Source: an uncultured Clostridia bacterium (lineage in GTDB: Bacteria; Bacillota; Clostridia; UMGS1883). Taken from it: a stretch of 64,000 nt of DNA. Under the pieces are notes generated by a model that saw only the letters and a program-made list of their open reading frames with translations, did no database searches and was not told the origin of the DNA. This document shows positions 1-64,000 of the stretch, piece after piece (within the stretch, counting starts at the first letter, position 1; the number at the start of each line of letters is the position of its first letter). The position numbers and the translations under genes are program-made. The stretch lies in the NCBI GenBank assembly GCA_947626145.1, contig CANQRB010000001.1, forward strand, positions 310,001 through 374,000, in the 5' to 3' direction.

Positions 1-509
1 GTAAGCTCGGCCACAACGTCCAGCCTGCCGTTCATGTCGGCAAAAAGGCGTTCGCCCTCGGCGGCCCGCATGGCGTCGAAGCTGTCAAGAGCGGCGGAAA
101 GAGCCTCCTTAATGGCGGCAAGAATGGCGTCGTCGTCATCCTCTGCTTTTTCCACACGGAACACGTCGGGCACTCTGAGGAAGTCACGGGCATTGAGCTC
201 GTACTCAAGGCCAAGCTCCTTCGCCAGCAGCTGCATACCCTCGTAATAGCCCTTGGCCAGCTCAACGTCAACCCGTACTACCCCGCCCGAGGCCTCACGG
301 TTCTCCACGGTCATATATATGTCCGCCTTGCCACGGGCGATGGTCTGACCGGCCAGCTTTTTTATTTCATCTTCGGCGAAGGCATAGACGCGGGGGCACT
401 TTATATTGAAGTCGCTGTACCGGTGATTGACGCACCTGACCTCAAGGGTAAAGGCTTTGCCGGCCGCCAGAGCGATCCCGCTTCCGTAGCCGGTCATACT
501 TTTTATCAT
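1..509 (-). CDS. yicC: YicC/YloC family endoribonuclease (partial, C-terminus beyond window)
   Basis: The first 169 codons of a YicC-family protein run off the left edge. The N-terminus begins MIKSMTGYG, the hallmark of this family, followed by VNHRYSDFN, also typical. The start ATG (509-507) is preceded by AGGTGG at a good distance. Members of the family are reported as stress-related endoribonucleases. The conserved C-terminal DUF1732 part is not in the window, so activity cannot be judged. It is divergent from dprA. In many Firmicutes yicC heads an operon with gmk and rpoZ, which would lie to the left. Confidence 0.9.
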   Translation of the reverse strand, partial: MIKSMTGYGSGIALAAGKAFTLEVRCVNHRYSDFNIKCPRVYAFAEDEIKKLAGQTIARGKADIYMTVENREASGGVVRVDVELAKGYYEGMQLLAKELGLEYELNARDFLRVPDVFRVEKAEDDDDAILAAIKEALSAALDSFDAMRAAEGERLFADMNGRLDVVAEL

Positions 510-556
510 TGGCTCCACCTTCCTGTCGTTTTATGCACATAACTATCTAATATATA

Positions 557-585
557 ATTATACCATTCAATGCCGGTAAAGTCAA
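557..585 (-). promoter_or_regulatory. Sigma-A-type promoter of yicC
   Basis: Reading the minus strand, TTGACT (585-580) and TATAAT (562-557) are separated by 17 bp, about 50 nt upstream of the yicC start. Confidence 0.75.
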
Positions 586-654
586 CATTTTAAAAAAATT
601 TTTAAATCAAAAGAGGAATTTGTTTAAAAATTATATACAATTTTCCTTTTGTAC

Positions 655-683
655 TGGACAAATTGCGTACATAATGATAAAAT
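655..683 (+). promoter_or_regulatory. Probable sigma-A promoter of dprA
   Basis: TGGACA (655-660) and TAAAAT (678-683) with 17-bp spacing. The -10 lies only 18 bp before the chosen start, so the 5' UTR would be very short. The 510-695 gap otherwise holds only AT-rich sequence and the divergent yicC promoter. Confidence 0.5.
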
Positions 684-701
684 AATTACGGAGGGATGAC
701 T

Positions 702-1811
702 ATGGACAAGGTGAAAAAATGGACAGCGCTGTCGGCGGCCTGCGGCGGGAGCCGAAGCGAATTGGAACGCCTGTGCGCGGAATACGAAACAGTGAGCGAC
801 AGTGATCCCCGTCTTTGCACCGAGGAGGCTAAGACACTGTTCGCTTCGCTGGACAACCCGCCGGTGGACGGAGTGACGGTGCTTATCTATCCGGACGCAG
901 CATATCCGCAAAAGCTGAAGCAGCTGAAGAACCCGCCAGCCGTCCTGTATGTCCTGGGAGACCCCGGCATTATCGAAGGATGTCCACATATCGCCGTGGT
1001 TGGCTCCCGTGAAGCGTCGCTTTACGGCATGACCGTGACCGCCGACCTCTGCCGCGACTTCTGCGAGGCGGGCTTCGGCATCATAACCGGCGGCGCCAAG
1101 GGCATTGACAGTGCGGCCGCGCAGACCGCGGTCAAATTCGGAGGAAAAGCGATCATCGTGCTGGGTTGCGGAGTTGATATCGTCTACCCGCCGGAAAACG
1201 AGGAGCTTTTCTCCCAAATCATAGACGCCGGCGGCGCCATAGTCAGTGAGTTTCCCTTCGGCACGCTTCCCCTGCCAATACTCTTTCCCCGACGCAACAG
1301 GATAATAGCCGCTCTTTGTGACGGCTGTGTGGTGACGGAGGCGGGCCGCAGGAGCGGAGCGCTCATAACGGCCGACCACTGTCTTGACCTGCGGCGGCCG
1401 CTGTACGCCGTTCCCGGCAACATAACCTCCCCCGGCAGCGCGGGAACCAACGGTCTCATCCGTTCCGGCGCGTTGATGGCCACCGACGGGATGAGCGTGG
1501 CGTCGGAAATCAAGCTCTCGCTCTCCTTTAACGGAGAAAACTTCGCGGCTAAACCTGAGAAGAAAAAAACTCGCTCTGCGGCAAAAAAGGCCGCCATTCC
1601 CACGGAAAAAGAACCGGAACGCAAAAAACCCACCGGCTTAAGCGCCGAAGAGGAAAAAGTGATCAACGCCATCCAATCCAACAAGACCTCCCCCAACGAA
1701 ATTTCACTCTTCACCGGTCTTGACGAGGCCGCGCTTGCGCCAATGCTGGTAATGCTTGAATTAAAGGGCGTTATCGAGCGCAAATTCGGCGGACGATACA
1801 CGGTAAAGTGA
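702..1811 (+). CDS. dprA: DNA-processing protein DprA
   Basis: DprA (Smf) binds single-stranded DNA and loads RecA during natural transformation, protecting incoming DNA. The 369-aa protein has the Rossmann-like DNA_processg_A domain, with GSREASLYG around residues 101-109 and GGAKGID around 130-136. A lysine-rich linker (about 270-305) leads to a C-terminal winged-helix-like domain. The ATG at 702 is preferred over the in-frame ATG at 696, because the GGAGG at 690-694 abuts the upstream ATG but sits 7 nt before the downstream one. It stands alone here, without the often adjacent topA, and ends in a clear terminator. Confidence 0.93.
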   Translation: MDKVKKWTALSAACGGSRSELERLCAEYETVSDSDPRLCTEEAKTLFASLDNPPVDGVTVLIYPDAAYPQKLKQLKNPPAVLYVLGDPGIIEGCPHIAVVGSREASLYGMTVTADLCRDFCEAGFGIITGGAKGIDSAAAQTAVKFGGKAIIVLGCGVDIVYPPENEELFSQIIDAGGAIVSEFPFGTLPLPILFPRRNRIIAALCDGCVVTEAGRRSGALITADHCLDLRRPLYAVPGNITSPGSAGTNGLIRSGALMATDGMSVASEIKLSLSFNGENFAAKPEKKKTRSAAKKAAIPTEKEPERKKPTGLSAEEEKVINAIQSNKTSPNEISLFTGLDEAALAPMLVMLELKGVIERKFGGRYTVK

Positions 1812-1818
1812 ATATTTA

Positions 1819-1858
1819 AGACCGGAAGCCTGTTTGGGACTTCCGGTCTGTCTTATTA
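1819..1858 (+). terminator. Intrinsic terminator after dprA
   Basis: A 10-bp perfect stem, AGACCGGAAG (1819-1828) and CTTCCGGTCT (1840-1849), is followed by a T-rich tail. It lies between the convergent dprA and gltX genes and may serve both strands. Confidence 0.85.
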
Positions 1859-1864
1859 TACCTA

Positions 1865-3502
1865 TTATAAATGTCTGCGCACCCGATCAAGGCTGCGTTC
1901 TTTTCCAAGCACCTGCTGGACGCACCACAGGTCGGGAGAGTTCTGCCGGCCGGTGACCGCGACCCGTATAACGGAGCTGACGTCTCCGACATGGCCCTTG
2001 TAAAGCTCGGGATTTTTCTTATACAGCTTTGGCTGCGGAGCGTAGCCCAGCTCCTCGGCTATCGTCCGCACCTTGTCGAACCATTGGCTCTGGTCGTCGG
2101 AGTGGTCGTAGGTCTCAACGTATTTTGTCAATATGGCCTTTCTGTCCTCCTCGGGCACGTTCTCGGGGAAGGGATCCTCCATTTTAAACAGCTCGTCGAA
2201 GAAAAAGCTGTAAAATTCCTTTGACTGCTTCCAGTGGCTGATGTCCTTGCGGGGCTTTTTGTCGCCACGGCCAATGGAGATCATGCCAATGGAAAAATCC
2301 TTGTCACGGGTCAAAAGCTCATAATACTCCGGATCGCCGGTTTTGGCCCAGTCGGTAATGTACTTATAAACCGTTTCGCTGTCAAGAGTTGCAAGGTAGT
2401 TTTTGCTCACGTCATTGAGCTTGTCTATGTCAAAGAGCGAACCGCTGACGCTCATTTTGTTGGGACTGAACTTGAACTCGTCGATGGGCGCCGTGGGATG
2501 GGCCAGCCGCCAGTCCTCAAAGTTGGAGTTGAGGACGGTCATAAGGTATTCCCAGACCGCGCCGGGGAGATAGCCCTCGCTCTTATAATAGTCGAGGGAA
2601 AGCTCGGGATCCTTGCGCTTGCTGAGCTTGCGCTTGATGCCGTTGTCTATCTTCATAAGCTGGGCGGTATGGCAGTAGACGGGAGCCTTCCAGCCGAAAG
2701 CCGCGAACAGGGCCACATGGAAGGGCAGGGTGCCAAGCCACTCCTCACCGCGTACAACGTGAGTGGTGCGCATAAGATGGTCGTCAACCACATGGGCGAA
2801 GTGATAGGTGGGTATTCCGTCGCTCTTGAGCAGCACAAAATCCATATCGTTGACCGGCATTGAGAGCTCGCCCCTGATGGCGTCCTTTATTTTGAAATAC
2901 TTCCCCTCCGGCTCGGGAGCCCAGAAGCGGAGAACGTAGGGCCTGCCCTCGGCAAGGGCGGCCTCTATCTGTTCAAGGCTCCAATTCCGGTGTACGGCCC
3001 ATTTTCCGTAGTAACCGGGATTTGCCTTTTCGGCCTCCTGCCGTTGGCGCATATCTGCGAGATCTTCCTCGGTGCAGAAACAGGGATAGGCCCATCCGTC
3101 CTCCACCAGCTTTTTGGCGAAGCAGTGATAGATGTCCGCCCTCTTGCGCTGCCAATAGGGGCCGTAGTCCCCGGTCTCGCCGTCTTTGCCCGCGCCCTCG
3201 TCGAACTCCACGCCAAAATAACTGAGAGTGTCTATGACAACGTCCACGGCACCCTCGACCTCACGCTTGTTGTCGGTGTCCTCGATGCGCAGGAAGAAAA
3301 CGCCGCCGCTCTGGTGCGCCATACGCTCGTCGGTTATGGCTCCGAACAGGTTGCCAAGGTGGATAAAGCCTGTGGGTGACGGGCCCAGACGGGTGACTCT
3401 CGCGCCCTCGGGCAGGTTCCGCGGCGGATAAAGGGTCTCATAGTATTCGGGGGTTTTGTCCACGTTGGGGAACAGCAGCTCCGCAAGTTTTTTATTGTCC
3501 AT
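1865..3502 (-). CDS. gltX: Glutamate--tRNA ligase
   Basis: Class I aminoacyl-tRNA synthetase that charges tRNA-Glu, and possibly tRNA-Gln if non-discriminating as in many Clostridia. The signature GPSPTGFIHLGN (HIGH region) is near residue 40 and KLSKRKDPE (KMSKS loop) near residue 290. At 545 aa it is longer than the common 470-490 aa form, as in a clostridial subgroup whose catalytic domain keeps the RIEDTD motif. It is the last gene of an operon with trxB and an amidohydrolase; its ATG lies 5 nt beyond the amidohydrolase stop. Confidence 0.95.
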   Translation of the reverse strand: MDNKKLAELLFPNVDKTPEYYETLYPPRNLPEGARVTRLGPSPTGFIHLGNLFGAITDERMAHQSGGVFFLRIEDTDNKREVEGAVDVVIDTLSYFGVEFDEGAGKDGETGDYGPYWQRKRADIYHCFAKKLVEDGWAYPCFCTEEDLADMRQRQEAEKANPGYYGKWAVHRNWSLEQIEAALAEGRPYVLRFWAPEPEGKYFKIKDAIRGELSMPVNDMDFVLLKSDGIPTYHFAHVVDDHLMRTTHVVRGEEWLGTLPFHVALFAAFGWKAPVYCHTAQLMKIDNGIKRKLSKRKDPELSLDYYKSEGYLPGAVWEYLMTVLNSNFEDWRLAHPTAPIDEFKFSPNKMSVSGSLFDIDKLNDVSKNYLATLDSETVYKYITDWAKTGDPEYYELLTRDKDFSIGMISIGRGDKKPRKDISHWKQSKEFYSFFFDELFKMEDPFPENVPEEDRKAILTKYVETYDHSDDQSQWFDKVRTIAEELGYAPQPKLYKKNPELYKGHVGDVSSVIRVAVTGRQNSPDLWCVQQVLGKERSLDRVRRHL

Positions 3503-3507
3503 GTCTT

Positions 3508-4638
3508 TTACTCCTTTGTTATTCTTATGCCGTTTATAAAGACGGCTGTGGTCTTTGCTTCAAAATCCAGGGGAAATCTGTCAAACACGGCGATGTCCGC
3601 GTCCTTGCCGGGTTCGAGACTGCCTACCCTGTCCGAAATTCCGCACAGCAGAGCCGGATTTATCGTTATGGCTCTTAAAGCTGCCATTCTGTCCATGCCT
3701 GCTTTCACCGCAAGCGAGGCGCACAGAGGCAGGTGCTTTTCCGGTATTTCCGGATGGTCGGTGATTATCGCCACAGTGAGGCCGGCCCCGTCAAGGATTT
3801 TTGCGGTCTCGTATGTAAGCTCCTTAAGTTCCGGCTTGCTCCGGTCGCCAAGGCTGGGCCCCACGCAGACGCCGACGTTTTCCGCTTTAAGCAGGTCGGC
3901 GATGAGATGGCCCTCAGTACAGTGCTCAACGGTCATTTTCAGACCAAATTCCTTGGCTATCCGCAGCGCGGTGAAAATGTCGTCCGCCCGGTGAGCGTGG
4001 GCCTTTACGATCAGGCCGCCGTTCAGGCAGGGCAGCAGGCACTCGCTTTTGAAGTCAAAGTCCGGCTCCTCCATTTCCGCATATTTTTGAGCCTTTATCA
4101 GGCTTTCGCGAATAGCGGCGGCGGTACCCATGCGGGTCATGGGAAATTGCTTTTTTTCGCCGTACACCGCCTTGGGATTTTCACCAAAGGCGAATTTCAT
4201 GGCGGCGGTTTCCTTTACGACCATATCGTCAATGCGGCGGCCGAAGGTCTTGACAGCGGCAAAGGCGCCGCCTATGGGGTTGGCGCTGCCGGGGCCGGTG
4301 ACAACGGTAGTGACGCCCGCCATTGCCGCCTCGCCGAAAGCCCTGTCCATGGGATTAATGCCGTCGATGGCCCGCAACTGTGGCGTTATGGGATCGGTTT
4401 CCTCATTCCCGTCGGCTCCCTCTGCGCCGAGGCTGTCCTCCCACATACCAAGGTGAGAATGGGCGTCAACCAACCCGGGGATTATGTACCCGCCCTCAGC
4501 GTCAAATGCCTCACCCTCCGGGCAGACCGCCATCAGGCCGAGGGCTGTTATTTTCCCGTCCTCAAAGGCAACAAAGCCGTTTTCGTATTCCTCGCCTGTC
4601 ATGGTCAGTACATGACCGTTTTTTATAATCATGCTCAC
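3508..4638 (-). CDS. Amidohydrolase (imidazolonepropionase-like)
   Basis: A 376-aa metal-dependent hydrolase of the amidohydrolase superfamily. Motifs: DAHSHLG at residues 58-64 (first metal ligands), VKAHAHRADD and TVEHCTEGH (further His ligands), and ITDHPEIP carrying the expected catalytic Asp. The substrate cannot be read from sequence; this branch includes HutI-like enzymes and uncharacterised cyclic-amide hydrolases. The likely start is GTG 4638, overlapping the trxB stop by 4 nt (GTGA), with an alternative ATG at 4632. It sits between trxB and gltX in one transcription unit. Confidence 0.8.
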   Translation of the reverse strand: MSMIIKNGHVLTMTGEEYENGFVAFEDGKITALGLMAVCPEGEAFDAEGGYIIPGLVDAHSHLGMWEDSLGAEGADGNEETDPITPQLRAIDGINPMDRAFGEAAMAGVTTVVTGPGSANPIGGAFAAVKTFGRRIDDMVVKETAAMKFAFGENPKAVYGEKKQFPMTRMGTAAAIRESLIKAQKYAEMEEPDFDFKSECLLPCLNGGLIVKAHAHRADDIFTALRIAKEFGLKMTVEHCTEGHLIADLLKAENVGVCVGPSLGDRSKPELKELTYETAKILDGAGLTVAIITDHPEIPEKHLPLCASLAVKAGMDRMAALRAITINPALLCGISDRVGSLEPGKDADIAVFDRFPLDFEAKTTAVFINGIRITKE

Positions 4639-5510
4639 ACCCCCGTTATCGCCGAAGCCGCCACCGCACCGTCTGCGGCGGCGGTGACGATCTGCCGCAG
4701 ATCCTTCACCCGAAGGTCGCCCACCGCGTATACTCCGGGGATTGCCGTCTCCATGCGTTCGTTCGTGGGCACATATCCGTTTTCCAGCTCAAGCTGCCCT
4801 TCTAAAACGGCGGTATTCGGAACGGTTCCGACCGCCACAAAGACCGCCGAAACGGGCAGGGTCTCCCCGCTCTCAAGCCTCAAGCCTGTAAGTACGCCGC
4901 TTTCGCCTGTAAACTCGGCGACTTTGGTGTTCCACAAGGGCCGGACGTTTGGCAGCTCAACGCGCTTCATGGCGCCTTCTCCGCCCCTGAGCCTGTCCCT
5001 GCGATGGATAAGATACACTTTTTCGCATATTCGGCTCAGATATTCGCAGTCGTGGACGGCGGTATCCCCGCCGCCGATCACGGCCACAGTCTTATTTTTG
5101 AAAAATCCACCGTCGCACACGGCGCAGTAGCTGACTCCCGCTCCCCTGTACTCGCTCTCACCCGGAACGCCCAGCGGCCGGGGAGATGCGCCCATGGCAA
5201 GGATAATGTTTTTTGCGGTATACTCGCCTTTTCTGGTTAACACTGTTTTGGCGGCAAGGTCGATAGCTTTCGCCTTTTCCCGCCTGAGCTCGGCCCCGAA
5301 CCTTTCCGCCTGAGTCCGCATGAGAGCGCTCAACTCTTCGCCGCCGATCCCTTCCGGAAAGGCGGGATAATTTTCGATCTCGCTGCTCAGAGTCATTTGT
5401 CCGCCGAAGGCCCCTCCCTCCAGCACCAGCGTTGACAGTCCCGCTCGTCCGCAGTAAAGGCCGGCGGTAAGTCCCGCCGGGCCGCCGCCTATTATTATCA
5501 CGTCATACAT
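4635..5510 (-). CDS. trxB: Thioredoxin-disulfide reductase family flavoprotein
   Basis: FAD/NAD(P)H-dependent reductase of 291 aa. IIIGGGPAG near the N-terminus binds FAD, CAVC at 129-132 is the redox-active disulfide, VIGGGDTA is the NAD(P) site, and the C-terminus has GDLRVKDLRQ before the final helix. The ATG at 5510 follows GGGAG with good spacing; the upstream in-frame TTG (5525) overlaps that SD and is less likely. First gene of the trxB-amidohydrolase-gltX operon. Whether the electron donor is NADPH or ferredoxin cannot be told by eye. Confidence 0.88.
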   Translation of the reverse strand: MYDVIIIGGGPAGLTAGLYCGRAGLSTLVLEGGAFGGQMTLSSEIENYPAFPEGIGGEELSALMRTQAERFGAELRREKAKAIDLAAKTVLTRKGEYTAKNIILAMGASPRPLGVPGESEYRGAGVSYCAVCDGGFFKNKTVAVIGGGDTAVHDCEYLSRICEKVYLIHRRDRLRGGEGAMKRVELPNVRPLWNTKVAEFTGESGVLTGLRLESGETLPVSAVFVAVGTVPNTAVLEGQLELENGYVPTNERMETAIPGVYAVGDLRVKDLRQIVTAAADGAVAASAITGV

Positions 5511-5539
5511 GGCGATTTCTCCCAATAATGTTTTTCTTT

Positions 5540-5568
5540 ATTATATCCCAAATCGCCGGATATGTCAA
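5540..5568 (-). promoter_or_regulatory. Sigma-A promoter of the trxB-amidohydrolase-gltX operon
   Basis: On the minus strand TTGACA (5568-5563) and TATAAT (5545-5540) are spaced by 17 bp, a consensus match, about 30 nt upstream of the trxB start. Confidence 0.88.
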
Positions 5569-5580
5569 GAGTAGAATTCC

Positions 5581-6264
5581 TTAAAACACATAACAGTCAG
5601 GATTTACGCAGACGTCGTCCTGCCATGTCTCAAAGTGGAGGTGGGACATGGCCTTGCTCTCAATGGGACTTGTCCCCACGCCGCTGATTATGTCTCCACC
5701 TTGAACCGCCTGACCGACGCTCACCATATCCAAGGTGGAGACCCCCTTATATACCGAGCGCAGACCGCCCTTGTGAGTGATCTCAATGACGTTGCCCCAA
5801 AGACTGTCGTTGTACACGGCAGAGACGGTGCCTTCCGCCGTGGCAATCACAGCCGTGGCCAAAGGCGCCTCAATGTCAATTCCGGTGTGGGCCCGCCAGT
5901 CACGTGTAGTTTCGGAATACACGGATTGGAGGGTATAGGAATTGCTGACCGTTCCGTTCGTTGGCGAAAGAATGGGACAGGGCGGCTCCTCCACTTCGGG
6001 CTCCACTTCCTCGTCCGGCGCGGCTACACGTACCAGCGGCTCCTCCTCTTCCTCCTTTGAAACCGCCAGTTCCTTCGGCTCGGTCGAGGCCAAAAGCGGC
6101 AGCACCTCCGCCGCCCGCTTGGCCTGGTCGATGGCCGACGAAAGCTGGCGCTCGTTATCCTTCAGCGCCGCCCTGTGGCCCATGAAAAAGCTGGCCGAAA
6201 AAATCATCACAATACCGAATACCATTAAAATCCTGTTCAGTATTTTCACTAACTTTTTATTCAC
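5581..6264 (-). CDS. SpoIIQ-like M23/LytM peptidase-domain membrane protein
   Basis: A 227-aa protein with one N-terminal membrane segment (about residues 9-30), an acidic spacer with runs of Glu, and a C-terminal LytM/M23 domain. It keeps HTGID and HLHFE, the HxxxD and HxH zinc ligands, so it may be an active endopeptidase like clostridial SpoIIQ, unlike the degenerate Bacillus protein. SpoIIQ acts in the forespore membrane during engulfment. The start is GTG 6264 after AGGTG. Upstream minus-strand sequence has GTATA (a sigma-F-like -35) but no convincing -10. A general cell-wall hydrolase is the alternative. Confidence 0.72.
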   Translation of the reverse strand: MNKKLVKILNRILMVFGIVMIFSASFFMGHRAALKDNERQLSSAIDQAKRAAEVLPLLASTEPKELAVSKEEEEEPLVRVAAPDEEVEPEVEEPPCPILSPTNGTVSNSYTLQSVYSETTRDWRAHTGIDIEAPLATAVIATAEGTVSAVYNDSLWGNVIEITHKGGLRSVYKGVSTLDMVSVGQAVQGGDIISGVGTSPIESKAMSHLHFETWQDDVCVNPDCYVF

Positions 6265-6325
6265 AGTACATCACCTCAACCTAATCTTTAGCTTTTTTTG
6301 TGAATTTTATACAAAAATTTTTGCT

Positions 6326-6451
6326 TTAAGCCGTCAGGCAGCCCAAAACTACGGTAATTTGTTCAAAAACACGTTCAAAATATACGGTTATAATTGGTAT
6401 CCCGCCGGAAAATGCAACGAAAAACGCTATGTACTTCAGCCATTGCTTCAT
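6326..6451 (-). CDS. 41-aa predicted membrane protein (possible SpoIID-like remnant)
   Basis: An ATG at 6451 preceded by AAAGGGG at 8 nt opens a 41-codon frame ending in TAA at 6328-6326. The product starts MKQWLKYIAFF and has a hydrophobic stretch over roughly residues 5-24, then a mixed tail ending GCLTA. It lies 61 nt upstream of the spoIIQ-like gene on the same strand, where Bacillus carries spoIID, whose product also starts with a single membrane segment. I do not recognise it as a known family. A decayed spoIID start or a genuine microprotein are both possible. Confidence 0.5.
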   Translation of the reverse strand: MKQWLKYIAFFVAFSGGIPIITVYFERVFEQITVVLGCLTA

Positions 6452-6473
6452 GAAAACGTCCCCTTTTTGTTAT

Positions 6474-6483
6474 TAATATGTCC
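6474..6483 (-). promoter_or_regulatory. Possible forespore sigma-F-like -10 element
   Basis: The minus-strand sequence GGACATATTA fits the sigma-F -10 consensus GGNNANANTR, 23 nt before the 41-aa ORF start. The matching GYATA -35 is not clear at the expected distance. Confidence 0.3.
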
Positions 6484-6510
6484 AATAAAAACTTTTAGAA
6501 CATTTTTTAC

Positions 6511-6539
6511 TTGAAAAACCCGCGGATTTGTGTTATAAT
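6511..6539 (+). promoter_or_regulatory. Sigma-A promoter of the citrate synthase transcript
   Basis: TTGAAA (6511-6516), 17-bp spacer, TATAAT (6534-6539) with a TG one base upstream of the -10 (extended -10). The transcript would start near 6546, ahead of the leader ORF. Confidence 0.85.
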
Positions 6540-6571
6540 TAGCCAATATCATTGTAAGGAGGCGCGCCGCG

Positions 6572-6613
6572 ATGGCCGAATATTCCTTGCAAAAAAGCCG
6601 AGACTGTAAATAA
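6572..6613 (+). CDS. Candidate 13-aa leader peptide upstream of citrate synthase
   Basis: ATG at 6572 has a perfect AAGGAGG (6556-6562) 9 nt upstream and encodes MAEYSLQKSRDCK before TAA. This is the strongest ribosome site in the leader, while the downstream citrate synthase starts have weak sites. It could couple or control translation of the enzyme gene. No repeated regulatory codon is evident, so amino-acid attenuation is not obvious. Confidence 0.45.
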   Translation: MAEYSLQKSRDCK

Positions 6614-6657
6614 TCGGAGAAAGCTTGATAAAATTAAAAGATATGGGAAGTGATACT

Positions 6658-8007
6658 ATGGAAGAAAACAGAGAGTTTTTCCATGAGCTGGTGGATCTGT
6701 CCCGGTCGGTGTACACCATGGAGCCGGAACTCTACCACACATATAATGTAAAGCGGGGTCTCCGCAACGCCGACGGCAGCGGTGTGCTGGTGGGTCTGAC
6801 AAAGGTGGGCGAGGTCCACGGCTACGTGCTGGACGAGGGCGAAAAACTGCCGATTTACGGTACACTTCGCTACCGAGGCATAGACGTGGAGGACATAGTT
6901 CGCGCCTGCCGCAAGGAAAAGCGTTTCGGCTTTGAGGAGGTGGCCTACCTCCTGCTCTTCGGTTCCCTGCCTTCAAAAGATGTCCTCAACAAATTTCAGG
7001 CTTATCTTGGCTCCATTCGGGAGCTTCCGCCCAGCTTCACCGAGGACATGATACTCAAGGCCCCCAGCCGCGACATCATGAACAAGCTGGCCCGAAGCGT
7101 GCTGGCCCTTTACTCTTATGATGAGGATCCGGACAATAATTCTCTCGAAAACGTGCTGCGCCAGTCCTTCGAGCTGATTGCACGTTTTCCGGAGATTATA
7201 GCCCACGCCTATCAGGCAAAGTCCCACTACCACGACGGCAAGAGCCTTATCCTCCACACCTGCGTGCCGGAGTATTCCACAGCTCAAAACTTTTTGCATC
7301 TGATGCGAACCGACAACGAGTTCACTCCTTTAGAGGCAGAGGTGCTTGACCTTGCCCTGATACTCCATGCGGAGCACGGCGGCGGCAACAACAGCGCCTT
7401 CACAACTCACGTCGTTTCTTCCACCGGCACCGACACATACAGCGCCATCGCCGCAGCCATAGGCAGCCTGAAGGGCCCCAAGCACGGCGGAGCCAACGCC
7501 CGCGTAATGGGAATGATAGAGGACTTCAAGGCCAACATCACCGATATTACCGATGAAAAACAAATACGCGAGCATATTGTTAAAATTTTGAATAAGGAAA
7601 CCTACGACCGCAGCGGCCTTGTCTACGGTATCGGCCACGCGGTCTATACCAAGAGCGACCCCAGAGCCGTGCTGCTGAGAGAAAACGCCCTTACCCTTGC
7701 CAAGCAAAAGGGCATGGAGGACGAGTTCTACCTCTACGACATGATAGCCAAGAACACGCCCAAGCTCTTTGCGGAGATAAAGCAGAGCGACAAGGTAATG
7801 GCACCAAACGTGGACTTTTACAGCGGCTTCGTGTACAAGATGCTTAACATCCCGCCCGAGGTCTACACTCCCATTTTCGCCATGAGCCGAATTGTGGGCT
7901 GGTGCGCTCACAGGATCGAGGAGATAACCGTCTCCGACCGTATAATCCGTCCGGCGTACAAAGCCATTCTCCGAAAAACGCCCTACGTGCCGCTGGACGA
8001 AAGATAA
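6658..8007 (+). CDS. Citrate synthase (citrate/2-methylcitrate synthase family)
   Basis: Condenses acetyl-CoA with oxaloacetate, feeding the partial TCA branch to 2-oxoglutarate in anaerobes. The 449-aa protein shows the catalytic-site segments LILHAEHGGG, GPKHGGAN and GIGHAVYTKSDPRA, supplying the active-site His residues and Asp. The start is uncertain: ATG 6658 (weak GGAAGTG), ATG 6643 (no SD) and TTG 6625 (GGAGA) are all in frame; 6658 gives the family-like N-terminus. Translation may be coupled to the 13-codon leader ORF just upstream. No terminator is seen before the pgk promoter. Confidence 0.9.
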   Translation: MEENREFFHELVDLSRSVYTMEPELYHTYNVKRGLRNADGSGVLVGLTKVGEVHGYVLDEGEKLPIYGTLRYRGIDVEDIVRACRKEKRFGFEEVAYLLLFGSLPSKDVLNKFQAYLGSIRELPPSFTEDMILKAPSRDIMNKLARSVLALYSYDEDPDNNSLENVLRQSFELIARFPEIIAHAYQAKSHYHDGKSLILHTCVPEYSTAQNFLHLMRTDNEFTPLEAEVLDLALILHAEHGGGNNSAFTTHVVSSTGTDTYSAIAAAIGSLKGPKHGGANARVMGMIEDFKANITDITDEKQIREHIVKILNKETYDRSGLVYGIGHAVYTKSDPRAVLLRENALTLAKQKGMEDEFYLYDMIAKNTPKLFAEIKQSDKVMAPNVDFYSGFVYKMLNIPPEVYTPIFAMSRIVGWCAHRIEEITVSDRIIRPAYKAILRKTPYVPLDER

Positions 8008-8049
8008 AAATGACTGATAAAATAATTTTCCATATCTTACAACTTTTTC

Positions 8050-8077
8050 TTGCATTTTTATAAAAAGGTGATATAAT
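8050..8077 (+). promoter_or_regulatory. Sigma-A promoter of the pgk-tpiA-gpmI operon
   Basis: TTGCAT (8050-8055), 16-bp spacer, TATAAT (8072-8077) with upstream TG (extended -10). Confidence 0.75.
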
Positions 8078-8119
8078 AGGATAAGAGGAAACTCAAAAAA
8101 TATTTATGAGGTGATTCAA

Positions 8120-9310
8120 ATGAGCATGACAAACAAAAAAACCATTGAAGATGTGGCCGTTCAGGGAAAAAGAGTCCTTGTGCGCTGTGACTTCAACGTT
8201 CCGCTGAAGGAGGGCGCCATCACCGACGATACCAGAATTGTCGCCGCTCTGCCCACCATTCAGTACCTTATAAACAACGGCGCAAAGGTCATCCTTTGCT
8301 CTCACCTGGGCAAGCCCAAGGGACCCTCTCCCGAGTTCTCGCTTGCTCCCGTGGCCGCACGTCTTTCCGAGCTTCTCGGCAAGGATGTAGTTTTTGCCGC
8401 TGACGACAATATTGTAGGCGAAAACGCTCAAAAGGCCGTTGCCGAAATGAAGGACGGCGACGTTGTTCTCCTTGAGAACACCCGTTACCGCGCCGAAGAA
8501 ACCAAGAACGGCGAGGCTCTCAGCAAGGAATTCGCTTCTCTGGCCGACGTATTCGTTGACGACGCTTTCGGCACCGCTCATCGGGCCCACTGCTCCAACG
8601 TGGGCGTTACTCAGTATGTAAAGGACTGCGTGGCCGGTTACCTCATCCAGAAAGAGATCCAGTACCTCGGCAACGCCGTGAACGCTCCCGTCCGTCCCCT
8701 CGTGGCCGTACTTGGCGGCAGCAAGGTTTCCAGCAAGATCTCCGTTATCGAAAACCTTCTTGACAAGGTCGACAAGCTGCTCATAGGCGGCGGCATGGCC
8801 TACACCTTCATGAAGGCAAAGGGATACGAGGTTGGCGATTCCCTGCTGGAACCCGACTTCATCGACTACGCCAAGGAAATGATGGCCAAGGCCGGCGACA
8901 AGCTGGTTCTGCCCGTTGACACCGTTATCGGCAAGGAGTTTGACAACGACACCGAGACCAAGATCGTGCCCGAGGGCGGCATTGAGGCCGGCTGGCAGGG
9001 TCTGGACATCGGCCCCAAGACCGTGGAGCTCTTCTCCGATATCCTCAAGACCGCTAAGACTGTTGTTTGGAACGGCCCCATGGGCGTGTTTGAGATGCCC
9101 AACTTCGCCAAGGGCACAAACGCCATCGCTCAGGTACTGGCCACCCTTGAGGACGCCACTACCGTTATCGGCGGCGGCGACAGCGTTGCGGCCGTAAATC
9201 AGGCGGGCCTTGGCGACAAGATGACTCACATTTCCACCGGCGGCGGCGCTTCCCTCGAATACCTTGAAGGTAAGGATCTGCCGGGCATCGCTGCTCTCAA
9301 CGACAAATAA
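8120..9310 (+). CDS. pgk: Phosphoglycerate kinase
   Basis: Transfers phosphate between 1,3-bisphosphoglycerate and ADP in lower glycolysis. At 396 aa it matches family length. Motifs include [13 protein letters not shown] at the N-terminus, SHLGKPKG, the hinge segment LGGSKVSSK, and VIGGGDS near the C-terminus for nucleotide binding. Start ATG 8120 follows GAGGTGA; ATG 8126 is a possible alternative. First gene of a pgk-tpiA-gpmI cluster. gap is not adjacent, its usual place being taken by citrate synthase. Confidence 0.97.
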
Positions 9311-9343
9311 TCCGGATCGGGCCAGACCGCCCGTCCCACCGTT

Positions 9344-9375
9344 TTCTGCCCCGGGCGGAACTGTCCGGGGCAGAA
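9344..9375 (+). promoter_or_regulatory. Strong hairpin in the pgk-tpiA spacer, no U-tract
   Basis: An 11-bp perfect stem, TTCTGCCCCGG (9344-9354) with CCGGGGCAGAA (9365-9375) and a 10-nt loop. It lacks a following T-run, so it is more likely an RNA-stability or processing structure than a full terminator. Confidence 0.6.
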
Positions 9376-9415
9376 TAGCGGCATGACTTATACATCAGCA
9401 AGGAGAATAACAGTT

Positions 9416-10168
9416 ATGGGTAAATATATAATTGCGGGAAACTGGAAAATGAACAAGCTTCCCTCCGAGACCTGCGCCTATGTGAAGGAAGTCGCCGCCG
9501 CGACTGCCGGAGCTCAGTGCGAGGTGGTGTGCTGCACGCCATTCACCAATCTGGCCGAGGCCGTAAAGGGAGCTCAGGGCACCCATGTTTCCATCGGCGC
9601 CGAGAACCTTCACTTTGAGGACAAGGGCGCCTATACCGGCGAGGTAAGCGCCGATATGTTGCTTGATCTTGGCGTAAAATACGTCATTATCGGTCACAGC
9701 GAGCGGCGTCAGTACTTTGCCGAAACAGACGAAACAGTGAACCTCAAGGTCAGGAAAGCCCTTGAAAAAGGCCTTATCCCCATCCTCTGCGTGGGCGAGA
9801 GCCTCGAGCAGCGGGAGGCCGGCATAACCATGGATCTTATCACCATTCAGATCAAAAAGGCCTTTGCCGGAATTTCCGCCGACGACGCCGCCAAGGTTGT
9901 AATCGCCTACGAGCCCATCTGGGCCATAGGCACCGGCAAGACAGCCACCGCCGAACAGGCCGAGGAGGTCTGCGGCGCTATCCGCGGAGTGCTGGCCGGA
10001 CTTTATGACGAGTCCACCGCCAAAGCCGTTACCATCCAGTACGGCGGCAGCATGAACGCCGGCAACGCGGCGGAGCTGCTGACCAAGCCCAACATCGACG
10101 GCGGCCTTATCGGCGGCGCTTCCTTGAAATCCGCAGACTTCGCCAAAATAGTCGAGGCGGCAAAATAA
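9416..10168 (+). CDS. tpiA: Triosephosphate isomerase
   Basis: Interconverts dihydroxyacetone phosphate and glyceraldehyde 3-phosphate. The 250-aa TIM barrel shows NWKMNK near residue 10 (catalytic Lys), IIGHSERR (catalytic His), [11 protein letters not shown] (catalytic Glu plus flexible loop) and the phosphate-binding YGGS and GGASL. Start ATG 9416 follows AAGGAGA at 9 nt; an upstream in-frame ATG at 9383 has no ribosome site. Second gene of the glycolytic cluster. Confidence 0.97.
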
Positions 10169-10180
10169 TGACAACTTAGC

Positions 10181-10203
10181 GGGGGAGCCTGATGGCTCTC
10201 CCC
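10181..10203 (+). promoter_or_regulatory. Hairpin after tpiA
   Basis: GGGGGAGCC (10181-10189) pairs with GGCTCTCCCC (10194-10203) around a TGAT loop, with one bulged base. There is no T-run, so it may be a processing or attenuation structure between tpiA and gpmI. Confidence 0.45.
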
Positions 10204-10211
10204 TTAGTAGT

Positions 10212-10270
10212 GAGGAGTCGGAAGCAAGGGAGTGATTCGGCTGACGTGCCGCAGGCGCTTCCCGCTCCTC
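10212..10270 (+). repeat. Imperfect palindrome in the tpiA-gpmI spacer
   Basis: GAGGAG (10212-10217) plus GGAAGC (10220-10225) pair with GCTTCC (10257-10262) plus CTCCTC (10265-10270), with a 2-nt internal loop. A CGGC/GCCG hairpin sits inside. It could be an intergenic palindromic repeat or an RNA structure in the polycistronic message. Confidence 0.45.
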
Positions 10271-10306
10271 GCTTATGATACAAGCTCTCTTTTAGGAGGA
10301 AACGAC

Positions 10307-11827
10307 ATGAGCAAAAAACCCATTGCTTTACTTATAATGGACGGCTACGGCATTAACCCCAATTCCGAGGGCAACTGCGTCATGGCCGCCAACAAGCCCA
10401 ATCTTGACAAATATATGGCCACCTGCCCCAACACCATTATTTCCGCCAGCGGTCTTGACGTGGGCCTGCCCGACGGACAGATGGGCAACAGCGAGGTCGG
10501 CCACACCAATATAGGCGCCGGCCGCATAGTTTACCAAATGCTGGTAAAAATTTCCAAGGACATTCAGGACGGCACAATAATGAATAACGGCCCCTTGAAG
10601 GCCGCCATGGAGGCCGCCAGGAGCGGCAAGGCCCTTCACCTTTTCGGTCTGCTCTCCGACGGCGGAGTACACAGCCATCAGGAGCACCTCTACGGCCTTA
10701 TCGAAATGGCCAAAAAGCTGGGCGTAAAAAAGGCGTATGTCCATGCCTTCCTGGACGGCCGTGACACTCCCCCCACTTCGGGCGCGGACTACATGGCTCA
10801 GCTCGTGAAAAAGATGAACGAGATCGGTCTCGGCAAGGTGGCCACAATTTCCGGCCGGTACTACGCCATGGACCGTGACAACGCCTGGGATCGGGTGGAA
10901 AAAGCCTATCGCGCCCTTGTGCTTGGAGAGGGCGTTCAGGAGACAGACCCGGTACAGGCCATAAAAAATTCTTATGACAAGGGTGTTACCGATGAGTTTG
11001 TGCTGCCCACGGTGGTTGACGCGGAGGGCGTAATTTCCGAGGGGGACAGCGTTATCAGCTTCAACTTCCGTCCCGACCGGGCGCGTCAGATAACCCGCTC
11101 CTTTGTTGACCCCGATTTCACCGGCTTTGACCGTCCAAAGGGATTCTTCCCGTTAAATTACGTGTGCATGGCTCAGTATGACGCCACCATGCCCAACGTT
11201 ACTGTGGCCTATCCTCCGGAGTCCCTTTCCATGACCTTCGGCGAATATGTGAGCAAGCTGGGCCTCACTCAGCTGCGCATCGCCGAAACTCAAAAGTACG
11301 CCCATGTAACCTTCTTCTTCAACGGAGGCGAGGAAAAGCAATTCCCCGGCGAGGGCCGCATACTCATTCCCTCCCCCGACGTACCAACCTTTGACCTCAA
11401 GCCCGAGATGAGTGCCTATGAGGTAAAGGACGCCGTTATAAAGGAAATTGAGGACGACAAGTACGACGTTATCATACTAAACTTTGCCAACTGCGACATG
11501 GTTGGCCATACCGGTATAATTCCGGCCGCTATTAAGGCCGTTGAGGCGGTGGACGACTGCGTTGGTCAGGTGACCGAAGCCGTGCTTAAAAAGGGCGGCG
11601 TGGTCTGCATAACCGCCGACCACGGCAACGCCGACCAGCTCATCGATCCGGTGACAAAGGCGCCCTTTACCGCGCATACCACCAACCCCGTACCCTTCAT
11701 AGTTGTGGGCGCCGACTGCGGGCCTCTCCGCGAGGGCGGCCGTCTGGCCGACATAACTCCCACAATGCTCAAGCTTATGGGACTGGAACAGCCCGCCGAA
11801 ATGACCGGAGAAAGCCTGGTAAAATGA
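10307..11827 (+). CDS. gpmI: 2,3-bisphosphoglycerate-independent phosphoglycerate mutase
   Basis: Mn-dependent interconversion of 3- and 2-phosphoglycerate. The 506-aa length and alkaline-phosphatase-like domain fit iPGM: LLIMDGYG at the start supplies metal ligands, PDGQMGNSEVGH carries the phosphorylated Ser, and ITADHGNADQ near residue 440 supplies further metal ligands. The start is ATG 10307 after AGGAGG. Its stop overlaps the next gene by 4 nt (ATGA). Confidence 0.97.
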   Translation: MSKKPIALLIMDGYGINPNSEGNCVMAANKPNLDKYMATCPNTIISASGLDVGLPDGQMGNSEVGHTNIGAGRIVYQMLVKISKDIQDGTIMNNGPLKAAMEAARSGKALHLFGLLSDGGVHSHQEHLYGLIEMAKKLGVKKAYVHAFLDGRDTPPTSGADYMAQLVKKMNEIGLGKVATISGRYYAMDRDNAWDRVEKAYRALVLGEGVQETDPVQAIKNSYDKGVTDEFVLPTVVDAEGVISEGDSVISFNFRPDRARQITRSFVDPDFTGFDRPKGFFPLNYVCMAQYDATMPNVTVAYPPESLSMTFGEYVSKLGLTQLRIAETQKYAHVTFFFNGGEEKQFPGEGRILIPSPDVPTFDLKPEMSAYEVKDAVIKEIEDDKYDVIILNFANCDMVGHTGIIPAAIKAVEAVDDCVGQVTEAVLKKGGVVCITADHGNADQLIDPVTKAPFTAHTTNPVPFIVVGADCGPLREGGRLADITPTMLKLMGLEQPAEMTGESLVK

Positions 11828-12702
11828 TAGAAAAGTATCTGGAATCCTCGGCCGGCCGGACCCTTCATCGGGTCTGGCTGGTTAGTGACCTCCAGCAGCA
11901 CGACCCTGACCGGAGCCGCCGTTGTATGTATACGGCGGCTGAGGATTTCGCCGGCCTTGGACTGAAATGCGAAAAGGTCTGGTACCTGGGCGACAGCGTG
12001 GAAGGCTCAGACCTTAACAAGCTGCTTGACATGACTAAGATGCAGGAGGAAGTCTTTCTCCGGCTGGGTCTGCCTGTCTGCTACACTCCCGGCAACCACG
12101 ACATGGACTATCTTATCGCGTCGGGAGAGGCTGTTATCCCATTCCGGGACATGGTACTCGGTCACAAAAAAGACGGCTGGAAAACCACCGAAAACATAAC
12201 GGATTTTTACTTCTGGGATAAACTTGGGAGCTTTGACGTCCTTTTTTACGCCGACTGCGCCGCGCCCGACGCCCGCTGGCACTTTTGTCACGGGCGGCCC
12301 TACGGAGAGGGCTATCCCTATACATACGAGGATTTCCGCCGTCTGGCGGAGGAACGTGACAAAAAACCGACGGTCATTACCGCCGGTCATTACTCCTACC
12401 CGGGCGGCAACCGCGCCACGGAGTATATGGGGGAATTTCTTCCGCTTGGGGATAACGTTAAGCTCCATATTTACGGCCACGCCCACGTGGGAGACAGGGT
12501 TTGGGCCGGTAAGGACTGGGGGCGGCAGATTTGCGGCGTCGACGGTCATACGCTGACTCAGGTCAACATTTCCAGCCTTGAGGTCGGCCGCGGCAACGCC
12601 ATCCGAAGCGCCTTTCTGGAGGTGTACGGCGACAATTCCCTCGCTGTGATTTTCCGCAATCACAGTGAAAAGAAATGGGATAAATTACTTGTATTAAATT
12701 AA
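11824..12702 (+). CDS. Calcineurin-like metallophosphoesterase, substrate unknown
   Basis: A 292-aa two-metal phosphoesterase fold: VSDLQQ (motif I, with Gln where His is usual), LGDSVEG (motif II), PGNHDMD (motif III), TAGHYSYP (motif IV) and YGHAHVGD (motif V). No signal peptide, so cytosolic. It overlaps gpmI by 4 nt and should be cotranslated with it, which may hint at a sugar-phosphate or nucleotide substrate, but this is only context. The C-terminal part is rich in aromatic residues. Confidence 0.75.
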   Translation: MIEKYLESSAGRTLHRVWLVSDLQQHDPDRSRRCMYTAAEDFAGLGLKCEKVWYLGDSVEGSDLNKLLDMTKMQEEVFLRLGLPVCYTPGNHDMDYLIASGEAVIPFRDMVLGHKKDGWKTTENITDFYFWDKLGSFDVLFYADCAAPDARWHFCHGRPYGEGYPYTYEDFRRLAEERDKKPTVITAGHYSYPGGNRATEYMGEFLPLGDNVKLHIYGHAHVGDRVWAGKDWGRQICGVDGHTLTQVNISSLEVGRGNAIRSAFLEVYGDNSLAVIFRNHSEKKWDKLLVLN

Positions 12703-12805
12703 AAACAGGGAGTCAGAAATCAGGATCAAATATGCGGCGGCCCTTTTTATGGGGCCTCGGTTCTTATATTTTCTTCTTTCTCCCGTTATCATTGGAGGTA
12801 TATTC

Positions 12806-13603
12806 ATGGACAATCGCCCTATTGGGGTTTTCGACAGCGGTCTGGGTGGACTGACCGCCGTAAAACAACTGATAAGCGTTATGCCCGATGAGGATATAGT
12901 CTATTTCGGAGACACGGGACGGGTGCCCTACGGCAACCGCAGCCGTGAAACCATAATACGTTATACGCAGGATGACATAAATTTCCTGCTTGAACACAAT
13001 ATTAAGCTGATAATAGCCGCCTGCGGCACTGCCAGCAGTGTGGCTCTGCCATACATAAAGGATGTCGGGGTGAAGATAATAGGCGTGCTTGAGCCCGCCT
13101 GTCACGCCGCCCTGAAACGTACACGCAACGGAAAAATAGGTGTTATCGGCACTGCCGGCACCATAAAAAGCGACAAATACGCCCAGATAATCAATTCACT
13201 CAATCCAGCGGCACAGGTTTACAGCGCCGCCTGCCCCATGTTCGTGCCCGTCGTGGAAAACGGCTACGCGGACACGGAGGTGGCCAGGATAGTCGCCAGA
13301 GATTACCTGTCCGGCCTGAAAAATGAAGGAGTGGACACACTTATCTTGGGATGCACACATTACCCCTTGCTTGAGGGCGTAATAAGTGATATAATGGGCG
13401 AAGGAGTGGAGCTTATCTCCTCCGGCAGCGAGGCCGCCCGATATGCAAAAAAGCTGCTCGACCGTGAGGGTCTGCTGACGGACCGCCAAACGGAGGGCCA
13501 TCGGGAGTTCTACGTTTCCGACGATGTGGAAAGCTTCGTCCAGCTGGGCGGACTTTTCCTCGGTCAGGAAATCGAGCTGAACGTCCACAGAATGAAATTT
13601 TAA
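12806..13603 (+). CDS. murI: Glutamate racemase
   Basis: Makes D-glutamate for peptidoglycan. The 265-aa protein has FDSGLGGLTAV near the N-terminus and the two catalytic Cys motifs, AACGTAS around residue 73 and LGCTHYPLLEG around residue 185. Start ATG 12806 follows GGAGG. The 12703-12805 gap has only a weak GGCCC/GGGCC hairpin and no clear promoter. It opens a short cluster with DUF1934, the ArgRS-like gene and an S41 protease. Confidence 0.95.
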   Translation: MDNRPIGVFDSGLGGLTAVKQLISVMPDEDIVYFGDTGRVPYGNRSRETIIRYTQDDINFLLEHNIKLIIAACGTASSVALPYIKDVGVKIIGVLEPACHAALKRTRNGKIGVIGTAGTIKSDKYAQIINSLNPAAQVYSAACPMFVPVVENGYADTEVARIVARDYLSGLKNEGVDTLILGCTHYPLLEGVISDIMGEGVELISSGSEAARYAKKLLDREGLLTDRQTEGHREFYVSDDVESFVQLGGLFLGQEIELNVHRMKF

Positions 13604-13709
13604 CATGAAAAGCCGCGCCGGATCAAGCCTATTTTTTATCAGACGATAAGCGTTTTTCAAAAAATTGGCCCGTCCGCTGCTTTTTCAACGTTATGAAATG
13701 GAGATCGTT

Positions 13710-14126
13710 ATGAAACAAGTCTATGTCGAAATAAAGGGAAATGTGACCTCTGACGGCGAGACCGATTCCATGAGCTATTCCACCGAGGGACAGCTCTATA
13801 AAAAATCCGGGAAATTTTATATAAACTATCCCGAGGGCGAGCTTCTTGGCCGCGAACAGTGCCGCACCACCTTGAAGGTGGCTCCTGACGGAGTCGTTAC
13901 CATGCTCCGCAGCGGCGAGGCCAATACCCGAATGGTCTTTGAAAAGGGCCAGTGCCACATGAGCTGCTATGAAACCCCCTTCGGCAATCTTACAGTGAGC
14001 GTGACCGCCAACGATGTGAAAATCGACATGAGCGAAAACGGCGGGCTTTTGGATCTGGACTACAACCTGACCATCAACAGCACGGCCCGCAGCCGCAATC
14101 GCCTCAGCATTAAGGTACGCTCATGA
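13710..14126 (+). CDS. DUF1934 (YwiB-like) beta-barrel protein
   Basis: A 138-aa cytosolic protein of the DUF1934/YwiB family, a calycin-like beta-barrel of unknown function that in Firmicutes is usually encoded immediately before argS. Visible traits are alternating beta strands, EGQLYKKSGKFYINY early and LDLDYNLTIN near the end. Start ATG 13710 follows GGAG at 7 nt. Its stop overlaps the next ATG by 4 nt (ATGA). Confidence 0.8.
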   Translation: MKQVYVEIKGNVTSDGETDSMSYSTEGQLYKKSGKFYINYPEGELLGREQCRTTLKVAPDGVVTMLRSGEANTRMVFEKGQCHMSCYETPFGNLTVSVTANDVKIDMSENGGLLDLDYNLTINSTARSRNRLSIKVRS

Positions 14127-14755
14127 ATTGCCGGATAGAAGCGGAACGTGAACGGATAAGGACATTGTGCCGGGAGACGGCCTTTAAGCTTTACGGCCTT
14201 TGTCCCGCGTTCAGCGTGAGCCGTCCCAGAGACGGAAGGAACGGCGACTTTGCCTCATCCGCCGCCTTGGCTCTTGGCGGAACGCTGAAGCGTCGTCCGT
14301 CGGAAATTGCCGCCGAGCTTGCAGAAAATATCAGTCTTTCGGACGGAGAAAGAGTCGAGCCCGGCGGCAAGGGCTTTCTCAATTTTTATCTCAGGCCAGA
14401 TTTCCTGCTCGGTCTGCTTGAGCCCGTGCGGGAGCTCCCGTATGTTCCGCTTCCGGAGCTCGGTTCGCCGGAGTTTGAGCTTATCTATCCCTATCACCGC
14501 CTTCGCAGAATACTGGAGCTTAGAGGACACAGGCCAACGGGCCGCCAAAATCTCAGCCTGCTTACTTCGCCGTATGAGGTACGGCTGCTCTGGGCTATAG
14601 CCGATGAAAACTGCGGAGAGCTTGCGGCGGCGGCCATGGATTTTTACGACAGGCTGGATCCCGGCCCCGACCTCGAACCTTTGGCCGAGGCCAGATATAT
14701 CCTGCTCAATAACGCGTTGTACCGTCTTTACGGTACAGGAAAGGAAATATCATGA
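14123..14755 (+). CDS. ArgRS-like protein lacking the catalytic core
   Basis: A 210-aa protein in the genomic slot where argS normally follows DUF1934. Residues 1-90 match the ArgRS N-terminal additional domain, with GDFASSAALAL at 41-51 and GKGFLNFYL at 82-90. Residues 120-210 resemble the start and end of a DALR anticodon-binding domain (YPYHRLRRIL at 122-131). The whole class I catalytic region with HIGH and KMSKS, about 350 residues, is absent, with no frameshift or leftover sequence. It overlaps both neighbours by 4 nt, so it is translated as a normal operon member. It cannot aminoacylate; a tRNA-binding or regulatory role is inference. Confidence 0.72.
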   Translation: MNCRIEAERERIRTLCRETAFKLYGLCPAFSVSRPRDGRNGDFASSAALALGGTLKRRPSEIAAELAENISLSDGERVEPGGKGFLNFYLRPDFLLGLLEPVRELPYVPLPELGSPEFELIYPYHRLRRILELRGHRPTGRQNLSLLTSPYEVRLLWAIADENCGELAAAAMDFYDRLDPGPDLEPLAEARYILLNNALYRLYGTGKEIS

Positions 14756-16212
14756 AAAAGAAATTTGTTCCAAAAAAGCTTATCTCACTGCTGCTGACGT
14801 TTACCATGCTGACAGTGCCGGCCTTCGCGGAGGATGAAGCGGCCGTCACCGAGGAAAAACCGGAGATCTCCGTTTTCCGTCAGGAAAGCATAATTCGGGA
14901 ATACGCCCATACTCTTGCGGACAACTACTATTACGGCGCCACCGATCAGAATATTTTATATAACGTGATTTGTGCCACCATCGAAAACGGCGGAGTGTTC
15001 GACCTTGACAACGCGCTCAAGGCCATGGTGATTTCGTTAAACGACGAATATGGCGAATATTACAGCCCTGAGTCCTTTGACAAGCAGGCCGAATATTACA
15101 ATTCCGAATTTTTCGGTATTGGCGCTATACTCACGGTTCAGAACGGCGGCACCGTTATAGACACCATATATTCCGGCAGCGCCGCTGAGATTGCCGGTCT
15201 TCAGGTGGGCGACAGAATTGTGTCCGTGGACGGAACAGACACTTCCAATATGCCCCCGGCCGAAACCCGTGAGCTTTTGGTGGGTCAAGAGGGCACTGCC
15301 GTTGACATAACCGTCCTTCGGGGCGAAGACGATTTTATTTCCGTCAGAGCGGTTCGTCAGCTTGTGAAAGAGAGTCATTCAAACATGACGGTTCTTGACA
15401 ACGGAGTCGCCGTCATCGACGTGGACTCCTTTACGGAGTCGCTTGCCGACGAATTTGACGGCTATCTCGAGGAAATAGCGTCAAAGGATATTCAAAAGGT
15501 GATTATCGACCTGCGCAACAACGGCGGCGGAGAGATAAACGCCGCCATAGCGGTGGCGCAGAAGCTCATTTCCGCCGGTGTTATCGGCAAACTTAAATAC
15601 AAGAATGAGGCCAACAATCAAAACATTTACTCCGAAAACCTCAACGCTCCCCGGTTTGACCTGCTCGTGCTTACCAACAAAATGACGGCGTCGGCCAGCG
15701 AATTCCTGGCAATGGCCCTCCAGAGCCGAGGCAGGGCAAAGCTCCTCGGTGAAAAGACCTACGGCAAGGGCTGTATGCAGGCTATGTTCCGCACGCCCAC
15801 CGGAAGCGGCCTTAAGTTTACCATCGGTGAATTTTTCTCTCCCGACGACGAGCGCATACACACCGTGGGACTTACGCCGGACATAGAGGTCAGCAATATC
15901 GTCATTCCCGTGGACGAAAGTACCTTTGCGGAAATAACACTGGACAAGCTCAACCTGCCGGCTTCAAAAAAAGGTATAGAACAGCGGCTCAACGCTATCG
16001 GCCTGCTGCCGGACAGCGCCGTTGACGGATACTATGACAGCCAAACCGAGGCCGCGGTACGGGTATTCCAGGAGAACAGCCGTCTCGAGGTCACGGGCAA
16101 GGTTGACTTCTACACCGCGTTATACCTCAATGACCGGGGCTATGACGACCTGTCAAAGGTGATTGACGTACAGATGGAAAAGGCCCTGGAATACTTCGAT
16201 TCAATTAATTAA
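14752..16212 (+). CDS. S41 family (CtpA-like) C-terminal processing peptidase
   Basis: A 486-aa secreted protease. A signal peptide ends near AFA at residue 25. A PDZ domain spans about 110-190 (AEIAGLQVGDRIVSVDG). The S41 catalytic domain follows, with TASASEFLAMAL (nucleophile Ser) and GEKTYGKG (general-base Lys). A C-terminal peptidoglycan-binding domain (about 415-470) contains AVRVFQENSRLEVTG. Such enzymes cleave extracytoplasmic proteins at the C-terminus, often in cell-wall or sporulation control. It overlaps the ArgRS-like gene by 4 nt and ends the murI cluster. Confidence 0.9.
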   Translation: MKKKFVPKKLISLLLTFTMLTVPAFAEDEAAVTEEKPEISVFRQESIIREYAHTLADNYYYGATDQNILYNVICATIENGGVFDLDNALKAMVISLNDEYGEYYSPESFDKQAEYYNSEFFGIGAILTVQNGGTVIDTIYSGSAAEIAGLQVGDRIVSVDGTDTSNMPPAETRELLVGQEGTAVDITVLRGEDDFISVRAVRQLVKESHSNMTVLDNGVAVIDVDSFTESLADEFDGYLEEIASKDIQKVIIDLRNNGGGEINAAIAVAQKLISAGVIGKLKYKNEANNQNIYSENLNAPRFDLLVLTNKMTASASEFLAMALQSRGRAKLLGEKTYGKGCMQAMFRTPTGSGLKFTIGEFFSPDDERIHTVGLTPDIEVSNIVIPVDESTFAEITLDKLNLPASKKGIEQRLNAIGLLPDSAVDGYYDSQTEAAVRVFQENSRLEVTGKVDFYTALYLNDRGYDDLSKVIDVQMEKALEYFDSIN

Positions 16213-16231
16213 AAAATTTTGACAAAACCTA

Positions 16232-16260
16232 TTGACAAATATATAAAAATCGTGTAAAAT
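16232..16260 (+). promoter_or_regulatory. Sigma-A promoter of the pot operon
   Basis: TTGACA (16232-16237), 17-bp spacer, TAAAAT (16255-16260). A second TTGACA lies at 16219-16224. The start site would be near 16267, giving a leader of about 325 nt. Confidence 0.8.
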
Positions 16261-16272
16261 ATCACTTGATAA

Positions 16273-16324
16273 AAAACGGTACGAGTGGCGGATTTACGTG
16301 CATAGTCCACCATAGTACCGTTTT
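16273..16324 (+). promoter_or_regulatory. Promoter-proximal hairpin with T-rich tail in the potA leader
   Basis: AAAACGGTAC (16273-16282) pairs perfectly with GTACCGTTTT (16315-16324), and GTGG/CCAC pair inside. The 3' arm ends in TTTT and continues ATTTATTTCATTTT. It begins a few bases after the predicted start site, so it could act as an attenuator. Confidence 0.5.
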
Positions 16325-16334
16325 ATTTATTTCA

Positions 16335-16541
16335 TTTTGCGGTTTTTTCTTGGGCAATACCGCACAGAGATTGTGCCCGTATTGCGCCGCAGATTTTTTG
16401 ACGGAATTACGAAAACGACGCAGGAATACTGTCGTATTTCAAGGAGTTTTCGTAAGAAACGTCGGAAAAGATGCAAGCAAGATGGGTGCAAAGCTCACAA
16501 GCGGTCTTTGTGTGGTATTGCCCTTGTATTTTACCGCAAAA
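16335..16541 (+). repeat. 207-bp inverted-repeat element (MITE-like or structured leader RNA)
   Basis: The ends form a 27-28 bp imperfect inverted repeat: TTTTGCGGT (16335-16343) with ACCGCAAAA (16533-16541), then after an 8-9 nt unmatched block GGGCAATACC (16352-16361) with GGTATTGCCC (16514-16523). Inside are GCACA/TGTGC (16362-16376), a 10-bp stem TTACGAAAAC/GTTTTCGTAA (16407-16416, 16446-16455) and CACAA/TTGTG (16496-16512). The left arm can alternatively pair locally with GTATTGC (16379-16385). Short frames across it lack ribosome sites. No target duplication is obvious. Confidence 0.6.
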
Positions 16542-16591
16542 AATCGTTCTGGGCAGGTATGCCCTGCAAAATTTAAAGGGGTGACGCGGTT

Positions 16592-18085
16592 GTGAAGGAC
16601 AACAAAAACATCATTATCGAGCTGAAAAACGTTTCAAAACACTATGGCCAGACCTATGCGGTGGAAGATTTTAATCTTTACGTGAAAAAGGGTGAGTTTA
16701 TTACCTTTCTGGGGCCTTCCGGCTGCGGAAAGACCACCACTCTGCGCATGATAGCGGGCTTTGAAATGCCCACCGCCGGCGAGATACTGCTGAACGGCAA
16801 AGACATTACCTCTCTCCCGCCTTATCAGCGGCCCGTCAACACGGTGTTTCAAAGGTACGCGCTTTTCCCGCATCTGGATGTGTATGACAACATAGCTTTC
16901 GGCCTCAAGCTGAAAAAAATTGACGACGGCGGACGGATGAGGAAGCTCACCACAAAGGAAATAAGTGAAAAGGTGAGGGCGGCCCTGAAAATCGTGGATC
17001 TGGAAGAATACGAGGACAGGGACATCGCCACGCTCAGCGGCGGACAGCAGCAGAGAATAGCCATCGCCCGGGCCATCGTCAACGAACCGGAGATACTTCT
17101 GCTGGACGAGCCTCTTGGCGCACTGGATCTGAAAATGCGGAAGGATATGCAGCTGGAACTGAAGGAAATGCACAAAAAGCTGGGTATAACCTTCATTTAT
17201 GTGACCCACGATCAGGAGGAGGCCCTGACGCTCTCCGACACCATTGTGGTTATGAAAGACGGAATGATTCAGCAGATAGGCACGCCGGAGGGAATTTACA
17301 ATGAGCCGGCCAACGCCTTTGTGGCGGACTTCATCGGCGAAAGCAACATCTACAGCGGAACAATGATAGACCGGCTCAAGGTGCGCTTTCTGGGTCATGT
17401 GTTCGACGCGTTGGACGAATTTGACAAAAACGAAAAAGTTGACGTGGTCGTCCGCCCCGAGGACGTTAAGCTTGTGCCCCCCGGACAAGGTATGCTGGAC
17501 GGCAAGCTCATCGACAAAATATTCAAGGGCATACACTACGAGTATACTCTCATGGTTGGCCACACCGAGGTAATCATTCAGGACACCCGCAATATGGAGG
17601 TCAACTGTGACGCTGGCATCATAATAGAGCCTGACGGCATCCACATCATGAAAAAGGAATTTACCGCCAACATCTATGACGACGCATACATAGACAAAAA
17701 CAACAATGTAGTAATTTCCGACTTCGCATTCCCCTGTGATGTGACAAAGCTTGTGCCCGGCTCGACACTTGACGGCGACGGCTATGTTATCGGCCCGGAC
17801 GGCACGGTCTATGACTTCACCGACGCGGACGTGAAGGTTACCATCGGCCTGGGTGATATTGAAATAATGGACAATATCGACGAAAGCACCGCCTGGGGCA
17901 ATATCGTGGAGAATATATACAAGGGCGACCACTATATGGTGACCGTCCGTACACAGCAGGACGAGGATTTTATTCTCGACACGGTATACACTTATGACGC
18001 CGGAGATCAGGTGGGCATAAGGGTAAAGCCCGAGCTCATCAGTCTGGCGCTCAAGGGGGAGGCCAAGAAATATGCGAAAAAATAG
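16592..18085 (+). CDS. potA: Spermidine/putrescine ABC transporter ATP-binding protein (extended)
   Basis: ATPase of the polyamine importer. Walker A GPSGCGKT is at residues 41-48, the Q-loop FQRYALFPH at about 89, the signature LSGGQQQR near 147, Walker B ILLLDEP near 168 and the H-loop YVTHDQEEA near 205. Residues 250-360 are TOBE-like. At 497 aa the protein is about 120 residues longer than usual: a further beta-rich segment ends in a second TOBE-like stretch, IRVKPELISLAL. The start is GTG 16592 after AAAGGGGTGA. The following potB start lies inside its 3' end. Confidence 0.92.
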   Translation: MKDNKNIIIELKNVSKHYGQTYAVEDFNLYVKKGEFITFLGPSGCGKTTTLRMIAGFEMPTAGEILLNGKDITSLPPYQRPVNTVFQRYALFPHLDVYDNIAFGLKLKKIDDGGRMRKLTTKEISEKVRAALKIVDLEEYEDRDIATLSGGQQQRIAIARAIVNEPEILLLDEPLGALDLKMRKDMQLELKEMHKKLGITFIYVTHDQEEALTLSDTIVVMKDGMIQQIGTPEGIYNEPANAFVADFIGESNIYSGTMIDRLKVRFLGHVFDALDEFDKNEKVDVVVRPEDVKLVPPGQGMLDGKLIDKIFKGIHYEYTLMVGHTEVIIQDTRNMEVNCDAGIIIEPDGIHIMKKEFTANIYDDAYIDKNNNVVISDFAFPCDVTKLVPGSTLDGDGYVIGPDGTVYDFTDADVKVTIGLGDIEIMDNIDESTAWGNIVENIYKGDHYMVTVRTQQDEDFILDTVYTYDAGDQVGIRVKPELISLALKGEAKKYAKK

Positions 18086-18875
18086 CCTCCATTTTCAGCG
18101 GAAATATCTTTCCGTCCCCTACATGATATTCATGGTTCTTTTCGTCGTGGTTCCGCTGTTGCTCATCATAGCTTACGCGTTCACCGATCAGAACGGCGTC
18201 CCCTCCGTTGAAAACCTTCTGGCCTTTTTCCGTGACACAAACAACATTAACACTCTTATAATCAGTCTGCTCATAGGCTTTGGCAATACGGTTCTCTGCC
18301 TGCTGGTCGGTTATCCTGTGGCCTATTTTCTGGCCAAGAAAAATCTCGGATTTACAATGGCGACAGTGCTGCTCTTCGTGATGCCCATGTGGATAAACTT
18401 TGTGCTGCGCACCGCGGCCACACGCGACCTGCTTTTCTGGCTCGGGCTCAACGGCGGCGACCACCCATATGTCACCACCATGATAGGCATGGTCTACAAC
18501 TATCTGCCCTTCACCATTTTACCGCTCTATACTACCATGATAAAGATGGATCAAAGTCAGATCGAGGCAAGCTACGACCTTGGCGCCACGCCGCCCCAGA
18601 CCTTTCTGAAAATAATCCTGCCCATGACAATGCCGGGCATAGTATCGGCGGCAACGATGGTGTTCATGCCCACAATGAGCAGCTACGTAATTTCCGACGT
18701 TATGGGCGAGAGGAAAATTTCGCTCATAGGTAACAGCATACAGCTTTATTTTGATCAGGGACTTTGGCACATGGGCAGCCTTGTGGCTCTCATAATGCTT
18801 GTAATGATAGTCATCGGCAGTATCGCCACCCGAAATATCAAAACCGAGGACGACGCGAGAGGAGGACTGTGGTAA
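18072..18875 (+). CDS. potB: Spermidine/putrescine ABC transporter permease PotB
   Basis: A 267-aa inner-membrane permease with about six hydrophobic segments. The EAA-like coupling loop ASYDLGATPPQTFLKIILP contacts PotA. The start ATG 18072 overlaps potA by 14 nt and follows GGGGGAGG. The stop TAA shares one base with the potC start (TAATG), so the permeases should be made in equal amounts. Confidence 0.93.
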   Translation: MRKNSLHFQRKYLSVPYMIFMVLFVVVPLLLIIAYAFTDQNGVPSVENLLAFFRDTNNINTLIISLLIGFGNTVLCLLVGYPVAYFLAKKNLGFTMATVLLFVMPMWINFVLRTAATRDLLFWLGLNGGDHPYVTTMIGMVYNYLPFTILPLYTTMIKMDQSQIEASYDLGATPPQTFLKIILPMTMPGIVSAATMVFMPTMSSYVISDVMGERKISLIGNSIQLYFDQGLWHMGSLVALIMLVMIVIGSIATRNIKTEDDARGGLW

Positions 18876-19681
18876 TGAAAACCTCCAAGCTTACCGATTT
18901 TATCCGGAAATTTTACGTCTATATCGTTCTATTCATCATGTACGCCCCTATTTTGCTGCTCATAGTTTTCAGCTTCACCGACACCAAGCTGGTGGGCAGC
19001 TGGGACGGCTTCAGTCTGCGGCTATACGCGTCGCTGTTCCGCAACACCGAGATAGTGACGGCGGCCGTAAACACCTTTGTCGTTGCCTTTTCATCGGCGG
19101 CGGTTTCAACAATTTTGGGAACGCTGGGCGCCATAGGCATATTTTACAGCGGCAGACGCAGCAAAGCCATAATGGAGGGCATAGGCCAGATACCCATTAT
19201 GAACGCGGAGATAGTCACCGCCCTCTCCCTCACCATTCTGTTTGTGTTCTGCGGCATAAAGTTCAACTTTCTGACGCTGCTTGTCGGTCACGTAGTGCTG
19301 ACTATCCCATTTGTTGTGCTCAGCGTCCGACCCAAGCTGATGCAGATGGATCCCAACATCTATGAGGCGGCTCTTGATTTAGGAGCCACACCTAACAAGG
19401 CCCTTATGCGGGTGATAATGCCCGAGGTGGTGCCCGGCGTAATCAGCGGCTTTATCCTGTCCGTGACCCTGAGTCTGGACGATTACATCATAACCGCCTT
19501 TACCCGTGACACGGCGTATCAGACCCTCAGCACCTATGTATACGGCGTCACCAGCAAAAAGGGCACTCTCCCCCCTTCCCTGCGGGCGTTGACTACAGTG
19601 ATAACACTATTGGCCCTGTTGGTGCTCCTCATAGCCAATAAAAGGAGCAAGACCAAGACCAAAAAATCCAAAGCACGTTAA
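18875..19681 (+). CDS. potC: Spermidine/putrescine ABC transporter permease PotC
   Basis: A 268-aa permease with about six membrane segments and the coupling-loop motif EAALDLGATPNKALMRVIMP. The basic tail KRSKTKTKKSKAR is cytoplasmic. Start ATG 18875 follows GGAGG and overlaps the potB stop by 1 nt. An upstream in-frame start would lie inside potB and has no ribosome site. Confidence 0.93.
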   Translation: MKTSKLTDFIRKFYVYIVLFIMYAPILLLIVFSFTDTKLVGSWDGFSLRLYASLFRNTEIVTAAVNTFVVAFSSAAVSTILGTLGAIGIFYSGRRSKAIMEGIGQIPIMNAEIVTALSLTILFVFCGIKFNFLTLLVGHVVLTIPFVVLSVRPKLMQMDPNIYEAALDLGATPNKALMRVIMPEVVPGVISGFILSVTLSLDDYIITAFTRDTAYQTLSTYVYGVTSKKGTLPPSLRALTTVITLLALLVLLIANKRSKTKTKKSKAR

Positions 19682-19728
19682 ATAAAAAATTATAAAATAA
19701 ATAAAAAAAGAAAGGACATCAAATCACC

Positions 19729-21174
19729 ATGAAAAAAATTCTCACCGCCATTATGGCACTCACACTGATCTTTTCCGCATTCTGCCCGGCCTTCGCCGAC
19801 GAGCCCGAGGAGCTTGTTCTCCGTGTCTATAACTGGCAGGACTACATCAACGACGGCACCGACGAGGACGGACGCAAGGTAGATCAGTCTGTAATGGAGC
19901 TCTGGGAACAGGATTACGAGGCACGCACAGGACAGAAGGTTCGTGTCCAGTATGATATGTTCGAGACAAACGAGACCATGCTCAACACTCTCCGCACCGG
20001 CAAGACTCAGTATGACCTCGTGTGCCCGTCCGACTATATTATACAGAAAATGCTCATTGAAACTCAAAAGGGCGATGCCGGCGAGGCAAATATCTCCCTT
20101 GAAAAGTACGATATTTCTAAAATGCCCAACTATACGGCCAATGTGTCGCCCTACATTTCAAATATGTTCGCTCACTACGGCTGGACGGATTACGCCGTGG
20201 GATATATGTGGGGCAGCGTTGGTATAATGTACGACCCCGAGGCCGTAAAGCTCGAGGACGTAAACACATGGGACTTCCTGTGGAACACCGACTATAAGAA
20301 GATGGCCACCTGCAAGGATACCAGCCGTGACGCCTATGTTATCGGTCTGCTTGAGGTTTACGGCGATGAGCTGAAGGCCAACCGTCAGGCCTACAAAAAC
20401 GGCGAGATAGACGGTGCCGAGCTGCAGCGCCGCACCCATGAAATAGCCAACCGTACAGACGACGAGTCTATCGCCAAGGTTGAGGCAGCTCTGAAGGAAA
20501 TGAAAGACAACCTTTACGGCTTCGAGGTGGACAGCGGCAAGACCGACATTGTCAGCGGTAAAATCGCCGCCAACGTATGCTGGAGCGGCGACGCCGTTTA
20601 CGCTCTTGATCTGGCGGAGGAAGAGGACGGCAAGTATCTGGAGTTTGTGGTTCCCGACGAGGGCAGCACAGTATGGTTTGATGGCTGGGTAATGCCCAAG
20701 GGCGCCAATGTGGAGCTGGCCCAGGATTTCGTCGATTTCATGTGCCGGCCCGAAATAGCCGCCATGAATCAGGATTTCATCGGTTACACCAGCGTTATCG
20801 CCGGAGACGAGATATTTGACCTTGTCCGTGACTGGTACGACGAGGAGGACGGCGAGATCGCCTACGACCTGAGCTACTTCTTCGACGGCACACTGTCCGA
20901 GGACAGACTCACCGACGGCAAGGCCATTATCCGCACCAACGAGGAGCGTCGCCAGCTCATGACGCAGTACCCCGACCTTGAGACCACATACCGCTGCGGC
21001 ATAATGGAGGACTTCGGCGACCAGAACGACAAGGTTCTCGCCGCATGGAGCAAGGTAAAGGGCACAAGTCTCCCTGTCTGGATCTATATCATTCTTGCTG
21101 TCGTCGTAATTGCCGCCATTGCCGCAGTAATACTTTTCGCCGGCGGAAAAGGGAAAAAGAAAAACAGGAGATAA
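19729..21174 (+). CDS. potD: Polyamine-binding protein PotD with C-terminal membrane anchor
   Basis: Extracellular solute-binding protein of the pot importer, 481 aa. The signal peptide ends at an AFA site near residue 23 and has no proper lipobox. LRVYNWQDYI opens the mature domain and is typical of PotD/PotF. Unlike usual Gram-positive lipoprotein binders, it ends in a hydrophobic segment (about 448-472) followed by a Lys/Arg tail, so it is probably held by a C-terminal helix. The 47-nt gap from potC has AAAGGA but no promoter. I see no terminator before the Trp leader. Confidence 0.9.
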   Translation: MKKILTAIMALTLIFSAFCPAFADEPEELVLRVYNWQDYINDGTDEDGRKVDQSVMELWEQDYEARTGQKVRVQYDMFETNETMLNTLRTGKTQYDLVCPSDYIIQKMLIETQKGDAGEANISLEKYDISKMPNYTANVSPYISNMFAHYGWTDYAVGYMWGSVGIMYDPEAVKLEDVNTWDFLWNTDYKKMATCKDTSRDAYVIGLLEVYGDELKANRQAYKNGEIDGAELQRRTHEIANRTDDESIAKVEAALKEMKDNLYGFEVDSGKTDIVSGKIAANVCWSGDAVYALDLAEEEDGKYLEFVVPDEGSTVWFDGWVMPKGANVELAQDFVDFMCRPEIAAMNQDFIGYTSVIAGDEIFDLVRDWYDEEDGEIAYDLSYFFDGTLSEDRLTDGKAIIRTNEERRQLMTQYPDLETTYRCGIMEDFGDQNDKVLAAWSKVKGTSLPVWIYIILAVVVIAAIAAVILFAGGKGKKKNRR

Positions 21175-21217
21175 TTCATTCAAAGCAAATTACCTAAAAA
21201 AATTTTAAAAAAAACTC

Positions 21218-21246
21218 TTGACAAATATAATTCATAGTGCTATAAT
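21218..21246 (+). promoter_or_regulatory. Sigma-A promoter of the trp operon
   Basis: TTGACA (21218-21223), 17-bp spacer, TATAAT (21241-21246) with upstream TG; a consensus promoter about 300 nt before trpE. Confidence 0.92.
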
Positions 21247-21251
21247 AGCTT

Positions 21252-21526
21252 TAATTAAATATTAAATCCTTTGACCAAAAGTAAGTAGCTTTAATTCCAA
21301 CTGTCACAGAGAGCCGGGGCGCTGAGAGCCGGTACAGTGTTTTATTGTGAATGGATTTGCGAGGAGCAAGGAGAACACCGAAACCGGTAAGTATCTACGC
21401 CGTTGTTCCGCGTTAAGGAACGGAAGTATGCTTGTACTTCTATGAGGAGGGTTATTCCCTTGAATTTGGGTGGCACCACGGAATAGTTATTTCGTCCCAT
21501 TGACTTCAACGTCAGTGGGACTTTTT
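21252..21526 (+). promoter_or_regulatory. Tryptophan T-box riboswitch
   Basis: Leader RNA sensing uncharged tRNA-Trp. Stem I begins with the AGAGA motif (21308-21312). The specifier loop GAATGGA holds the Trp codon TGG at 21352-21354. The T-box GGGTGGCACCACGG covers about 21468-21481. The terminator is GTCCCATTGAC (21494-21504) with GTCAGTGGGAC (21511-21521) followed by CTTTTT. Uncharged tRNA should stabilise the antiterminator and allow trp transcription. Confidence 0.95.
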
Positions 21527-21550
21527 CATTTTGTTTGAGGAGGAATTACC

Positions 21551-23026
21551 ATGTTAAATCCAAGTCTTGGAGAAGTCAGAGAGCTTCTCGAAACACACTC
21601 AAAGGTAACTCACGTGCCGGTGATCTATGAACGTCTGTGCGACAGCGTAACTCCGGTCAGGATATTTCAGGCCCTGAGTCAGGGCGCCGACCACGCCTTC
21701 ATTCTTGAAAGCGCCGGCAGCGATCAGCATTGGCAGCGCTATTCCTTCATCGGCATCAACCCGAGGGCCGAGCTTGCCATAAAGGATCACAAGGGCACCT
21801 ATACCGAAAACGGCGAAACAAAAACCTTTGAGGTTTATGACCTGCCCGGTTTTTTGAACGACCTGATGAGCAAGTACAACAGTCCAGCCATAGAAAGCGG
21901 CCCCGGCCTCACCGGCGGCTTTGTGGGTTACTTCGGATATGACACCATAAGATATATCGAGCCCCGGCTTAACAACGCCCCTGTTGACGACCTCAATATA
22001 CCGGACATCAACCTTTTCCTCTATGAGGAGCTGGTGGCCTATGACCACCTGAGCAACAAGGTGCTTTGTATATTCAACATTACCCGCGGGGACATTGAAA
22101 GCAAATATTCCCTTGCGGAGGCCAAGGCGGAAAAGATCATGCGGGCCATCGAGGAATACGTTCCGCCCCGCCGCCCCTGCCGGGAGATACGGCCCGTAAA
22201 AAAGACCAGCAACATCAGCCACGAACAGTACCTGAGCAACGTGGAAAAATCCAAGGAATATATCCGGAAGGGCGACATCTTCCAGATTGTTCCCTCCCAG
22301 CGGATAGAGGTTGAGTCAGTAGCCGACCCCTACGACGTGTACCGGATGCTCCGTTCCACAAACCCCAGCCCCTATCTTTACTACTTTAAGCATCCCGACT
22401 ACAAAATTGCCGGGGCCTCGCCGGAAAAGCTGCTCAGCGTCACCAACGGTATATGCATGACCAAGCCGATTGCCGGCACAATCCGCCGTGGCAGCACTCC
22501 GGAATCAGACCTCGCAAATGAGAAGAAGCTCATAAGCGACCCCAAGGAAAGAGCCGAACACACCATGCTTGTGGATCTGGGCCGGAACGATATAGGCAAG
22601 GTCAGCAAATTCGGCACCGTTCGGGTGGAAAACCTTATGCACATCGAGCGCTATTCAAGAATCATGCACATCGTAAGCGATGTATACGGACAGCTTCAGG
22701 ACGGAAAAACGGCGGTTGACGCCCTTATGAGCGTCCTCCCCGCCGGTACGCTCAGCGGAGCGCCGAAGATCCGCGCCATGGAAATAATCGATGAGCTTGA
22801 AACCACCAAGCGGGCGCTTTACGGCGGTACGGTCGGCTATCTGGCCTTTGACGGCAATATCGATACCTGCATAGCCATAAGAACCGTGCTGTTCAGGAAC
22901 GGAAAGGCCTACGTCCAGGCCGGCGGCGGCGTCGTGGCCGACAGCGTACCCGAAAACGAGTATCAGGAGTCCAGAAACAAGGCCTACGCCGTGGTCAAGG
23001 CCATAGAAATGGCCAACGAAATTTAA
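21551..23026 (+). CDS. trpE: Anthranilate synthase component I
   Basis: Converts chorismate plus ammonia to anthranilate, with glutamine amidotransferase supplied by the TrpG domain. The 491-aa protein has FILESAG near residue 50, corresponding to the LLES tryptophan-feedback site. The chorismate-binding core contains GTIRRG and LVDLGRNDIGKVS. Start ATG 21551 follows GAGGAGG and is directly downstream of the T-box. Confidence 0.97.
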   Translation: MLNPSLGEVRELLETHSKVTHVPVIYERLCDSVTPVRIFQALSQGADHAFILESAGSDQHWQRYSFIGINPRAELAIKDHKGTYTENGETKTFEVYDLPGFLNDLMSKYNSPAIESGPGLTGGFVGYFGYDTIRYIEPRLNNAPVDDLNIPDINLFLYEELVAYDHLSNKVLCIFNITRGDIESKYSLAEAKAEKIMRAIEEYVPPRRPCREIRPVKKTSNISHEQYLSNVEKSKEYIRKGDIFQIVPSQRIEVESVADPYDVYRMLRSTNPSPYLYYFKHPDYKIAGASPEKLLSVTNGICMTKPIAGTIRRGSTPESDLANEKKLISDPKERAEHTMLVDLGRNDIGKVSKFGTVRVENLMHIERYSRIMHIVSDVYGQLQDGKTAVDALMSVLPAGTLSGAPKIRAMEIIDELETTKRALYGGTVGYLAFDGNIDTCIAIRTVLFRNGKAYVQAGGGVVADSVPENEYQESRNKAYAVVKAIEMANEI

Positions 23027-23039
23027 AGGAGGGTCAGTC

Positions 23040-24671
23040 ATGATTTTAATGCTGGACAATTATGACAGCTTCACTTATAATCTGTATCAGCAGATCGGGG
23101 AAATGTACCCCGACATAAAGGTCGTCAGGAACGACGCCGTGACAATAGAAGATATTGAAGAGCTTGCCCCTCAGGCGCTCATTGTCTCCCCCGGGCCCGG
23201 AACCCCCGACGACGCGGGCATCTGCGTCGAGGCAATAAGACACTTCAGCGGAAAAATTCCGATCTTCGGAATATGCTTAGGCGAACAGTCGATAGGTCAG
23301 GCCTTCGGCGGAGTTGTCGGATTGGCAAACGAGCCGCTGCACGGCAAGGCCACAAAGGTACACATCGACACTCAATGCCCCGTGTTCGAGGGTTTGACCG
23401 GCGTCATCGAGGTGGGCCGCTACCACTCCCTTATTGTAGAGCGGGATTCGCTTCCCGACTGTCTCCAAATCATAGCCGAGGACGATCAGGGACAAATAAT
23501 GGCCCTCCGCCACAAAGAGCATCCCACCTTTGGCATACAATTCCACCCCGAAAGCGTACTAACACCTGTGGGCGGGATAATCACCGCAAATTTCCTGCGA
23601 ATAGCAGGTATAAAAATAAATGAAGGAGCTGCACCAAAAATGGAAACTGAAAAGACCGAATTAAAACAGTATATAGGCCGTGTCGTAGACGGCCAGAACC
23701 TCAGTGAGCACGAGGCTTTTGAGGCCATGAACATTATCATGACCGGTCAGGCCACAGACGCACAGATAGCGTCCTTCGCCACCGCTCTCCGCATGAAGGG
23801 CGAAACCATTGACGAAATCACAGGCTGCGCAAAGGCCATGCGGGCCAACGCCACCGCCTTGGAAAACGCCAAGGACAGCGTGGACATAGTCGGTACCGGC
23901 GGCGATAAGGCCAACACCTTCAACATTTCCACCACATCGGCCTTTGTTATCGGCGGCTGCGGACAAAGGGTAGCCAAGCACGGCAACCGCAGCGTATCCA
24001 GCAAGAGCGGCGCGGCTGACGTGCTCGAGGCCTTGGGCGTTAAGATAACCTCCACCCCGGAGAAGGCAGCCGAAATTCTTCGCCGCTGCGGCGTGGCTTT
24101 CCTCTTTGCGCAAAACTACCACGGTTCAATGCGCTTTGCCGGCCCTGCCCGGCGTGAGACCGGTATACGCACCGTGTTCAATATCCTCGGCCCTCTCACC
24201 AATCCAGCCTTTGCCGATTATATTGTGGCCGGCTGCTATGACGGAAATATGGTGGAGTCACTGTGCCGCGTGTTCAAGAATCTTGGACTCAAGCGGGCCA
24301 TGGTAGTTCACGGCTGCGACGGCCTTGACGAGATAACCGTCACCGGCGACACACAGGTGGCGGAGCTCCTGCCCGACGGCAACATTGTGACCTATAAGAT
24401 AAATCCCTCCCAGTTCGGTCTCGGAACCTTCGATTTGAGCGAGATCGTTGGCGGCACCGCCGAGGAAAACGCCGAGATCACAAAAGGCGTGCTCTCCGGT
24501 AAAATTACCGGAGCCAAGCGGGACATCGTACTCCTCAATTCAGCCTGCGCACTGTACATTACAGGCAAGGCGGCTTCCATAACGGAAGGCGTTGAAATGG
24601 CTAAAAACTCCATTGACAGCGGCAGCGCGCTTAAGGTGCTTGAAAAGATGGTAGAAGTAAGCAACGCGTAA
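23040..24671 (+). CDS. trpGD: Bifunctional anthranilate synthase II / anthranilate phosphoribosyltransferase
   Basis: A 543-aa natural fusion. Residues 1-195 are a class I glutamine amidotransferase (SPGPGTP oxyanion segment, Cys in GICLGEQ, His/Glu in FHPES). After a short linker, residues 210-543 are TrpD (VGTGGDKANTFNIST phosphoribosyl-pyrophosphate site). The usual CLGHQ after the catalytic Cys reads CLGEQ here. The reading frame is continuous through the junction. Start ATG 23040 follows AAAGGAGG, 14 nt after trpE. Confidence 0.95.
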   Translation: MILMLDNYDSFTYNLYQQIGEMYPDIKVVRNDAVTIEDIEELAPQALIVSPGPGTPDDAGICVEAIRHFSGKIPIFGICLGEQSIGQAFGGVVGLANEPLHGKATKVHIDTQCPVFEGLTGVIEVGRYHSLIVERDSLPDCLQIIAEDDQGQIMALRHKEHPTFGIQFHPESVLTPVGGIITANFLRIAGIKINEGAAPKMETEKTELKQYIGRVVDGQNLSEHEAFEAMNIIMTGQATDAQIASFATALRMKGETIDEITGCAKAMRANATALENAKDSVDIVGTGGDKANTFNISTTSAFVIGGCGQRVAKHGNRSVSSKSGAADVLEALGVKITSTPEKAAEILRRCGVAFLFAQNYHGSMRFAGPARRETGIRTVFNILGPLTNPAFADYIVAGCYDGNMVESLCRVFKNLGLKRAMVVHGCDGLDEITVTGDTQVAELLPDGNIVTYKINPSQFGLGTFDLSEIVGGTAEENAEITKGVLSGKITGAKRDIVLLNSACALYITGKAASITEGVEMAKNSIDSGSALKVLEKMVEVSNA

Positions 24672-24682
24672 GGGAGGTCAAA

Positions 24683-25456
24683 ATGATACTTGACGATATA
24701 ATGAAATACCGCCGGGAACAGCTGGCCCGTGAGCGGGCGGTGGTACCGGAGACCGAGATCAGGCTTCTGGCCGAAAGCCGTACGGAGTCCGCAAAAGACT
24801 TTAAAGCGGCGATAACCCGGCCCGGCATCAACATAATTTCCGAGGTAAAAAAGGCCAGCCCTTCAAAGGGACTCATCTCCCCTGATTTCAAACCGGTGGA
24901 GACCGCCCTGAATTATCAGAGATCCGGAGCGGCGGCTGTCAGCGTTCTCACCGAGGAGCATTATTTTATGGGCTCGTCGAAATACCTTTCCGAGATACGT
25001 CAGGCCATTGACATTCCTATTTTGAGAAAAGATTTTATTGTGGATCCTTATCAGGTCTATGAGGCCCGTGCCCTCGGCGCCGACGCCGTGCTCCTTATCG
25101 CCGCCCTGCTCTCCCCCCTGGAAATGCGGGAGCTACGTGTGCTGGCCGAGGAAATGGGTATGGAAGCCCTGTGCGAGAGCCACAACGAAAAGGAGCTGGA
25201 AACCTGCATCCACTCCGGAGCAAAGATTTTCGGCATCAATAACCGTAATCTTTCCAGCTTTGAGGTAAGCCTCGACACCACACGACGGCTGGCAAAACTG
25301 GTTCCGGAGGGCTCGGTCATAGTTTCGGAGAGCGGAATGTTCAGCGCCGACGATGTGCTGGAGGCAAAAAACGCCGGCGCAAACGCCGTCCTGATCGGCG
25401 AGGGGCTTATGCGGGATCCGGCGCTGCTCGGTCAAATAAAGGAGAGGCTGAAATGA
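24683..25456 (+). CDS. trpC: Indole-3-glycerol-phosphate synthase
   Basis: A 257-aa TIM barrel that closes the indole ring. ISEVKKASPSKGLI carries the catalytic Lys, LRKDFIVDPYQ the second Lys, and INNRNLSSFEV and VSESGM the phosphate site. Start ATG 24683 follows GGGAGG. The stop overlaps trpF by 4 nt. Confidence 0.96.
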   Translation: MILDDIMKYRREQLARERAVVPETEIRLLAESRTESAKDFKAAITRPGINIISEVKKASPSKGLISPDFKPVETALNYQRSGAAAVSVLTEEHYFMGSSKYLSEIRQAIDIPILRKDFIVDPYQVYEARALGADAVLLIAALLSPLEMRELRVLAEEMGMEALCESHNEKELETCIHSGAKIFGINNRNLSSFEVSLDTTRRLAKLVPEGSVIVSESGMFSADDVLEAKNAGANAVLIGEGLMRDPALLGQIKERLK

Positions 25457-26070
25457 AACTGAAGCTTTGCGGTCTGCGCAGGCCGGAAGACGTCGAAATG
25501 ATAAACGAGGTACGGCCGGACTATGTCGGATTTATTTTCGCCCCAACAAGGCGTTATGTCAGCCCCGGAACGGTGCGGGAGCTTTGCCGCGGTCTTGATT
25601 CCGGCATAAAAAAAGTGGGCGTTTTTGTCAATGAAACCGCCGAAAAGATGGCTGAAATCGCCGAAATATCAGGTATTGACATAATCCAGCTCCACGGCGA
25701 CGAGGGTATAGAGGGCATTTACCGTCTGAGAGAGCTCTTCCCCGGTGAAATCTGGAAAGGAGTACGTGTGCGGCTGCCGCTGGATATTCGCCGCGCCGAG
25801 GCTCTGCCGGTGGATATGCTGCTTTATGACAGTTTCGTCGCGGGAGAATACGGCGGCACTGGCAAAAGGGCAAATATGGCCGCCATTTCCGACGCCGGGC
25901 CGGTGAAGCCTTTCTTCCTTGCCGGTGGGATTAACGCCGAAAATATCGACGAAATTCTTTCCGCCATATCGCCCTGGGGCATTGACATTTCCAGCGGCTT
26001 TGAGGAGGACGGACTTAAGAACAGAGAAAAACTCATGGGAATAATGAACAAACTGAAAGGACGATTGTAA
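25453..26070 (+). CDS. trpF: Phosphoribosylanthranilate isomerase
   Basis: A 205-aa TIM barrel performing the Amadori rearrangement. [12 protein letters not shown] at the N-terminus holds the catalytic Cys, DYVGFIF and LHGD follow, and [10 protein letters not shown] with [10 protein letters not shown] near the end bind phosphate and hold the general acid region. It overlaps trpC by 4 nt and shares one base with the trpB start (TAATG). Confidence 0.96.
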
Positions 26071-27257
26071 TGAGCAAAATCGGACGCTTCGGCGACTTCG
26101 GCGGTCAGTATGTGCCGGAAACGGTCATGAACGCCGTCAACGAGCTGAACGAGGCTTACAATAAATATAAGGACGATCCGGAGTTTAACGCGGAGCTTCA
26201 GCGGTTGTACCGGGACTACGCCAACCGCCCATCCATGCTTTATTATGCAAGCAGGATGACGGAGGATCTTGGCGGAGCGAAAATTTACCTCAAGCGCGAG
26301 GATCTTAATCATACCGGCGCTCACAAGATAAACAATGTTCTGGGCCAGATCCTGCTGGCAAAGAAGATGGGCAAGACACGCATCATCGCCGAGACCGGCG
26401 CAGGTCAGCACGGCGTGGCAACCGCCACTGCTGCCGCTCTGTTCGGTATGGAATGTAACGTTTATATGGGCCGCACGGACATGGAGCGTCAGGCCCTGAA
26501 TGTTTACCGCATGAATCTCCTTGGCGCCACTGTCACCGGCGTGGACAGCGGCACGGCGACCCTTAAGGACGCTATCAACGAGGCCATGCGGGATTGGACT
26601 ACCAATATCGAAAACACCTATTACCTCATAGGTTCCGTAATGGGGCCCCACCCCTACCCCGAAATGGTGCGCAACTTCCAGAAGTGCATCGGCGAGGAGA
26701 CCAGAGCACAAATGATGGAGGTCGAAGGCAAGCTCCCGGATGCTGTTGTCGCCTGTGTAGGCGGCGGCAGCAACGCCATGGGTGCATTCTATGATTTCAT
26801 CAGGGAGCCCGGCGTCCGTCTCATAGGCGCGGAAGCCGCCGGAGACGGCGTTGATACTCCCCGCCATGCGGCGACCATGGCAAGGGGCAGCATGGGCATC
26901 TTCCACGGTATGAAATCGATCTTCCTTCAGAACGAGGAAGGGCAGATCGACGAGGTCTACTCCATTTCCGCCGGGCTTGACTACCCGGGCATTGGCCCCG
27001 AGCACGCCTATCTCGCCTCTATCGGCAGAGCCGAATACGTGGACATAACCGACGAGGAGGCGGTTCAGGCCTTTGAATACCTGTCCAAGAAGGAAGGCGT
27101 TATTCCCGCCATCGAGTCCGCCCATGCCGTTGCGGCGGCCATGAAGATGGCCCCAACCATGAGCAGAGATCAGTCCATCGTTATATGCCTGTCGGGCCGC
27201 GGCGACAAGGACGTTTTCCAGGTAGCCAGATACAGAGGAGTTGATTTAAGTGAATAG
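26070..27257 (+). CDS. trpB: Tryptophan synthase beta chain
   Basis: PLP enzyme condensing indole with serine, 395 aa. [11 protein letters not shown] carries the PLP Lys, AETGAGQHG follows, and GGGSNAMG binds the cofactor phosphate. The protein is of the TrpB1 type that pairs with TrpA. It overlaps trpF by 1 nt and trpA by 8 nt. Confidence 0.97.
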
Positions 27258-28029
27258 AATAGACAAAAAATTCCGTGACTTAAACGGAGAAAAGGCCCTC
27301 ATAACCTTTGTTACTGCCGGCGACCCTGATCTTGAAACCACAAAAAAGCTGGTTCTGGAAATGGAAAAGAACGGCGCCGATCTCATCGAGCTGGGCGTTC
27401 CCTTCTCCGACCCGATAGCTGAGGGCCCAACTATCCAAAAGGCAAGTCTCCGCGCGCTTCGGGGCGGGGTCACGCTGGTGAAGATATTCGGCCTTGTTAA
27501 GGAGCTTCGTCAGGAAACGGATATGCCTCTGCTCCTTATGATGTACATCAACACAATTTACCGTTTCGGCACAAAGCGATTTTTTGACCTCTGTGTAGAG
27601 AACGGCATTGACGGAGTTATTATCCCCGACCTGCCCTTTGAGGAAAAGGACGAGGTAGACGGCTACGCCAAAGCGGCGGACGTGCGGCTCATCAGTCTCG
27701 TGGCCCCAACCTCACACCAGCGCATAGCCGAAATCGCATCCTCGGCGGAAGGCTTCCTCTACTGTGTGTCCTCCGTGGGCGTCACAGGCACAAGAACGGA
27801 GTTCAAGACAAATTTTGACGAGTTTTTCTCTGAAATAAAAAAGAGCGTGAAAATTCCCTATTGCGTGGGCTTCGGCATATCAAACCCCGAACAGGCCCGC
27901 AAGATGAGCTCCTACTGCGACGGGGCCATCGTTGGCAGCGGAATTGTGAAGATAGTCGAAAAGTACGGCAAGGACAGCGTCGCTCCGGTAGGAGAATTTG
28001 TTAAGAGCCTGAAAGACGGAATGAGATAA
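27250..28029 (+). CDS. trpA: Tryptophan synthase alpha chain
   Basis: Cleaves indole-3-glycerol phosphate to indole, channelled to TrpB. The 259-aa barrel has [25 protein letters not shown] with the catalytic Glu, and PDLPFEE with the catalytic Asp. The start is GTG 27250, overlapping trpB by 8 nt with GAGGAG about 10 nt upstream. Last gene of the trp operon, followed by a strong terminator. Confidence 0.96.
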
Positions 28030-28032
28030 CAG

Positions 28033-28058
28033 ATAAACCGCCGAAATCGGCGGTTTAT
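28033..28058 (+). terminator. Terminator of the trp operon
   Basis: ATAAACCGCCGA (28033-28044) and TCGGCGGTTTAT (28047-28058) form a 12-bp perfect inverted repeat, so the RNA loop must open a few pairs. The 3' arm contains TTTATT. Confidence 0.75.
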
Positions 28059-28069
28059 TCATTACATAA

Positions 28070-28100
28070 AAAATCACGGCAAGCGTCATTTCGCCTGCCG
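28070..28100 (-). terminator. Terminator of tRNA-Pro
   Basis: On the minus strand CGGCAGGCG and CGCTTGCCG (28100-28092, 28085-28077) form a 9-bp stem with one G-U pair, followed by TGATTTTTT. Confidence 0.75.
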
Positions 28101-28105
28101 CGACA

Positions 28106-28181
28106 TGGTCGAAGTGGCGAGACTCGAACTCGCGGCCCCCTGCTCCCAAAGCAGGTACGCTACCAGCTGCGCTACACCTCG
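28106..28181 (-). tRNA. tRNA-Pro (UGG anticodon)
   Basis: The minus strand folds as a 76-nt cloverleaf. The acceptor CGAGGTG/CACTTCG has one G-U pair, the D-arm region is GCGCAGCTGGTAGCG, the anticodon arm is CCTGC-TTTGGGA-GCAGG (anticodon TGG), the T-arm has GTTCGAGTC, and the 3' CCA is encoded. A single-copy gene between convergent operons. Confidence 0.95.
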
Positions 28182-28204
28182 GCAACAATATTTCATATGC
28201 AAAT

Positions 28205-28233
28205 ATTATAACACACATTGACTTAAAATGCAA
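28205..28233 (-). promoter_or_regulatory. Promoter of tRNA-Pro
   Basis: On the minus strand TTGCAT (28233-28228), 17-bp spacer, TATAAT (28210-28205), about 24 nt before the mature tRNA 5' end. Confidence 0.8.
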
Positions 28234-28370
28234 GGGTTTTATGAAAAAATTTTGCTCCGCCCACGGCCTATATATGTCGCGGATAATTTGTTTTACGGCA
28301 TTACAGTGCTCCCTGCAAAATGCGGACAAAGTCAGGCCTTTGCCCATTTCTCATTTATAATGTCCGCCGC

Positions 28371-28432
28371 GACTTTTGTTTAATGTATATTGAGTTTTTT
28401 TAAAGATAATCTATAAAAATTAAACAAAAGTC
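28371..28432. promoter_or_regulatory. 13-bp perfect inverted repeat abutting the PFOR -35
   Basis: GACTTTTGTTTAA (28371-28383) and TTAAACAAAAGTC (28420-28432) are exact inverse copies 36 bp apart. The right copy ends one base before the -35. Possible paired operator or activator half-sites. Confidence 0.5.
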
Positions 28433-28461
28433 TTGACTAATTCGCAAAAAAGTTATACAAT
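28433..28461 (+). promoter_or_regulatory. Promoter of the PFOR gene
   Basis: TTGACT (28433-28438), 17-bp spacer, TACAAT (28456-28461). Transcription would start near 28468. The rest of the 28234-28370 gap shows only a spaced GTCGCGG/CCGCGAC pair. Confidence 0.75.
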
Positions 28462-28469
28462 ATATTGTG

Positions 28470-28506
28470 GTTAAATTACTTAACTCGTTTAGTTAATATT
28501 ATTAAC
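28470..28506. promoter_or_regulatory. Two tandem GTTAA-N5-TTAAC operator-like sites
   Basis: Site 1 is GTTAA-attac-TTAAC (28470-28484) and site 2 is GTTAA-tatta-TTAAC (28492-28506). Centres are 22 bp apart, about two helical turns. They cover the predicted start site and early leader of PFOR, as expected for a repressor. They resemble, with one extra central base, the clostridial Rex consensus. Confidence 0.5.
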
Positions 28507-28524
28507 ATAAGGAGGCTGTTTAAA

Positions 28525-31500
28525 ATGGCTAGAAAAAAGAAAACCATGGATGGCAACAACGCCGCCGCGTGGGCGTCTTATGCGTTCACTGACGTTGCCG
28601 CCATCTACCCCATCACCCCCTCCTCCACCATGGCGGAGGTAACGGATGAATGGGCCACCCAGGGCAAGCTGAACCTCTTCGGCCGCAAGGTGAAGATCGC
28701 CGAGATGCAGTCCGAGGGCGGCGCCGCCGGCGCTGTTCACGGCTCCCTCACAGCGGGCGCTCTTACCACCACCTATACCGCGTCCCAGGGCCTTCTGCTC
28801 ATGATCCCCAATATGTACAAGATCGCGGGTGAGCTTCTGCCCAACGTTATCAACGTTTCGGCCCGTGCGCTGGCTTCTCACGCCCTGTCCATCTTTGGCG
28901 ATCATCAGGACGTTTACGCCTGCCGTCAGACCGGTTACGCCATGCTCTGCTCCACCAATCCTCAGGAGGCCATGGATCTCGGCGCGATCGCTCATCTTAC
29001 CACCATCAAGTCCAGAGTGCCCTTCCTGCACTTCTTCGATGGCTTCCGTACCTCTCACGAGTATCAGAAGGTAGAGGTATGGTCCAATGAGGAGCTGGCT
29101 CAGCTGGCTGACTTCGACGCTATCGACGCTTTCCGCCGCCGTTCCCTCAATCCCGAGCATCCCGCTCAGCGCGGTACTGCTCAGAACCCCGACGTGTTCT
29201 TCCAGGCCAAGGAGGCTTCCAACAAGTATTACGAAGCCGTTCCCGCTATCTGCCAGGAGTACATGGATAAGGTCAACGCCATGATCGGCACCGATTACAA
29301 GCTGTTCAACTACTACGGCGCCCCCGATGCCGAGCAGATCATCGTTGCCATGGGCAGCGCCTGCGACACCATCAAGGAGACTATCGACTATCTGACCGCC
29401 GCCGGCGAGAAGGTAGGTCTGGTTCAGGTTCGTCTGTACCGTCCCTTCTCCAAGGAGGCTTTCGTGGCCGCCATCCCCGCCACCGTTAAGAAGATCTCCG
29501 TTCTCGACAGAACGAAGGAAAGCGGCAGCACCGGCGAGCCCCTGTTCCTCGACGTTTGCGCGGCTGTTCGCGGCACTCAGTTCCAGGATGCTGACATTTA
29601 CGGCGGACGTTACGGTCTGGGCTCCAAGGATACCACTCCTGCCCACATCATCGCCGTATTCCGCAACACCGATAAGAAGGTATTCACCATCGGCATAGAG
29701 GACGACGTTACAAATCTGTCCCTGCCCGTTGTTGAAAATCCCGACACCACTCCCAAGGGCATCACAAGCTGTAAGTTCTGGGGTCTTGGCGCGGACGGTA
29801 CCGTTGGCGCAAACAAAAACTCCGTTAAGATCATCGGCGACCACACGGATATGAACGTTCAGGCCTACTTCGACTACGATTCCAAGAAGTCCGGCGGCCT
29901 CACCGTTTCTCACCTCCGCTTCGGCAACGCCAAGATCACCAGCACCTACCTCATCAACAAGGCTGACTTCGTCGCCTGCCACAAGGCTTCCTACATCCGG
30001 AAGTACGACATGGTTTCCGACGTTAAGCCCGGCGGCGTATTCCTGCTTAACTGCTCCTGGACTCCCGAGGAGATGGAGGTTCACCTTCCCGGCCAGGTTA
30101 AGAGATACATCGCCGAGAACAACATTCAGTTCTACACCATTGACGGTGTGAAGATCGGTAAGGAGATCGGTCTTGGCAACAGAATCAACACCATTCTCCA
30201 GTCCGCATTTTTCAAGCTGGCCAACATTATCCCCGAAGCCGACGCCATCCAGTACATGAAGGACGCCGCCACCGCTTCTTACAGCAAGAAGGGCGAGGCC
30301 ATCGTTAAGATGAACCACGACGCCATCGACGCCGGCGCTCAGCAGGTAGTCAAGGTTGACGTGCCCGCCAGCTGGAAGGACGCCAAGGACGAGGATCTGT
30401 CCGTTAAGTTCGAGGGCGACGGCAAGCTTGTAGATTATGTTAACAACATTCTTGGGCCCATAAATGCCTTTGCCGGCATGAAGCTGCCCGTTTCCGCCTT
30501 CACAAAGTATGCCGACGGCGAGGTTCCGCTGGGCAGCGCCGCCTTTGAGAAGCGCGGCGTAGCCGTTGACGTTCCCGAATGGAACAGCGAAAACTGCATC
30601 CAGTGTAACTTCTGCTCCTTCGTATGTCCCCACGCCTGCATCCGTCCCGTTGTACTTACCGAGGAAGAGATGAACAACGCTCCTCAGGACATCAAGTACA
30701 TCAACATGACCGGTATGAACGGCTACTACTTCGGTATGGCCGTATCCGTTCTGGACTGCACAGGCTGCGGCTCCTGCGTAAACGTATGTCCCGGCAAGAA
30801 GGGCAACAAGGCCCTTTCCATGAAGCCTCTTGAGACTCAGGAGGATAAGCAGGCAGTCTTTGACTTCGCCATGACTGTGGCCGATAAGCCCGAGGTTCAT
30901 GAGAAGTTTAAGGAGACTACCGTTAAGGGCAGCCAGTTCAAGCAGCCCTTGCTTGAGTTCTCCGGCGCCTGCGCAGGCTGCGGCGAGACTCCTTACGCCA
31001 AGCTGGTTACTCAGCTCTACGGCGACCGGATGTATATCGCCAACGCCACCGGCTGCTCCTCTATCTGGGGCGGCAGCAGCCCGTCTACTCCTTACACCAC
31101 CAATGCCGCCGGCGAGGGTCCCGCCTGGGCCAACTCCCTGTTCGAGGACAATGCCGAGTTCGGTTACGGTATGTTCCTTGGCCAGAACACCCTGCGCGAG
31201 GATCTTATCGCCAAGGTCGAGGCCGTTAAGGAGAACGCCGATGACGCCGCCAAGACTGTTATCGACAAGTTCGTTGAGACCAAGGAGGACGGCAATGCCA
31301 ACAAGGTTGCCACTGCCGAGCTCATCGAGGTACTTTCCAAGATGAACACCCCCGAGGCTCAGGAAATTCTCAAGGATAAGGATTATCTCAGCAAGAAGTC
31401 CGTTTGGATCTTCGGCGGCGACGGCTGGGCTTATGATATCGGTTTCGGCGGTCTGGATCACGTTCTGGCCAGCGGCGAGGATGTAAACGTTCTGGTATTC

Positions 31501-32040
31501 GATACCGAGGTTTACTCCAACACCGGCGGTCAGTCCTCCAAGGCTACCCCCACCGGCGCTATCGCCAAGTTTGCGGCCGCCGGCAAGTCCGTCAAGAAGA
31601 AGGATCTTGCCGCCATCGCTATGAGCTACGGCTATGTATATGTTGCTCAGGTCGCTCAGGGCGCCGACAACAATCAGTGCATGAAGGCCTTTGTTGAGGC
31701 CGGCAGCTACAACGGCCCCTCCATCATCATCGCCTACGCTCCCTGCATCAACCACGGTATCAAGGGCGGCATGAGCATTGCCCAGACCGAGGAGAAGCGT
31801 GCGGTCGAGGCCGGTTACTGGCACCTGTTCCGTTACGATCCCAGACTGGCCGCCGAGGGCAAGAATCCCTTCCAGCTTGACTCCAAGGAGCCCAAGGAGA
31901 GCTATGAACAGTTCATTATGAACGAGGTTCGTTACAACTCCCTTGCCCGCAGCAATCCTGAAAGAGCCAAGGCCCTCTTCGCCAAGGCCGAGGAGACCGC
32001 CAAGGAGAAGTACGCTCACCTTGTTGAGCTTGCCAAATAA
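28525..32040 (+). CDS. nifJ: Pyruvate:ferredoxin (flavodoxin) oxidoreductase
   Basis: Single-chain PFOR of 1171 aa that oxidises pyruvate to acetyl-CoA and CO2 while reducing ferredoxin, the central catabolic step in clostridia. YPITPSS near residue 30 starts the pyruvate/TPP domain. A two-cluster ferredoxin domain carries CIQCNFCSFVC near residue 691 and CTGCGSCVNVC near 745. CAGCGETPY near 813 and GDGWAYDIG near 965 belong to the proximal cluster and TPP site. Start ATG 28525 follows AAGGAGG. Strongly biased, G/C-ending codons suggest high expression; this also creates a long spurious antisense frame. Confidence 0.97.
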   Translation: MARKKKTMDGNNAAAWASYAFTDVAAIYPITPSSTMAEVTDEWATQGKLNLFGRKVKIAEMQSEGGAAGAVHGSLTAGALTTTYTASQGLLLMIPNMYKIAGELLPNVINVSARALASHALSIFGDHQDVYACRQTGYAMLCSTNPQEAMDLGAIAHLTTIKSRVPFLHFFDGFRTSHEYQKVEVWSNEELAQLADFDAIDAFRRRSLNPEHPAQRGTAQNPDVFFQAKEASNKYYEAVPAICQEYMDKVNAMIGTDYKLFNYYGAPDAEQIIVAMGSACDTIKETIDYLTAAGEKVGLVQVRLYRPFSKEAFVAAIPATVKKISVLDRTKESGSTGEPLFLDVCAAVRGTQFQDADIYGGRYGLGSKDTTPAHIIAVFRNTDKKVFTIGIEDDVTNLSLPVVENPDTTPKGITSCKFWGLGADGTVGANKNSVKIIGDHTDMNVQAYFDYDSKKSGGLTVSHLRFGNAKITSTYLINKADFVACHKASYIRKYDMVSDVKPGGVFLLNCSWTPEEMEVHLPGQVKRYIAENNIQFYTIDGVKIGKEIGLGNRINTILQSAFFKLANIIPEADAIQYMKDAATASYSKKGEAIVKMNHDAIDAGAQQVVKVDVPASWKDAKDEDLSVKFEGDGKLVDYVNNILGPINAFAGMKLPVSAFTKYADGEVPLGSAAFEKRGVAVDVPEWNSENCIQCNFCSFVCPHACIRPVVLTEEEMNNAPQDIKYINMTGMNGYYFGMAVSVLDCTGCGSCVNVCPGKKGNKALSMKPLETQEDKQAVFDFAMTVADKPEVHEKFKETTVKGSQFKQPLLEFSGACAGCGETPYAKLVTQLYGDRMYIANATGCSSIWGGSSPSTPYTTNAAGEGPAWANSLFEDNAEFGYGMFLGQNTLREDLIAKVEAVKENADDAAKTVIDKFVETKEDGNANKVATAELIEVLSKMNTPEAQEILKDKDYLSKKSVWIFGGDGWAYDIGFGGLDHVLASGEDVNVLVFDTEVYSNTGGQSSKATPTGAIAKFAAAGKSVKKKDLAAIAMSYGYVYVAQVAQGADNNQCMKAFVEAGSYNGPSIIIAYAPCINHGIKGGMSIAQTEEKRAVEAGYWHLFRYDPRLAAEGKNPFQLDSKEPKESYEQFIMNEVRYNSLARSNPERAKALFAKAEETAKEKYAHLVELAK

Positions 32041-32064
32041 GGCGGTTTAAACCGTATAACATCA

Positions 32065-32094
32065 GGGCTGTCCCATTTAGGGCAGCCCTTTTTT
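32065..32094 (+). terminator. Terminator of PFOR
   Basis: GGGCTGTCCC (32065-32074) pairs with GGGCAGCCC (32080-32088) with one bulge, followed by TTTTTT. A 12-nt palindrome, CGGTTTAAACCG, lies just before it. Confidence 0.88.
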
Positions 32095-32106
32095 GTGTAA
32101 AACCTG

Positions 32107-32135
32107 TTGACAATTAGATTAAAAAGTTATAAAAT
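32107..32135 (+). promoter_or_regulatory. Promoter of the DUF2318 gene
   Basis: TTGACA (32107-32112), 17-bp spacer, TAAAAT (32130-32135). Confidence 0.8.
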
Positions 32136-32165
32136 ATATGTAGGCTTAATTCGGGAGGAATTATC

Positions 32166-32690
32166 GTGAAAAATAAAAAATCCCTGTCCAAAGGTCACAT
32201 AGCCATTATATCCGTCGCAATTCTGCTTACCGTTGGCGTTATTGGCGGCGGGATATATACCGTCATTCAAAGGCAAATGGCAAAACGGCCCCGGTTTATC
32301 CAGGTGGCAAAAGGCGAAAATCTCGACATCCCTTTTGCCGACCTGACGTCCGAGATCAATTTCTTTCCGGTGATGTATGACGGCACCGACATGGGCGTTA
32401 TCACGGTCAAGGACGACCTCGGCAATGTACGAACGGCTTTCGACGCCTGTCAGACCTGCTACGACAAAGGGAACGGATACTATGAGTACGAGGACGGAGT
32501 GCTGGTTTGTCAGGCCTGCGGCAACACCTTTGAGTTGTCCGATGTCGGCAAAAAGAGCAAGGACGAGTGCGTCCCCTTCCCTATTACGGATATAGCCCGC
32601 TTTGACAACATGGATATGATAATAATATCCGGCGACGCTTTGGAGGCCGGAAGATGGCTGTTTCAGGATTGGGACAAATACGGAAAATGA
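32166..32690 (+). CDS. DUF2318-like membrane-anchored double-CxxC protein
   Basis: A 174-aa protein with a single N-terminal membrane helix (about residues 11-34) and an extracytoplasmic domain. The core carries two CxxC pairs, Cys95/98 and Cys115/118 (ACQTC and CQACG), the pattern of DUF2318, annotated as a putative Fe-S or metal-binding membrane protein in iron-transport contexts. Here it is a single-gene unit with its own promoter and terminator, with no iron transporter beside it. Start GTG 32166 follows GGGAGGA. Metal or redox role is inference. Confidence 0.68.
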   Translation: MKNKKSLSKGHIAIISVAILLTVGVIGGGIYTVIQRQMAKRPRFIQVAKGENLDIPFADLTSEINFFPVMYDGTDMGVITVKDDLGNVRTAFDACQTCYDKGNGYYEYEDGVLVCQACGNTFELSDVGKKSKDECVPFPITDIARFDNMDMIIISGDALEAGRWLFQDWDKYGK

Positions 32691-32702
32691 GGAACTGTAA
32701 AT

Positions 32703-32734
32703 ACAGGGCTTCCCGCTGTGTTGGGAAGCCCTGT
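32703..32734. terminator. Terminator between the DUF2318 gene and the small minus-strand gene
   Basis: ACAGGGCTTCCC (32703-32714) and GGGAAGCCCTGT (32723-32734) form a perfect 12-bp stem. The plus side continues AAAATTACGTTTTT. Its position between convergent genes suggests use on both strands. Confidence 0.75.
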
Positions 32735-32756
32735 AAAATTACGTTTTTATAAAATA

Positions 32757-32942
32757 TTATACCTCGTCAATAAGGATACTGAGCGCCTCGTCAACCTCGG
32801 CGGCGGGCACAAGGATTTCACAGCCGGTCGAGGCCTCCTTATTAATGGCCCGCAGCATGACCAAAATGCCGTGCTCGAGCAAAGTCGATCTGAGCCTTTG
32901 CGCCAGCTCATTATTCTTGGCAATATAAATGACTGTCCACAT
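32757..32942 (-). CDS. Small DUF2007-like protein
   Basis: A 61-aa protein beginning MWTVIYIAKNNELA and ending in an acidic helix. The pattern (beta strand, helix, then EILVPAAEVDEAL) resembles small clostridial proteins, often mislabelled glutamate decarboxylase, related to DUF2007 putative signal-transducing proteins, and commonly found near dnaE or pfkA. ATG 32942 fits the family; a GTG at 32951 is in frame but too close to AAAGG. It has its own promoter downstream of dnaE. Confidence 0.7.
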   Translation of the reverse strand: MWTVIYIAKNNELAQRLRSTLLEHGILVMLRAINKEASTGCEILVPAAEVDEALSILIDEV

Positions 32943-33009
32943 CAAAAACACAGACCTTTCTTTTTTGCTCTTTTGGACTTGCGATACTTCCTAACAGCCT
33001 TACTATACT

Positions 33010-33038
33010 ACTATACACCATTTGTCTGAAAAAATCAA
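33010..33038 (-). promoter_or_regulatory. Promoter of the small DUF2007-like gene
   Basis: Minus strand TTGATT (33038-33033), 17-bp spacer, TATAGT (33015-33010). Confidence 0.65.
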
Positions 33039-33076
33039 CTGTTTTTTTCCAAAAAATTCACGTTTTATTCATATTG

Positions 33077-36000
33077 CTACTTAACAGCTGCACATTCTCG
33101 GCCAAATATACCGTTAATTGTGCAAATCAAGGTATCGCTTCCGTCGCATCTGTATTTTGAAATTACCGGAATACGTCTTTGAGCGACAGAAATTACGACG
33201 GGCGTCGTTCCCGGCCTGTCCGCCACGGCCCGGCGCACCTTGTCAAGCGCGGCCAGCTCTCCTGCCTCGAGCTTCAGTTCAAGACAGTGGCCCGCTTCTG
33301 CCGGGGCAGAGCCGGTTACTTCCGCCGCCGCCTTTTGAGCAGTACCGTTAAACGGGGCGGCGGTTTCCATTATAAGCTTGGGACGCTCGTCCTCCTTTAT
33401 ATCCACACGGCCGGTGACCGTTATTATATTGTTTTCACTCAACGTTTCACTCAGTTGAGAATATAGCTTTGGAAAAACGATAACTTCAATGTCGCCGGTA
33501 AAATCCTCAAGCTGGATATAAGCCATCATAGTATTGCTGCGGGTCAGCTTTTCTTTAAGGGACGAAATTATCCCCACCACGGTCACATAGTCTCCGTCCT
33601 CGATCTCGTGCTCCTCCTGTTCGGCGGCGGTTACCGTGGCTATACTCGGCAGGCCGAGACTGTTAATCTGATTTCGGTACTCGTCCAGAGGATGACCGGA
33701 AATATAAATGCCGGTGGCTTCCTTCTCCATATCCAGCAGAGCTCTGTGGCCCCTGTCGGGAACATTGGGGAAAACATCCGCTTTGTCGTCCTCTTCTTCT
33801 GTGAAGAACGAGAGCTGTCCCACAATGTTATCCTTCGCGCTCCTTGAAGCGGAGGAAATCACCTGCTCATATATGGCCAGCTTCTGCCAGCGTGTGCCCG
33901 GCAGGGAATCAAAGGCGCCGCTCTTGATGAGGCCCTCCACTCCCCTTTTGTTCATGTCCGTACCGATCATGCGCTCCGCAAAATCCCGCAGGCTTTTGAA
34001 ACTGCCATGGTTGGCGCGCTCCTCGACACAGTGGCGGACGAAATTCTCCCCCACGTTTTTTATGGTTGTAAGGCCAAACCGTATAGCTCCGTTTTCAACG
34101 GTGAAATCGCTGTCACTCATGTTAATGTCGGGGGGCAGAATCTTTATTCCCTTTTGTATACAATTGTTGACATAGGCGGCCACCTTTTCATTTTCGCCCA
34201 TTACACTGCTGATGAGGGCCGCCATAAAGGCCTCGGGATACAGGCACTTAAGATATGCGGTCTGGTAACCAAGCACGGCATAGGCGGCGGCGTGGCTCTT
34301 GTTAAAGGCGTATTTTGCAAAAGCGTCCATATCGTCGTAGATGCTGGCGGCGGTCTTTTCGTCAATTCCGTTGCGTATGCAGCCGGGATAGCGGACGCTG
34401 CCGTCGTCGTTCAGTTCGCCGTAGATGAAGCTCTTGCGGGCTTTTTCCATATCCTTTGCTTTTTTCTTGCTCATTGCGCGGCGTACCTCGTCGGCCCTGC
34501 CCATGGAAAAGCCCGCCAGCTTCTGGACTATTTGCATTACCTGCTCCTGATAAACTATGCAGCCGTAGGTCGGTTCGAGGATAGACACAAGGCTTGGGTG
34601 CTTGTAGCGCACCTTGCTCCGGTCGCTTTTTGCCGCCACATATGTGGGTATGAAGTCCATGGGGCCGGGACGGTAAAGGGCGATGCCGGCAATTATGTCC
34701 TCCAGATTTTCGGGACAGAGCTGGCGCATGAAGCGGCGCATACCTCCGCTTTCCAGCTGGAAAACTCCGTCGGTATCGCCCTCGGCGATCATCCTGTATA
34801 CCTCCGGAATACTGTAATCAATTTTGTCAATATCGATATTAACGCCCTGGGCGGCGAGTATCTTTATGCAGTCGTCAATAATGGTAAGGTTCCTTAAGCC
34901 CAGAAAGTCCATTTTCAGCATACCAAGCTCCTCGACGGTATCCTTTGTATACTGAGTGGAAATTATATTGTCGCTGCGCTGCAGAGGCAGATAAGTAGAA
35001 ACCGGCTGGCTGGCTATGACCACTCCGGCGGCGTGAGTACCGATGTTCCTTGGCAGACCTTCGATGGCCAGAGCCGTATCGACTATCTGTTTTACCGTGG
35101 CGTTGGTGTCATAAGCCGACTTTAATTTTGGATTTTCCTCAAGAGCTTTAGTCAGAGTCATGCCCAGCTCCATGGGCACCATCTTGGCGATGGGGTCAAC
35201 GTCGCCATAGGGTACGCCAAGCACCCGGCCGCAGTCGCGGATGGCGCCCCTGGCCTTCATGGTGCCGAAGGTGCCTATCTGGCAGACATTCTCCGGCTTG
35301 TATTTTTTTATAACGTAATCTATGACCTCGCCGCGGCGGCGGGGACAGAAGTCCACGTCAAAATCCGGCATACTGACACGCTCGGGGTTCAGAAAGCGCT
35401 CGAATACAAGATTGTACTGTGTGGGCTCCACATTTGTGATGTGGAGACAGTAAGCGGCGATGCTGCCGCAGCCGCTGCCACGGCCGGGGCCAACGGGAAT
35501 ACCGTTTTTTCGGGCGTAATTGATAAAGTCCCACACAATGAGGTAGTAATCCACAAAGCCCATGGAGGTTATGACGCTTAACTCGTATTCCAGTCTTTCT
35601 CTATGGTTCTCGGCTTTGTCGCCGTAACGCTCGATAAGGCCGTCGTTGCAGAGCTTGCGCAAATACTCCTCGGCATTATAACCGGCCGGCACATCGTAGT
35701 GGGGCAGATGCCTTTCGCCGAATTTGAACTCAAAGCTGCATTTTTCGGCAATTTTCGCCGTATTGTCAAAGGCCTCGGGAAGATTTGGGAAAAGGGCACG
35801 CATCTCCTCCTCGCTCTTGAGGTAAAACTCCTCGGTACCGAAGCGCATCCGGTCGGTGTCGGTGATGAGCTTACCGGTCTGTATGCAAAGGAGCACGTCC
35901 TGATTTTTTGCGTCGTCCTTGGTAAGATAATGGGAGTCATTGGTGACTACCATAGGGGTATCGGTATCTTTTGCCAGCTTTATAAGCATGGGATTGAGGC

Positions 36001-36538
36001 GCTTCTGATCGTCAAGGCCGTGATCCTGAAGTTCAATGTAAAATTCGTCAAAGAGCTCCTTGTAATATTCCACCACTTCACGGGCGGTCTTTTCATCGCC
36101 GTTGAGAAGGGCTCTGGGTATCTCCCCCGCCAAGCAGGCCGAAAGGGCGATAAGCCCGCCGCGGTACTTCTCAAGGATATGCCTGTCCACACGGGGCTTA
36201 TAGTAAAAGCCGTCTATCCAACCGGCGGAAACGATCTGGATAAGGTTGTTGTAGCCCTCCTCGTTTTTGCACAGAAGCACAAGATGATTTGTGCCGTTGT
36301 CCTCACGGCCCCGCTTATTGTACATATCCCTGGCCGTGTATATCTCGCAGCCGATAATGGGCTTGACGCCCTCGGCCTTGCAGGCCTTGTAAAAGTCCAC
36401 GGCGCCGTACATTACTCCGTGGTCGGTTAGGGCCACAGAGGTCATGCCAAGCTCCTTTGCCCGCTTGGGCAGCTCTTTGACACGGCACATTCCGTCGAGG
36501 AGACTGTATTCGCTGTGGACGTGGAGATGAGTGAACAT
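33077..36538 (-). CDS. dnaE: DNA polymerase III subunit alpha (DnaE)
   Basis: Replicative polymerase of the DnaE type, 1153 aa. The N-terminal PHP domain starts FTHLHVHSEYSLLDG and retains the His/Asp metal ligands. The palm carries PDFDVDFCPRRR near residue 392 with catalytic Asp residues. Further on are the tandem helix-hairpin-helix region and a C-terminal OB-fold (VVGIISSLKEKLTRSN). Start ATG 36538 follows AAAGGGGTGA. It is the distal gene of the long minus-strand operon beginning at pyrH. Confidence 0.97.
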   Translation of the reverse strand: MFTHLHVHSEYSLLDGMCRVKELPKRAKELGMTSVALTDHGVMYGAVDFYKACKAEGVKPIIGCEIYTARDMYNKRGREDNGTNHLVLLCKNEEGYNNLIQIVSAGWIDGFYYKPRVDRHILEKYRGGLIALSACLAGEIPRALLNGDEKTAREVVEYYKELFDEFYIELQDHGLDDQKRLNPMLIKLAKDTDTPMVVTNDSHYLTKDDAKNQDVLLCIQTGKLITDTDRMRFGTEEFYLKSEEEMRALFPNLPEAFDNTAKIAEKCSFEFKFGERHLPHYDVPAGYNAEEYLRKLCNDGLIERYGDKAENHRERLEYELSVITSMGFVDYYLIVWDFINYARKNGIPVGPGRGSGCGSIAAYCLHITNVEPTQYNLVFERFLNPERVSMPDFDVDFCPRRRGEVIDYVIKKYKPENVCQIGTFGTMKARGAIRDCGRVLGVPYGDVDPIAKMVPMELGMTLTKALEENPKLKSAYDTNATVKQIVDTALAIEGLPRNIGTHAAGVVIASQPVSTYLPLQRSDNIISTQYTKDTVEELGMLKMDFLGLRNLTIIDDCIKILAAQGVNIDIDKIDYSIPEVYRMIAEGDTDGVFQLESGGMRRFMRQLCPENLEDIIAGIALYRPGPMDFIPTYVAAKSDRSKVRYKHPSLVSILEPTYGCIVYQEQVMQIVQKLAGFSMGRADEVRRAMSKKKAKDMEKARKSFIYGELNDDGSVRYPGCIRNGIDEKTAASIYDDMDAFAKYAFNKSHAAAYAVLGYQTAYLKCLYPEAFMAALISSVMGENEKVAAYVNNCIQKGIKILPPDINMSDSDFTVENGAIRFGLTTIKNVGENFVRHCVEERANHGSFKSLRDFAERMIGTDMNKRGVEGLIKSGAFDSLPGTRWQKLAIYEQVISSASRSAKDNIVGQLSFFTEEEDDKADVFPNVPDRGHRALLDMEKEATGIYISGHPLDEYRNQINSLGLPSIATVTAAEQEEHEIEDGDYVTVVGIISSLKEKLTRSNTMMAYIQLEDFTGDIEVIVFPKLYSQLSETLSENNIITVTGRVDIKEDERPKLIMETAAPFNGTAQKAAAEVTGSAPAEAGHCLELKLEAGELAALDKVRRAVADRPGTTPVVISVAQRRIPVISKYRCDGSDTLICTINGIFGRECAAVK

Positions 36539-36561
36539 GGTGCTTCACCCCTTTCGTGGAA

Positions 36562-36807
36562 TTAGTCCTTATGTTTCGATTTCTTTAAAATCCGTTTTCC
36601 TGTAAAACCGGCGGCAAACGACACCGCGCCAAGGAGCGTCAACACCTCGCCCACGCGGTAATTCACCTTCCATTCAAAGCTCATTTTGGGCGTGGGATCC
36701 TGATAGGGCAGCCCGGCCCGTATCAGCCAGAAGTATAACCCCAAGACAAGGATCATCGCTCCCGCCAATGCAAGACCGTCAAGCAATCTTTTTAAATTGC
36801 CGTTCAT
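36562..36807 (-). CDS. Hypothetical two-helix membrane protein (81 aa)
   Basis: Two hydrophobic segments, about residues 10-30 and 54-70, separated by a polar loop, with a basic tail KRILKKSKHKD. No recognised family. The strong GGAGG 7 nt upstream and a 4-nt overlap (ATGA) with the previous gene support it as real. It sits between a hypothetical gene and dnaE in the same operon. Confidence 0.7.
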   Translation of the reverse strand: MNGNLKRLLDGLALAGAMILVLGLYFWLIRAGLPYQDPTPKMSFEWKVNYRVGEVLTLLGAVSFAAGFTGKRILKKSKHKD

Positions 36808-37328
36808 TTTTCAACCTCCCGTTTTGTAAGCCGGCGGGCAAACTTTTCCGCCCTTCTAAGCTCAATACCCAAATCGTCAACGCATCCGCCGCGAGGAACA
36901 GTATCCTTGAATTTATCGTACAGCCGTTGGGCATTGTCGTAAACATCCAGAAAAAACGGCGCAAACTCGCAATCATATTCCCGTTCAACGGTGGAACCCG
37001 GTTCTATTCCGATTGCCGATACAATAAATGTCTCCGGCCTTTTCAGCAACGAAAATTTCAACGTCAAAGCGTTTCCGTTTGTTTTTAAAAATATATACTG
37101 TCCGGCGGCAGCGTTAAAATATATATGCCGCTCCTTTTTATTTGCGGTATAAGAAAGTCGCAGCTCACGCAGCAGCCAGCCCAGCACATAAAATGGATTG
37201 GCCGTACCGCGTTTGTCCGGGAAAAAGTAATCCCCGTCAATATCAAAGCAAATGTGCCCCTCATACTGTGTTAAGCCCCGCACCTCACGGATGCTGTCAA
37301 TGTCAAGATTACATTTTACACTGTGCAT
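36804..37328 (-). CDS. Hypothetical protein between whiA and dnaE (174 aa)
   Basis: A soluble, mixed alpha/beta protein with no signal peptide or membrane segment. It begins MHSVKCNLDID and ends in a charged helix rich in Arg/Lys. I do not recognise a family. Start ATG 37328 has GGAAGGTG upstream and lies 3 nt beyond the whiA stop. Tight packing (4-nt overlap with the next gene) indicates cotranslation with whiA and dnaE. Confidence 0.72.
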   Translation of the reverse strand: MHSVKCNLDIDSIREVRGLTQYEGHICFDIDGDYFFPDKRGTANPFYVLGWLLRELRLSYTANKKERHIYFNAAAGQYIFLKTNGNALTLKFSLLKRPETFIVSAIGIEPGSTVEREYDCEFAPFFLDVYDNAQRLYDKFKDTVPRGGCVDDLGIELRRAEKFARRLTKREVEK

Positions 37329-37331
37329 AAT

Positions 37332-38201
37332 CTACACCTTCCCGTCACTCTTGGCATTCCCAAGCTCCATTAGCTTATTCAATCTTCTGCTCAAAGTGCT
37401 TTTGCTTATACCCGTTAACGCAGCCAGCTCGGTCAGGTTCATCTCGGGATGCTCGGCGCGGGCGTAGGCCACGGACTTCAATTCCTCGTCAAGGGTCTCC
37501 AGCATACCGGTTCCGGCCAGCTTGTCAATGGCCGCGCATTGGTTGGCTGACGCCGTAATAGCCTTGTCCATATTTGCGATCAAAAAATTGTTGCGGCGGT
37601 TGTTTTCGTTGCTGATGTCCTTCTCGATCTGAATGTAGGACAGCCCAAGCATAGACCTCTGTGCGCCCATTATTATCAGAGCGTCGCTTACCGCCTCATA
37701 ATTCTCAAGGTATATCACAAAATAGTTCTTGCGGCGAATGCTGCCGGGAGTGAGACCGAAGCCTTCCAGCATTTCCGAGGCGAGGGCCGCCACCGTTTCA
37801 TTATAAGCGAAAAGCTCCAGCCGATAATTTTTGTGCGGGTCAACGGCTGTTCCCGCCATAAGGAAGGCGCCGCGGAAAAAGGCCCGCTTGCAGCAATCCC
37901 TGTCAAAAACTTCCTCATCTATTGACACGCCCGCGCCCTCCGAGTAAATTCCAAGCTCGTCCAGCTTATCAGCCGGCAGACGGATCTCCGGCTCCTTTTG
38001 AAGCTCGGTAATTCCCAACACACGCTTGAGCAAGCCGCATATACGCTTGAAAACATCCGTGCGCTCGGCCCTGACAGTTACATCGGAGCCGCCGAAATCC
38101 CCGCCGAAAAGGAGAATTGCCGCCAACTCGCTCCGGCGGCAGCAGAGATTTTTTTCGTTTACGGTACACAGCTCTTTTTTTATATCCGATGAAAAGGACA
38201 T
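37332..38201 (-). CDS. whiA: DNA-binding protein WhiA
   Basis: Conserved Gram-positive regulator, 289 aa. The N-terminal two thirds is a degenerate LAGLIDADG homing-endonuclease-like fold (CKRAFFRGAFLMAGT around residues 104-118). The C-terminus is a helix-turn-helix (LTELAALTGISKSTLSRRL). WhiA affects cell division and sporulation-related genes. Start ATG 38201 follows AAAGG at 8 nt. The usual partner yvcK is missing between it and rapZ. Confidence 0.95.
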   Translation of the reverse strand: MSFSSDIKKELCTVNEKNLCCRRSELAAILLFGGDFGGSDVTVRAERTDVFKRICGLLKRVLGITELQKEPEIRLPADKLDELGIYSEGAGVSIDEEVFDRDCCKRAFFRGAFLMAGTAVDPHKNYRLELFAYNETVAALASEMLEGFGLTPGSIRRKNYFVIYLENYEAVSDALIIMGAQRSMLGLSYIQIEKDISNENNRRNNFLIANMDKAITASANQCAAIDKLAGTGMLETLDEELKSVAYARAEHPEMNLTELAALTGISKSTLSRRLNKLMELGNAKSDGKV

Positions 38202-38206
38202 GGCTT

Positions 38207-39055
38207 TTACCTTTCTATATCACGGTGAGTAATAGTGACCTTTGTGCCGTTCTGGGACAAAAGCTTCGCAAGCGCCTCGGTAATCGCGACGCTGCGGTGA
38301 TGGCCGCCGGTGCAGCCGATACAAATAACAAGCTGGGTCTTTCCCTCGTCCATGTAGTGCGGTATCAGAGTTGACACCATTTCATACAGCATATCAAGGA
38401 ACTTAAGCGACTGTGGGAAGTCCATAACATAGTCCCGCACCGGCGCTTCAAGGCCGTTATGCTGCTTAAGGTTTTCAATATAAAACGGATTTGGCAGAAA
38501 TCGCACGTCAAACACAAGGTCGGCGTCGGACGGGATACCGAACTTAAAGCCGAAAGAACGACACTCCACCATGAAATAATCCTTCTCCTCATCGCCGTAA
38601 AGATCGGTGACAATCTTTTTCAGCTGGCGGGTAAGGAGATTGCTTGTGTCTATGATGTGATTGGCAAGCTGACGCAGGCCGCGGAGCTTCTCCCTTTCCT
38701 TCTCTATGCCGTCGGCGATCCTTCCGTCGGCGCTCATGGGATGGCTGCGGCGGGTCTCCTTATAGCGTTTTATTATCGTGGCTTCGCTTGCCTCAAGGAA
38801 CAGCACCTCAAAGGGAAATTCCTCGGCCCTCAGGGCATCCAGCTCCTTTTCAATATCGTCGAACATATCCCCGCTTCGGATGTCGGTAACGATTGCCACA
38901 TTCTGCAAATTTTTCTCGTTGTAACAGGCACGGGCGAAGGTGCTGATAAAAATAGGAGGCATATTGTCTATGCAGTAATAGCCTATGTCCTCCATAAAGT
39001 GCATGACCTGGGTCTTGCCCGCTCCGCTCATGCCGGTGATTATTACAAACCTCAC
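38207..39055 (-). CDS. rapZ: RapZ/YvcJ family nucleotide-binding protein
   Basis: A 282-aa P-loop protein: ITGMSGAGKTQV (Walker A, residues 6-17), VVTDIRS-like segment VTDIRSGD, and a C-terminal GCTGGHHRSVAI motif typical of the family. In E. coli RapZ adapts RNase E to small RNAs; in Bacillus YvcJ binds GTP and affects competence. The start is GTG 39055 after GGAGGG. Directly upstream of whiA (5 nt gap). Confidence 0.94.
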   Translation of the reverse strand: MRFVIITGMSGAGKTQVMHFMEDIGYYCIDNMPPIFISTFARACYNEKNLQNVAIVTDIRSGDMFDDIEKELDALRAEEFPFEVLFLEASEATIIKRYKETRRSHPMSADGRIADGIEKEREKLRGLRQLANHIIDTSNLLTRQLKKIVTDLYGDEEKDYFMVECRSFGFKFGIPSDADLVFDVRFLPNPFYIENLKQHNGLEAPVRDYVMDFPQSLKFLDMLYEMVSTLIPHYMDEGKTQLVICIGCTGGHHRSVAITEALAKLLSQNGTKVTITHRDIER

Positions 39056-39089
39056 TCCGATCCCTCCATTCCGTTATATAACGGCGTCT

Positions 39090-39998
39090 TTATTGGTTTT
39101 TGCCCCAGACCTTAACCTCCGGCTCCAATATAACGCCTGATTTATCGTATACAGTTTTAATTACATGATCCATTACCGCCAGAACGTCGGCGCCGGTGGC
39201 CCCGCCCTTGTTTATCACAAAGCCGGCGTGCTTTTCGCTTACGGCGGCTCCGCCAACGGTGTAGCCCTTAAGTCCGGCCTCCTGAATGAGGGTGCCGGCA
39301 TAATGTCCCGCCGGACGCTTGAAGGTGCTGCCGGCGCTTGGGTATTCGAGGGGCTGCTTCTCACGGCGTCGGCTGTTAAGCTCCTTCATTTTTTCGGCTA
39401 TTTCGGTCCGCTTACCAGGCCGAAGAACGAGAGACACGGCTGTCACTATGCAGCCGCTGTCCTGAAGAGCGCTGGTGCGGTAGCCGAACTCCATCTCGTC
39501 ACCGCTGACCACGTATTCCTTCCCGTCCGGCCCCACAAAGGACACCGCCTCAACCACATTTTTCAGTTCGCCGTCATAGGCCCCGGCATTCATTATGACT
39601 CCTCCGCCCACAGTACCGGGTATGCCGGCGGCAAACTCTAAACCGGCAAGGGAGTTTTCCATGGCAAAATTGGCCACAGCGGAGAGTGCCGCTCCGGCCT
39701 GAGCGGTTACGGTCGTCTCAAAAAGGCTTATTTCGCTCATGCTTTTGCCTATTCGGATCACGGGCAGGTCAAGACCGCTGTCGGAGACAAGGATATTGCT
39801 CCCGTTGCCCATAACCAGATAAGGCGTCCCAACGGAATTGAAAAGCTCCACAAGGGCACATATTTCTCCGGAATTTGCGGGCTCGACAATTACATCCGCC
39901 CGACCTCCTATCCTGAAGGTCGTATATTTATCCATGCTTTCGCCAACGATAATTCGCTCGGGAGGGATAATTTTCTCTATTTCAGAAAAAAAATTCAT
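39090..39998 (-). CDS. murB: UDP-N-acetylenolpyruvoylglucosamine reductase
   Basis: FAD enzyme completing UDP-MurNAc synthesis, 302 aa, type IIa (Gram-positive). TTFRIGGRAD near residue 26 and MGNGSNILVSD bind FAD, IPGTVGGGVIMNAGAY is the central motif, and YPSAGSTFKRP contains the catalytic Ser. The start ATG lies just after the PHP gene stop with GGAGA upstream. Confidence 0.96.
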   Translation of the reverse strand: MNFFSEIEKIIPPERIIVGESMDKYTTFRIGGRADVIVEPANSGEICALVELFNSVGTPYLVMGNGSNILVSDSGLDLPVIRIGKSMSEISLFETTVTAQAGAALSAVANFAMENSLAGLEFAAGIPGTVGGGVIMNAGAYDGELKNVVEAVSFVGPDGKEYVVSGDEMEFGYRTSALQDSGCIVTAVSLVLRPGKRTEIAEKMKELNSRRREKQPLEYPSAGSTFKRPAGHYAGTLIQEAGLKGYTVGGAAVSEKHAGFVINKGGATGADVLAVMDHVIKTVYDKSGVILEPEVKVWGKNQ

Positions 39999-40000
39999 TG

Positions 40001-40717
40001 TCAGATCTCCAAACCAAGATAATCGGCCAACTTTTTCAGGCCGGTATTCAATATAAGCTCCTCAGGGAAATCAATTTCCCTGAGCATACGGACGGAATTT
40101 TCCACTTCGCCCACATCCTCGCTGAAATGAGCGTCCGTGCTTAGCACTACGGGAATTTCCATTTCCTTGCAAATAAGGGCGATTTCGCGGCAGTTCTCGC
40201 CGCTGCCCTTGCGCACGTCAAAGGAGTGGTGGTTTATCTCCACAATGCGGCCCGTGGCCTTAACCTTTTCCAGCACGGCGCGGTAGTCGCACTTATAGCG
40301 GCCGTCGCCCATGTGACCGACAACATTTATTTTTTTGTGCCGGTCAAGAGCGTTTATATATCCCCGCGTCACAGCCTCCGAACCTAAATGAGGGTCAAAG
40401 CACGGCGTGTGCATTGACGCCACCACCAGCTCCAGCGGGGCAAGGGAATAATTGTCCAAGTCAATGTCCCCTTCGGGATTCATTATATTTACCTCGGCTC
40501 CTTTTATGAGACGAAGCCCCTTAACATAGAGGGGAAAATTCTTCAGCGAAGAGAAATGCCAGAGCACTGCCCCATCGTTCGCCAGAGCGGGGCCGTGATT
40601 GGTTATGGCCAGGCCCTCCATTCCCTTCCTGCGCGCGGAGGCCAGATTTTCCTCCAGAGACGAGTAGGCATGATGGCTCACATCGGTATGGGTGTGGGTG
40701 TCAACGGCGATTATCAA
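40001..40717 (-). CDS. PHP-domain metal-dependent phosphatase (YcdX-like)
   Basis: A 238-aa PHP-fold hydrolase. VDTHTHTDVSHHAY gives the first metal-binding HxH cluster, ITNHGPAL, GAEVNI and VASMHTP follow, and the end has LSTDAHFSED. It resembles YcdX and similar phosphatases; substrate unknown. It likely starts at TTG 40717, overlapping the hprK stop by 4 nt with GGAGG 9 nt upstream. Cotranslated with hprK. Confidence 0.85.
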   Translation of the reverse strand: MIIAVDTHTHTDVSHHAYSSLEENLASARRKGMEGLAITNHGPALANDGAVLWHFSSLKNFPLYVKGLRLIKGAEVNIMNPEGDIDLDNYSLAPLELVVASMHTPCFDPHLGSEAVTRGYINALDRHKKINVVGHMGDGRYKCDYRAVLEKVKATGRIVEINHHSFDVRKGSGENCREIALICKEMEIPVVLSTDAHFSEDVGEVENSVRMLREIDFPEELILNTGLKKLADYLGLEI

Positions 40718-41676
40718 AACAAATCTCCTCCCGTAATGTTCTGAGAAGCCATCTGTTTTGTGAGCCGATCGCTGAGCTCGGCGGCGGCATTATAACCCAT
40801 CTTCTGCTGACGGTTGTTCATGGCGGCTATCTCGATGATCACCGCCAGGTTACGGCCGGGCCGCACAGGTATTGTCAGGCTGGGCAGTACAATTCCCAGA
40901 AGGTTTGTGCTCTCCCGGTCAAGGCCAAGGCGCTCGTAGTTTTTGCCCTGCTGCCAAGGCTCAAGGTTGATAACAAGGTCGATTTTTTCGGTATCCTTTA
41001 CGGCGCCCACGCCGAAAATTCGTTTTACGTCCACGATGCCTATGCCGCGCAGCTCCATAAAGTGGCGTATTATCTCGGGAGAGGTTCCGATAACGGTTTT
41101 GGCGGAGGTGCGCTTTATCTCCACGGCGTCGTCGGCCACAAGGCGGTGTCCCCTCTTGATGAGCTCAATGGCGGTCTCGCTCTTGCCCACGCCGCTGTCG
41201 CCCAGAAGCAGCACGCCCTCGCCGTAAACCTCCACAAGCACGCCGTGACGCGTTATGGTGGGGGCAAGATACACGTTAAGGCTGCCTATTATCGCTGTGG
41301 AAAAATACGACGTGGTTTCATCGGTTCTCAGCAGGGGTACCCTGTGTATTTTGGCGGTTTCAAGCAGTTCGGGATATACGTCCATTGAACGGGTCACAAC
41401 GGCGCCGGGGATACCTGTGGCCATGAGCCTGTCATATGCCGCAAACCTTTCCTCCGGTGTTTTCTCCATCATATAAAACTGCTCCGCTTTACCCAATATC
41501 TGGATCCTGTCATTGTCAAAATAGTCATAATACCCCGCGCCCAACTGTATTCCGGGGCGGTGAACATCGGGACAGGTGATCATGATGCTGTCCAGATTGT
41601 CGGGAACGTAGACCTTTTCCAGATGAAAGTCCTCGATGATTTTAGTCAGCGGTATTGATTCTCTGTGTGCATCCAT
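40714..41676 (-). CDS. hprK: HPr kinase/phosphorylase
   Basis: Bifunctional enzyme that phosphorylates HPr on Ser46 and reverses it, controlling catabolite repression. The 320-aa protein has an N-terminal DRTGG-type domain and a C-terminal P-loop domain with GDSGVGKSE near residue 155, LVADDAVEI, and the K3 loop near the C-terminus. Start ATG 41676 follows GGAGG, which lies inside the prfA 3' end. Confidence 0.96.
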   Translation of the reverse strand: MDAHRESIPLTKIIEDFHLEKVYVPDNLDSIMITCPDVHRPGIQLGAGYYDYFDNDRIQILGKAEQFYMMEKTPEERFAAYDRLMATGIPGAVVTRSMDVYPELLETAKIHRVPLLRTDETTSYFSTAIIGSLNVYLAPTITRHGVLVEVYGEGVLLLGDSGVGKSETAIELIKRGHRLVADDAVEIKRTSAKTVIGTSPEIIRHFMELRGIGIVDVKRIFGVGAVKDTEKIDLVINLEPWQQGKNYERLGLDRESTNLLGIVLPSLTIPVRPGRNLAVIIEIAAMNNRQQKMGYNAAAELSDRLTKQMASQNITGGDLF

Positions 41677-41679
41677 AAT

Positions 41680-42753
41680 TTATTCCTCCATTCCGCCCCG
41701 CAGCTTTTCACTCTGGAAATAGGTGTTGAGGGCGTCAATAATTTCATCCAGATCGCCGTTCATTATGGCTTCTATCTTGTAAAGTGTCAGATTGATCCGA
41801 TGGTCGCTGACCCGTCCCTGCGGGAAGTTATAGGTGCGGATGCGCTCGCTGCGGTCACCGCTGCCAACCTGACTTTTTCTCTCCCGGCTTATCTCCTCGT
41901 TCCGCTGACTCTCCATCATTTCGTAGAGGCGGCTACGGAGAACCTTCATGGCCTTGTCCTTGTTTTTGAACTGGCTCTTTTCGTCCTGACAGGTGACGAC
42001 GAGGCCGGTTGGCAGATGAGTTATGCGAACGGCGGAATCGGTGGTATTTACGCACTGACCCCCCGGCCCGCCCGCCCGATAGACGTCTATTTTCAGGTCG
42101 TTGGGATTTATTTCGACCTCGACCTCCTCCATCTCGGGCAATACCGCAACCGTAGCGGCGCTGGTCTGGATCCGGCCGCTGGACTCGGTCTCAGGCACGC
42201 GCTGAACCCGATGAACGCCGCTTTCATATTTCAGACGGCTATAGGCTCCCGCTCCCTCAACAGAAAAGGTTATTTCTTTATATCCGCCCAAATCGGTAGG
42301 ATTGGAGTTAAGTATCTCTATTTTCCACCGGCGGCCGTCGGCGTACATGGAGTACATACGGAAGAGCTCCCCCGCGAACAGGGCGGCCTCTTCCCCGCCC
42401 GTGCCGCTGCGTATTTCCATTATAACCGACTTTTCATCATTGGGATCCTTCGGAATGAGCAGTATTTTCAACTCCTCCTCGATGCCGGGCAGCTTTTCCC
42501 TCGCCTCATCGATTTCCGCACGGAGCAGCTCCTCAAAATCCTTGTCCGGCTTTTCGGCCAGCATTTCCTTCGCATCCTCGATGGCTTTGTTGGCGGCTTT
42601 GTATTCGCCGTATTTTTCGACAATGGGGGTCAGATCGCTGTGTTCCTTCATAAGCTTACGCCAGCTGTCCTGATCCGCTATGACGGACGGATCGCTGATC
42701 TGGCGGCCCAGCTCCTCATATCTGTCAACTATCAGGTCTAATTTACTGAACAT
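41680..42753 (-). CDS. prfA: Peptide chain release factor 1
   Basis: Recognises UAA/UAG and triggers peptide release. The 357-aa protein has the GGQ loop in [14 protein letters not shown] near residue 230 and class I release-factor sequence [10 protein letters not shown] and GRIQTSA around the tripeptide-anticodon domain. ATG 42753 is chosen because AGGTGA precedes it; an open frame extends upstream into ispA but gives a non-family N-terminus. Confidence 0.96.
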
Positions 42754-42763
42754 CGTGTCACCT

Positions 42764-43633
42764 CTATTTGCTGCGCTTAAGTAAATAGTCCGCCAGGTCA
42801 CGCAGAAACTGTCCCTTTTCTCCAAGGGGATTTATGGCGTCAAGGGCCATGGCGGTCTCCTCCTCAAGGCGGCGCTTTGCTTCCTCAAGACCGTAGACGG
42901 AAACAAAGGTGGCCTTGTTGTTGTCGGCGTCGCTGTTGCTCTTTCCCAATTCCTCGGCGCTGCTCTCGACGTCAAGAATATCGTCTCTTATCTGGAAGGC
43001 GAGGCCAAGGTGTACCGTATAATCCCGAAAATAACCGGCGTCGGCGCCGGCGGCAATCGCTCCCAGTTCTCCGGCGGCCCGTATAAGTGCGCCGGTCTTG
43101 CGGTGGTGTATCTTTTCCACAAGCTCCTTTGTTGCCTCGTGGGTCTCGGCAAAAATATCGTCCGCCTGACCGCCGATCATACCAAGGGCGCCGCTGCCGG
43201 CAAAAAGATGAGAAACGGCCGATATGTCCTTTTCCGCGTTGTGGGGCTCCGCACCGCTGATATACTCAGCCGCCAGATTAAGCAGGCCGTCCCCGGCAAG
43301 GAGGGCTTGGGCCTCACCGTAAACAGTGTGATTCGTGGGCCGTCCACGGCGGAGACTGTCATTGTCCATACAAGGCAGATCGTCATGTATCAGCGAATAG
43401 GTATGTATCATTTCAATGGCGCAAGCGTACTTCAGCGCAAGCTCCATATCCCCGTCCAAAGCCTCACAGCAGGCCATCACCATAACCGGCCTGATGCGCT
43501 TTCCTCCGGCCAGCAGGCTGTAAGCCATGGCGCGGTAGGTTATCTCGTCGCTTATCTTAACGGCTTTTTCCAGGGCGGTATTTATTTTATCCGTATATTC
43601 GGAATATTTTTCATTGAAGGTCATTTTTATCAT
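42764..43633 (-). CDS. ispA: Farnesyl diphosphate synthase family polyprenyl synthetase
   Basis: Condenses isopentenyl diphosphate with allylic diphosphates for undecaprenyl precursors. The 289-aa protein has both Asp-rich motifs, DDLPCMDND (first) and DDILD (second), plus GGKRIRP near residue 43. ATG 43633 overlaps xseB by 4 nt, while ATG 43624 has better spacing to AAGGA; either start is plausible. Clustered with dxr, uppS and cdsA. Confidence 0.95.
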
Positions 43634-43842
43634 TCCTTAGCCTCAAATTCTTCCTCGGTGCCGTCGGCAAGAAGCTTTGTGACTTTAAGCTCGGCCCCTT
43701 CCAGCAGCTTGCGGCACTCCTTCGTAAGAACCACTCCCTTTTCAAAAAGCTCCATGGCCTCTTCAAGAGTGGTTTCGCCGCTCTCCAGCTTTTTAACCGT
43801 TGTTTCCAGTTCCTTCAGGGCGTCCTCAAATTTCATTTCCAT
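43630..43842 (-). CDS. xseB: Exodeoxyribonuclease VII small subunit
   Basis: A 70-aa acidic helical protein with the family pattern FEDALKELE and KLESGETTLEEAMELFE. It complexes with XseA for bidirectional single-strand DNA degradation. AGGAGG lies 9 nt before ATG 43842, inside xseA, giving a 17-nt overlap. Confidence 0.95.
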   Translation of the reverse strand: MEMKFEDALKELETTVKKLESGETTLEEAMELFEKGVVLTKECRKLLEGAELKVTKLLADGTEEEFEAKE

Positions 43843-45052
43843 TTGCGTTTTCCTCCTTGTCGGTGACTATTGATTTTATCCGTCCGTCCGCCACCGTCGT
43901 CCATATTTCATCTCCGGTAGTCACGTCCCCCAAACGGCGGACGGCCCTGTTGCCGGCCATGGCGACGCTGTAGCCGCGCTCAAGAACGCTGAGGGGGCTA
44001 AGGGCGTTTAATCTGCCCGCTTCAATACCCAGCTGACGCTTGTTCCTTTCAAGCATATTTTTATAGCTCATGGTCATTCTGTCCTGCAAGCGGTCAACGT
44101 TCATCTGCATTTCTCCCAAACGCCGGTGAAGTCCGGTAATTCCCGAGCGTTGGCTGAGAAGCTCAAGAGTGCGTTTGGCCGCGTTCAACTTCTCCTTGAG
44201 CCGCAAATCAAGGCGGCTGCGGTATTCTCCAAGCTGACGGTCAATGGCCGCAAGCTCCGGCACGGCCAACTCTGCCGCCGCCGAAGGAGTCGGCGCCCGC
44301 AGGTCGGCGACAAAGTCACATATAGTGAAATCCGTTTCGTGTCCGACGGCGGAAATAATAGGTATTTCAGAAGCGGCGACCGCCCTTGCCGTGGCCTCCT
44401 CATTGAAGGCCCACAAATCCTCTATACTGCCGCCGCCGCGGCCCACAATGAGCACGTCGGCGGATCTTGTCGTATTAAAATATTGAATTGCCTCCACCAC
44501 GCTGGCGCTGGCTCCCTCACCCTGCACAAGACAGGGATACAAAACCGCCTTTGCCAAAGGATACCGGCGGCGCAGAACATTTATAATATCCCTGACCGCC
44601 GCGCCGGTGGGACTGGTGCATATACCCACGGTTTTGGGATACTGAGGGACGGGCTTTTTACGCCGGGAGTCGAACAGTCCCTCGGCTTCCAGCTTTTTCT
44701 TAAGCATTTCAAACTGTACGTACAGACTGCCGAGGCCGTCGGCCTCCAGATTTTCAATATAAAGCTGGTAGCCGCCGTCCCGCTCGTAGACCGAGACTCT
44801 GCCCCCCGCCAGCACCTTCATGCCGTTTTCGGGCCGAAAGGACAGGCCGGCCGCCGCCGAGCGAAACATAACTGCGCGAAGCACCGAACCCTCGTCCTTC
44901 AAGGTCAGGTAAATATGACCCGAGGAGTGAAACTTCAGGTTGCTTATCTCGCCCTTTATCCAGACGTTCCGGAGCACCGGCGTCTGATCAAGCAAAGCCT
45001 TTATGTAGTTATTGAGCTGGGTCACCGTGGCTATCCGTCTGTTATCGTTCAT
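43826..45052 (-). CDS. xseA: Exodeoxyribonuclease VII large subunit
   Basis: Catalytic subunit of Exo VII, 408 aa. The N-terminal OB-fold (VWIKGEISNLKFHSSGHIYLT) is followed by the nuclease domain with GRGGGSIEDLWAFNEE, a helical rod, and a short C-terminal segment. ATG 45052 is favoured over ATG 45064 because GGAG is properly placed only for the former. Confidence 0.95.
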   Translation of the reverse strand: MNDNRRIATVTQLNNYIKALLDQTPVLRNVWIKGEISNLKFHSSGHIYLTLKDEGSVLRAVMFRSAAAGLSFRPENGMKVLAGGRVSVYERDGGYQLYIENLEADGLGSLYVQFEMLKKKLEAEGLFDSRRKKPVPQYPKTVGICTSPTGAAVRDIINVLRRRYPLAKAVLYPCLVQGEGASASVVEAIQYFNTTRSADVLIVGRGGGSIEDLWAFNEEATARAVAASEIPIISAVGHETDFTICDFVADLRAPTPSAAAELAVPELAAIDRQLGEYRSRLDLRLKEKLNAAKRTLELLSQRSGITGLHRRLGEMQMNVDRLQDRMTMSYKNMLERNKRQLGIEAGRLNALSPLSVLERGYSVAMAGNRAVRRLGDVTTGDEIWTTVADGRIKSIVTDKEENANGNEI

Positions 45053-45087
45053 TTTTATCTCCATAAAAGGTCAGGAACAAAGGCTGA

Positions 45088-45522
45088 TTATTTTTTTGAA
45101 TACTCTTTTATAAACGAGTGCATAACGCCGTTCACAAAGGCGGGCGCGTCGTCCGCCCCATATTTTTTAGCAAGGTCAACGGCTTCATTGACGGCCACTC
45201 CCGGCGGCACGTCGTCAACATAAAGTATCTCATAGGCCGCCAGCTGCATCACCGCAAGGCTTACCCTCGCAATACGCTCAATAGTCCAATTTTTCAAGAA
45301 GGGAGAGATTTTCTCGTTAATCTCCTCACGATGCTCCTCGATACCCCTTATGACCGACTCAATGTATATCCGGTCATGGTTGCTGACTTTTTTCAGCTCC
45401 CAGACGTCGCCGTCCTCAACGGTATCGTAGAACATTTCCAGCAGCTCATCGGCGGGAGTTTTCATTATAACTGCCTCGAAAACCATCTTAAAGCTGTCCT
45501 CTCTGGCCTGTTTTCTGCTCAT
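45088..45522 (-). CDS. nusB: Transcription antitermination factor NusB
   Basis: A 144-aa all-helical RNA-binding protein acting with NusE (S10) in rRNA antitermination. It begins SRKQAREDSFKMVFE, and DDVPPGVAVNEAVDLAKKYG near the C-terminus is the family signature. Here it sits between rseP and xseA, an arrangement seen in Clostridia. Confidence 0.93.
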   Translation of the reverse strand: MSRKQAREDSFKMVFEAVIMKTPADELLEMFYDTVEDGDVWELKKVSNHDRIYIESVIRGIEEHREEINEKISPFLKNWTIERIARVSLAVMQLAAYEILYVDDVPPGVAVNEAVDLAKKYGADDAPAFVNGVMHSFIKEYSKK

Positions 45523-45540
45523 GAGTTCACTCTCCTTATA

Positions 45541-46602
45541 TTATTTCACTAATCCCATAATATCGCTGAAGGTCACATAGACAGCCAGCAGCGCCAGCAG
45601 CGCGAAGAATATCGCGTTTATCATACCGATTAGCTTTGGCTTTATTTCTTTTCCGCTGATCTTTTCGATCAAAAGGAACAGTATCTGTCCCCCGTCAAGA
45701 CCCGGGATGGGCAAAAGGTTGAATACACCCAGATTAACGGTTATCAATGCAAAAAGAGAAAGCAAATTGAGCCAGGTGTATGGCGAGCCGGTACTGGCCA
45801 TATCGTCAACCACGCTCACTATCTCCACCGGTCCGCTTAAGGAGTCCATCGACTGACGTCCGACAATCAGGTCACCCACCGCCCTGACAACGGCCTTTAC
45901 CACATAGACCGTATCATAGCACGCATATCTCAGAGAGGTAAATATTCCCGGCGAACGCACTATATCGCCGAATACAAGCATCAGCTTTTTTCCGCTTTCC
46001 GTAGGGTAAAGAGGGGCGCTGAGAACAAGCTTCTTTCCGTCTCTGCGGACAGTGACGTCCAATTTATCCGCCGTCTGCACATCCGGTTCGGCAAGCTCCA
46101 TGGTCAGATCCTGAAAAGTGTGAATCCTTGTGCCGCCGATTTTCAGTATCTCGTCCCCTGTCAGGAAAACCGAGCTTTCCTCATATCCCTCCGTAATTTC
46201 GGTGACAACGGGAAGCTGGACATAGGTACACTTATTTATGACCGCAAACATCAACAAACCGAGTATTATGTTTATGGTCGCTCCGGCGGCGAGGACAACG
46301 AACCTCTTCCACGGCTTCAGGCCGCGAAATGTGCGGCCCGTATCGGCGGTTTGCGTTTCCTCGGCGTCCTCGTTTTCACCGTCCATCTGGACATAGCCGC
46401 CCAGCGGCAGCAAACGCAGGGAATAAGTGGTTTCACCGGGCTTAAACGAGAACAGCTTCGGCCCCATGCCTATGGAGAACTCATTCACGAGCACGCCAAA
46501 GCATTTGGCTACTATCATGTGACCCAGCTCGTGAAGGCAGACCATGATGCCAAGAGCCACAACGGTGATAAGGATAGAAAATAACAAATTTACACTTCCC
46601 AC
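45541..46602 (-). CDS. rseP: RseP-type site-2 intramembrane metalloprotease
   Basis: A 353-aa membrane protease: HELGH in the first membrane segment, a central PDZ-like domain (GDEILKIGGTRIHTFQD), and NLLPIPGLDGGQ in the last active-site segment. It cleaves anti-sigma factors or signal-peptide remnants in the membrane. The start GTG 46602 is weakly supported by the ribosome site. Adjacent to dxr, as in most Firmicutes. Confidence 0.94.
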   Translation of the reverse strand: MGSVNLLFSILITVVALGIMVCLHELGHMIVAKCFGVLVNEFSIGMGPKLFSFKPGETTYSLRLLPLGGYVQMDGENEDAEETQTADTGRTFRGLKPWKRFVVLAAGATINIILGLLMFAVINKCTYVQLPVVTEITEGYEESSVFLTGDEILKIGGTRIHTFQDLTMELAEPDVQTADKLDVTVRRDGKKLVLSAPLYPTESGKKLMLVFGDIVRSPGIFTSLRYACYDTVYVVKAVVRAVGDLIVGRQSMDSLSGPVEIVSVVDDMASTGSPYTWLNLLSLFALITVNLGVFNLLPIPGLDGGQILFLLIEKISGKEIKPKLIGMINAIFFALLALLAVYVTFSDIMGLVK

Positions 46603-46603
46603 T

Positions 46604-47746
46604 TTAATTTAATGCCTCGCGCACAAGCTCACGGGCCTCCGCGTCCGCCGCCTTAATGTCCGCGACTGAGGGATTTTCCACGGGCCTGTGCCGCTCCATG
46701 GCACGTTGTATCAGCTCCGTAATTTCCAAAAAGCCGCAGCCGTCACGGAGGAAGGCCGCCACTGCCTCCTCATTGGCGCCGTTGAGCACGGCCGGCATGG
46801 TTCCGCCTGTTCTGGCGGCTTTTTTTGCCATTTCCACAGCGGGGAAGGCTTCCCCGTCAATATCGTAAAAGGTCAGTTTGCCTATCTTGACAAGATCCAA
46901 GGGTTCTGTCACAGGCACCTTTCTCAGAGGCCAGGTGAGGGCAAAGGCAATAGGCAGCCTCATATCAGGCACACCGAGCTGGCCTATAACACTTCCGTCG
47001 GTAAATTCAACCATGGAATGGATTATACTTTCACGGTGAACCACCGGTGTGATATGATCCACATCCAGCCCAAACAAATGCTTGGCCTCGATTATCTCAA
47101 GTCCCTTGTTTACCAGAGTGGCGCTGTCAATTGTGATCTTTGCGCCCATTGTCCAGTTGGGGTGCTTAAGGGCGTCGAAGCGCGTCTTTTTCGCCAGCTC
47201 TTCACGCTTCATTCCGAAAAAGGGACCGCCGGAGGCGGTTATTATTATCCGTTTCAGGAACTTTTTCTGGTCAGCTATGGACTGGAAAATGGCGCTGTGC
47301 TCGCTGTCCACGGGGAGTATGTTAACACCCCTTTCCCCGGCAAGGGGCATAACGATGTCTCCGGCGGTGACAAGCGTCTCCTTGTTGGCGAGAGCGATGT
47401 CCTTGCCGGCGTTAATTGCGGCAAGGGTGGCGTCAAGCCCTGCGATGCCCACGATGGCGGTGACGACCATTTCCGCGTCGGCACAGGCGGCGCACTCGGT
47501 CACTCCCTCCGGCCCGCTGAGAACCTTTGTATCCGTGTCCGCCACCCGAAGCCGAAGCTCCGCCGCCTTATCAGGTAAATCCATGGCGGCTATGTCGGGG
47601 CGGTATTTTCTTATCTGTTTTTCTATCAGCTCAACATTGGAATGGGCCGTCAGAGCCGTCACCCGAAGGTCGCCCTCCTTATCCACCACATCGAGGGTCT
47701 GGGTTCCTATGGAGCCTGTGGAGCCTAAAACTGCAATTTTTTTCAT
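46604..47746 (-). CDS. dxr: 1-deoxy-D-xylulose-5-phosphate reductoisomerase
   Basis: First committed step of the MEP isoprenoid pathway, 380 aa. LGSTGSIGTQTLDV binds NADPH, LPVDSEHSAIFQ carries metal-binding Asp/Glu, and TASGGPF and the Glu/Asn-rich C-terminal part complete the active site. Start ATG follows GGAGA. It indicates that this organism uses the MEP pathway to feed ispA and uppS in the same operon. Confidence 0.97.
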   Translation of the reverse strand: MKKIAVLGSTGSIGTQTLDVVDKEGDLRVTALTAHSNVELIEKQIRKYRPDIAAMDLPDKAAELRLRVADTDTKVLSGPEGVTECAACADAEMVVTAIVGIAGLDATLAAINAGKDIALANKETLVTAGDIVMPLAGERGVNILPVDSEHSAIFQSIADQKKFLKRIIITASGGPFFGMKREELAKKTRFDALKHPNWTMGAKITIDSATLVNKGLEIIEAKHLFGLDVDHITPVVHRESIIHSMVEFTDGSVIGQLGVPDMRLPIAFALTWPLRKVPVTEPLDLVKIGKLTFYDIDGEAFPAVEMAKKAARTGGTMPAVLNGANEEAVAAFLRDGCGFLEITELIQRAMERHRPVENPSVADIKAADAEARELVREALN

Positions 47747-47760
47747 GTTGTTTTCTCCGT

Positions 47761-48585
47761 TTAAGCTATGGTAACATAAAAGACAGGCAGAACCTTAAGC
47801 ACATGGTACACTATCGGCGCCACAAAGAGCACGCTGTCAAAGCGATCCATAACTCCACCGTGGCCGGGCATTATATTGCCGTAATCCTTTATATTATACT
47901 CACGTTTTATTGCCGACATACTAAGGTCGCCAAGTTGGGACACAAGGCCGCAGATAAGGCCGAGTACCACGAGATTTTTATAATCTGGCAAAACGGAGGT
48001 AAAGCGGCCCACAATGGCGCCGTAAATCACCATGAAAACCGCCGCTCCGATTATACCGCCGATACTGCCTTCGACCGTCTTTTTCGGGCTGATAACCGGA
48101 GCGAGCTTATGTCTGCCAAATGCCCGTCCGGCAAAATACGCGCAGGTGTCCGTAAGCCAGGCGCCCACAAAAACGGCGATCGTGTTCCATATACCGAAAA
48201 CCGGTTCCTTCCTTATCCAGACAATGTGAGCGAAAAACAGGCTCACCATTAAGGTTATGGTAAAGAACTTGGACATATCGCCGAAGGTATAGTGCGCATG
48301 GCGGATAACCAGCACGGCAAAAAGCACCATCAGGTACAGGCAGATAACAAGATATGACATCTTCGGTATCTCGCCGGGGAAGTCAAAGAGGAAAACCACC
48401 GGTACAAAGGCGCCGAATATCATCAAAACATATTTGTCGCCCAGTCCAACGGCGTGGTACATTTCCCAAAGCGCAATTTCCACTATGAGCAGCACAGCCG
48501 CCGTAATGATGAGGGAGTTGCTGAATATCACCAGGAAAAACAGCACCACGCCTATCATCGCGCTGATAAGACGCTCTTTTAACAT
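47761..48585 (-). CDS. cdsA: Phosphatidate cytidylyltransferase
   Basis: Makes CDP-diacylglycerol for phospholipids. The 274-aa polytopic protein has about seven to eight hydrophobic segments. ISPKKTVEGSIGG and KREYNIKDYGNIMPGHGGVMDR form the family signature. ATG 48585 is chosen: AAAGGAGG lies 10 nt upstream; the open frame extends further but across the SD. Confidence 0.95.
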   Translation of the reverse strand: MLKERLISAMIGVVLFFLVIFSNSLIITAAVLLIVEIALWEMYHAVGLGDKYVLMIFGAFVPVVFLFDFPGEIPKMSYLVICLYLMVLFAVLVIRHAHYTFGDMSKFFTITLMVSLFFAHIVWIRKEPVFGIWNTIAVFVGAWLTDTCAYFAGRAFGRHKLAPVISPKKTVEGSIGGIIGAAVFMVIYGAIVGRFTSVLPDYKNLVVLGLICGLVSQLGDLSMSAIKREYNIKDYGNIMPGHGGVMDRFDSVLFVAPIVYHVLKVLPVFYVTIA

Positions 48586-48647
48586 ATCACCATATCCTCC
48601 TTTTATTTGCGCCGGACTGAAATCCGGCACAACCGGAGGAACAATAG

Positions 48648-48718
48648 GTCGAGAGTCGGGAACTAATTAAATGAAGGTGAAATCCCACAGACATAATTAT
48701 ATGTTCCGCACTCTCAAC
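48648..48718. repeat. Palindromic intergenic sequence between uppS and cdsA
   Basis: GAGAGTCGGGAAC (48651-48663) pairs with GTTCCGCACTCTC (48703-48715) with two central mismatches, and the pairing extends outward with one gap. Minus-strand flank TGAGGAGTGAGAAG resembles decayed gaggagt-type intergenic repeats. A second hairpin GCCGGA/TCCGGC lies at 48611-48628. No gene is evident in 48586-48745. Confidence 0.45.
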
Positions 48719-48745
48719 TTCTCACTCCTCATGAATTCAACCGTA

Positions 48746-49504
48746 TCATTTGTTTCTCCCACCGAACCGGCGATCCCGGTTCTGGTAGTCAATTATGGCC
48801 CGCAGCAGATCGTCCTTTGTAAAATCCGGCCAGAGCACATCGTCGAACCACAGCTCCGCATAGGCGCTCTGCCACATAAGGAAGTTGCTCAGGCGGCGTT
48901 CACCGCTGGGCCTGATCATCAGATCCACGTCCGGCAGTCCTGCCGTGTCAAGCATATCGGAGATGGACTCCTCGGTTATGTCCTCGGGCTTTAGCTCGCC
49001 TTTCGCGGCCAGCTCCGCCACGTGACGGGTCATGCGGGTTATCTCGTCACGGCTCCCGTAATTCAGGGCAATATTAAGCAGGAGGCCGCTATTCTGTTCA
49101 GTGGCCTCCTCCATGTGCTTCTGCTTTTGCTGAAAACTTTCGGAAAAAGCGCTTCTGTCACCGATGAAGCGGATGCGGGCGTTGCGCCCGGCCAGCTTCG
49201 TAAGTCCGTTATCCAGATAGTCCTCCAGCAGGACCATCAGGGCCTCCACCTCTTCCTTATCACGCTTCCAGTTTTCGGTGGAAAAGGCGTAAAAGGTCAC
49301 GGAGTGGAGCCCGATGTCTCCCGCAAATTCCGATATTATCTCAAAAGTTTTGGCACCCATGCCGTGGCCGCTCTTCCGCGGCAGGCCGCGGCGTTTCGCC
49401 CAGCGGCCGTTGCCGTCCATGATTATACCCACGTGCTTGGGCAGGTTTTCAAAGTCCACTTCAGCCTTAAGCCTTTTTGTCCTGAAAATATCAAAAAAAC
49501 TCAT
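48746..49504 (-). CDS. uppS: Undecaprenyl diphosphate synthase
   Basis: Cis-prenyltransferase making the C55 cell-wall lipid carrier, 252 aa. Signatures: GIIMDGNGRWAKRRG near residue 26, FYAFSTENWKR, and the C-terminal IRPSGERRLSNFLMWQ region with Arg/Glu ligands. Start ATG 49504 follows AAGGAG. Confidence 0.97.
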   Translation of the reverse strand: MSFFDIFRTKRLKAEVDFENLPKHVGIIMDGNGRWAKRRGLPRKSGHGMGAKTFEIISEFAGDIGLHSVTFYAFSTENWKRDKEEVEALMVLLEDYLDNGLTKLAGRNARIRFIGDRSAFSESFQQKQKHMEEATEQNSGLLLNIALNYGSRDEITRMTRHVAELAAKGELKPEDITEESISDMLDTAGLPDVDLMIRPSGERRLSNFLMWQSAYAELWFDDVLWPDFTKDDLLRAIIDYQNRDRRFGGRNK

Positions 49505-49521
49505 AGCCGACTCCTTCCGCC

Positions 49522-50073
49522 TCAGATCTCGGTTATCTCTTTATTCTTTTTCTCCAGCATTTTCTCGATCTCTTTAATTTTGCCGTCGGTCAGATCCTGG
49601 ATGTCCTTCTCGATATTCTTAAGGTCGTCCTCGGTTATTTCACTCTTCTTTTTCTGAGCCTTGAAATCCTCAATGGCATCGCGCCGGATGCCACGGACGG
49701 CCACCTTGGCTTCCTCGGCCTTCTTGGACGCCACCTTGGTCAGCTCCTTACGGCGATCCTCCGTGAGCTGGGGGAAAGCAAGGCGAATGACTCTGCCATC
49801 GTTTTGGGGATTGATGCCCAGCTCGGAGGCAAGAATTGCCTTTTCAATGGCCTTGAGCATAGAGCTGTCCCATGGCTGGATGGTCAGCGTTCTGGGGTCG
49901 GGAGTGGCGATAGTGGCCAGCTGCTGAATAGGCGTAGCCGTGCCGTAATAGTCCACCGATATTCTGTCCAGAACCGTGGGGTTGGCCCTGCCTACCCTGA
50001 TGACTCCAAACTCGCCCAGCAGGTGATTGAGCACCTTATCCATTTTTTCGGTTATTTCGGGATATTTTGCCAT
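49522..50073 (-). CDS. frr: Ribosome recycling factor
   Basis: A 183-aa protein splitting post-termination ribosomes with EF-G. VGRANPTVLDRISVDYYG near residue 28 and the long coiled-coil helices (LTKVASKKAEEAKVAVRGIRR) are typical. Downstream of pyrH as in nearly all bacteria. Confidence 0.97.
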   Translation of the reverse strand: MAKYPEITEKMDKVLNHLLGEFGVIRVGRANPTVLDRISVDYYGTATPIQQLATIATPDPRTLTIQPWDSSMLKAIEKAILASELGINPQNDGRVIRLAFPQLTEDRRKELTKVASKKAEEAKVAVRGIRRDAIEDFKAQKKKSEITEDDLKNIEKDIQDLTDGKIKEIEKMLEKKNKEITEI

Positions 50074-50106
50074 TTTTTTATCTTCCTTTCCTTTTTAATT
50101 TAATTT

Positions 50107-50811
50107 TTAATATACGAGAGTACCGATGTCCTCGCCCATAATCACCCGACGGATGTTGTCGGGCTGAGCCAGACCGAAGACCCGAATAGGCATTTTATTG
50201 TCCATGCACAGTGAGGTGGCGGTGGTGTCCATAACGCCAAGGCCACGGTTCAGCACGTCAATGTAGCTTATGCTGTCGATTTTTTCTGCGTTGGGATTTT
50301 TTGCGGGATCGCTGTCATAAACTCCGTCCACCTTCTTCGCCAAAAGTATGATCTCGGCGTCGATCTCGGCCGCACGGAGGGCGGCGGTGGTATCGGTTGA
50401 GAAGAAGGGATTGCCGGTTCCGCAGCCGAAAATTACTACCCTTCCCTTTTCGAGATGGCTCACAGCACGGCCGCGGATATACGGCTCGGCTATCTGACGC
50501 ATTTCGATGGCGGTCTGTACACGGGTCGGTATTCCGTTGCGCTCAAAGGCGTCGCAGAGAGCGAGAGCATTTATCACCGTAGCCAGCATCCCCATGTGAT
50601 CGGCGCGGGTACGTTCCATGTTCTCGCCGGTGCGTCCGCGCCAGAAGTTACCTCCGCCTACAACCACGGCGATCTCAACCCCCATGTCGGAGCAGACCTT
50701 TATGGTTTTGGCAATGCTGTCAAGGGTCTTTTCGTCGAGGCCGAAGCCTTTTTCACCGGCCAGCGCCTCGCCGCTCACCTTAATAAGCACTCTTTTATAC
50801 TTAGGCAGCAT
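50107..50811 (-). CDS. pyrH: UMP kinase
   Basis: Hexameric UMP kinase of the amino-acid kinase fold, 234 aa. [10 protein letters not shown] at the start, [14 protein letters not shown], and [17 protein letters not shown] are the family motifs. ATG 50811 is favoured; ATG 50823 touches the AAAGGA site. It heads the long minus-strand run; the usual rpsB-tsf genes are not upstream. No clear promoter is seen in 50824-50936. Confidence 0.95.
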
Positions 50812-50936
50812 AACAAAATTCATCCTTTCAAGTTTTTATTTATCCTTACAAAAATACCCTTATTATCTTATATATTCCACAAATCTTTCCGGATTCCTCT
50901 TTTGTTCCTTATAAATTTTACAAAATATTCCCCGCG

Positions 50937-53216
50937 TCATGAACGCCGCAGGCTAACGCCAACCGCTTTGCCGTCAAACAACGCCGAAAGGACTATATCT
51001 CCCTTACCCCTAACATAGGCCGCGATCCTCCCGTGATGGGTCATTCGCGACAGAGAAGTGTAGCTTGTACAGTCGGCAATATCGCCGTTTTCCATACCCA
51101 ACAGCTCGAGGCCTTCCACCTTGGCCGTTACCATCTTGTCTTCCGCCGCGGGATTGCCGTCCTTATCCACAAGGGTCAGCTCAAGCCTCGCCACGTCGTC
51201 GTCGGCATAGGTCTTTGTTTCAAGCCTGATATTCTCGGCCGGGCCGGGCGTTACAAGCGCGGTCTCCGCCTCGCCGCAGCGGGCTTTAAGCTCGCCGGAG
51301 GCAAATTTGAGCCGGAACATTGCTCCGCCCATATGAGGGTCAATCTCGGCTTTTCCCATCGTTTCACCGTTAAGGAACAGCTCGGCTTCGCCGGTTTGAT
51401 TTGTGGAAACAAGCACCTCAATTTCCATGCCGTCGGGATAGGACCAAAGCATATCAAAGGGCCGCCACCGTCTGCGCCGGCGATCAAGGCCTTCCTCCTC
51501 CGGCTCGTAGGGCCGGCAGGCAAGCACCGCGCAGGGCTCGTCCTTCCACATGGCCTTGCGCTGATAATAGCGCAGCTTTTTAAAGCCCGCCATATCAAGA
51601 AGTCCCGCTCCGCTGGCCCTCACAGGCCAACCGTGGGCCTCGCCCATGTAGTCTATGCCCGTCCAGAGGAACTGGCCGCAAATATAGTCGTTTTCCTCCA
51701 CGGCCTTCCATGCTCCCATAAAATGACTGTTCTCGCTGCCGAATATAACCCGTCCGGGGAAACGTCCGTGATCCTGACCGTAAAGGTGCTCTTTATAGTT
51801 GTAGCCGACAATATCCAGAGCGTCGGCATAGCCGGTCTGGTTGGACAATTCGGGGAAAGCCAGCGCCGCCGTAACCGGTCGGGTAACGTCCTCCTCCTTG
51901 ACCCATTTTACAAGCTTTTGCGCAATTTTCGCAAGTCTTGACGCATCAGGGCGGTTCCTGTCATACACTCGCTCCTGAGCGGGCTTATCGGCGTCGTTGT
52001 TGCCCATGACCTCATTAAACAGGGGATGAACATAGGGGTCGTTTGGATAGTCCACCTCGTTGCCGATGCTCCACATCACGATCGAGGGGTGGTTTCGGTC
52101 GCGGCGAACCATCATCTTAATATCCTTCTCACCCCACTCGTGGAAGTCCTCAAAGTAGCCGTAAAGCTTGGGCGGATAGACGTTGTGTCCCTGCCACCAC
52201 TTGTTTTTCGGCCCCTCCCACTCGTCGAAGGCCTCGTCCATCACAAGGAAGCCCATCTCGTCACAAAGATCCAGCAGCGCCGGATCGGGCGGATTATGGC
52301 TGGTGCGCACGGCGTTGCAGCCGCAGTCCTTCAGCGTTTCAAGCCTGTTCCTCCACACGGATTTTGGCACGGCCGCCCCAAGGCAGCCGGCGTCATGATG
52401 GAGGCACACGCCCTTAAACTTTGTATTAACGCCGTTGAGGAAAAATCCCTTGTCAGCGTCAAAGCTGAAATACCTTATGCCAAATTTCGTATCGACCTCA
52501 TCGGTCAGCTCTCCGTCCCGATAGACCCGTGTTTTCAGGATATAAAGGCTTGGGCTGTCGGGACTCCACAGCTCAGGCTTCTCAACGGTGAGCCTGTCCC
52601 CTCCTTCGGCGGCGATGCCGCCGTCGGGAGCAATAACCGTATTCCTTACCTCAAGGCCGTCCACGATGGTTTCCGCCTCAACGGCCACAACGGCCCTTTC
52701 GGCGTTCACCTCGGGTGTGGTTATTCTTATGCCGCCGGGGACAACCGCCGCCTCGTCGGTGACCGTCAGATATACCGGCCGCACGATGCCGCTGCCCGTA
52801 TACCAGCGGCTGTCGGCCAAATCACGGTGGCTGACCTTGACGCTGACCACATTCTCTCCCTCGCGGACAAATTCCGTTATGTCATGGGTGAAGGTCGCGT
52901 AGCCGAAGGGACGCTTGCCAAGATAGTTGGAGTTTACCCAAACCTGAGAATTATTATAAATTCCCTCAAAAGTTATGTAAACCTTTTTTCCGCGGAGGTT
53001 TTCCAGATCAAACCTCCGCCTGTACCAGCCGACGCCTCCGCACACATAGCCCGTACCGCTGCTGTTGCTCTTTAAAAAAGGATTTTTAACCGCCCAATCG
53101 TGAGGCACGGTCACGGTGTGCCAATCGCTGTCATCCAAACCGGCGTAGTGGCCCAAGGGTGCCTCTCCTTGCAAAAATTTCCAGTTTCGGGACAAAAAAT
53201 CGACCTTTCTCTCCAT
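50937..53216 (-). CDS. Glycoside hydrolase family 2 (beta-galactosidase/glucuronidase type)
   Basis: A 759-aa cytosolic GH2 enzyme (no signal peptide). Order: N-terminal jelly-roll sugar-binding domain (about 10-165), Ig-like domain (170-260), TIM barrel (265-560) and C-terminal beta domains. MWSIGNEVDYP supplies the acid/base Glu and IFGSENSH the nucleophile Glu. NAVRTSHNPPDP is the standard GH2 barrel motif. Substrate specificity (galactoside or other) cannot be read with confidence. It is a single-gene unit with its own promoter, next to housekeeping genes and without a sugar transporter. Confidence 0.9.
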   Translation of the reverse strand: MERKVDFLSRNWKFLQGEAPLGHYAGLDDSDWHTVTVPHDWAVKNPFLKSNSSGTGYVCGGVGWYRRRFDLENLRGKKVYITFEGIYNNSQVWVNSNYLGKRPFGYATFTHDITEFVREGENVVSVKVSHRDLADSRWYTGSGIVRPVYLTVTDEAAVVPGGIRITTPEVNAERAVVAVEAETIVDGLEVRNTVIAPDGGIAAEGGDRLTVEKPELWSPDSPSLYILKTRVYRDGELTDEVDTKFGIRYFSFDADKGFFLNGVNTKFKGVCLHHDAGCLGAAVPKSVWRNRLETLKDCGCNAVRTSHNPPDPALLDLCDEMGFLVMDEAFDEWEGPKNKWWQGHNVYPPKLYGYFEDFHEWGEKDIKMMVRRDRNHPSIVMWSIGNEVDYPNDPYVHPLFNEVMGNNDADKPAQERVYDRNRPDASRLAKIAQKLVKWVKEEDVTRPVTAALAFPELSNQTGYADALDIVGYNYKEHLYGQDHGRFPGRVIFGSENSHFMGAWKAVEENDYICGQFLWTGIDYMGEAHGWPVRASGAGLLDMAGFKKLRYYQRKAMWKDEPCAVLACRPYEPEEEGLDRRRRRWRPFDMLWSYPDGMEIEVLVSTNQTGEAELFLNGETMGKAEIDPHMGGAMFRLKFASGELKARCGEAETALVTPGPAENIRLETKTYADDDVARLELTLVDKDGNPAAEDKMVTAKVEGLELLGMENGDIADCTSYTSLSRMTHHGRIAAYVRGKGDIVLSALFDGKAVGVSLRRS

Positions 53217-53249
53217 ATCACTACCACCTTTTCAACGGCTCTTTTATTT

Positions 53250-53278
53250 ATTTTACCACAGAACACAATGTTTGTCAA
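53250..53278 (-). promoter_or_regulatory. Promoter of the GH2 gene
   Basis: Minus strand TTGACA (53278-53273), 17-bp spacer, TAAAAT (53255-53250), about 35 nt before the start codon; AAAGGTGG serves as ribosome site. Confidence 0.82.
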
Positions 53279-53322
53279 TGAATTAATTGCGCAAAAGGAC
53301 GTATATATTACTTGAAAATACC

Positions 53323-53351
53323 TTGACAAAGCCGCGGCAAAATTATATAAT
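53323..53351 (+). promoter_or_regulatory. Promoter of the AIM24-family gene
   Basis: TTGACA (53323-53328), 17-bp spacer, TATAAT (53346-53351); a consensus promoter divergent from the GH2 promoter, 45 bp away. Confidence 0.88.
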
Positions 53352-53383
53352 TATCGTATAAACCAATTAACGGAGGGATTAAT

Positions 53384-54097
53384 ATGAATTACAAAATTTT
53401 CGGCGAAAACCTTCCTGCCGTAACGATCGGCCTGGACAAGGGCGAAGGCGTGATAGTTGAAAGCGGCAGTATGTCGTGGATGTCCGAGCACGTTGTGATG
53501 GAGACCAATATGCGGGGCGGCTTTCTCAAGGCCATGGGCCGGATGTTCACCGGCGAAAGCTTTTTCGTCGCAACCTTCACCGCCGATGCCGACGGTCAGG
53601 AAGCCACCTTTTCCTCAGCCTTCCCCGGCTGCATACTTCCCCTCGAGATAGGGAGCGACAAAGAATACATATGTCAGAAGCAGGCCTTCCTGTGCAGTCA
53701 GACGACCGTCGAGCCGGAGGCGGTGTTCATGAAGGGCATCAAAAAAGGCCTATTCGGCGGCGAGGGCTTCATGTTCCAGCGCCTGAAGGGTCAGGGAATG
53801 GCCTTTCTCGAAATCGACGGCAGCGTGAAAGAGCTATATCTGGCCCCGGGGCAAAAGGTAGTTGTTTCCACCGGCAACGTGGCGGCCTTTGATGCTCGGG
53901 TTCAGTACGATGTACAGATGGTAAAGGGCTTTAAAAATGTACTTTTCGGCGGCGAGGGACTGTTCCTTACCACCCTCACCGGCCCCGGCAAGGTATATCT
54001 CCAGACCATGCCTATGGACAAATTTGCCTCCAAGCTCATACCCTTCCTGCCCAAGCCCACAAACAGCGGCGGCAGCATAAATCTTGATTTTGACTGA
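53384..54097 (+). CDS. AIM24/TIGR00266 family protein
   Basis: A 237-aa all-beta protein of the TIGR00266/AIM24 family. Typical segments are VIVESGSMSWMS near residue 24, GRMFTGESFF, PGCILPLEIGS, and the repeated GLFGGEGF and VLFGGEGLFLTTLTGPG. It has no signal or membrane segment. The biochemical role is unknown. Single-gene unit with consensus promoter, AGG-type ribosome site (GGAGGG) and terminator. Confidence 0.9.
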   Translation: MNYKIFGENLPAVTIGLDKGEGVIVESGSMSWMSEHVVMETNMRGGFLKAMGRMFTGESFFVATFTADADGQEATFSSAFPGCILPLEIGSDKEYICQKQAFLCSQTTVEPEAVFMKGIKKGLFGGEGFMFQRLKGQGMAFLEIDGSVKELYLAPGQKVVVSTGNVAAFDARVQYDVQMVKGFKNVLFGGEGLFLTTLTGPGKVYLQTMPMDKFASKLIPFLPKPTNSGGSINLDFD

Positions 54098-54119
54098 TAC
54101 TGATCAGTAGTTAAATAAA

Positions 54120-54143
54120 AAGCGCCCGGGATCCCGGGCGCTT
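54120..54143. terminator. Perfect palindrome acting as bidirectional terminator
   Basis: A 24-nt perfect palindrome (AAGCGCCCGGGA and its complement) is followed by TATTCTTT on the plus side. It is located between the convergent AIM24 and 61-aa genes. Confidence 0.75.
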
Positions 54144-54148
54144 ATTCT

Positions 54149-54334
54149 TTACCGCACGAAGCGGTGCTTGTGGGAATTTTCCTCCGTCTTGAAGTCCGAG
54201 GGTGAAAAGGTCATAATGTCAAAATATGATTTCTTTTCGTACTCGTTCTCCGGAGCACGGGCCATCAGGCCGGTACATTCCGTAGCGGAGGCCGCGTTAA
54301 ACTCCTCAAATTCCACATCTGACGGCTGTTTCAT
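54149..54334 (-). CDS. 61-aa small acidic protein with a single Cys
   Basis: The product begins MKQPSDVEFEEFN, contains ATECTGLMARAP at about residues 17-28 and ends HKHRFVR. GGAGGG lies 7 nt before ATG 54334, but this site is in the 3' arm of a 9-bp hairpin. No signal peptide. The segment ECTGL followed by Pro, Glu-rich residues and an aromatic resembles small uncharacterised clostridial proteins as far as I recall; no function is known to me. Confidence 0.62.
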   Translation of the reverse strand: MKQPSDVEFEEFNAASATECTGLMARAPENEYEKKSYFDIMTFSPSDFKTEENSHKHRFVR

Positions 54335-54340
54335 ATTATC

Positions 54341-54369
54341 GCCCTCCGGCTCTATTTTTACCGGAGGGC
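54341..54369 (-). promoter_or_regulatory. Hairpin masking the ribosome site of the 61-aa gene
   Basis: On the minus strand GCCCTCCGG (54369-54361) pairs perfectly with CCGGAGGGC (54349-54341) around an 11-nt loop. The GGAGGG of the 61-aa gene is inside the 3' arm. No T-run follows, so translation control is more likely than termination. Confidence 0.5.
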
Positions 54370-54376
54370 AATAATT

Positions 54377-54865
54377 TTACTCAATTATTTTAAAATTCAT
54401 GTCTCCACGCTTGGCGACCTCGAGAACCTGACTGCCCTCTTGACAGTAAACCGTCACCCCGCCATGCCCCTCAAAGGCGTCGTCGGCGCAAAGCCCGTCG
54501 GCAGACTTAACCGTGACGGATTTCAAAGACGGACAGGCGGCAAAGGCCTTGCTGTCAATATCACAGGCGTCCTCGATAACCACCTCGTTCAGATTTGGAC
54601 AGCCGTAAAAGGCGCTCTCCATTATCCTTGTTTCGCCCTCAATCACAACCTTACGGAAGTCCGCCTTACCGGCAAAGGCTTCGGCATCAATAACGGTGTA
54701 TTTCTCCGGCACGGTTATTGTTCCGTCCGCATTTTCCAGCTCTTCCGCCCGAACGGTGTTGAGCACATAGCCCGGCGTAGCCTGAAATGCAAAAAATACC
54801 GTAAAGCCCGCAATAATCAATATAACAATTATTCCGGCCATAATTAGTTTCTTTTTCATCTTCAT
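54377..54865 (-). CDS. BspA-type leucine-rich-repeat protein with N-terminal membrane anchor
   Basis: A 162-aa protein with one hydrophobic helix (about 6-28) and then about three LRR_5 (BspA-like) repeats: AFAGKADFRKVVIEG, AFYGCPNLNEVVIED and AFAACPSLKSVTVKS. It ends in a short cap. Such repeats are common in surface proteins of gut and oral bacteria, but this one is very short. Start ATG 54865 shares a base with the stop of the DUF5655 gene (TAATG). Confidence 0.78.
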   Translation of the reverse strand: MKMKKKLIMAGIIVILIIAGFTVFFAFQATPGYVLNTVRAEELENADGTITVPEKYTVIDAEAFAGKADFRKVVIEGETRIMESAFYGCPNLNEVVIEDACDIDSKAFAACPSLKSVTVKSADGLCADDAFEGHGGVTVYCQEGSQVLEVAKRGDMNFKIIE

Positions 54866-55245
54866 TACCTCTTGCTTGCCGAAAAATCAGCGGCGATTTT
54901 TACCCAATTCATCAATTCACCGTCTATCTCCTCCGGCCCCGTTATCATGACATGGTGTGTCCAGCGGTTGGGATAGGGCTCGGTCGAGGCGTCTATGCGG
55001 GGTGAAAATATCCGCTCGCCCGTGCCGAAGGTGACGACTATATATTCCTCGGGACGCCGCTCCTTTTTCTGCACAGGCAGCATAGACACACAGGCAAAGA
55101 CCCTGTGGTTGGAAAAGGTTATCTGTGTTTTCTGTACCATGATGTTCACATCGGGTATCTCCGCCGTCACACGCCGTTCAAATCTTTCGTACAGTTCCAT
55201 TGCAAGGAGCTTTCCGTCAAAGAAAAAAATCGTTTCAGCGGTCAT
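54865..55245 (-). CDS. DUF5655 domain protein
   Basis: A 126-aa soluble protein. The segment YPNRWTHHVMITGPEEID and the end GELMNWVKIAADFS match my recollection of DUF5655, found alone or at the end of larger proteins in Clostridia; function unknown. ATG 55245 is chosen because GAGGTGA precedes it; the GTG at 55254 lies in that site. Cotranslated with the LRR protein (1-nt overlap). Confidence 0.65.
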   Translation of the reverse strand: MTAETIFFFDGKLLAMELYERFERRVTAEIPDVNIMVQKTQITFSNHRVFACVSMLPVQKKERRPEEYIVVTFGTGERIFSPRIDASTEPYPNRWTHHVMITGPEEIDGELMNWVKIAADFSASKR

Positions 55246-55315
55246 GACGCTCACCTCTTTGATTTAATATTATCACAGTGCCGCGCCAAATGCAAGACAA
55301 AATTTCAAAAATCTG

Positions 55316-55344
55316 TTGACACCGCCGGCCTTATGTTATATAAT
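55316..55344 (+). promoter_or_regulatory. Promoter of the perR-rbr operon
   Basis: TTGACA (55316-55321), 17-bp spacer, TATAAT (55339-55344). The AT-rich stretch 55331-55348 around the -10 loosely resembles a Per box, which would allow autoregulation. Confidence 0.82.
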
Positions 55345-55379
55345 AGTATCAAGTCCTAATAGCGACATGAGGGATAGAG

Positions 55380-55781
55380 ATGAGCAACAAACGCAATACC
55401 CGCCAAAGACAACTGGTGCTTGACGCCGTACTGAGCCGCAGCGACCACCCCAGCGCCGACGAGATCTATATGGATGTTCGGGAACGGGACGAAAAAATAA
55501 GCCGCGGCACTGTATACCGCAATTTGAATATTCTGGCCGGCGAAGGCGAAATCAACCACGTAAAGGTTCCCGCCGCCGACCGCTACGACCTTCGGCTCGA
55601 CAGGCATTATCATATGTTCTGCACCGGCTGCGGGGCGGTGGTAGACGCTCCCATCCCTTACCGGGAGGACAGCGACAGGCAGGCCGCCGAGGCAACAGGC
55701 TTTGAGGTGCAGCGTCACCGCACGATCTTCGAGGGTCTTTGTCCCAAATGTCAGGAAAAAGCAAAAGCAAAAACAAAATGA
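55380..55781 (+). CDS. perR: Fur-family peroxide-response repressor (PerR-like)
   Basis: A 133-aa Fur-family regulator. The N-terminal winged helix includes [13 protein letters not shown] and [25 protein letters not shown] gives regulatory metal ligands (His residues oxidised by peroxide in PerR), and CTGCG plus CPKC form the structural Zn site. Co-operonic rubrerythrin supports PerR rather than Fur or Zur. Start ATG 55380 has AGGGA upstream. No terminator before rbr. Confidence 0.9.
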
Positions 55782-55795
55782 AAGGGGAATTTACC

Positions 55796-56335
55796 ATGTC
55801 AAACAAGTACGCCGGAACTCAAACCGAAAAGAACCTTGAGGCCGCCTTCGCCGGCGAGTCCCAGGCCAGAAACAAGTACACCTATTTCGCCTCCGTGGCC
55901 AAAAAGGAAGGCTACGAGCAGATGTCCGCCCTCTTCCTCAAGACAGCCGACAATGAGAAGGAGCACGCGAAAATGTGGTTCAAGGAGCTTCAGGGAATAG
56001 GCTCCACCCCTGAGAATTTAAAGGCCGCCGCCGAAGGAGAAAATTACGAGTGGACGGATATGTACGCCGGCTTTGCCGACACCGCCGACGCCGAGGGCTT
56101 CCACGATCTGGCCGCAAAATTCCGTATGGTGGCCGCTATCGAAAAGAGCCATGAGGAACGTTACCGTGCCCTGCTCAACAACATCGAAACCGCGCAGGTA
56201 TTTGAAAAGAGCGAGGTCAAAGTGTGGGAATGCCGCAACTGCGGCCACATCTGCGTTGGCACCAAGGCCCCCGAGGTTTGTCCCGTTTGCGCCCATCCCC
56301 GGAGCTTTTTTGAGGTACACGCCGAAAATTATTAA
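55796..56335 (+). CDS. rbr: Rubrerythrin
   Basis: Peroxide reductase of anaerobes, 179 aa. The N-terminal ferritin-like diiron domain has [17 protein letters not shown], and the second ExxH pair IEKSHEERY. The C-terminal rubredoxin domain has CRNCG and CPVCAHP. ATG 55796 follows AAAGGGG, 14 nt after perR. It detoxifies H2O2 under PerR control, as in other Clostridia. Confidence 0.97.
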
Positions 56336-56358
56336 TAGGTTTTACTTTTTATGTAAGG

Positions 56359-56387
56359 ATGGGGCGCCGGACGGCGCCCCATTTTTC
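56359..56387 (+). terminator. Terminator of perR-rbr
   Basis: ATGGGGCGCC (56359-56368) and GGCGCCCCAT (56373-56382) form a 10-bp stem with a GGAC loop, followed by TTTT. Confidence 0.9.
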
Positions 56388-56393
56388 GAGAAC

Positions 56394-57626
56394 TTATTTT
56401 ATTTTTATCGTCTGGTCTCCATAGGTGACGCTCTCCACGTTTTCGAGGTCGATAATTCCGTCCTCAAAGCCTATATTGAGATAATTTATGCCGCCGACGC
56501 GCCCGTCAAAGTACCCGCCGTATGAAACGTTGGGACACTCACCTTCCAACGCGGCCTTTGTGCCGTCCTTCATATTGATGACCGGCATCGGTGGCTGGGG
56601 CCCCATTTCGACGGTAACGACTTTGCCGTTTTCGTCCGTGTTGCCCGAGGGCACCGGCACTCTCTCCAATTCATGCTCGAAATTCTGCTCCACTTCAAGG
56701 CAGATGCTCATGGGCGAAAGCTCCAGCTTCTTAACAGTATACTCGCGGCCCTTTTCATCGTGGACGGCAAGGTCGGGCTCCAGCACTATGGCGCAGTTGT
56801 TATACTCAAAGTCCCAAGTCAGCTCCCAATGTCCGTCAAAAAGACATACATAGTCGCCCAGCTTCGAACGTAACAGTCTCTCCGCCTGAGTCAGTGGCTC
56901 GTCATTGTCAAGCTTCTCCTGAAGGGCTTTTTCTCTTTCGGTAAGCACTCTGTCCTTGTCCGCGGGCTCATCATTATAGACCACCGCATATTTTACGGTT
57001 CCGTCCTTTGACTCGTATTCCTCGTCCGGAACTTCAACGGGCTTCCGGGGCTTCTTACAGCCAAGCACATCCAAAGTCAGCCTGAGCTCTCCGCCGGTTA
57101 TCCCGGCGGTGTTGTCGTAGGTCAGCAGCCATGTGCTGCTGTTGCCGGAATGACTGAGCATTTGATTGTTCCAGCTGCATGAACCGGCGGTTCCCAGAGT
57201 AGTATCGGGTACCTCTAACAAGCTGCCCGCGAACTCAATATCGTCGCTGAATTCAAATCCCTCCGGCGCTGTTGCGTCGTACAGCACATAGAGGCCGTGG
57301 CTGTCGGCCAGTGTCTGGCGGACGGTGACGGTAACTCCCGCGTCGCTGACACTGAGATCGGGGTAATCCGTACTGTCACTTAGCTTTTCCGCCTGTTCCG
57401 GAGTAATATTAAGATACTCCAGCAGCTTCGTGTCCCAGTTAAAGGTCGCGGCCATGGCAGTGAAGCCGGCTACAACCACGATAACGGCGGCAATCACAAG
57501 TCCTATTCTTTTTTTCGGCATATTTTCTTCTTTCCTTTCTCCCGCTGTCGGGTCAATGTCAAGGGGTCTCATGCCGGCCCTGACCTTTTCAGCGTGGAGA
57601 CGGAGCCTGTTTTCAAAATCTTCCAT
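56394..57626 (-). CDS. DUF4179 domain membrane protein, probable anti-sigma factor
   Basis: A 410-aa single-pass protein. A short cytoplasmic N-terminus (1-40, EDFENRLRLHAEKVRAGM) precedes a membrane helix at about 41-61 and a large extracytoplasmic part. The beginning after the helix (LLEYLNITPEQAEKL and SDAGVTVTVRQTLAD) matches DUF4179, common next to ECF sigma factors in Clostridia. The rest is beta-rich with an acidic EREKALQEKLDNDE stretch. It lies 3 nt after the ECF sigma gene and probably binds that sigma through its cytoplasmic end (inference). Confidence 0.8.
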   Translation of the reverse strand: MEDFENRLRLHAEKVRAGMRPLDIDPTAGERKEENMPKKRIGLVIAAVIVVVAGFTAMAATFNWDTKLLEYLNITPEQAEKLSDSTDYPDLSVSDAGVTVTVRQTLADSHGLYVLYDATAPEGFEFSDDIEFAGSLLEVPDTTLGTAGSCSWNNQMLSHSGNSSTWLLTYDNTAGITGGELRLTLDVLGCKKPRKPVEVPDEEYESKDGTVKYAVVYNDEPADKDRVLTEREKALQEKLDNDEPLTQAERLLRSKLGDYVCLFDGHWELTWDFEYNNCAIVLEPDLAVHDEKGREYTVKKLELSPMSICLEVEQNFEHELERVPVPSGNTDENGKVVTVEMGPQPPMPVINMKDGTKAALEGECPNVSYGGYFDGRVGGINYLNIGFEDGIIDLENVESVTYGDQTIKIK

Positions 57627-57629
57627 CGT

Positions 57630-58091
57630 TCAAACCTCCATCATTGCCTTTAGCTTTACGAGGGCCCTCCGCGTCCCGTATTTCACGGTGGAAACCGGCA
57701 TTTTCAGCGCGCGGGCCGCCTCCTCAAATGTCAGATCGGCATAAAACCGCAGTGTTATAAATCTTGCCTCCTTGGGGTCAAGGCGGCATATGGCGTCCAT
57801 GAGGCAGATCTCCTCGTGAGGAATATCGTCAAACACTCCAATATCGTCGGTCAATTCGTCGGTATACCGCCGACCGCGCAGGAAGTCCTTGCACTTATTG
57901 ATAAGTATGCGGGTCATCCAGGTCTTGAAATACTGTTTGTCCCTCAGCTTGTCCCGACTGCGGTAAGCGGTCTCCGCCGCTTCCTGTACGACGTCCCGGG
58001 CGTCCTCGCTGTTATGCAGCCAGCCCATGGCCACAAGGTACAGCGATTTTTCCATCAGGGCAAAGCCCGACTGAAATTCATCGTCGCTCAC
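57630..58091 (-). CDS. ECF-type RNA polymerase sigma factor
   Basis: A 153-aa group IV sigma factor. Region 2 contains HNSEDARDVVQEAAETAYRS with the KLRDKQYFKTWM segment. Region 4 contains FYADLTFEEAARALKMPVS and STVKYGTRRAL. It starts at GTG 58091 after GGAGG at 7 nt. Transcribed with the DUF4179 protein. The subgroup and signal are unknown. Confidence 0.9.
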   Translation of the reverse strand: MSDDEFQSGFALMEKSLYLVAMGWLHNSEDARDVVQEAAETAYRSRDKLRDKQYFKTWMTRILINKCKDFLRGRRYTDELTDDIGVFDDIPHEEICLMDAICRLDPKEARFITLRFYADLTFEEAARALKMPVSTVKYGTRRALVKLKAMMEV

Positions 58092-58122
58092 GCTGATTCC
58101 TCCTCTCTTATGTTCTGTTACC

Positions 58123-58134
58123 GTAAGGCCTTAC
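58123..58134. promoter_or_regulatory. 12-nt perfect palindrome upstream of the ECF sigma gene
   Basis: GTAAGGCCTTAC lies 32-43 nt before the GTG start, in the divergent sigma/hydE gap. A dimeric regulator site or chance cannot be separated by eye. Confidence 0.3.
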
Positions 58135-58194
58135 ACTTATTAGACGAAACAAAACGGAAAAAAGCCAACCAATAACAAAAAAATTTTCTCACCC

Positions 58195-58223
58195 TTGCAT
58201 TTGTGCGCCGCTTGTGCTATAAT
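58195..58223 (+). promoter_or_regulatory. Promoter of hydE
   Basis: TTGCAT (58195-58200), 17-bp spacer, TATAAT (58218-58223) with upstream TG (extended -10). Confidence 0.82.
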
Positions 58224-58243
58224 CAACCGTGGAGATGATAACA

Positions 58244-59254
58244 ATGGATATAAATATCATGACCGACCAGGAGCTGGCGGAAATAATAAGCGCCGACAAA
58301 TACGACAGCGAGCTGATAGCCGAGGCCGACCGGGTGCGGCGGGAGAATTACGGCACCGACGTGTACCTCCGCGGCCTGATAGAAATATGCAACGTCTGCA
58401 AAAACGACTGCCTGTACTGCGGCATTCGCCGGAGCAACAGCCACGTTGACCGTTACCGCCTGAGCCGCGAGGACATAATGAGCTGCTGCGAAAACGGTTA
58501 TGCCCTTGGCTTCCGCACCTTTGTGCTTCAAGGCGGCGAGGATCCGTATTACAGTGACGATGTTATCTGTTCCATCGTCAGCGAAATAAAGGAAAAATAC
58601 CCCGACTGCGCCGTGACTCTTTCCCTCGGTGAAAAGGAGCGTGAAAGCTACGCCGCTTACCGTGCCGCCGGCGCGGATCGCTATCTGCTGCGCCACGAGA
58701 CCGCCAACGAGGAGCATTACGCAAGGCTGCACCCCGAAGGAATGAGCCTTAAGCACCGTAAGGACTGCCTTTTCACCCTCAAGGAGCTGGGGTACCAGGT
58801 GGGCAGCGGCTTCATGGTGGGCTCTCCCTGGCAGACGGCTGAAAATCTGGTAGAGGACTTGAGATTTCTGCAAACTCTCGAGCCGGACATGATAGGCATC
58901 GGCCCCTTCATCCCCCACAGGGACACGCCCTTCCGGGACTTCCCCGGCGGGACTCTGGAACAAACGGTGAGGATGGTGGCCATACTGCGGCTCATGTTCC
59001 CCTATGCCCTCATTCCCTCCACCACGGCCCTCGGCACGATACACCCGCTGGGACGGGAAATGGGGCTGAAGGCAGGAGCCAACGTCGTCATGCCAAATCT
59101 TTCTCCGGTCAGAGTGCGTAAGCTGTACGAGCTGTATGACAACAAAATCTGCACCGGCGAGGAAGCCGCCGAGTGCCGCAGCTGTCTGGAAAACAGGATA
59201 ACAAGCGCCGGCTACAAAGTCGTTTCCAATAGAGGCGACGTCAAAAAGCGGTAA
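58244..59254 (+). CDS. hydE: [FeFe]-hydrogenase maturation radical SAM enzyme HydE
   Basis: Radical SAM enzyme needed to build the H-cluster of [FeFe]-hydrogenase, 336 aa. The CX3CX2C motif is CKNDCLYC at residues 52-59, inside the HydE-type ICNVCKNDCLYCGIRRSN. TIHPLGREMGLKAGANVVMPN near the C-terminus is family-like. ATG 58244 is favoured; GGAG lies 9 nt upstream, and an in-frame ATG at 58235 abuts it. hydF, hydG and a hydrogenase are not in the window. PylB or BioB-like paralogues are less likely given the motif context. Confidence 0.88.
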   Translation: MDINIMTDQELAEIISADKYDSELIAEADRVRRENYGTDVYLRGLIEICNVCKNDCLYCGIRRSNSHVDRYRLSREDIMSCCENGYALGFRTFVLQGGEDPYYSDDVICSIVSEIKEKYPDCAVTLSLGEKERESYAAYRAAGADRYLLRHETANEEHYARLHPEGMSLKHRKDCLFTLKELGYQVGSGFMVGSPWQTAENLVEDLRFLQTLEPDMIGIGPFIPHRDTPFRDFPGGTLEQTVRMVAILRLMFPYALIPSTTALGTIHPLGREMGLKAGANVVMPNLSPVRVRKLYELYDNKICTGEEAAECRSCLENRITSAGYKVVSNRGDVKKR

Positions 59255-59270
59255 AAAAACACATTATGTC

Positions 59271-59299
59271 TTGATTTTTATATAATAATGTGGTAGAAT
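59271..59299 (+). promoter_or_regulatory. Promoter of trkAH
   Basis: TTGATT (59271-59276), 17-bp spacer, TAGAAT (59294-59299), 20 nt before the trkA start. Confidence 0.7.
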
Positions 59300-59318
59300 A
59301 CCTTTCAGAGGTGATTTG

Positions 59319-60680
59319 ATGAATATCATTATCGTTGGCGGCGGCAAGGTCGGCATGACGCTGGCCGCTCAGCTCAGCAGTGAAGATCACGAAATAACTC
59401 TCATCGACACGGACTCCAAACACGTGGAGTCGGCTGTGGCCGCGCTGGACATTCAGGGCATAGTGGGCAACGGCACAAGCTATCACACTCAGCTGGACGC
59501 CGGTGTCAAGGACGCCGACCTGCTCATCGCCGTGACCGACACCGACGAAACGAGCCTGCTCAGCTGCCTTATAGCCAAAAAGGCCGGCGACTGTCACACA
59601 ATAGCCCGGGTTCGTGACCCGGAGCACTACAACGAGATCGAGTTCATAAAAGAAGAGCTGGGCCTCTCAATGGCCATAAATCCCGAAATCGCGGCCGCCG
59701 GCAACATTTACCGGCTCATTCAGGTGCCCTCGGCTCTGGACGTGGACAACTTCGCCAAGGGCAGGGTAAATCTGCTGCGGCTTGAAATACCCGAGGGTTC
59801 GGTATTGGACGGACTTAAGCTCAACGAGGTGGAGAAGAAAATCAAGGTCGAGCTTTTGGTGTGCATCGTGGAAAGCGGCGACGACATTATTATTCCCAAC
59901 GGCGAAACCAAGCTGAAGGCCGGAGACAAAATATCGGTCATTCTTCCCATAAACGAGCTGCGCCCCGTACTGAACAAAATCGGCATCAAGGCCAAACCCA
60001 TAAAGGACGTCATGATCGCCGGCGGCGGAAATATTTCGTATTATCTTGCGCGGATGCTGATCCAGTCCGGCATAAACGTAAAAATTCTGGAACTCAACCG
60101 CGCCCGCTGCGAGGAGCTCAGTCTGCTGCTCCCCGAGGCGATAATCATTCAGGGCGACGCTTCGGATCAGGAGCTTTTGAAGGAGGAGGGCCTGACCAAC
60201 ACCGACGCGCTTGTGTCTCTGACCAGCATAGACGAGGAAAACATTCTCCTTTCTCTCTACGCCCATAAAATATCTTCGGCCAAGTGCATAACCAAAATCA
60301 GCAAAATTGACTTTGAAGAAGTCGTCCGCGAACTGCCTATCGGCGCGGTTATCTGTCCCAAGCGTATAACCTCCCAGTTCATCAGCAGCTATGTCCGCTC
60401 CATGCAGAATTCCATGGGCAGCAACGTTGAGACCCTGTACCGCATGATGGACGACCGTGTCGAGGCTCTGGAATTTAAGGTTTCCAACAACGCCAAGGGC
60501 CACTACCTCAACGTGCCACTTATGGAGCTGAATTTGAAGCCGAATATTCTCATATGCTCCATAATTCGGGGCAAGAAAATAACCACTCCCCGGGGCCGCG
60601 ACTGCATAAAGAACGGCGACACGGTTATCGTTGTGACGACCGTCACCGGTTTGGACGACCTTAGCGATATTTTTGCCTGA
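59319..60680 (+). CDS. trkA: Trk potassium uptake regulator TrkA
   Basis: A 453-aa cytosolic gating subunit with two RCK_N/RCK_C modules. The first nucleotide site is IIVGGGKVGMTLA at residues 3-15, the second VMIAGGGNISYYLARML near 230. Each half ends in an RCK_C domain (GDKISVILP, GDTVIVVTT). It binds NAD(H) or ATP and controls TrkH. Start ATG 59319 follows GAGGTGA. Confidence 0.96.
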   Translation: MNIIIVGGGKVGMTLAAQLSSEDHEITLIDTDSKHVESAVAALDIQGIVGNGTSYHTQLDAGVKDADLLIAVTDTDETSLLSCLIAKKAGDCHTIARVRDPEHYNEIEFIKEELGLSMAINPEIAAAGNIYRLIQVPSALDVDNFAKGRVNLLRLEIPEGSVLDGLKLNEVEKKIKVELLVCIVESGDDIIIPNGETKLKAGDKISVILPINELRPVLNKIGIKAKPIKDVMIAGGGNISYYLARMLIQSGINVKILELNRARCEELSLLLPEAIIIQGDASDQELLKEEGLTNTDALVSLTSIDEENILLSLYAHKISSAKCITKISKIDFEEVVRELPIGAVICPKRITSQFISSYVRSMQNSMGSNVETLYRMMDDRVEALEFKVSNNAKGHYLNVPLMELNLKPNILICSIIRGKKITTPRGRDCIKNGDTVIVVTTVTGLDDLSDIFA

Positions 60681-60695
60681 TTAGAGGTATAGACA

Positions 60696-62132
60696 ATGAA
60701 TTACGGAATTATAGGATATATTCTGGGGCGCGTTATCTCCATCGTGGCGGCGGCCATGCTACTGCCGTGGGTTGTGGGTCTTATATACAACGAAAAGGCG
60801 AGTTTGATCTTCCTTGTGTGCGCCCTGTTCTTCGGGGCGGTTTCGGCGATTTTCTTCCGCAAAAAGCCAAAGAACACCTCGTTTTACGCCCGTGAGGGCT
60901 TCGTGGTCGTGGCGCTGAGCTGGATAGTCATGAGCGTTATCGGCGCCATTCCCTTTGTGGCCAGCGGCGCCATCCCCAACGTCGTTGACGCCCTGTTCGA
61001 GATAGTGTCCGGCTTCACGACCACCGGATCAAGCATACTGCGGGACGTGGAGTCCCTGCCGCACTGCATACTCTTCTGGCGCAGCTTTTCCCATTGGATA
61101 GGCGGCATGGGTATACTGGTGTTCATTCTGGCCATACTGCCTATGGCCGGCGGACAGAACATCTACCTGATGCGGGCCGAAAGTACCGGCCCCTCGGTGG
61201 GCAAGCTGGTGCCGAAAATACAAAAGACGGCCATACTGCTCTACGCTATTTACACGGCTCTTACCCTGACTCATCTGGTGCTTCTCCTCATAGGCAGGGT
61301 TCCGGTTTTCGACGCTTTCTGCCTTTCCTTCGGAACGGCGGGCACCGGCGGCTTTGGCGTGCTGAACGACAGCTTTGCGTCATATTCCGCCTTCGCCCAG
61401 ATAGTCACGGCGATTTTCATGCTCCTGTTCGGAGTGAACTTCAACTTTTACTTTTTCCTCATCAGCCGCAAATTCAAAAACGCCTTTGCCATGGACGATG
61501 TGCGCTGCTACTTCATTATATACATCATCGCCAGCGCCATCATAACCCTTAACCTTATCCTTAACGGCTCCTTTGGCGGTCTGCGGGAGGTGCTGTTCCA
61601 GACCTCGTCGATCATGACCAGCACGGGCTTTGCCTCGGCGGACTTCAACCTCTGGCCCAGCCTGTCAAGAGCGTTGATGATAATGCTGATGTTCACCGGA
61701 GCCTGCGCAGGCAGCACCGGCGGCGGCATGAAGGTCTCGCGCTTCATAATTTACTTCAAGACCGTGGCCAAGGAAGCCCGTCAGCTTGCTCACCCCCGCA
61801 GCGTGAAGGTGCTTAAAATGGACGGCAAGCCTATCGAGCACGACGTTGTGCGTGTGGTAAACGTTTACCTCTGCTCCTTTATAATGGTTTTTGCCGCGTC
61901 CTTCATAATCGTGCTGTTGGATAATTTTGACCTGACAACATCCTTTACGGCGGTCGCCGCAACGCTGAACAACATCGGCCCCGGCCTGAATATGGTGGGC
62001 CCCACGGGCAATTTTGCCGACTTTTCGGTGCTGTCGAAGCTGGTGTTTATATTTGATATGCTGGCCGGACGGCTCGAAATCTTCCCGATGCTGCTGCTGT
62101 TGGCGCCCAACACATGGAAAAAGCACGGATAA
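60696..62132 (+). CDS. trkH: Potassium uptake transporter TrkH
   Basis: A 478-aa membrane subunit with the four pore-loop repeats of the Trk/Ktr family: FTTTGSS, GTAGTGGFG, TSTGFAS and NNIGPGLNMVG. The second ends GTGGFG, consistent with K+ selectivity. It lies 15 nt after trkA with GAGGT as ribosome site. The pair forms the complete Trk system. Confidence 0.96.
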   Translation: MNYGIIGYILGRVISIVAAAMLLPWVVGLIYNEKASLIFLVCALFFGAVSAIFFRKKPKNTSFYAREGFVVVALSWIVMSVIGAIPFVASGAIPNVVDALFEIVSGFTTTGSSILRDVESLPHCILFWRSFSHWIGGMGILVFILAILPMAGGQNIYLMRAESTGPSVGKLVPKIQKTAILLYAIYTALTLTHLVLLLIGRVPVFDAFCLSFGTAGTGGFGVLNDSFASYSAFAQIVTAIFMLLFGVNFNFYFFLISRKFKNAFAMDDVRCYFIIYIIASAIITLNLILNGSFGGLREVLFQTSSIMTSTGFASADFNLWPSLSRALMIMLMFTGACAGSTGGGMKVSRFIIYFKTVAKEARQLAHPRSVKVLKMDGKPIEHDVVRVVNVYLCSFIMVFAASFIIVLLDNFDLTTSFTAVAATLNNIGPGLNMVGPTGNFADFSVLSKLVFIFDMLAGRLEIFPMLLLLAPNTWKKHG

Positions 62133-62240
62133 AAAACAAAAAAAATGGCGCAGACCGTTCAAGGGCTGAAAAGTTTAATTTAAGCCAAGTTTGTGTCCTG
62201 ATAACCCCAGCAATAAAATCAAACTCATGAATTGATGTGG

Positions 62241-62279
62241 AAAAACCGCCGTTTTTTGAAACGACGGTTTTTCTTTTTA
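62241..62279 (+). terminator. Terminator of trkAH
   Basis: A 14-bp stem with one C-A mismatch (62241-62254 with 62259-62272), TTTG loop, followed by CTTTTT. No gene is seen in 62133-62464. Confidence 0.85.
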
Positions 62280-62301
62280 TCTTATGCCCTTGAACTACGA
62301 A

Positions 62302-62384
62302 CGAAAATCACCCTTGACGTACCTTTGTACGTCGGCGGGAGGGCCTGCTCGGCGGCAGGGGCCGCCTGCGCGGGCTGATTTTCG
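62302..62384. repeat. GC-rich multibranched palindromic element
   Basis: CGAAAATCA (62302-62310) pairs with TGATTTTCG (62376-62384), enclosing hairpins GACGTAC/GTACGTC (62316-62333) and GGCGGC/GCCGCC (62351-62366). A T8 run follows at about 62399-62406. It looks like a three-way-junction RNA or a dispersed intergenic repeat. A frame across it lacks a ribosome site and ends in AT-rich noncoding sequence. Confidence 0.5.
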
Positions 62385-62464
62385 TCCGTTCTGCACGATT
62401 TTTTTTGACAGCCCACGTGCCTCCGGACTACATAGTGAGTTCTTTTACAGTCCTGTTTTTATAA

Positions 62465-63244
62465 TTATTCATTACTTCCGAATTTACGAAAACGCCTATA
62501 TCTTTTTTCCAGCAGTTCATCAACAGGGACGTCCTTACGGTCATCAATGGCTTTTTTGAGCCATGTCTGGAGCAGCATATACGCCGTACCGAAATCCTTG
62601 TCGCTTTCGGGAATTATCCGCTCGATAACGCCCATCTCAAGGAGATCCTCAGCGGTAAGCCGAAGGCACTGACTGGCCTCCCTGACCTTTTTTGCGTCGC
62701 GCCACAAAATAGAGGCGCAGCCCTCGGGAGAAATGACGCTGTAAATGGAATTTTCCATCATCCAGACCTCGTCGCTGACGGCAAGGGCCAAAGCTCCGCC
62801 GCTGCCGCCCTCGCCGATGAGGACGGAAATCACCGAGGTACGGAGGGTCATCATTTCCATGAGGTTTTCGGCAATAGCCAGTCCCTGTCCCCGCTCTTCG
62901 GCACCCATGCCGGGATAAGCTCCGGAGGTATCCACAAGGCATATCACAGGGCGGTGAAATTTTTCCGCCTGTTTCATAAGGCGCAGAGCCTTACGGTAGC
63001 CCTCGGGGTTGGGAGAGCCGAAATTCCGGGCGATTTTGTCCTTGGTGGAGCTTCCTTTTTCCTGTGCGATAACCGTCACCGGAATCCCGCACAGACGGCC
63101 GATGCCGCCCACAATCGCCCCATCGTCGCCGTAGCGCCGGTCGCCGTGCAGCTCCTGAAAATCAGTGAAAATCCCATTAATATATTCCATGGCCGTGGGC
63201 CGACCCTTGGCGCGGGCCGCCAAAACCTTTTCATAAGCGTCCAT
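62465..63244 (-). CDS. accA: Acetyl-CoA carboxylase carboxyltransferase subunit alpha
   Basis: Half of the carboxyltransferase making malonyl-CoA, 259 aa. FQELHGDRRYGDDGAIVGGIG near residue 31, FGSPNPEGYRKALR, DTSGAYPGMGAEERGQG and GEGGSGGALAL are the crotonase-fold motifs, including the oxyanion-hole glycines. It is shorter than the E. coli protein because it lacks much of the N-terminal extension. It follows accD by 2 nt on the minus strand. Confidence 0.96.
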   Translation of the reverse strand: MDAYEKVLAARAKGRPTAMEYINGIFTDFQELHGDRRYGDDGAIVGGIGRLCGIPVTVIAQEKGSSTKDKIARNFGSPNPEGYRKALRLMKQAEKFHRPVICLVDTSGAYPGMGAEERGQGLAIAENLMEMMTLRTSVISVLIGEGGSGGALALAVSDEVWMMENSIYSVISPEGCASILWRDAKKVREASQCLRLTAEDLLEMGVIERIIPESDKDFGTAYMLLQTWLKKAIDDRKDVPVDELLEKRYRRFRKFGSNE

Positions 63245-63246
63245 TG

Positions 63247-64000
63247 TCAGACCTCCTCATTTTTCGGAGCCTGCGCCCCGCTGTGCAGAGCCAGCAGATT
63301 TATGAGCATATCCCGCTGTCCGCTTCGGGGCGAGATCGCATCCACAAAACCGTGATCCAGCAAAAATTCCGCCGTTTGGAAGCCCTTTGGCAGCTTTTTG
63401 CGGATAGTCTGCTCAATGACTCTCGGCCCGGCGAAGCCCACAAGGGCCCCAGGCTCAGCAAGGATTATGTCTCCCTCCATGGCGAAGGAGGCGGTGACGC
63501 CGCCGGTGGTGGGGTCGGTGAGCACAACAATGTAAAGGAGTCCGGCGTCACTGTGACGCTTTACCGCTCCGCTGGTTTTGGCCATCTGCATGAGGCTGAG
63601 TATGCCCTCCTGCATTCTCGCTCCGCCCGAAACGGTGAAGCCGACCACCGGCAGCCCCTTTTCCAACGCAAGCTCAAAGCCACGGGTAATTTTTTCGCCC
63701 ACCACGGTACCCATGGAACCGATCATAAATTCGGGCTCCATGACAAACATGACGCAGGCATGGCCGCCGATGGCCGCCTCGCCCACAATAACGCCCTCGC
63801 TCTCGCCGCTCTTTGCCTTGCTGGAGCGGAGCTTTTCGTCATAGTCGGGGAAATCCAGAAGGTTGACGCTCTCCATTCCGGGACAAATCTCGACAAAGCT
63901 GTCCTTGTCGGCTATGAGCTCAACACGCTGGCGGGAATTCATGCGGAAGTGGTGCCCGCACTTCGGACAGACTTCAAGGTTATCCTTGAGCTCGGTGACC
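63247..64000 (-). CDS. accD: Acetyl-CoA carboxylase carboxyltransferase subunit beta (partial)
   Basis: The beta subunit, truncated at its N-terminus by the window edge; about 250 codons visible. CPKCGHHFR near the edge is the second pair of the zinc ribbon. VIVGEAAIGGHACVMFVMEPEFMIGS, VSGGARMQEG and DPTTGGVTASFA form the crotonase-like active site. The ATG at 63942 is internal, because the frame remains open and conserved up to 64000. Confidence 0.95.
   Translation of the reverse strand, partial: VTELKDNLEVCPKCGHHFRMNSRQRVELIADKDSFVEICPGMESVNLLDFPDYDEKLRSSKAKSGESEGVIVGEAAIGGHACVMFVMEPEFMIGSMGTVVGEKITRGFELALEKGLPVVGFTVSGGARMQEGILSLMQMAKTSGAVKRHSDAGLLYIVVLTDPTTGGVTASFAMEGDIILAEPGALVGFAGPRVIEQTIRKKLPKGFQTAEFLLDHGFVDAISPRSGQRDMLINLLALHSGAQAPKNEEV

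Follow-up and report, generated by a model that had tools for sequence, protein, structure and literature searches.

A core-less derivative of the resident arginyl-tRNA synthetase gene, kept in its operon slot in a genus of gut Clostridia, as a possible non-charging tRNA-Arg accessory factor

Between a DUF1934 gene and an S41 peptidase gene, where argS would be expected, the 64,000-nucleotide stretch of DNA analyzed here (the window) carries a small gene that encodes the two ends of an arginyl-tRNA synthetase (ArgRS) without the catalytic core. A first-pass annotation had drawn attention to this arrangement. How did such a gene arise, is it maintained, and what might its product do? The features that bear on these questions are the following:

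12806..13603, + strand: murI-like (Asp/Glu racemase) gene (PF01177), used as the synteny anchor
13710..14126, + strand: DUF1934 gene (PF09148, E 1.3e-36), with a 4-nt overlap with the small gene
14123..14755, + strand: the small gene, a core-less ArgRS derivative of 210 residues (CDS with stop; ATG to TGA open reading frame)
14123..14431, + strand: ArgRS N-terminal domain of the D-arm-binding type, residues 1 to 103 (PF03485, profile and structure)
14372..14386, + strand: GFLNF motif, residues 84 to 88 (alignment with Thermus thermophilus ArgRS)
14432..14455, + strand: approximate junction at which the native HIGH..KMSKS catalytic core is missing (alignment with native ArgRS)
14456..14752, + strand: shortened DALR-like helical anticodon-binding domain, residues 112 to 210 (profile, fold and native ends)
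14738..14746, + strand: GGAAAGGAA, a Shine-Dalgarno-like site for the S41 gene, overlying the final codons of the small gene (sequence)
14752..16212, + strand: S41 peptidase gene, with PDZ and peptidoglycan-binding domains and a 4-nt overlap with the small gene

The N-terminal half was recognized by Pfam, in keeping with the ArgRS N-terminal domain proposed in the first-pass annotation. Residues 29 to 90 matched PF03485 (Arg_tRNA_synt_N) with an E value of 6.8e-12 and 46.3 bits against a cutoff of 21.5. Profile-profile comparison aligned this half with the N terminus of native ArgRS (probability 99.7), and the N domain of the predicted structure, taken alone, superposed on 3gdz (structure rank 11; Z 12.1; 101 residues aligned; rmsd 3.3). 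All NCBIfam matches were partial, confined to the N-terminal part and far under cutoff: two argS models gave 29.7 and 27.1 bits, the score for the full-length equivalog TIGR00456 being 27.1 bits against a cutoff of 261.65.

The HMM search that had been suggested for both halves succeeded with Pfam for the N-terminal half; the C-terminal half gave no Pfam match at E <= 10, DALR_1 included, and was placed by profile-profile comparison. A profile of the eight orthologous C-terminal halves matched native ArgRS at columns 435 to 571 of 571 only (probability 89; E 2.6e-7), the native profile comprising 21 sequences of the order and class (21/22 native loci passed the pattern). Under other options, the match covered native columns 445 to 567 (probability 79; E 1.6e-5). 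Among 100 column shuffles, none reached the score of 39, and the maximum was 20.1. By profile-profile match and predicted fold, this half is a DALR anticodon-binding domain in shortened form, as the annotated DALR-like end had implied. An internal segment has been lost, as has the PExM-type C terminus that native ArgRS share. Its net charge is −3 to −8, and native DALR domains are acidic too (mean, −3.9); the net charges of the two halves are compatible with tRNA binding and with its absence alike. A plain MAFFT alignment of small and full-length proteins that placed part of the C-terminal half on the start of the catalytic domain was rejected, because the profile picks out the native C-terminal end alone and the fold agrees.

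In native ArgRS, some 300 residues or more separate the parts matched by the small protein. As had been claimed, the catalytic core was not found in the small protein: PF00750, with its HIGH and KMSKS-type motifs, had no match in it at E <= 10. It also had no match in the whole genome that contains the window (G000). A split enzyme with its core encoded by a separate gene was rejected, since that genome has no PF00750 and the second ArgRS known from the genus is itself a full-length enzyme.

The predicted fold leads to the same assignment. An AlphaFold2 model built from the eight sequences had a pLDDT of 85.8 and a pTM of 0.73. In VIA-align, the best 16 rows were all ArgRS chains (Z 9.4 to 15.7; rmsd 3.0 to 4.3), and in 14 of them the alignment began at model residue 1-6, ended at residue 210 and reached both ends of the enzyme while passing over its core. 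Outside ArgRS, the highest row was a CysRS (Z 6.1). The chain 3fnr covered model residues 91 to 210 (Z 9.4; 110 aligned; rmsd 3.1), and both Foldseek matches at E <= 0.001 were ArgRS.

The origin of the gene can be read from its slot. The relative G010 has the order pgk, tpiA, gpmI, murI, DUF1934, argS, S41 peptidase (the first three identified by eye), and G008 and G011 share its DUF1934-argS-S41 arrangement. In the genus of the window, the order is murI, DUF1934, small gene, S41, and a core-less orthologue was present in 8/8 genus genomes examined, the others in the genus being metagenome assembled. DUF1934 lies directly upstream in all six genus loci in which that side is available, in 12/13 other genomes of the family and in 6/6 of family f3; S41 follows the small gene in 8/8 genus loci and argS in 3/3 relatives examined. 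G009 (L016) is the exception in the family, as its argS comes directly after murI and no DUF1934 match was found in between. Each of the 13 genomes from other genera of the family contains a single PF03485 match, in a frame of 560 to 618 residues. Because the slot (murI-DUF1934-X-S41) is occupied in those genera by an intact ArgRS of ∼560 residues, the annotated argS position was correct, and the small gene almost certainly derives from the resident argS by loss of the core in situ.

Core-less homologues were also sought more widely. A scan of species genomes retrieved 65 loci; because it relied on a pair of short peptide patterns, distant homologues would escape it. Seven of these were the genus's own and add no new evidence, and 57 of the other 58 had open frames of 387 residues or more. 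The remaining locus, L099 (214 residues), was rejected as a core-less homologue, as its frame is cut off by the end of the contig and contains a HIGH-type motif. When 393 genomes of the class were surveyed for PF03485, best-scoring matches only were recorded, which gives no count of short ones. The six plasmid records retrieved were all argS genes or weak matches.

We are highly confident that the small gene is under purifying selection. It is open in 8/8 genus genomes, with no stop or frameshift; a TGA counted in G004 is the gene's own stop, the match there running past the ORF end. Rates were taken from chosen pairs, nine for the small gene, of which G007-G002 was saturated and seven of the other eight had dS above 1. 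In the least saturated pair, G006-G004, dS was 0.79 and dN/dS was 0.16, compared with 0.17 for S41. Both halves were constrained (0.14 and 0.19), the N domain slightly more strongly, and dN/dS was 0.09 to 0.33 in all eight pairs with finite dS. Neutral simulation at the G006-G004 distance produced a mean of 6.7 stops, with 0/500 runs stop-free, and an amino acid identity of 0.25 versus the 0.80 observed. The conservation and dN/dS check proposed earlier thus returned a clear answer (8/8 genomes; 0.16 at dS 0.79). The gene nonetheless evolves faster than the adjoining DUF1934 and murI genes, with the highest dN among the compared genes in 7/9 pairs, at a divergence rate like that of S41.

The first-pass annotation had instead taken perfect 4-nt overlaps on both sides as the sign of maintenance. 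The overlaps exist: the DUF1934 stop and the small gene start share ATGA at 14123-14126, and the small gene stop and the S41 start share ATGA at 14752-14755. The gene is indeed maintained and no fresh pseudogene, as dN/dS and simulation indicate. The upstream overlap is a weak argument for this by itself, since it is inherited from an ordinary argS, and the selection test carries the point. The upstream overlap is 4 nt in 6/6 genus loci that have the junction (G002 being counted via its GTG start at 1498), and argS has a 4-nt upstream overlap in Priestia too. The downstream overlap is not inherited. It measures 4 nt in 7/8 genus loci and 11 nt in G005, whereas full argS is separated from S41 by 12 to 39 nt in 3/3 relatives examined (by mechanical start calls); tight coupling to S41 is thus specific to the genus, the shortening of the C terminus having brought the two genes into overlap. 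G-rich equivalents of the site at 14738-14746 occur at the other small gene/S41 junctions of the genus. Because the Gly-Lys-Glu end of the protein coincides with this Shine-Dalgarno-like site, GGAAAGGA(A/G), conservation of GKE may serve translation rather than the protein. No tRNA-related gene adjoins the small gene, no tRNA modification gene was identified among its immediate neighbors, and no tRNA-Arg gene lies near the locus, the sole tRNA gene in the window being a tRNA-Pro (TGG) at 28106-28181.

If the resident argS has lost its core, another enzyme might be expected to charge tRNA-Arg, and the earlier suggestion to look for a full argS elsewhere was answered differently by different genomes. 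In 6/8 genus genomes, a different ArgRS with a PF00750 core is encoded elsewhere, and this enzyme is of a distant type. It is full length in five loci (583 to 601 residues) and split between two contigs in G005. It has its own N domain (PF03485 above cutoff in the six genomes) and its own full C-terminal part. A tree was built from 40 of the 42 ArgRS loci by a fast search, which carries its own warning about long-branch attraction. It groups the five full-length copies in a single clade (SH-aLRT 100), beside sequences of other families of the class and at a great distance from native ArgRS. This topology fits a single gain, apparently horizontal, before the genus radiated. Within the family, the second ArgRS and the small protein are both confined to this genus.

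The search for a second ArgRS was negative in the genome that contains the window, both with PF00750 and with the genus ArgRS, and no PF00750 was found in G001. For G000, an assembly gap is the likely reason. G003 has argS upstream of hisZ, with a large secreted-protein gene in between, and the argS contig of G007 ends at the start of hisZ. In G000, the contig with hisZ measures 6,150 bases, is collinear with G003 across hisZ and ends less than 1 kb upstream of it, on the argS side. In G004, G005 and G002, argS sits at the end of a contig or on one that is short. What weakens the case for a gap is that similarity between G000 and G007 on the opposite flank stops short of argS, and that the surroundings of argS differ among G002, G003, G006 and G007. 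With the G000 contig ending beside the expected argS neighborhood, a gap is the simple answer.

What the small protein might still bind is suggested by its N domain. In the alignment with the T. thermophilus enzyme, F85 and N87 of GFLNF are the counterparts of Tyr77 and Asn79, and position 85 is F or Y and position 87 is N in 8/8 orthologues. Shimada et al. are said to have reported in 2001 that these two Thermus residues read A20; a search of titles and abstract starts for Tyr77/Asn79 and A20 returned nothing. The GFxN motif is conserved in 21/21 native ArgRS, and because it is invariant in the native enzymes, its survival in the small protein may be structural. In bacterial tRNA-Arg, the D-loop base A20 is described as being contacted before the anticodon and, in Escherichia coli, as the main arginine determinant (PMC9976931).

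From the architecture, the slot, the second ArgRS and the selection, all read from sequence, we infer an order of events. An ancestor of this genus, most likely through horizontal transfer, would have gained a full-length ArgRS of a distant type; the resident argS, freed from charging, would then have lost its Rossmann core, part of its anticodon domain and its C-terminal end. Both tRNA-gripping domains would have been retained and fused, with the place in the operon unchanged and purifying selection acting to preserve them. The product probably binds tRNA, most likely tRNA-Arg, through an N-terminal domain that would read the D arm (A20), with the anticodon contact perhaps weakened or altered. 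Its role would be accessory and non-charging, as an adaptor for a modification enzyme in the manner of DALRD3 or as a chaperone or sensor of uncharged tRNA-Arg, and translational coupling would cause it to be produced together with DUF1934 and the S41 peptidase. We put the chances of such an adaptor, chaperone or sensor role at about even, and the best explanation as a whole, a core-removed resident argS kept as a non-charging tRNA-Arg accessory factor, we regard as evenly balanced between right and wrong. More tentative is the fuller version, which we consider possible yet somewhat doubtful, of a stand-alone tRNA-Arg-reading adaptor or regulator, trimmed in place and translationally locked to the peptidase gene, as a bacterial counterpart of DALRD3 whose emergence can be followed.

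Tight, genus-specific coupling to S41, loss of the PExM end and an S41-like rate of divergence would also suit a protein that has given up tRNA and whose domains now serve protein-protein contacts within the DUF1934-S41 operon, for instance by regulating a process of the envelope or partnering it from the cytoplasm. We consider this unlikely, though worth keeping in mind, as the N domain keeps the tRNA-reading motif and is under slightly stronger constraint; moreover, S41 follows argS in relatives too, so the neighborhood is inherited and provides no evidence of a shared task. A role in trans with the acquired ArgRS, providing extra tRNA affinity or fitting it to the host tRNA-Arg set, would account for the co-occurrence of the two in 6/8 genus genomes (the other two assemblies are incomplete) and for their restriction, within the family, to this genus. 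The two genes are not linked, however, and an acquired enzyme with its own N domain and full C-terminal part should need no help in charging, which makes this role improbable.

Two further readings fare worse. The gene could be a relic in slow decay, or could persist solely as a spacer for S41 translation, as its highest dN in 7/9 pairs and the coincidence of the GKE end with the S41 Shine-Dalgarno-like site might suggest; dN/dS values of 0.09 to 0.33, constraint on both halves, intact frames in 8/8 genomes and the lack of a stop-free neutral run in 500 make this very unlikely. Least probable of all, with hardly any weight in our view, is that a full ArgRS is absent from some members, including the genome with the window, and that these charge tRNA-Arg by another route that involves the small protein. 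The missing PF00750 and genus-ArgRS matches in G000 and the missing PF00750 in G001 are what speak for it, against a normal ArgRS in six sister genomes and a likely assembly gap near hisZ in G000.

The accessory factor that we favor differs from its closest relative, the native ArgRS of the same Clostridia family, in having no catalytic core, full anticodon domain or PExM C terminus, while the N-terminal domain, the DALR-type C domain and the DUF1934-S41 slot are common to both. The first-pass annotation had called a tRNA-Arg binder without charging activity new, which overstates the case, given vertebrate DALRD3 and an ArgS-related family named in NCBIfam, NrtL. DALRD3 has no synthetase core and has been shown to bind particular tRNA-Arg species as a specificity factor for the METTL2 methyltransferase (PMC7237682). 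That source presents DALRD3 as limited to vertebrates, with an N-terminal part that has no recognizable domain, and leaves open whether it arose by duplication or domain insertion. The small protein resembles it in having an ArgRS-related DALR domain without the core and differs in its ArgRS-type N domain and its origin by in-place reduction of argS. NrtL (NF045898, ArgS-related anticodon-binding protein) is a named relative of ArgS distinct from ArgRS, with a model of 327 positions that is too short for a whole ArgRS. Its N domain is similar, and the small protein scored 36.8 bits against a cutoff of 340, matching model positions 32 to 105 only, and is thus not assigned to this family. Other relatives of aminoacyl-tRNA synthetases, HisZ, AsnA, PoxA/EpmA and Glu-Q-RS, have likewise been kept for other tasks. 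These retain the catalytic domain, whereas the small protein retains all but that (PMC3532385 and PMC9437257). Searches of titles and abstract starts found no description of bacterial core-less or truncated ArgRS or ArgRS-like proteins, nothing on point for ArgRS displacement and nothing in print on NrtL function. The concept of a core-less tRNA-Arg binder is already known, and the novelty is the in-place bacterial origin.

A synthetase gene that has been displaced is generally assumed to be lost altogether. Here, one operon slot allows the state before (full argS in sister genera), the state after (core-less in 8/8 genomes) and the probable cause (a foreign ArgRS) to be read together. The locus therefore offers a clean, testable case of the passage from an essential enzyme to a factor that has no catalytic activity and probably binds tRNA, and it provides, in a bacterium, a simple setting for asking what such proteins do.

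The surroundings of the acquired argS vary. Its neighborhoods differ in G002, G003, G006 and G007, and the neighbors identified by eye at L130, L131, L132 and L133 include an HAD-like gene, an asnS-like gene before argS, a small helix-turn-helix gene and an rsmH-like gene after it. Four neighborhoods in four species of one genus suggest that the acquired argS moves often. Similar stretches of ∼100 to 170 bases lie near the G007 argS and a G000 secreted-protein-like gene (L130, 9502-9607 and 14206-14367; L141, 12302-12469) and are perhaps a dispersed repeat that breaks assemblies. At its end (L148, 5215-5909), the G000 contig C23 reads into a short peptide that recurs, beside a gene that by eye resembles one for a DUF559-type endonuclease.

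Follow-up and report, generated by a model that had tools for sequence, protein, structure and literature searches.

ERIC (enterobacterial repetitive intergenic consensus) and YPAL elements, which are dispersed and 100 to 200 bp in length, fold back on themselves and are transcribed into long hairpins (PMC2229807), and the Correia or NEMIS elements of Neisseria are MITEs that lie inside transcripts and give rise to hairpin RNA with regulatory effects (PMC10969869). Here, we describe an element in the leader of a potABCD polyamine transporter operon that is short, dispersed, and foldback like ERIC and YPAL and that, like Correia/NEMIS, is a MITE probably carried within a transcript. However, ERIC and YPAL have other ends and hosts, with ERIC termini of TA, whereas the present family duplicates mostly TTAA and has an identifiable IS5 partner. 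The ends and host of Correia/NEMIS also differ from those of the pot MITE, and RNase III processing is known for Correia. IS5-family insertion sequences (NF033581 type; L132 of Anaerotruncus colihominis and L318) share the MITE ends GGCAAYACCGCA and its 4-bp TTAA duplication; they measure about 1.14 kb and encode a DDE transposase of ~325 amino acids, whereas the MITE carries no gene and has an unrelated foldback interior. A literature search found no publication naming this MITE family. With respect to leader RNAs of polyamine genes, to which the pot leader belongs, a spermidine riboswitch (a SAM-I variant) is found upstream of genes for polyamine biosynthesis in Gram-positive bacteria of other genera (PMC10853860).

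The window analyzed here is a 64,000-nucleotide stretch of a contig from an uncultured Clostridia bacterium of the gut. A sigma-70 type promoter of the pot operon, detected by consensus scan (TTGACA, 17 nt, TAAAAT; 16232 to 16260, + strand), precedes a potA-like polyamine ABC transporter ATPase gene (16592 to 18085, + strand; NCBIfam TIGR01187 above cutoff), the first of potABCD; PotB-, PotC-, and PotD-like genes follow, with scores below the equivalog cutoffs. Between promoter and potA, the first-pass annotation had placed a 207-bp inverted-repeat element (16335 to 16541), which it took for either a MITE or a regulatory RNA. This placement was correct, and the described arms were all present; the promoter is kept at the orthologous sites of six sister species. 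The outer arms TTTTGCGGT (16335 to 16343) and ACCGCAAAA (16533 to 16541) match exactly over 9 bp; the next arms, beginning GGGCAATACC (16352 to 16370, with 16505 to 16523), are 89% complementary over 19 nt, the outermost 10 bp being exact; and the inner arms TTACGAAAAC (16407 to 16416) and GTTTTCGTAA (16446 to 16455) form 10 exact base pairs. On the evidence of arms, fold, and family covariation, the inner arms delimit an apical stem-loop (16407 to 16455, + strand; inner GGAATAC-TGTC-GTATTTC). The 207-bp interval folds as one long hairpin at −102.3 kcal/mol, compared to −52.9 ± 4.2 kcal/mol for shuffled sequences (z = −11.7; 0 of 200 shuffles).

The unit that is repeated in the genome has different boundaries. 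A search of the own genome with 16260 to 16595 returned seven full copies, comprising the locus and six others at 93 to 96% identity, plus fragments. When aligned, the genome copies have 170 bp in common, from GGCAATACCGCACARAGA to TCTTTGTGCGGTATTGCC, corresponding to 16353 to 16522, and nothing in common outside. We therefore place the MITE, to which no strand is assigned, at 16353 to 16522 rather than at the earlier 16335 to 16541, with genome copies, alignment, flanks, and family fold all agreeing on a foldback over the whole length. Its terminal inverted repeats are 18 bp long: the left, GGCAATACCGCACAGAGA (16353 to 16370, + strand), was defined by arm and end comparison, and the right, GGCAATACCACACAAAGA (16505 to 16522, − strand), by end comparison, with one mismatch to the consensus. 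CTTG flanks the MITE on either side (16349 to 16352 and 16523 to 16526, both + strand), and copy alignment and flanks identify these tetramers as the left and right copies of the target site duplication. At 170 bp and without a transposase gene, the element is below the upper size of about 300 bp for a MITE. The sole listed + strand open reading frame of at least 80 amino acids that runs through it (16266 to 16595; 109 amino acids, TTG start) depends on the insertion, which is absent in sister species.

We next asked how consistently the copies are flanked by duplications. Only four of the seven own-genome copies had perfect ones. Among 111 distinct copies of 140 to 200 bp, identical 4-mers flanked 89, and the 4-mer was TTAA in 77 of these 89. 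TTAA was on neither side of 19 copies, of which 12 still had identical flanks (TTTA, TTAG, ATAA, CTTG, TCAA, and TTGT); a few of these copies are probably shared orthologous insertions. Because flanks are identical in these copies even where TTAA is absent, they represent a true 4-bp duplication and not a longer terminal repeat. Two insertions occupy apparently orthologous sites in the own genome and in the sister species G007 (L004 and L097; L003 and L094); given the same flanks, they would predate the split of the two species.

One sister species carries dozens of MITE copies. In this species, G007, whose PotA is the most similar (95% identity), there are 66 forward and 66 reverse occurrences of the end motif, and nearly all end motifs are paired 170 to 171 bp apart (40 stretches fetched). 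Homologues extend across Ruminococcus and other Clostridia, with TTAA duplications at most of them. A pattern scan with TTAAGGCAATACCGCACA yielded at least 119 stretches, and Ruminococcus, Oscillospiraceae, and other Clostridia were among the matches listed. Copies in other genera are mostly 150 to 290 bp long (170 to 172 bp being commonest) and share these ends and TTAA. The fold is widespread, whereas the exact apical motif has a narrow distribution, being found in only 5 of the 391 class genomes. Another type of MITE, 157 bp long, combines these ends and a TTAA duplication with an unrelated interior (L113, 946 to 1102, in G153; L202, 4218 to 4374), which suggests that several MITE lineages share the IS5 group. 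Within the window, a weak end-like match near 42138 to 42148 was discarded as a single motif without a partner.

Comparison with sister species separated the MITE from the host leader. In the potA upstream regions of all six sister species, which were read and aligned, no MITE was present at the pot position. G007 reads TTTTGCGGGATCTGTTTTTTCCCGCAGAAAATCG where the window has TTTTGCGGTTTTTTCTTG, the MITE, and CTTGTATTTTACCGCAAAAAATCG; in the remaining sister species, the corresponding site forms a hairpin from different stem sequences, for example, TTTTGGACG/CGTTCAAAA, TTTTGAGGCGG/CCGCTTCGAAAA, and TTTTGAGCCG/CGGCTCGAAAA. Since the hairpin exists without the MITE, the outer 9-bp arms constitute the stem of an older host leader hairpin with the MITE in its loop. 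The 5′ arm of this hairpin 2 (16335 to 16343, + strand) was assigned from the MITE-free orthologue and five other species, and the 3′ arm, on the far side of the MITE (16533 to 16541, + strand), from the orthologous leaders. The 27- to 28-bp terminal repeat of the first-pass annotation therefore consists of arms that do exist but is a composite, in which the 9-bp host stem and the 19-nt MITE ends are aligned, and the long inverted repeat at the pot leader is a chance composite of MITE and older hairpin. A further host hairpin, hairpin 3 (GGGCAGGTATGCCC; 16551 to 16564, + strand), was recognized by inspection of the orthologous leaders, where pairing is retained in sister species despite a different stem sequence.

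In the predicted leader fold with the MITE, hairpin 3 and an upstream host hairpin, R1, are retained and hairpin 2 is lengthened; a scan of the pot leader region detected no intrinsic terminator. Given the conserved promoter upstream, co-transcription with potABCD is expected, and the MITE should be transcribed within the pot mRNA. The simplest reading appears to be a tolerated insertion in the pot leader, with a possible effect on pot mRNA stability by analogy with Correia and ERIC. Other insertions were seen nearby in relatives: an independent MITE in G007 (L075, 10743 to 10912, flanked by TTAA at both ends) occupies a TTAA ~19 bp before the −35 hexamer of the G007 pot promoter, and a decayed mini-copy lies upstream of the pot promoter in G001 (L273). 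These two observations indicate that the pot upstream region was struck more than once.

The empty orthologous sites largely refute the proposal that the 207-bp hairpin is a riboswitch-like regulatory RNA of the pot operon, in which the left arm would alternate between local and long-range pairing. Its position behind a conserved promoter, its very stable fold, and the strong covariation in the element family are what such an RNA would display, and the alternative pairing does exist: GCAATAC (16355 to 16361) can pair either with GTATTGC at 16379 to 16385 (+ strand) or with GTATTGC at 16515 to 16521. However, the local site is a direct repeat of the distal one and is missing from most diverged copies, which makes a switch unlikely. 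Moreover, the MITE that makes up most of the hairpin is absent before potA in the sister species, the same sequence occurs at unrelated loci, and no Rfam 15 match above chance was found in 15500 to 17500. An Rfam search of ten loci with diverged copies returned nothing relevant, with a single T-box in L142 lying outside the element. We consider this function of the 207-bp hairpin very improbable. Of the two identities first proposed, the MITE is thus upheld by seven full copies, 4-bp duplications at several of them, and six empty sister sites, and the regulatory RNA survives as a plausible proposal only for the host hairpins of the leader, in particular R1.

The direct repeats also offer a relation to shorter derivatives. 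The two GTATTGC repeats are spaced 136 bp apart, and a deletion between them would leave exactly the 34-bp mini-element, two versions of which are present in G007 (GGCAATACCGCACAGAGATTGTGCCCRTATTGCC). These ends are also common on very short versions: of 28 counted at 25 to 50 bp, 15 are flanked by TTAA at both ends. TTAA-flanked ultrashort palindromes of 31 to 46 bp with the same ends were seen at L077, L079, and other loci.

Dispersed copies had been proposed as the mark of a MITE, and single conserved copies before potA with covariation as that of a regulatory RNA. The dispersed copies did point to a MITE, but the alternatives were not exclusive, since these copies covary strongly too. Diverged family copies, at about 70 to 80% identity, keep the fold via many compensatory changes. 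Across 22 aligned representatives and 66 pairs, with related copies counted as independent, 95.0% of cells were paired (80.6% in shuffled alignments), changes on both sides occurred in 41 of the 66 pairs (23.2 shuffled), and the covariation score was 0.432 (0.168 shuffled); none of 500 shuffles attained any of five fold measures. Sliding the partners by 1 to 3 columns destroyed the covariation signal. Pairing was also retained, with CG/GC swaps, in a 10-nt side hairpin found on the 3′ arm only (columns 145 to 154), and the C-G pair closing the apical loop was invariant in the 22 copies.

The conservation of this imperfect fold could mean selection on the folded form. We tentatively propose that this very widespread IS5-linked family, with its ~66 pairs, one-sided hairpin, and fixed closing pair, is kept because the folded nucleic acid works, whether it is an RNA within transcripts that undergoes processing or shields the host's message or a hairpin of single-stranded DNA used in transposition. 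However, strand-switching in replication allows either arm of an imperfect palindrome to be corrected to match its partner, and this can mimic covariation. The covariation that would befit a riboswitch was found, but on dispersed mobile copies where such correction could produce the signal, and the counts treat related copies as independent; for both reasons, covariation is no proof of RNA function. Selection on the fold itself, whether in transcribed RNA or in single-stranded DNA, and whether for processing or for rendering insertions harmless, accordingly seems to us possible but doubtful. It would account for the double changes, the excess of paired cells over all shuffles, the retained one-sided hairpin, and the invariant pair, and it would allow the pot copy to alter mRNA stability in the manner of Correia/NEMIS and ERIC. 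Precedents are the cleavage of Correia RNA by RNase III (PMC10969869) and the effects of ERIC on transcripts (PMC2229807).

Autonomous relatives place the family within a known group. In Anaerotruncus colihominis DSM 17241 (L132, 555 to 1701), the ends GGCAATACCGCACAGAA and GGCAACACCGCAGAA bound an element of 1147 bp that is flanked by TTAA at both ends and encodes a 325-amino-acid transposase (NCBIfam NF033581, IS5 family, E = 6 × 10−97; Pfam DDE_Tnp_1, E = 2 × 10−32). Viral contigs carry relatives at 66 to 78% identity. The one in L318 is complete, at about 1136 bp, with GGCAACACCGCA ends and a flanking TTAA at each. The same ends also occur in L317 and L320, which support the link in part. 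The MITE and these insertion sequences have their ends in common and little of the interior. Ends and duplication shared with the two complete autonomous elements assign the MITE, at the level of sequence, to the IS5 group. Together with the boundaries, the duplication, the copies, and the empty sister-species sites, these relatives lead us to read 16353 to 16522 as a nonautonomous MITE of an IS5-family insertion sequence group, with a probability of roughly 0.95. An autonomous partner in the same genome is usual for such a MITE, though not a requirement. A search for DDE_Tnp_1 (PF01609) genes was negative for the own genome, for six sister genomes, and for two further carriers, all incomplete drafts, and a protein search of sampled genus members, likewise draft assemblies, returned no relative of the Anaerotruncus transposase. 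Seven distant transposase relatives among the 391 class genomes were set aside, none having these ends. Movement was probably in trans by an IS5 transposase and may be past in the own species.

These data suggest the following model. An IS5-family DDE transposase acting in trans would recognize the ~18-bp ends and insert the MITE at a 4-bp target, mostly TTAA and here CTTG, which would be duplicated. The pot copy would have landed in the loop of the leader hairpin, so that leader stem and MITE ends line up. The insert may have been tolerated because it extends an existing hairpin and adds no recognizable terminator, and it may change mRNA stability or leader folding.

If the pot operon is regulated through its leader, R1 (16277 to 16322, + strand), which lies outside the MITE, is a better candidate than the MITE. 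In an alignment of seven species of the genus, its near-invariant core TGGCGG..T..CGTGCATAGTC is kept while the surroundings have diverged. The consensus fold consists of three stacked stems with the loop NNCGTGCAT; its covariation is weak, a double change being seen in 1 of 16 pairs. In the class sample, exact matches to the core are confined to the genus, with one per genome and always before potA; two single-mismatch matches outside the genus were in unrelated, apparently coding sequence and were dismissed as chance. R1 is unlike the SAM-I-variant spermidine riboswitch (PMC10853860), and the R1 leader matched neither SAM-I nor any other Rfam family. We conjecture that it is a polyamine-responsive element.

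This locus illustrates how a hairpin of the host and an inserted mobile element can merge into an apparent single regulatory structure, and separating the MITE reveals a conserved, undescribed leader hairpin before the pot operon. The analysis further delineates a large family of MITEs in gut and rumen Clostridia and the IS5 partners that belong to it. Its dozens of copies in a single species and its deep structural covariation make the family well suited to testing whether MITE folds are under selection or are maintained by palindrome correction.
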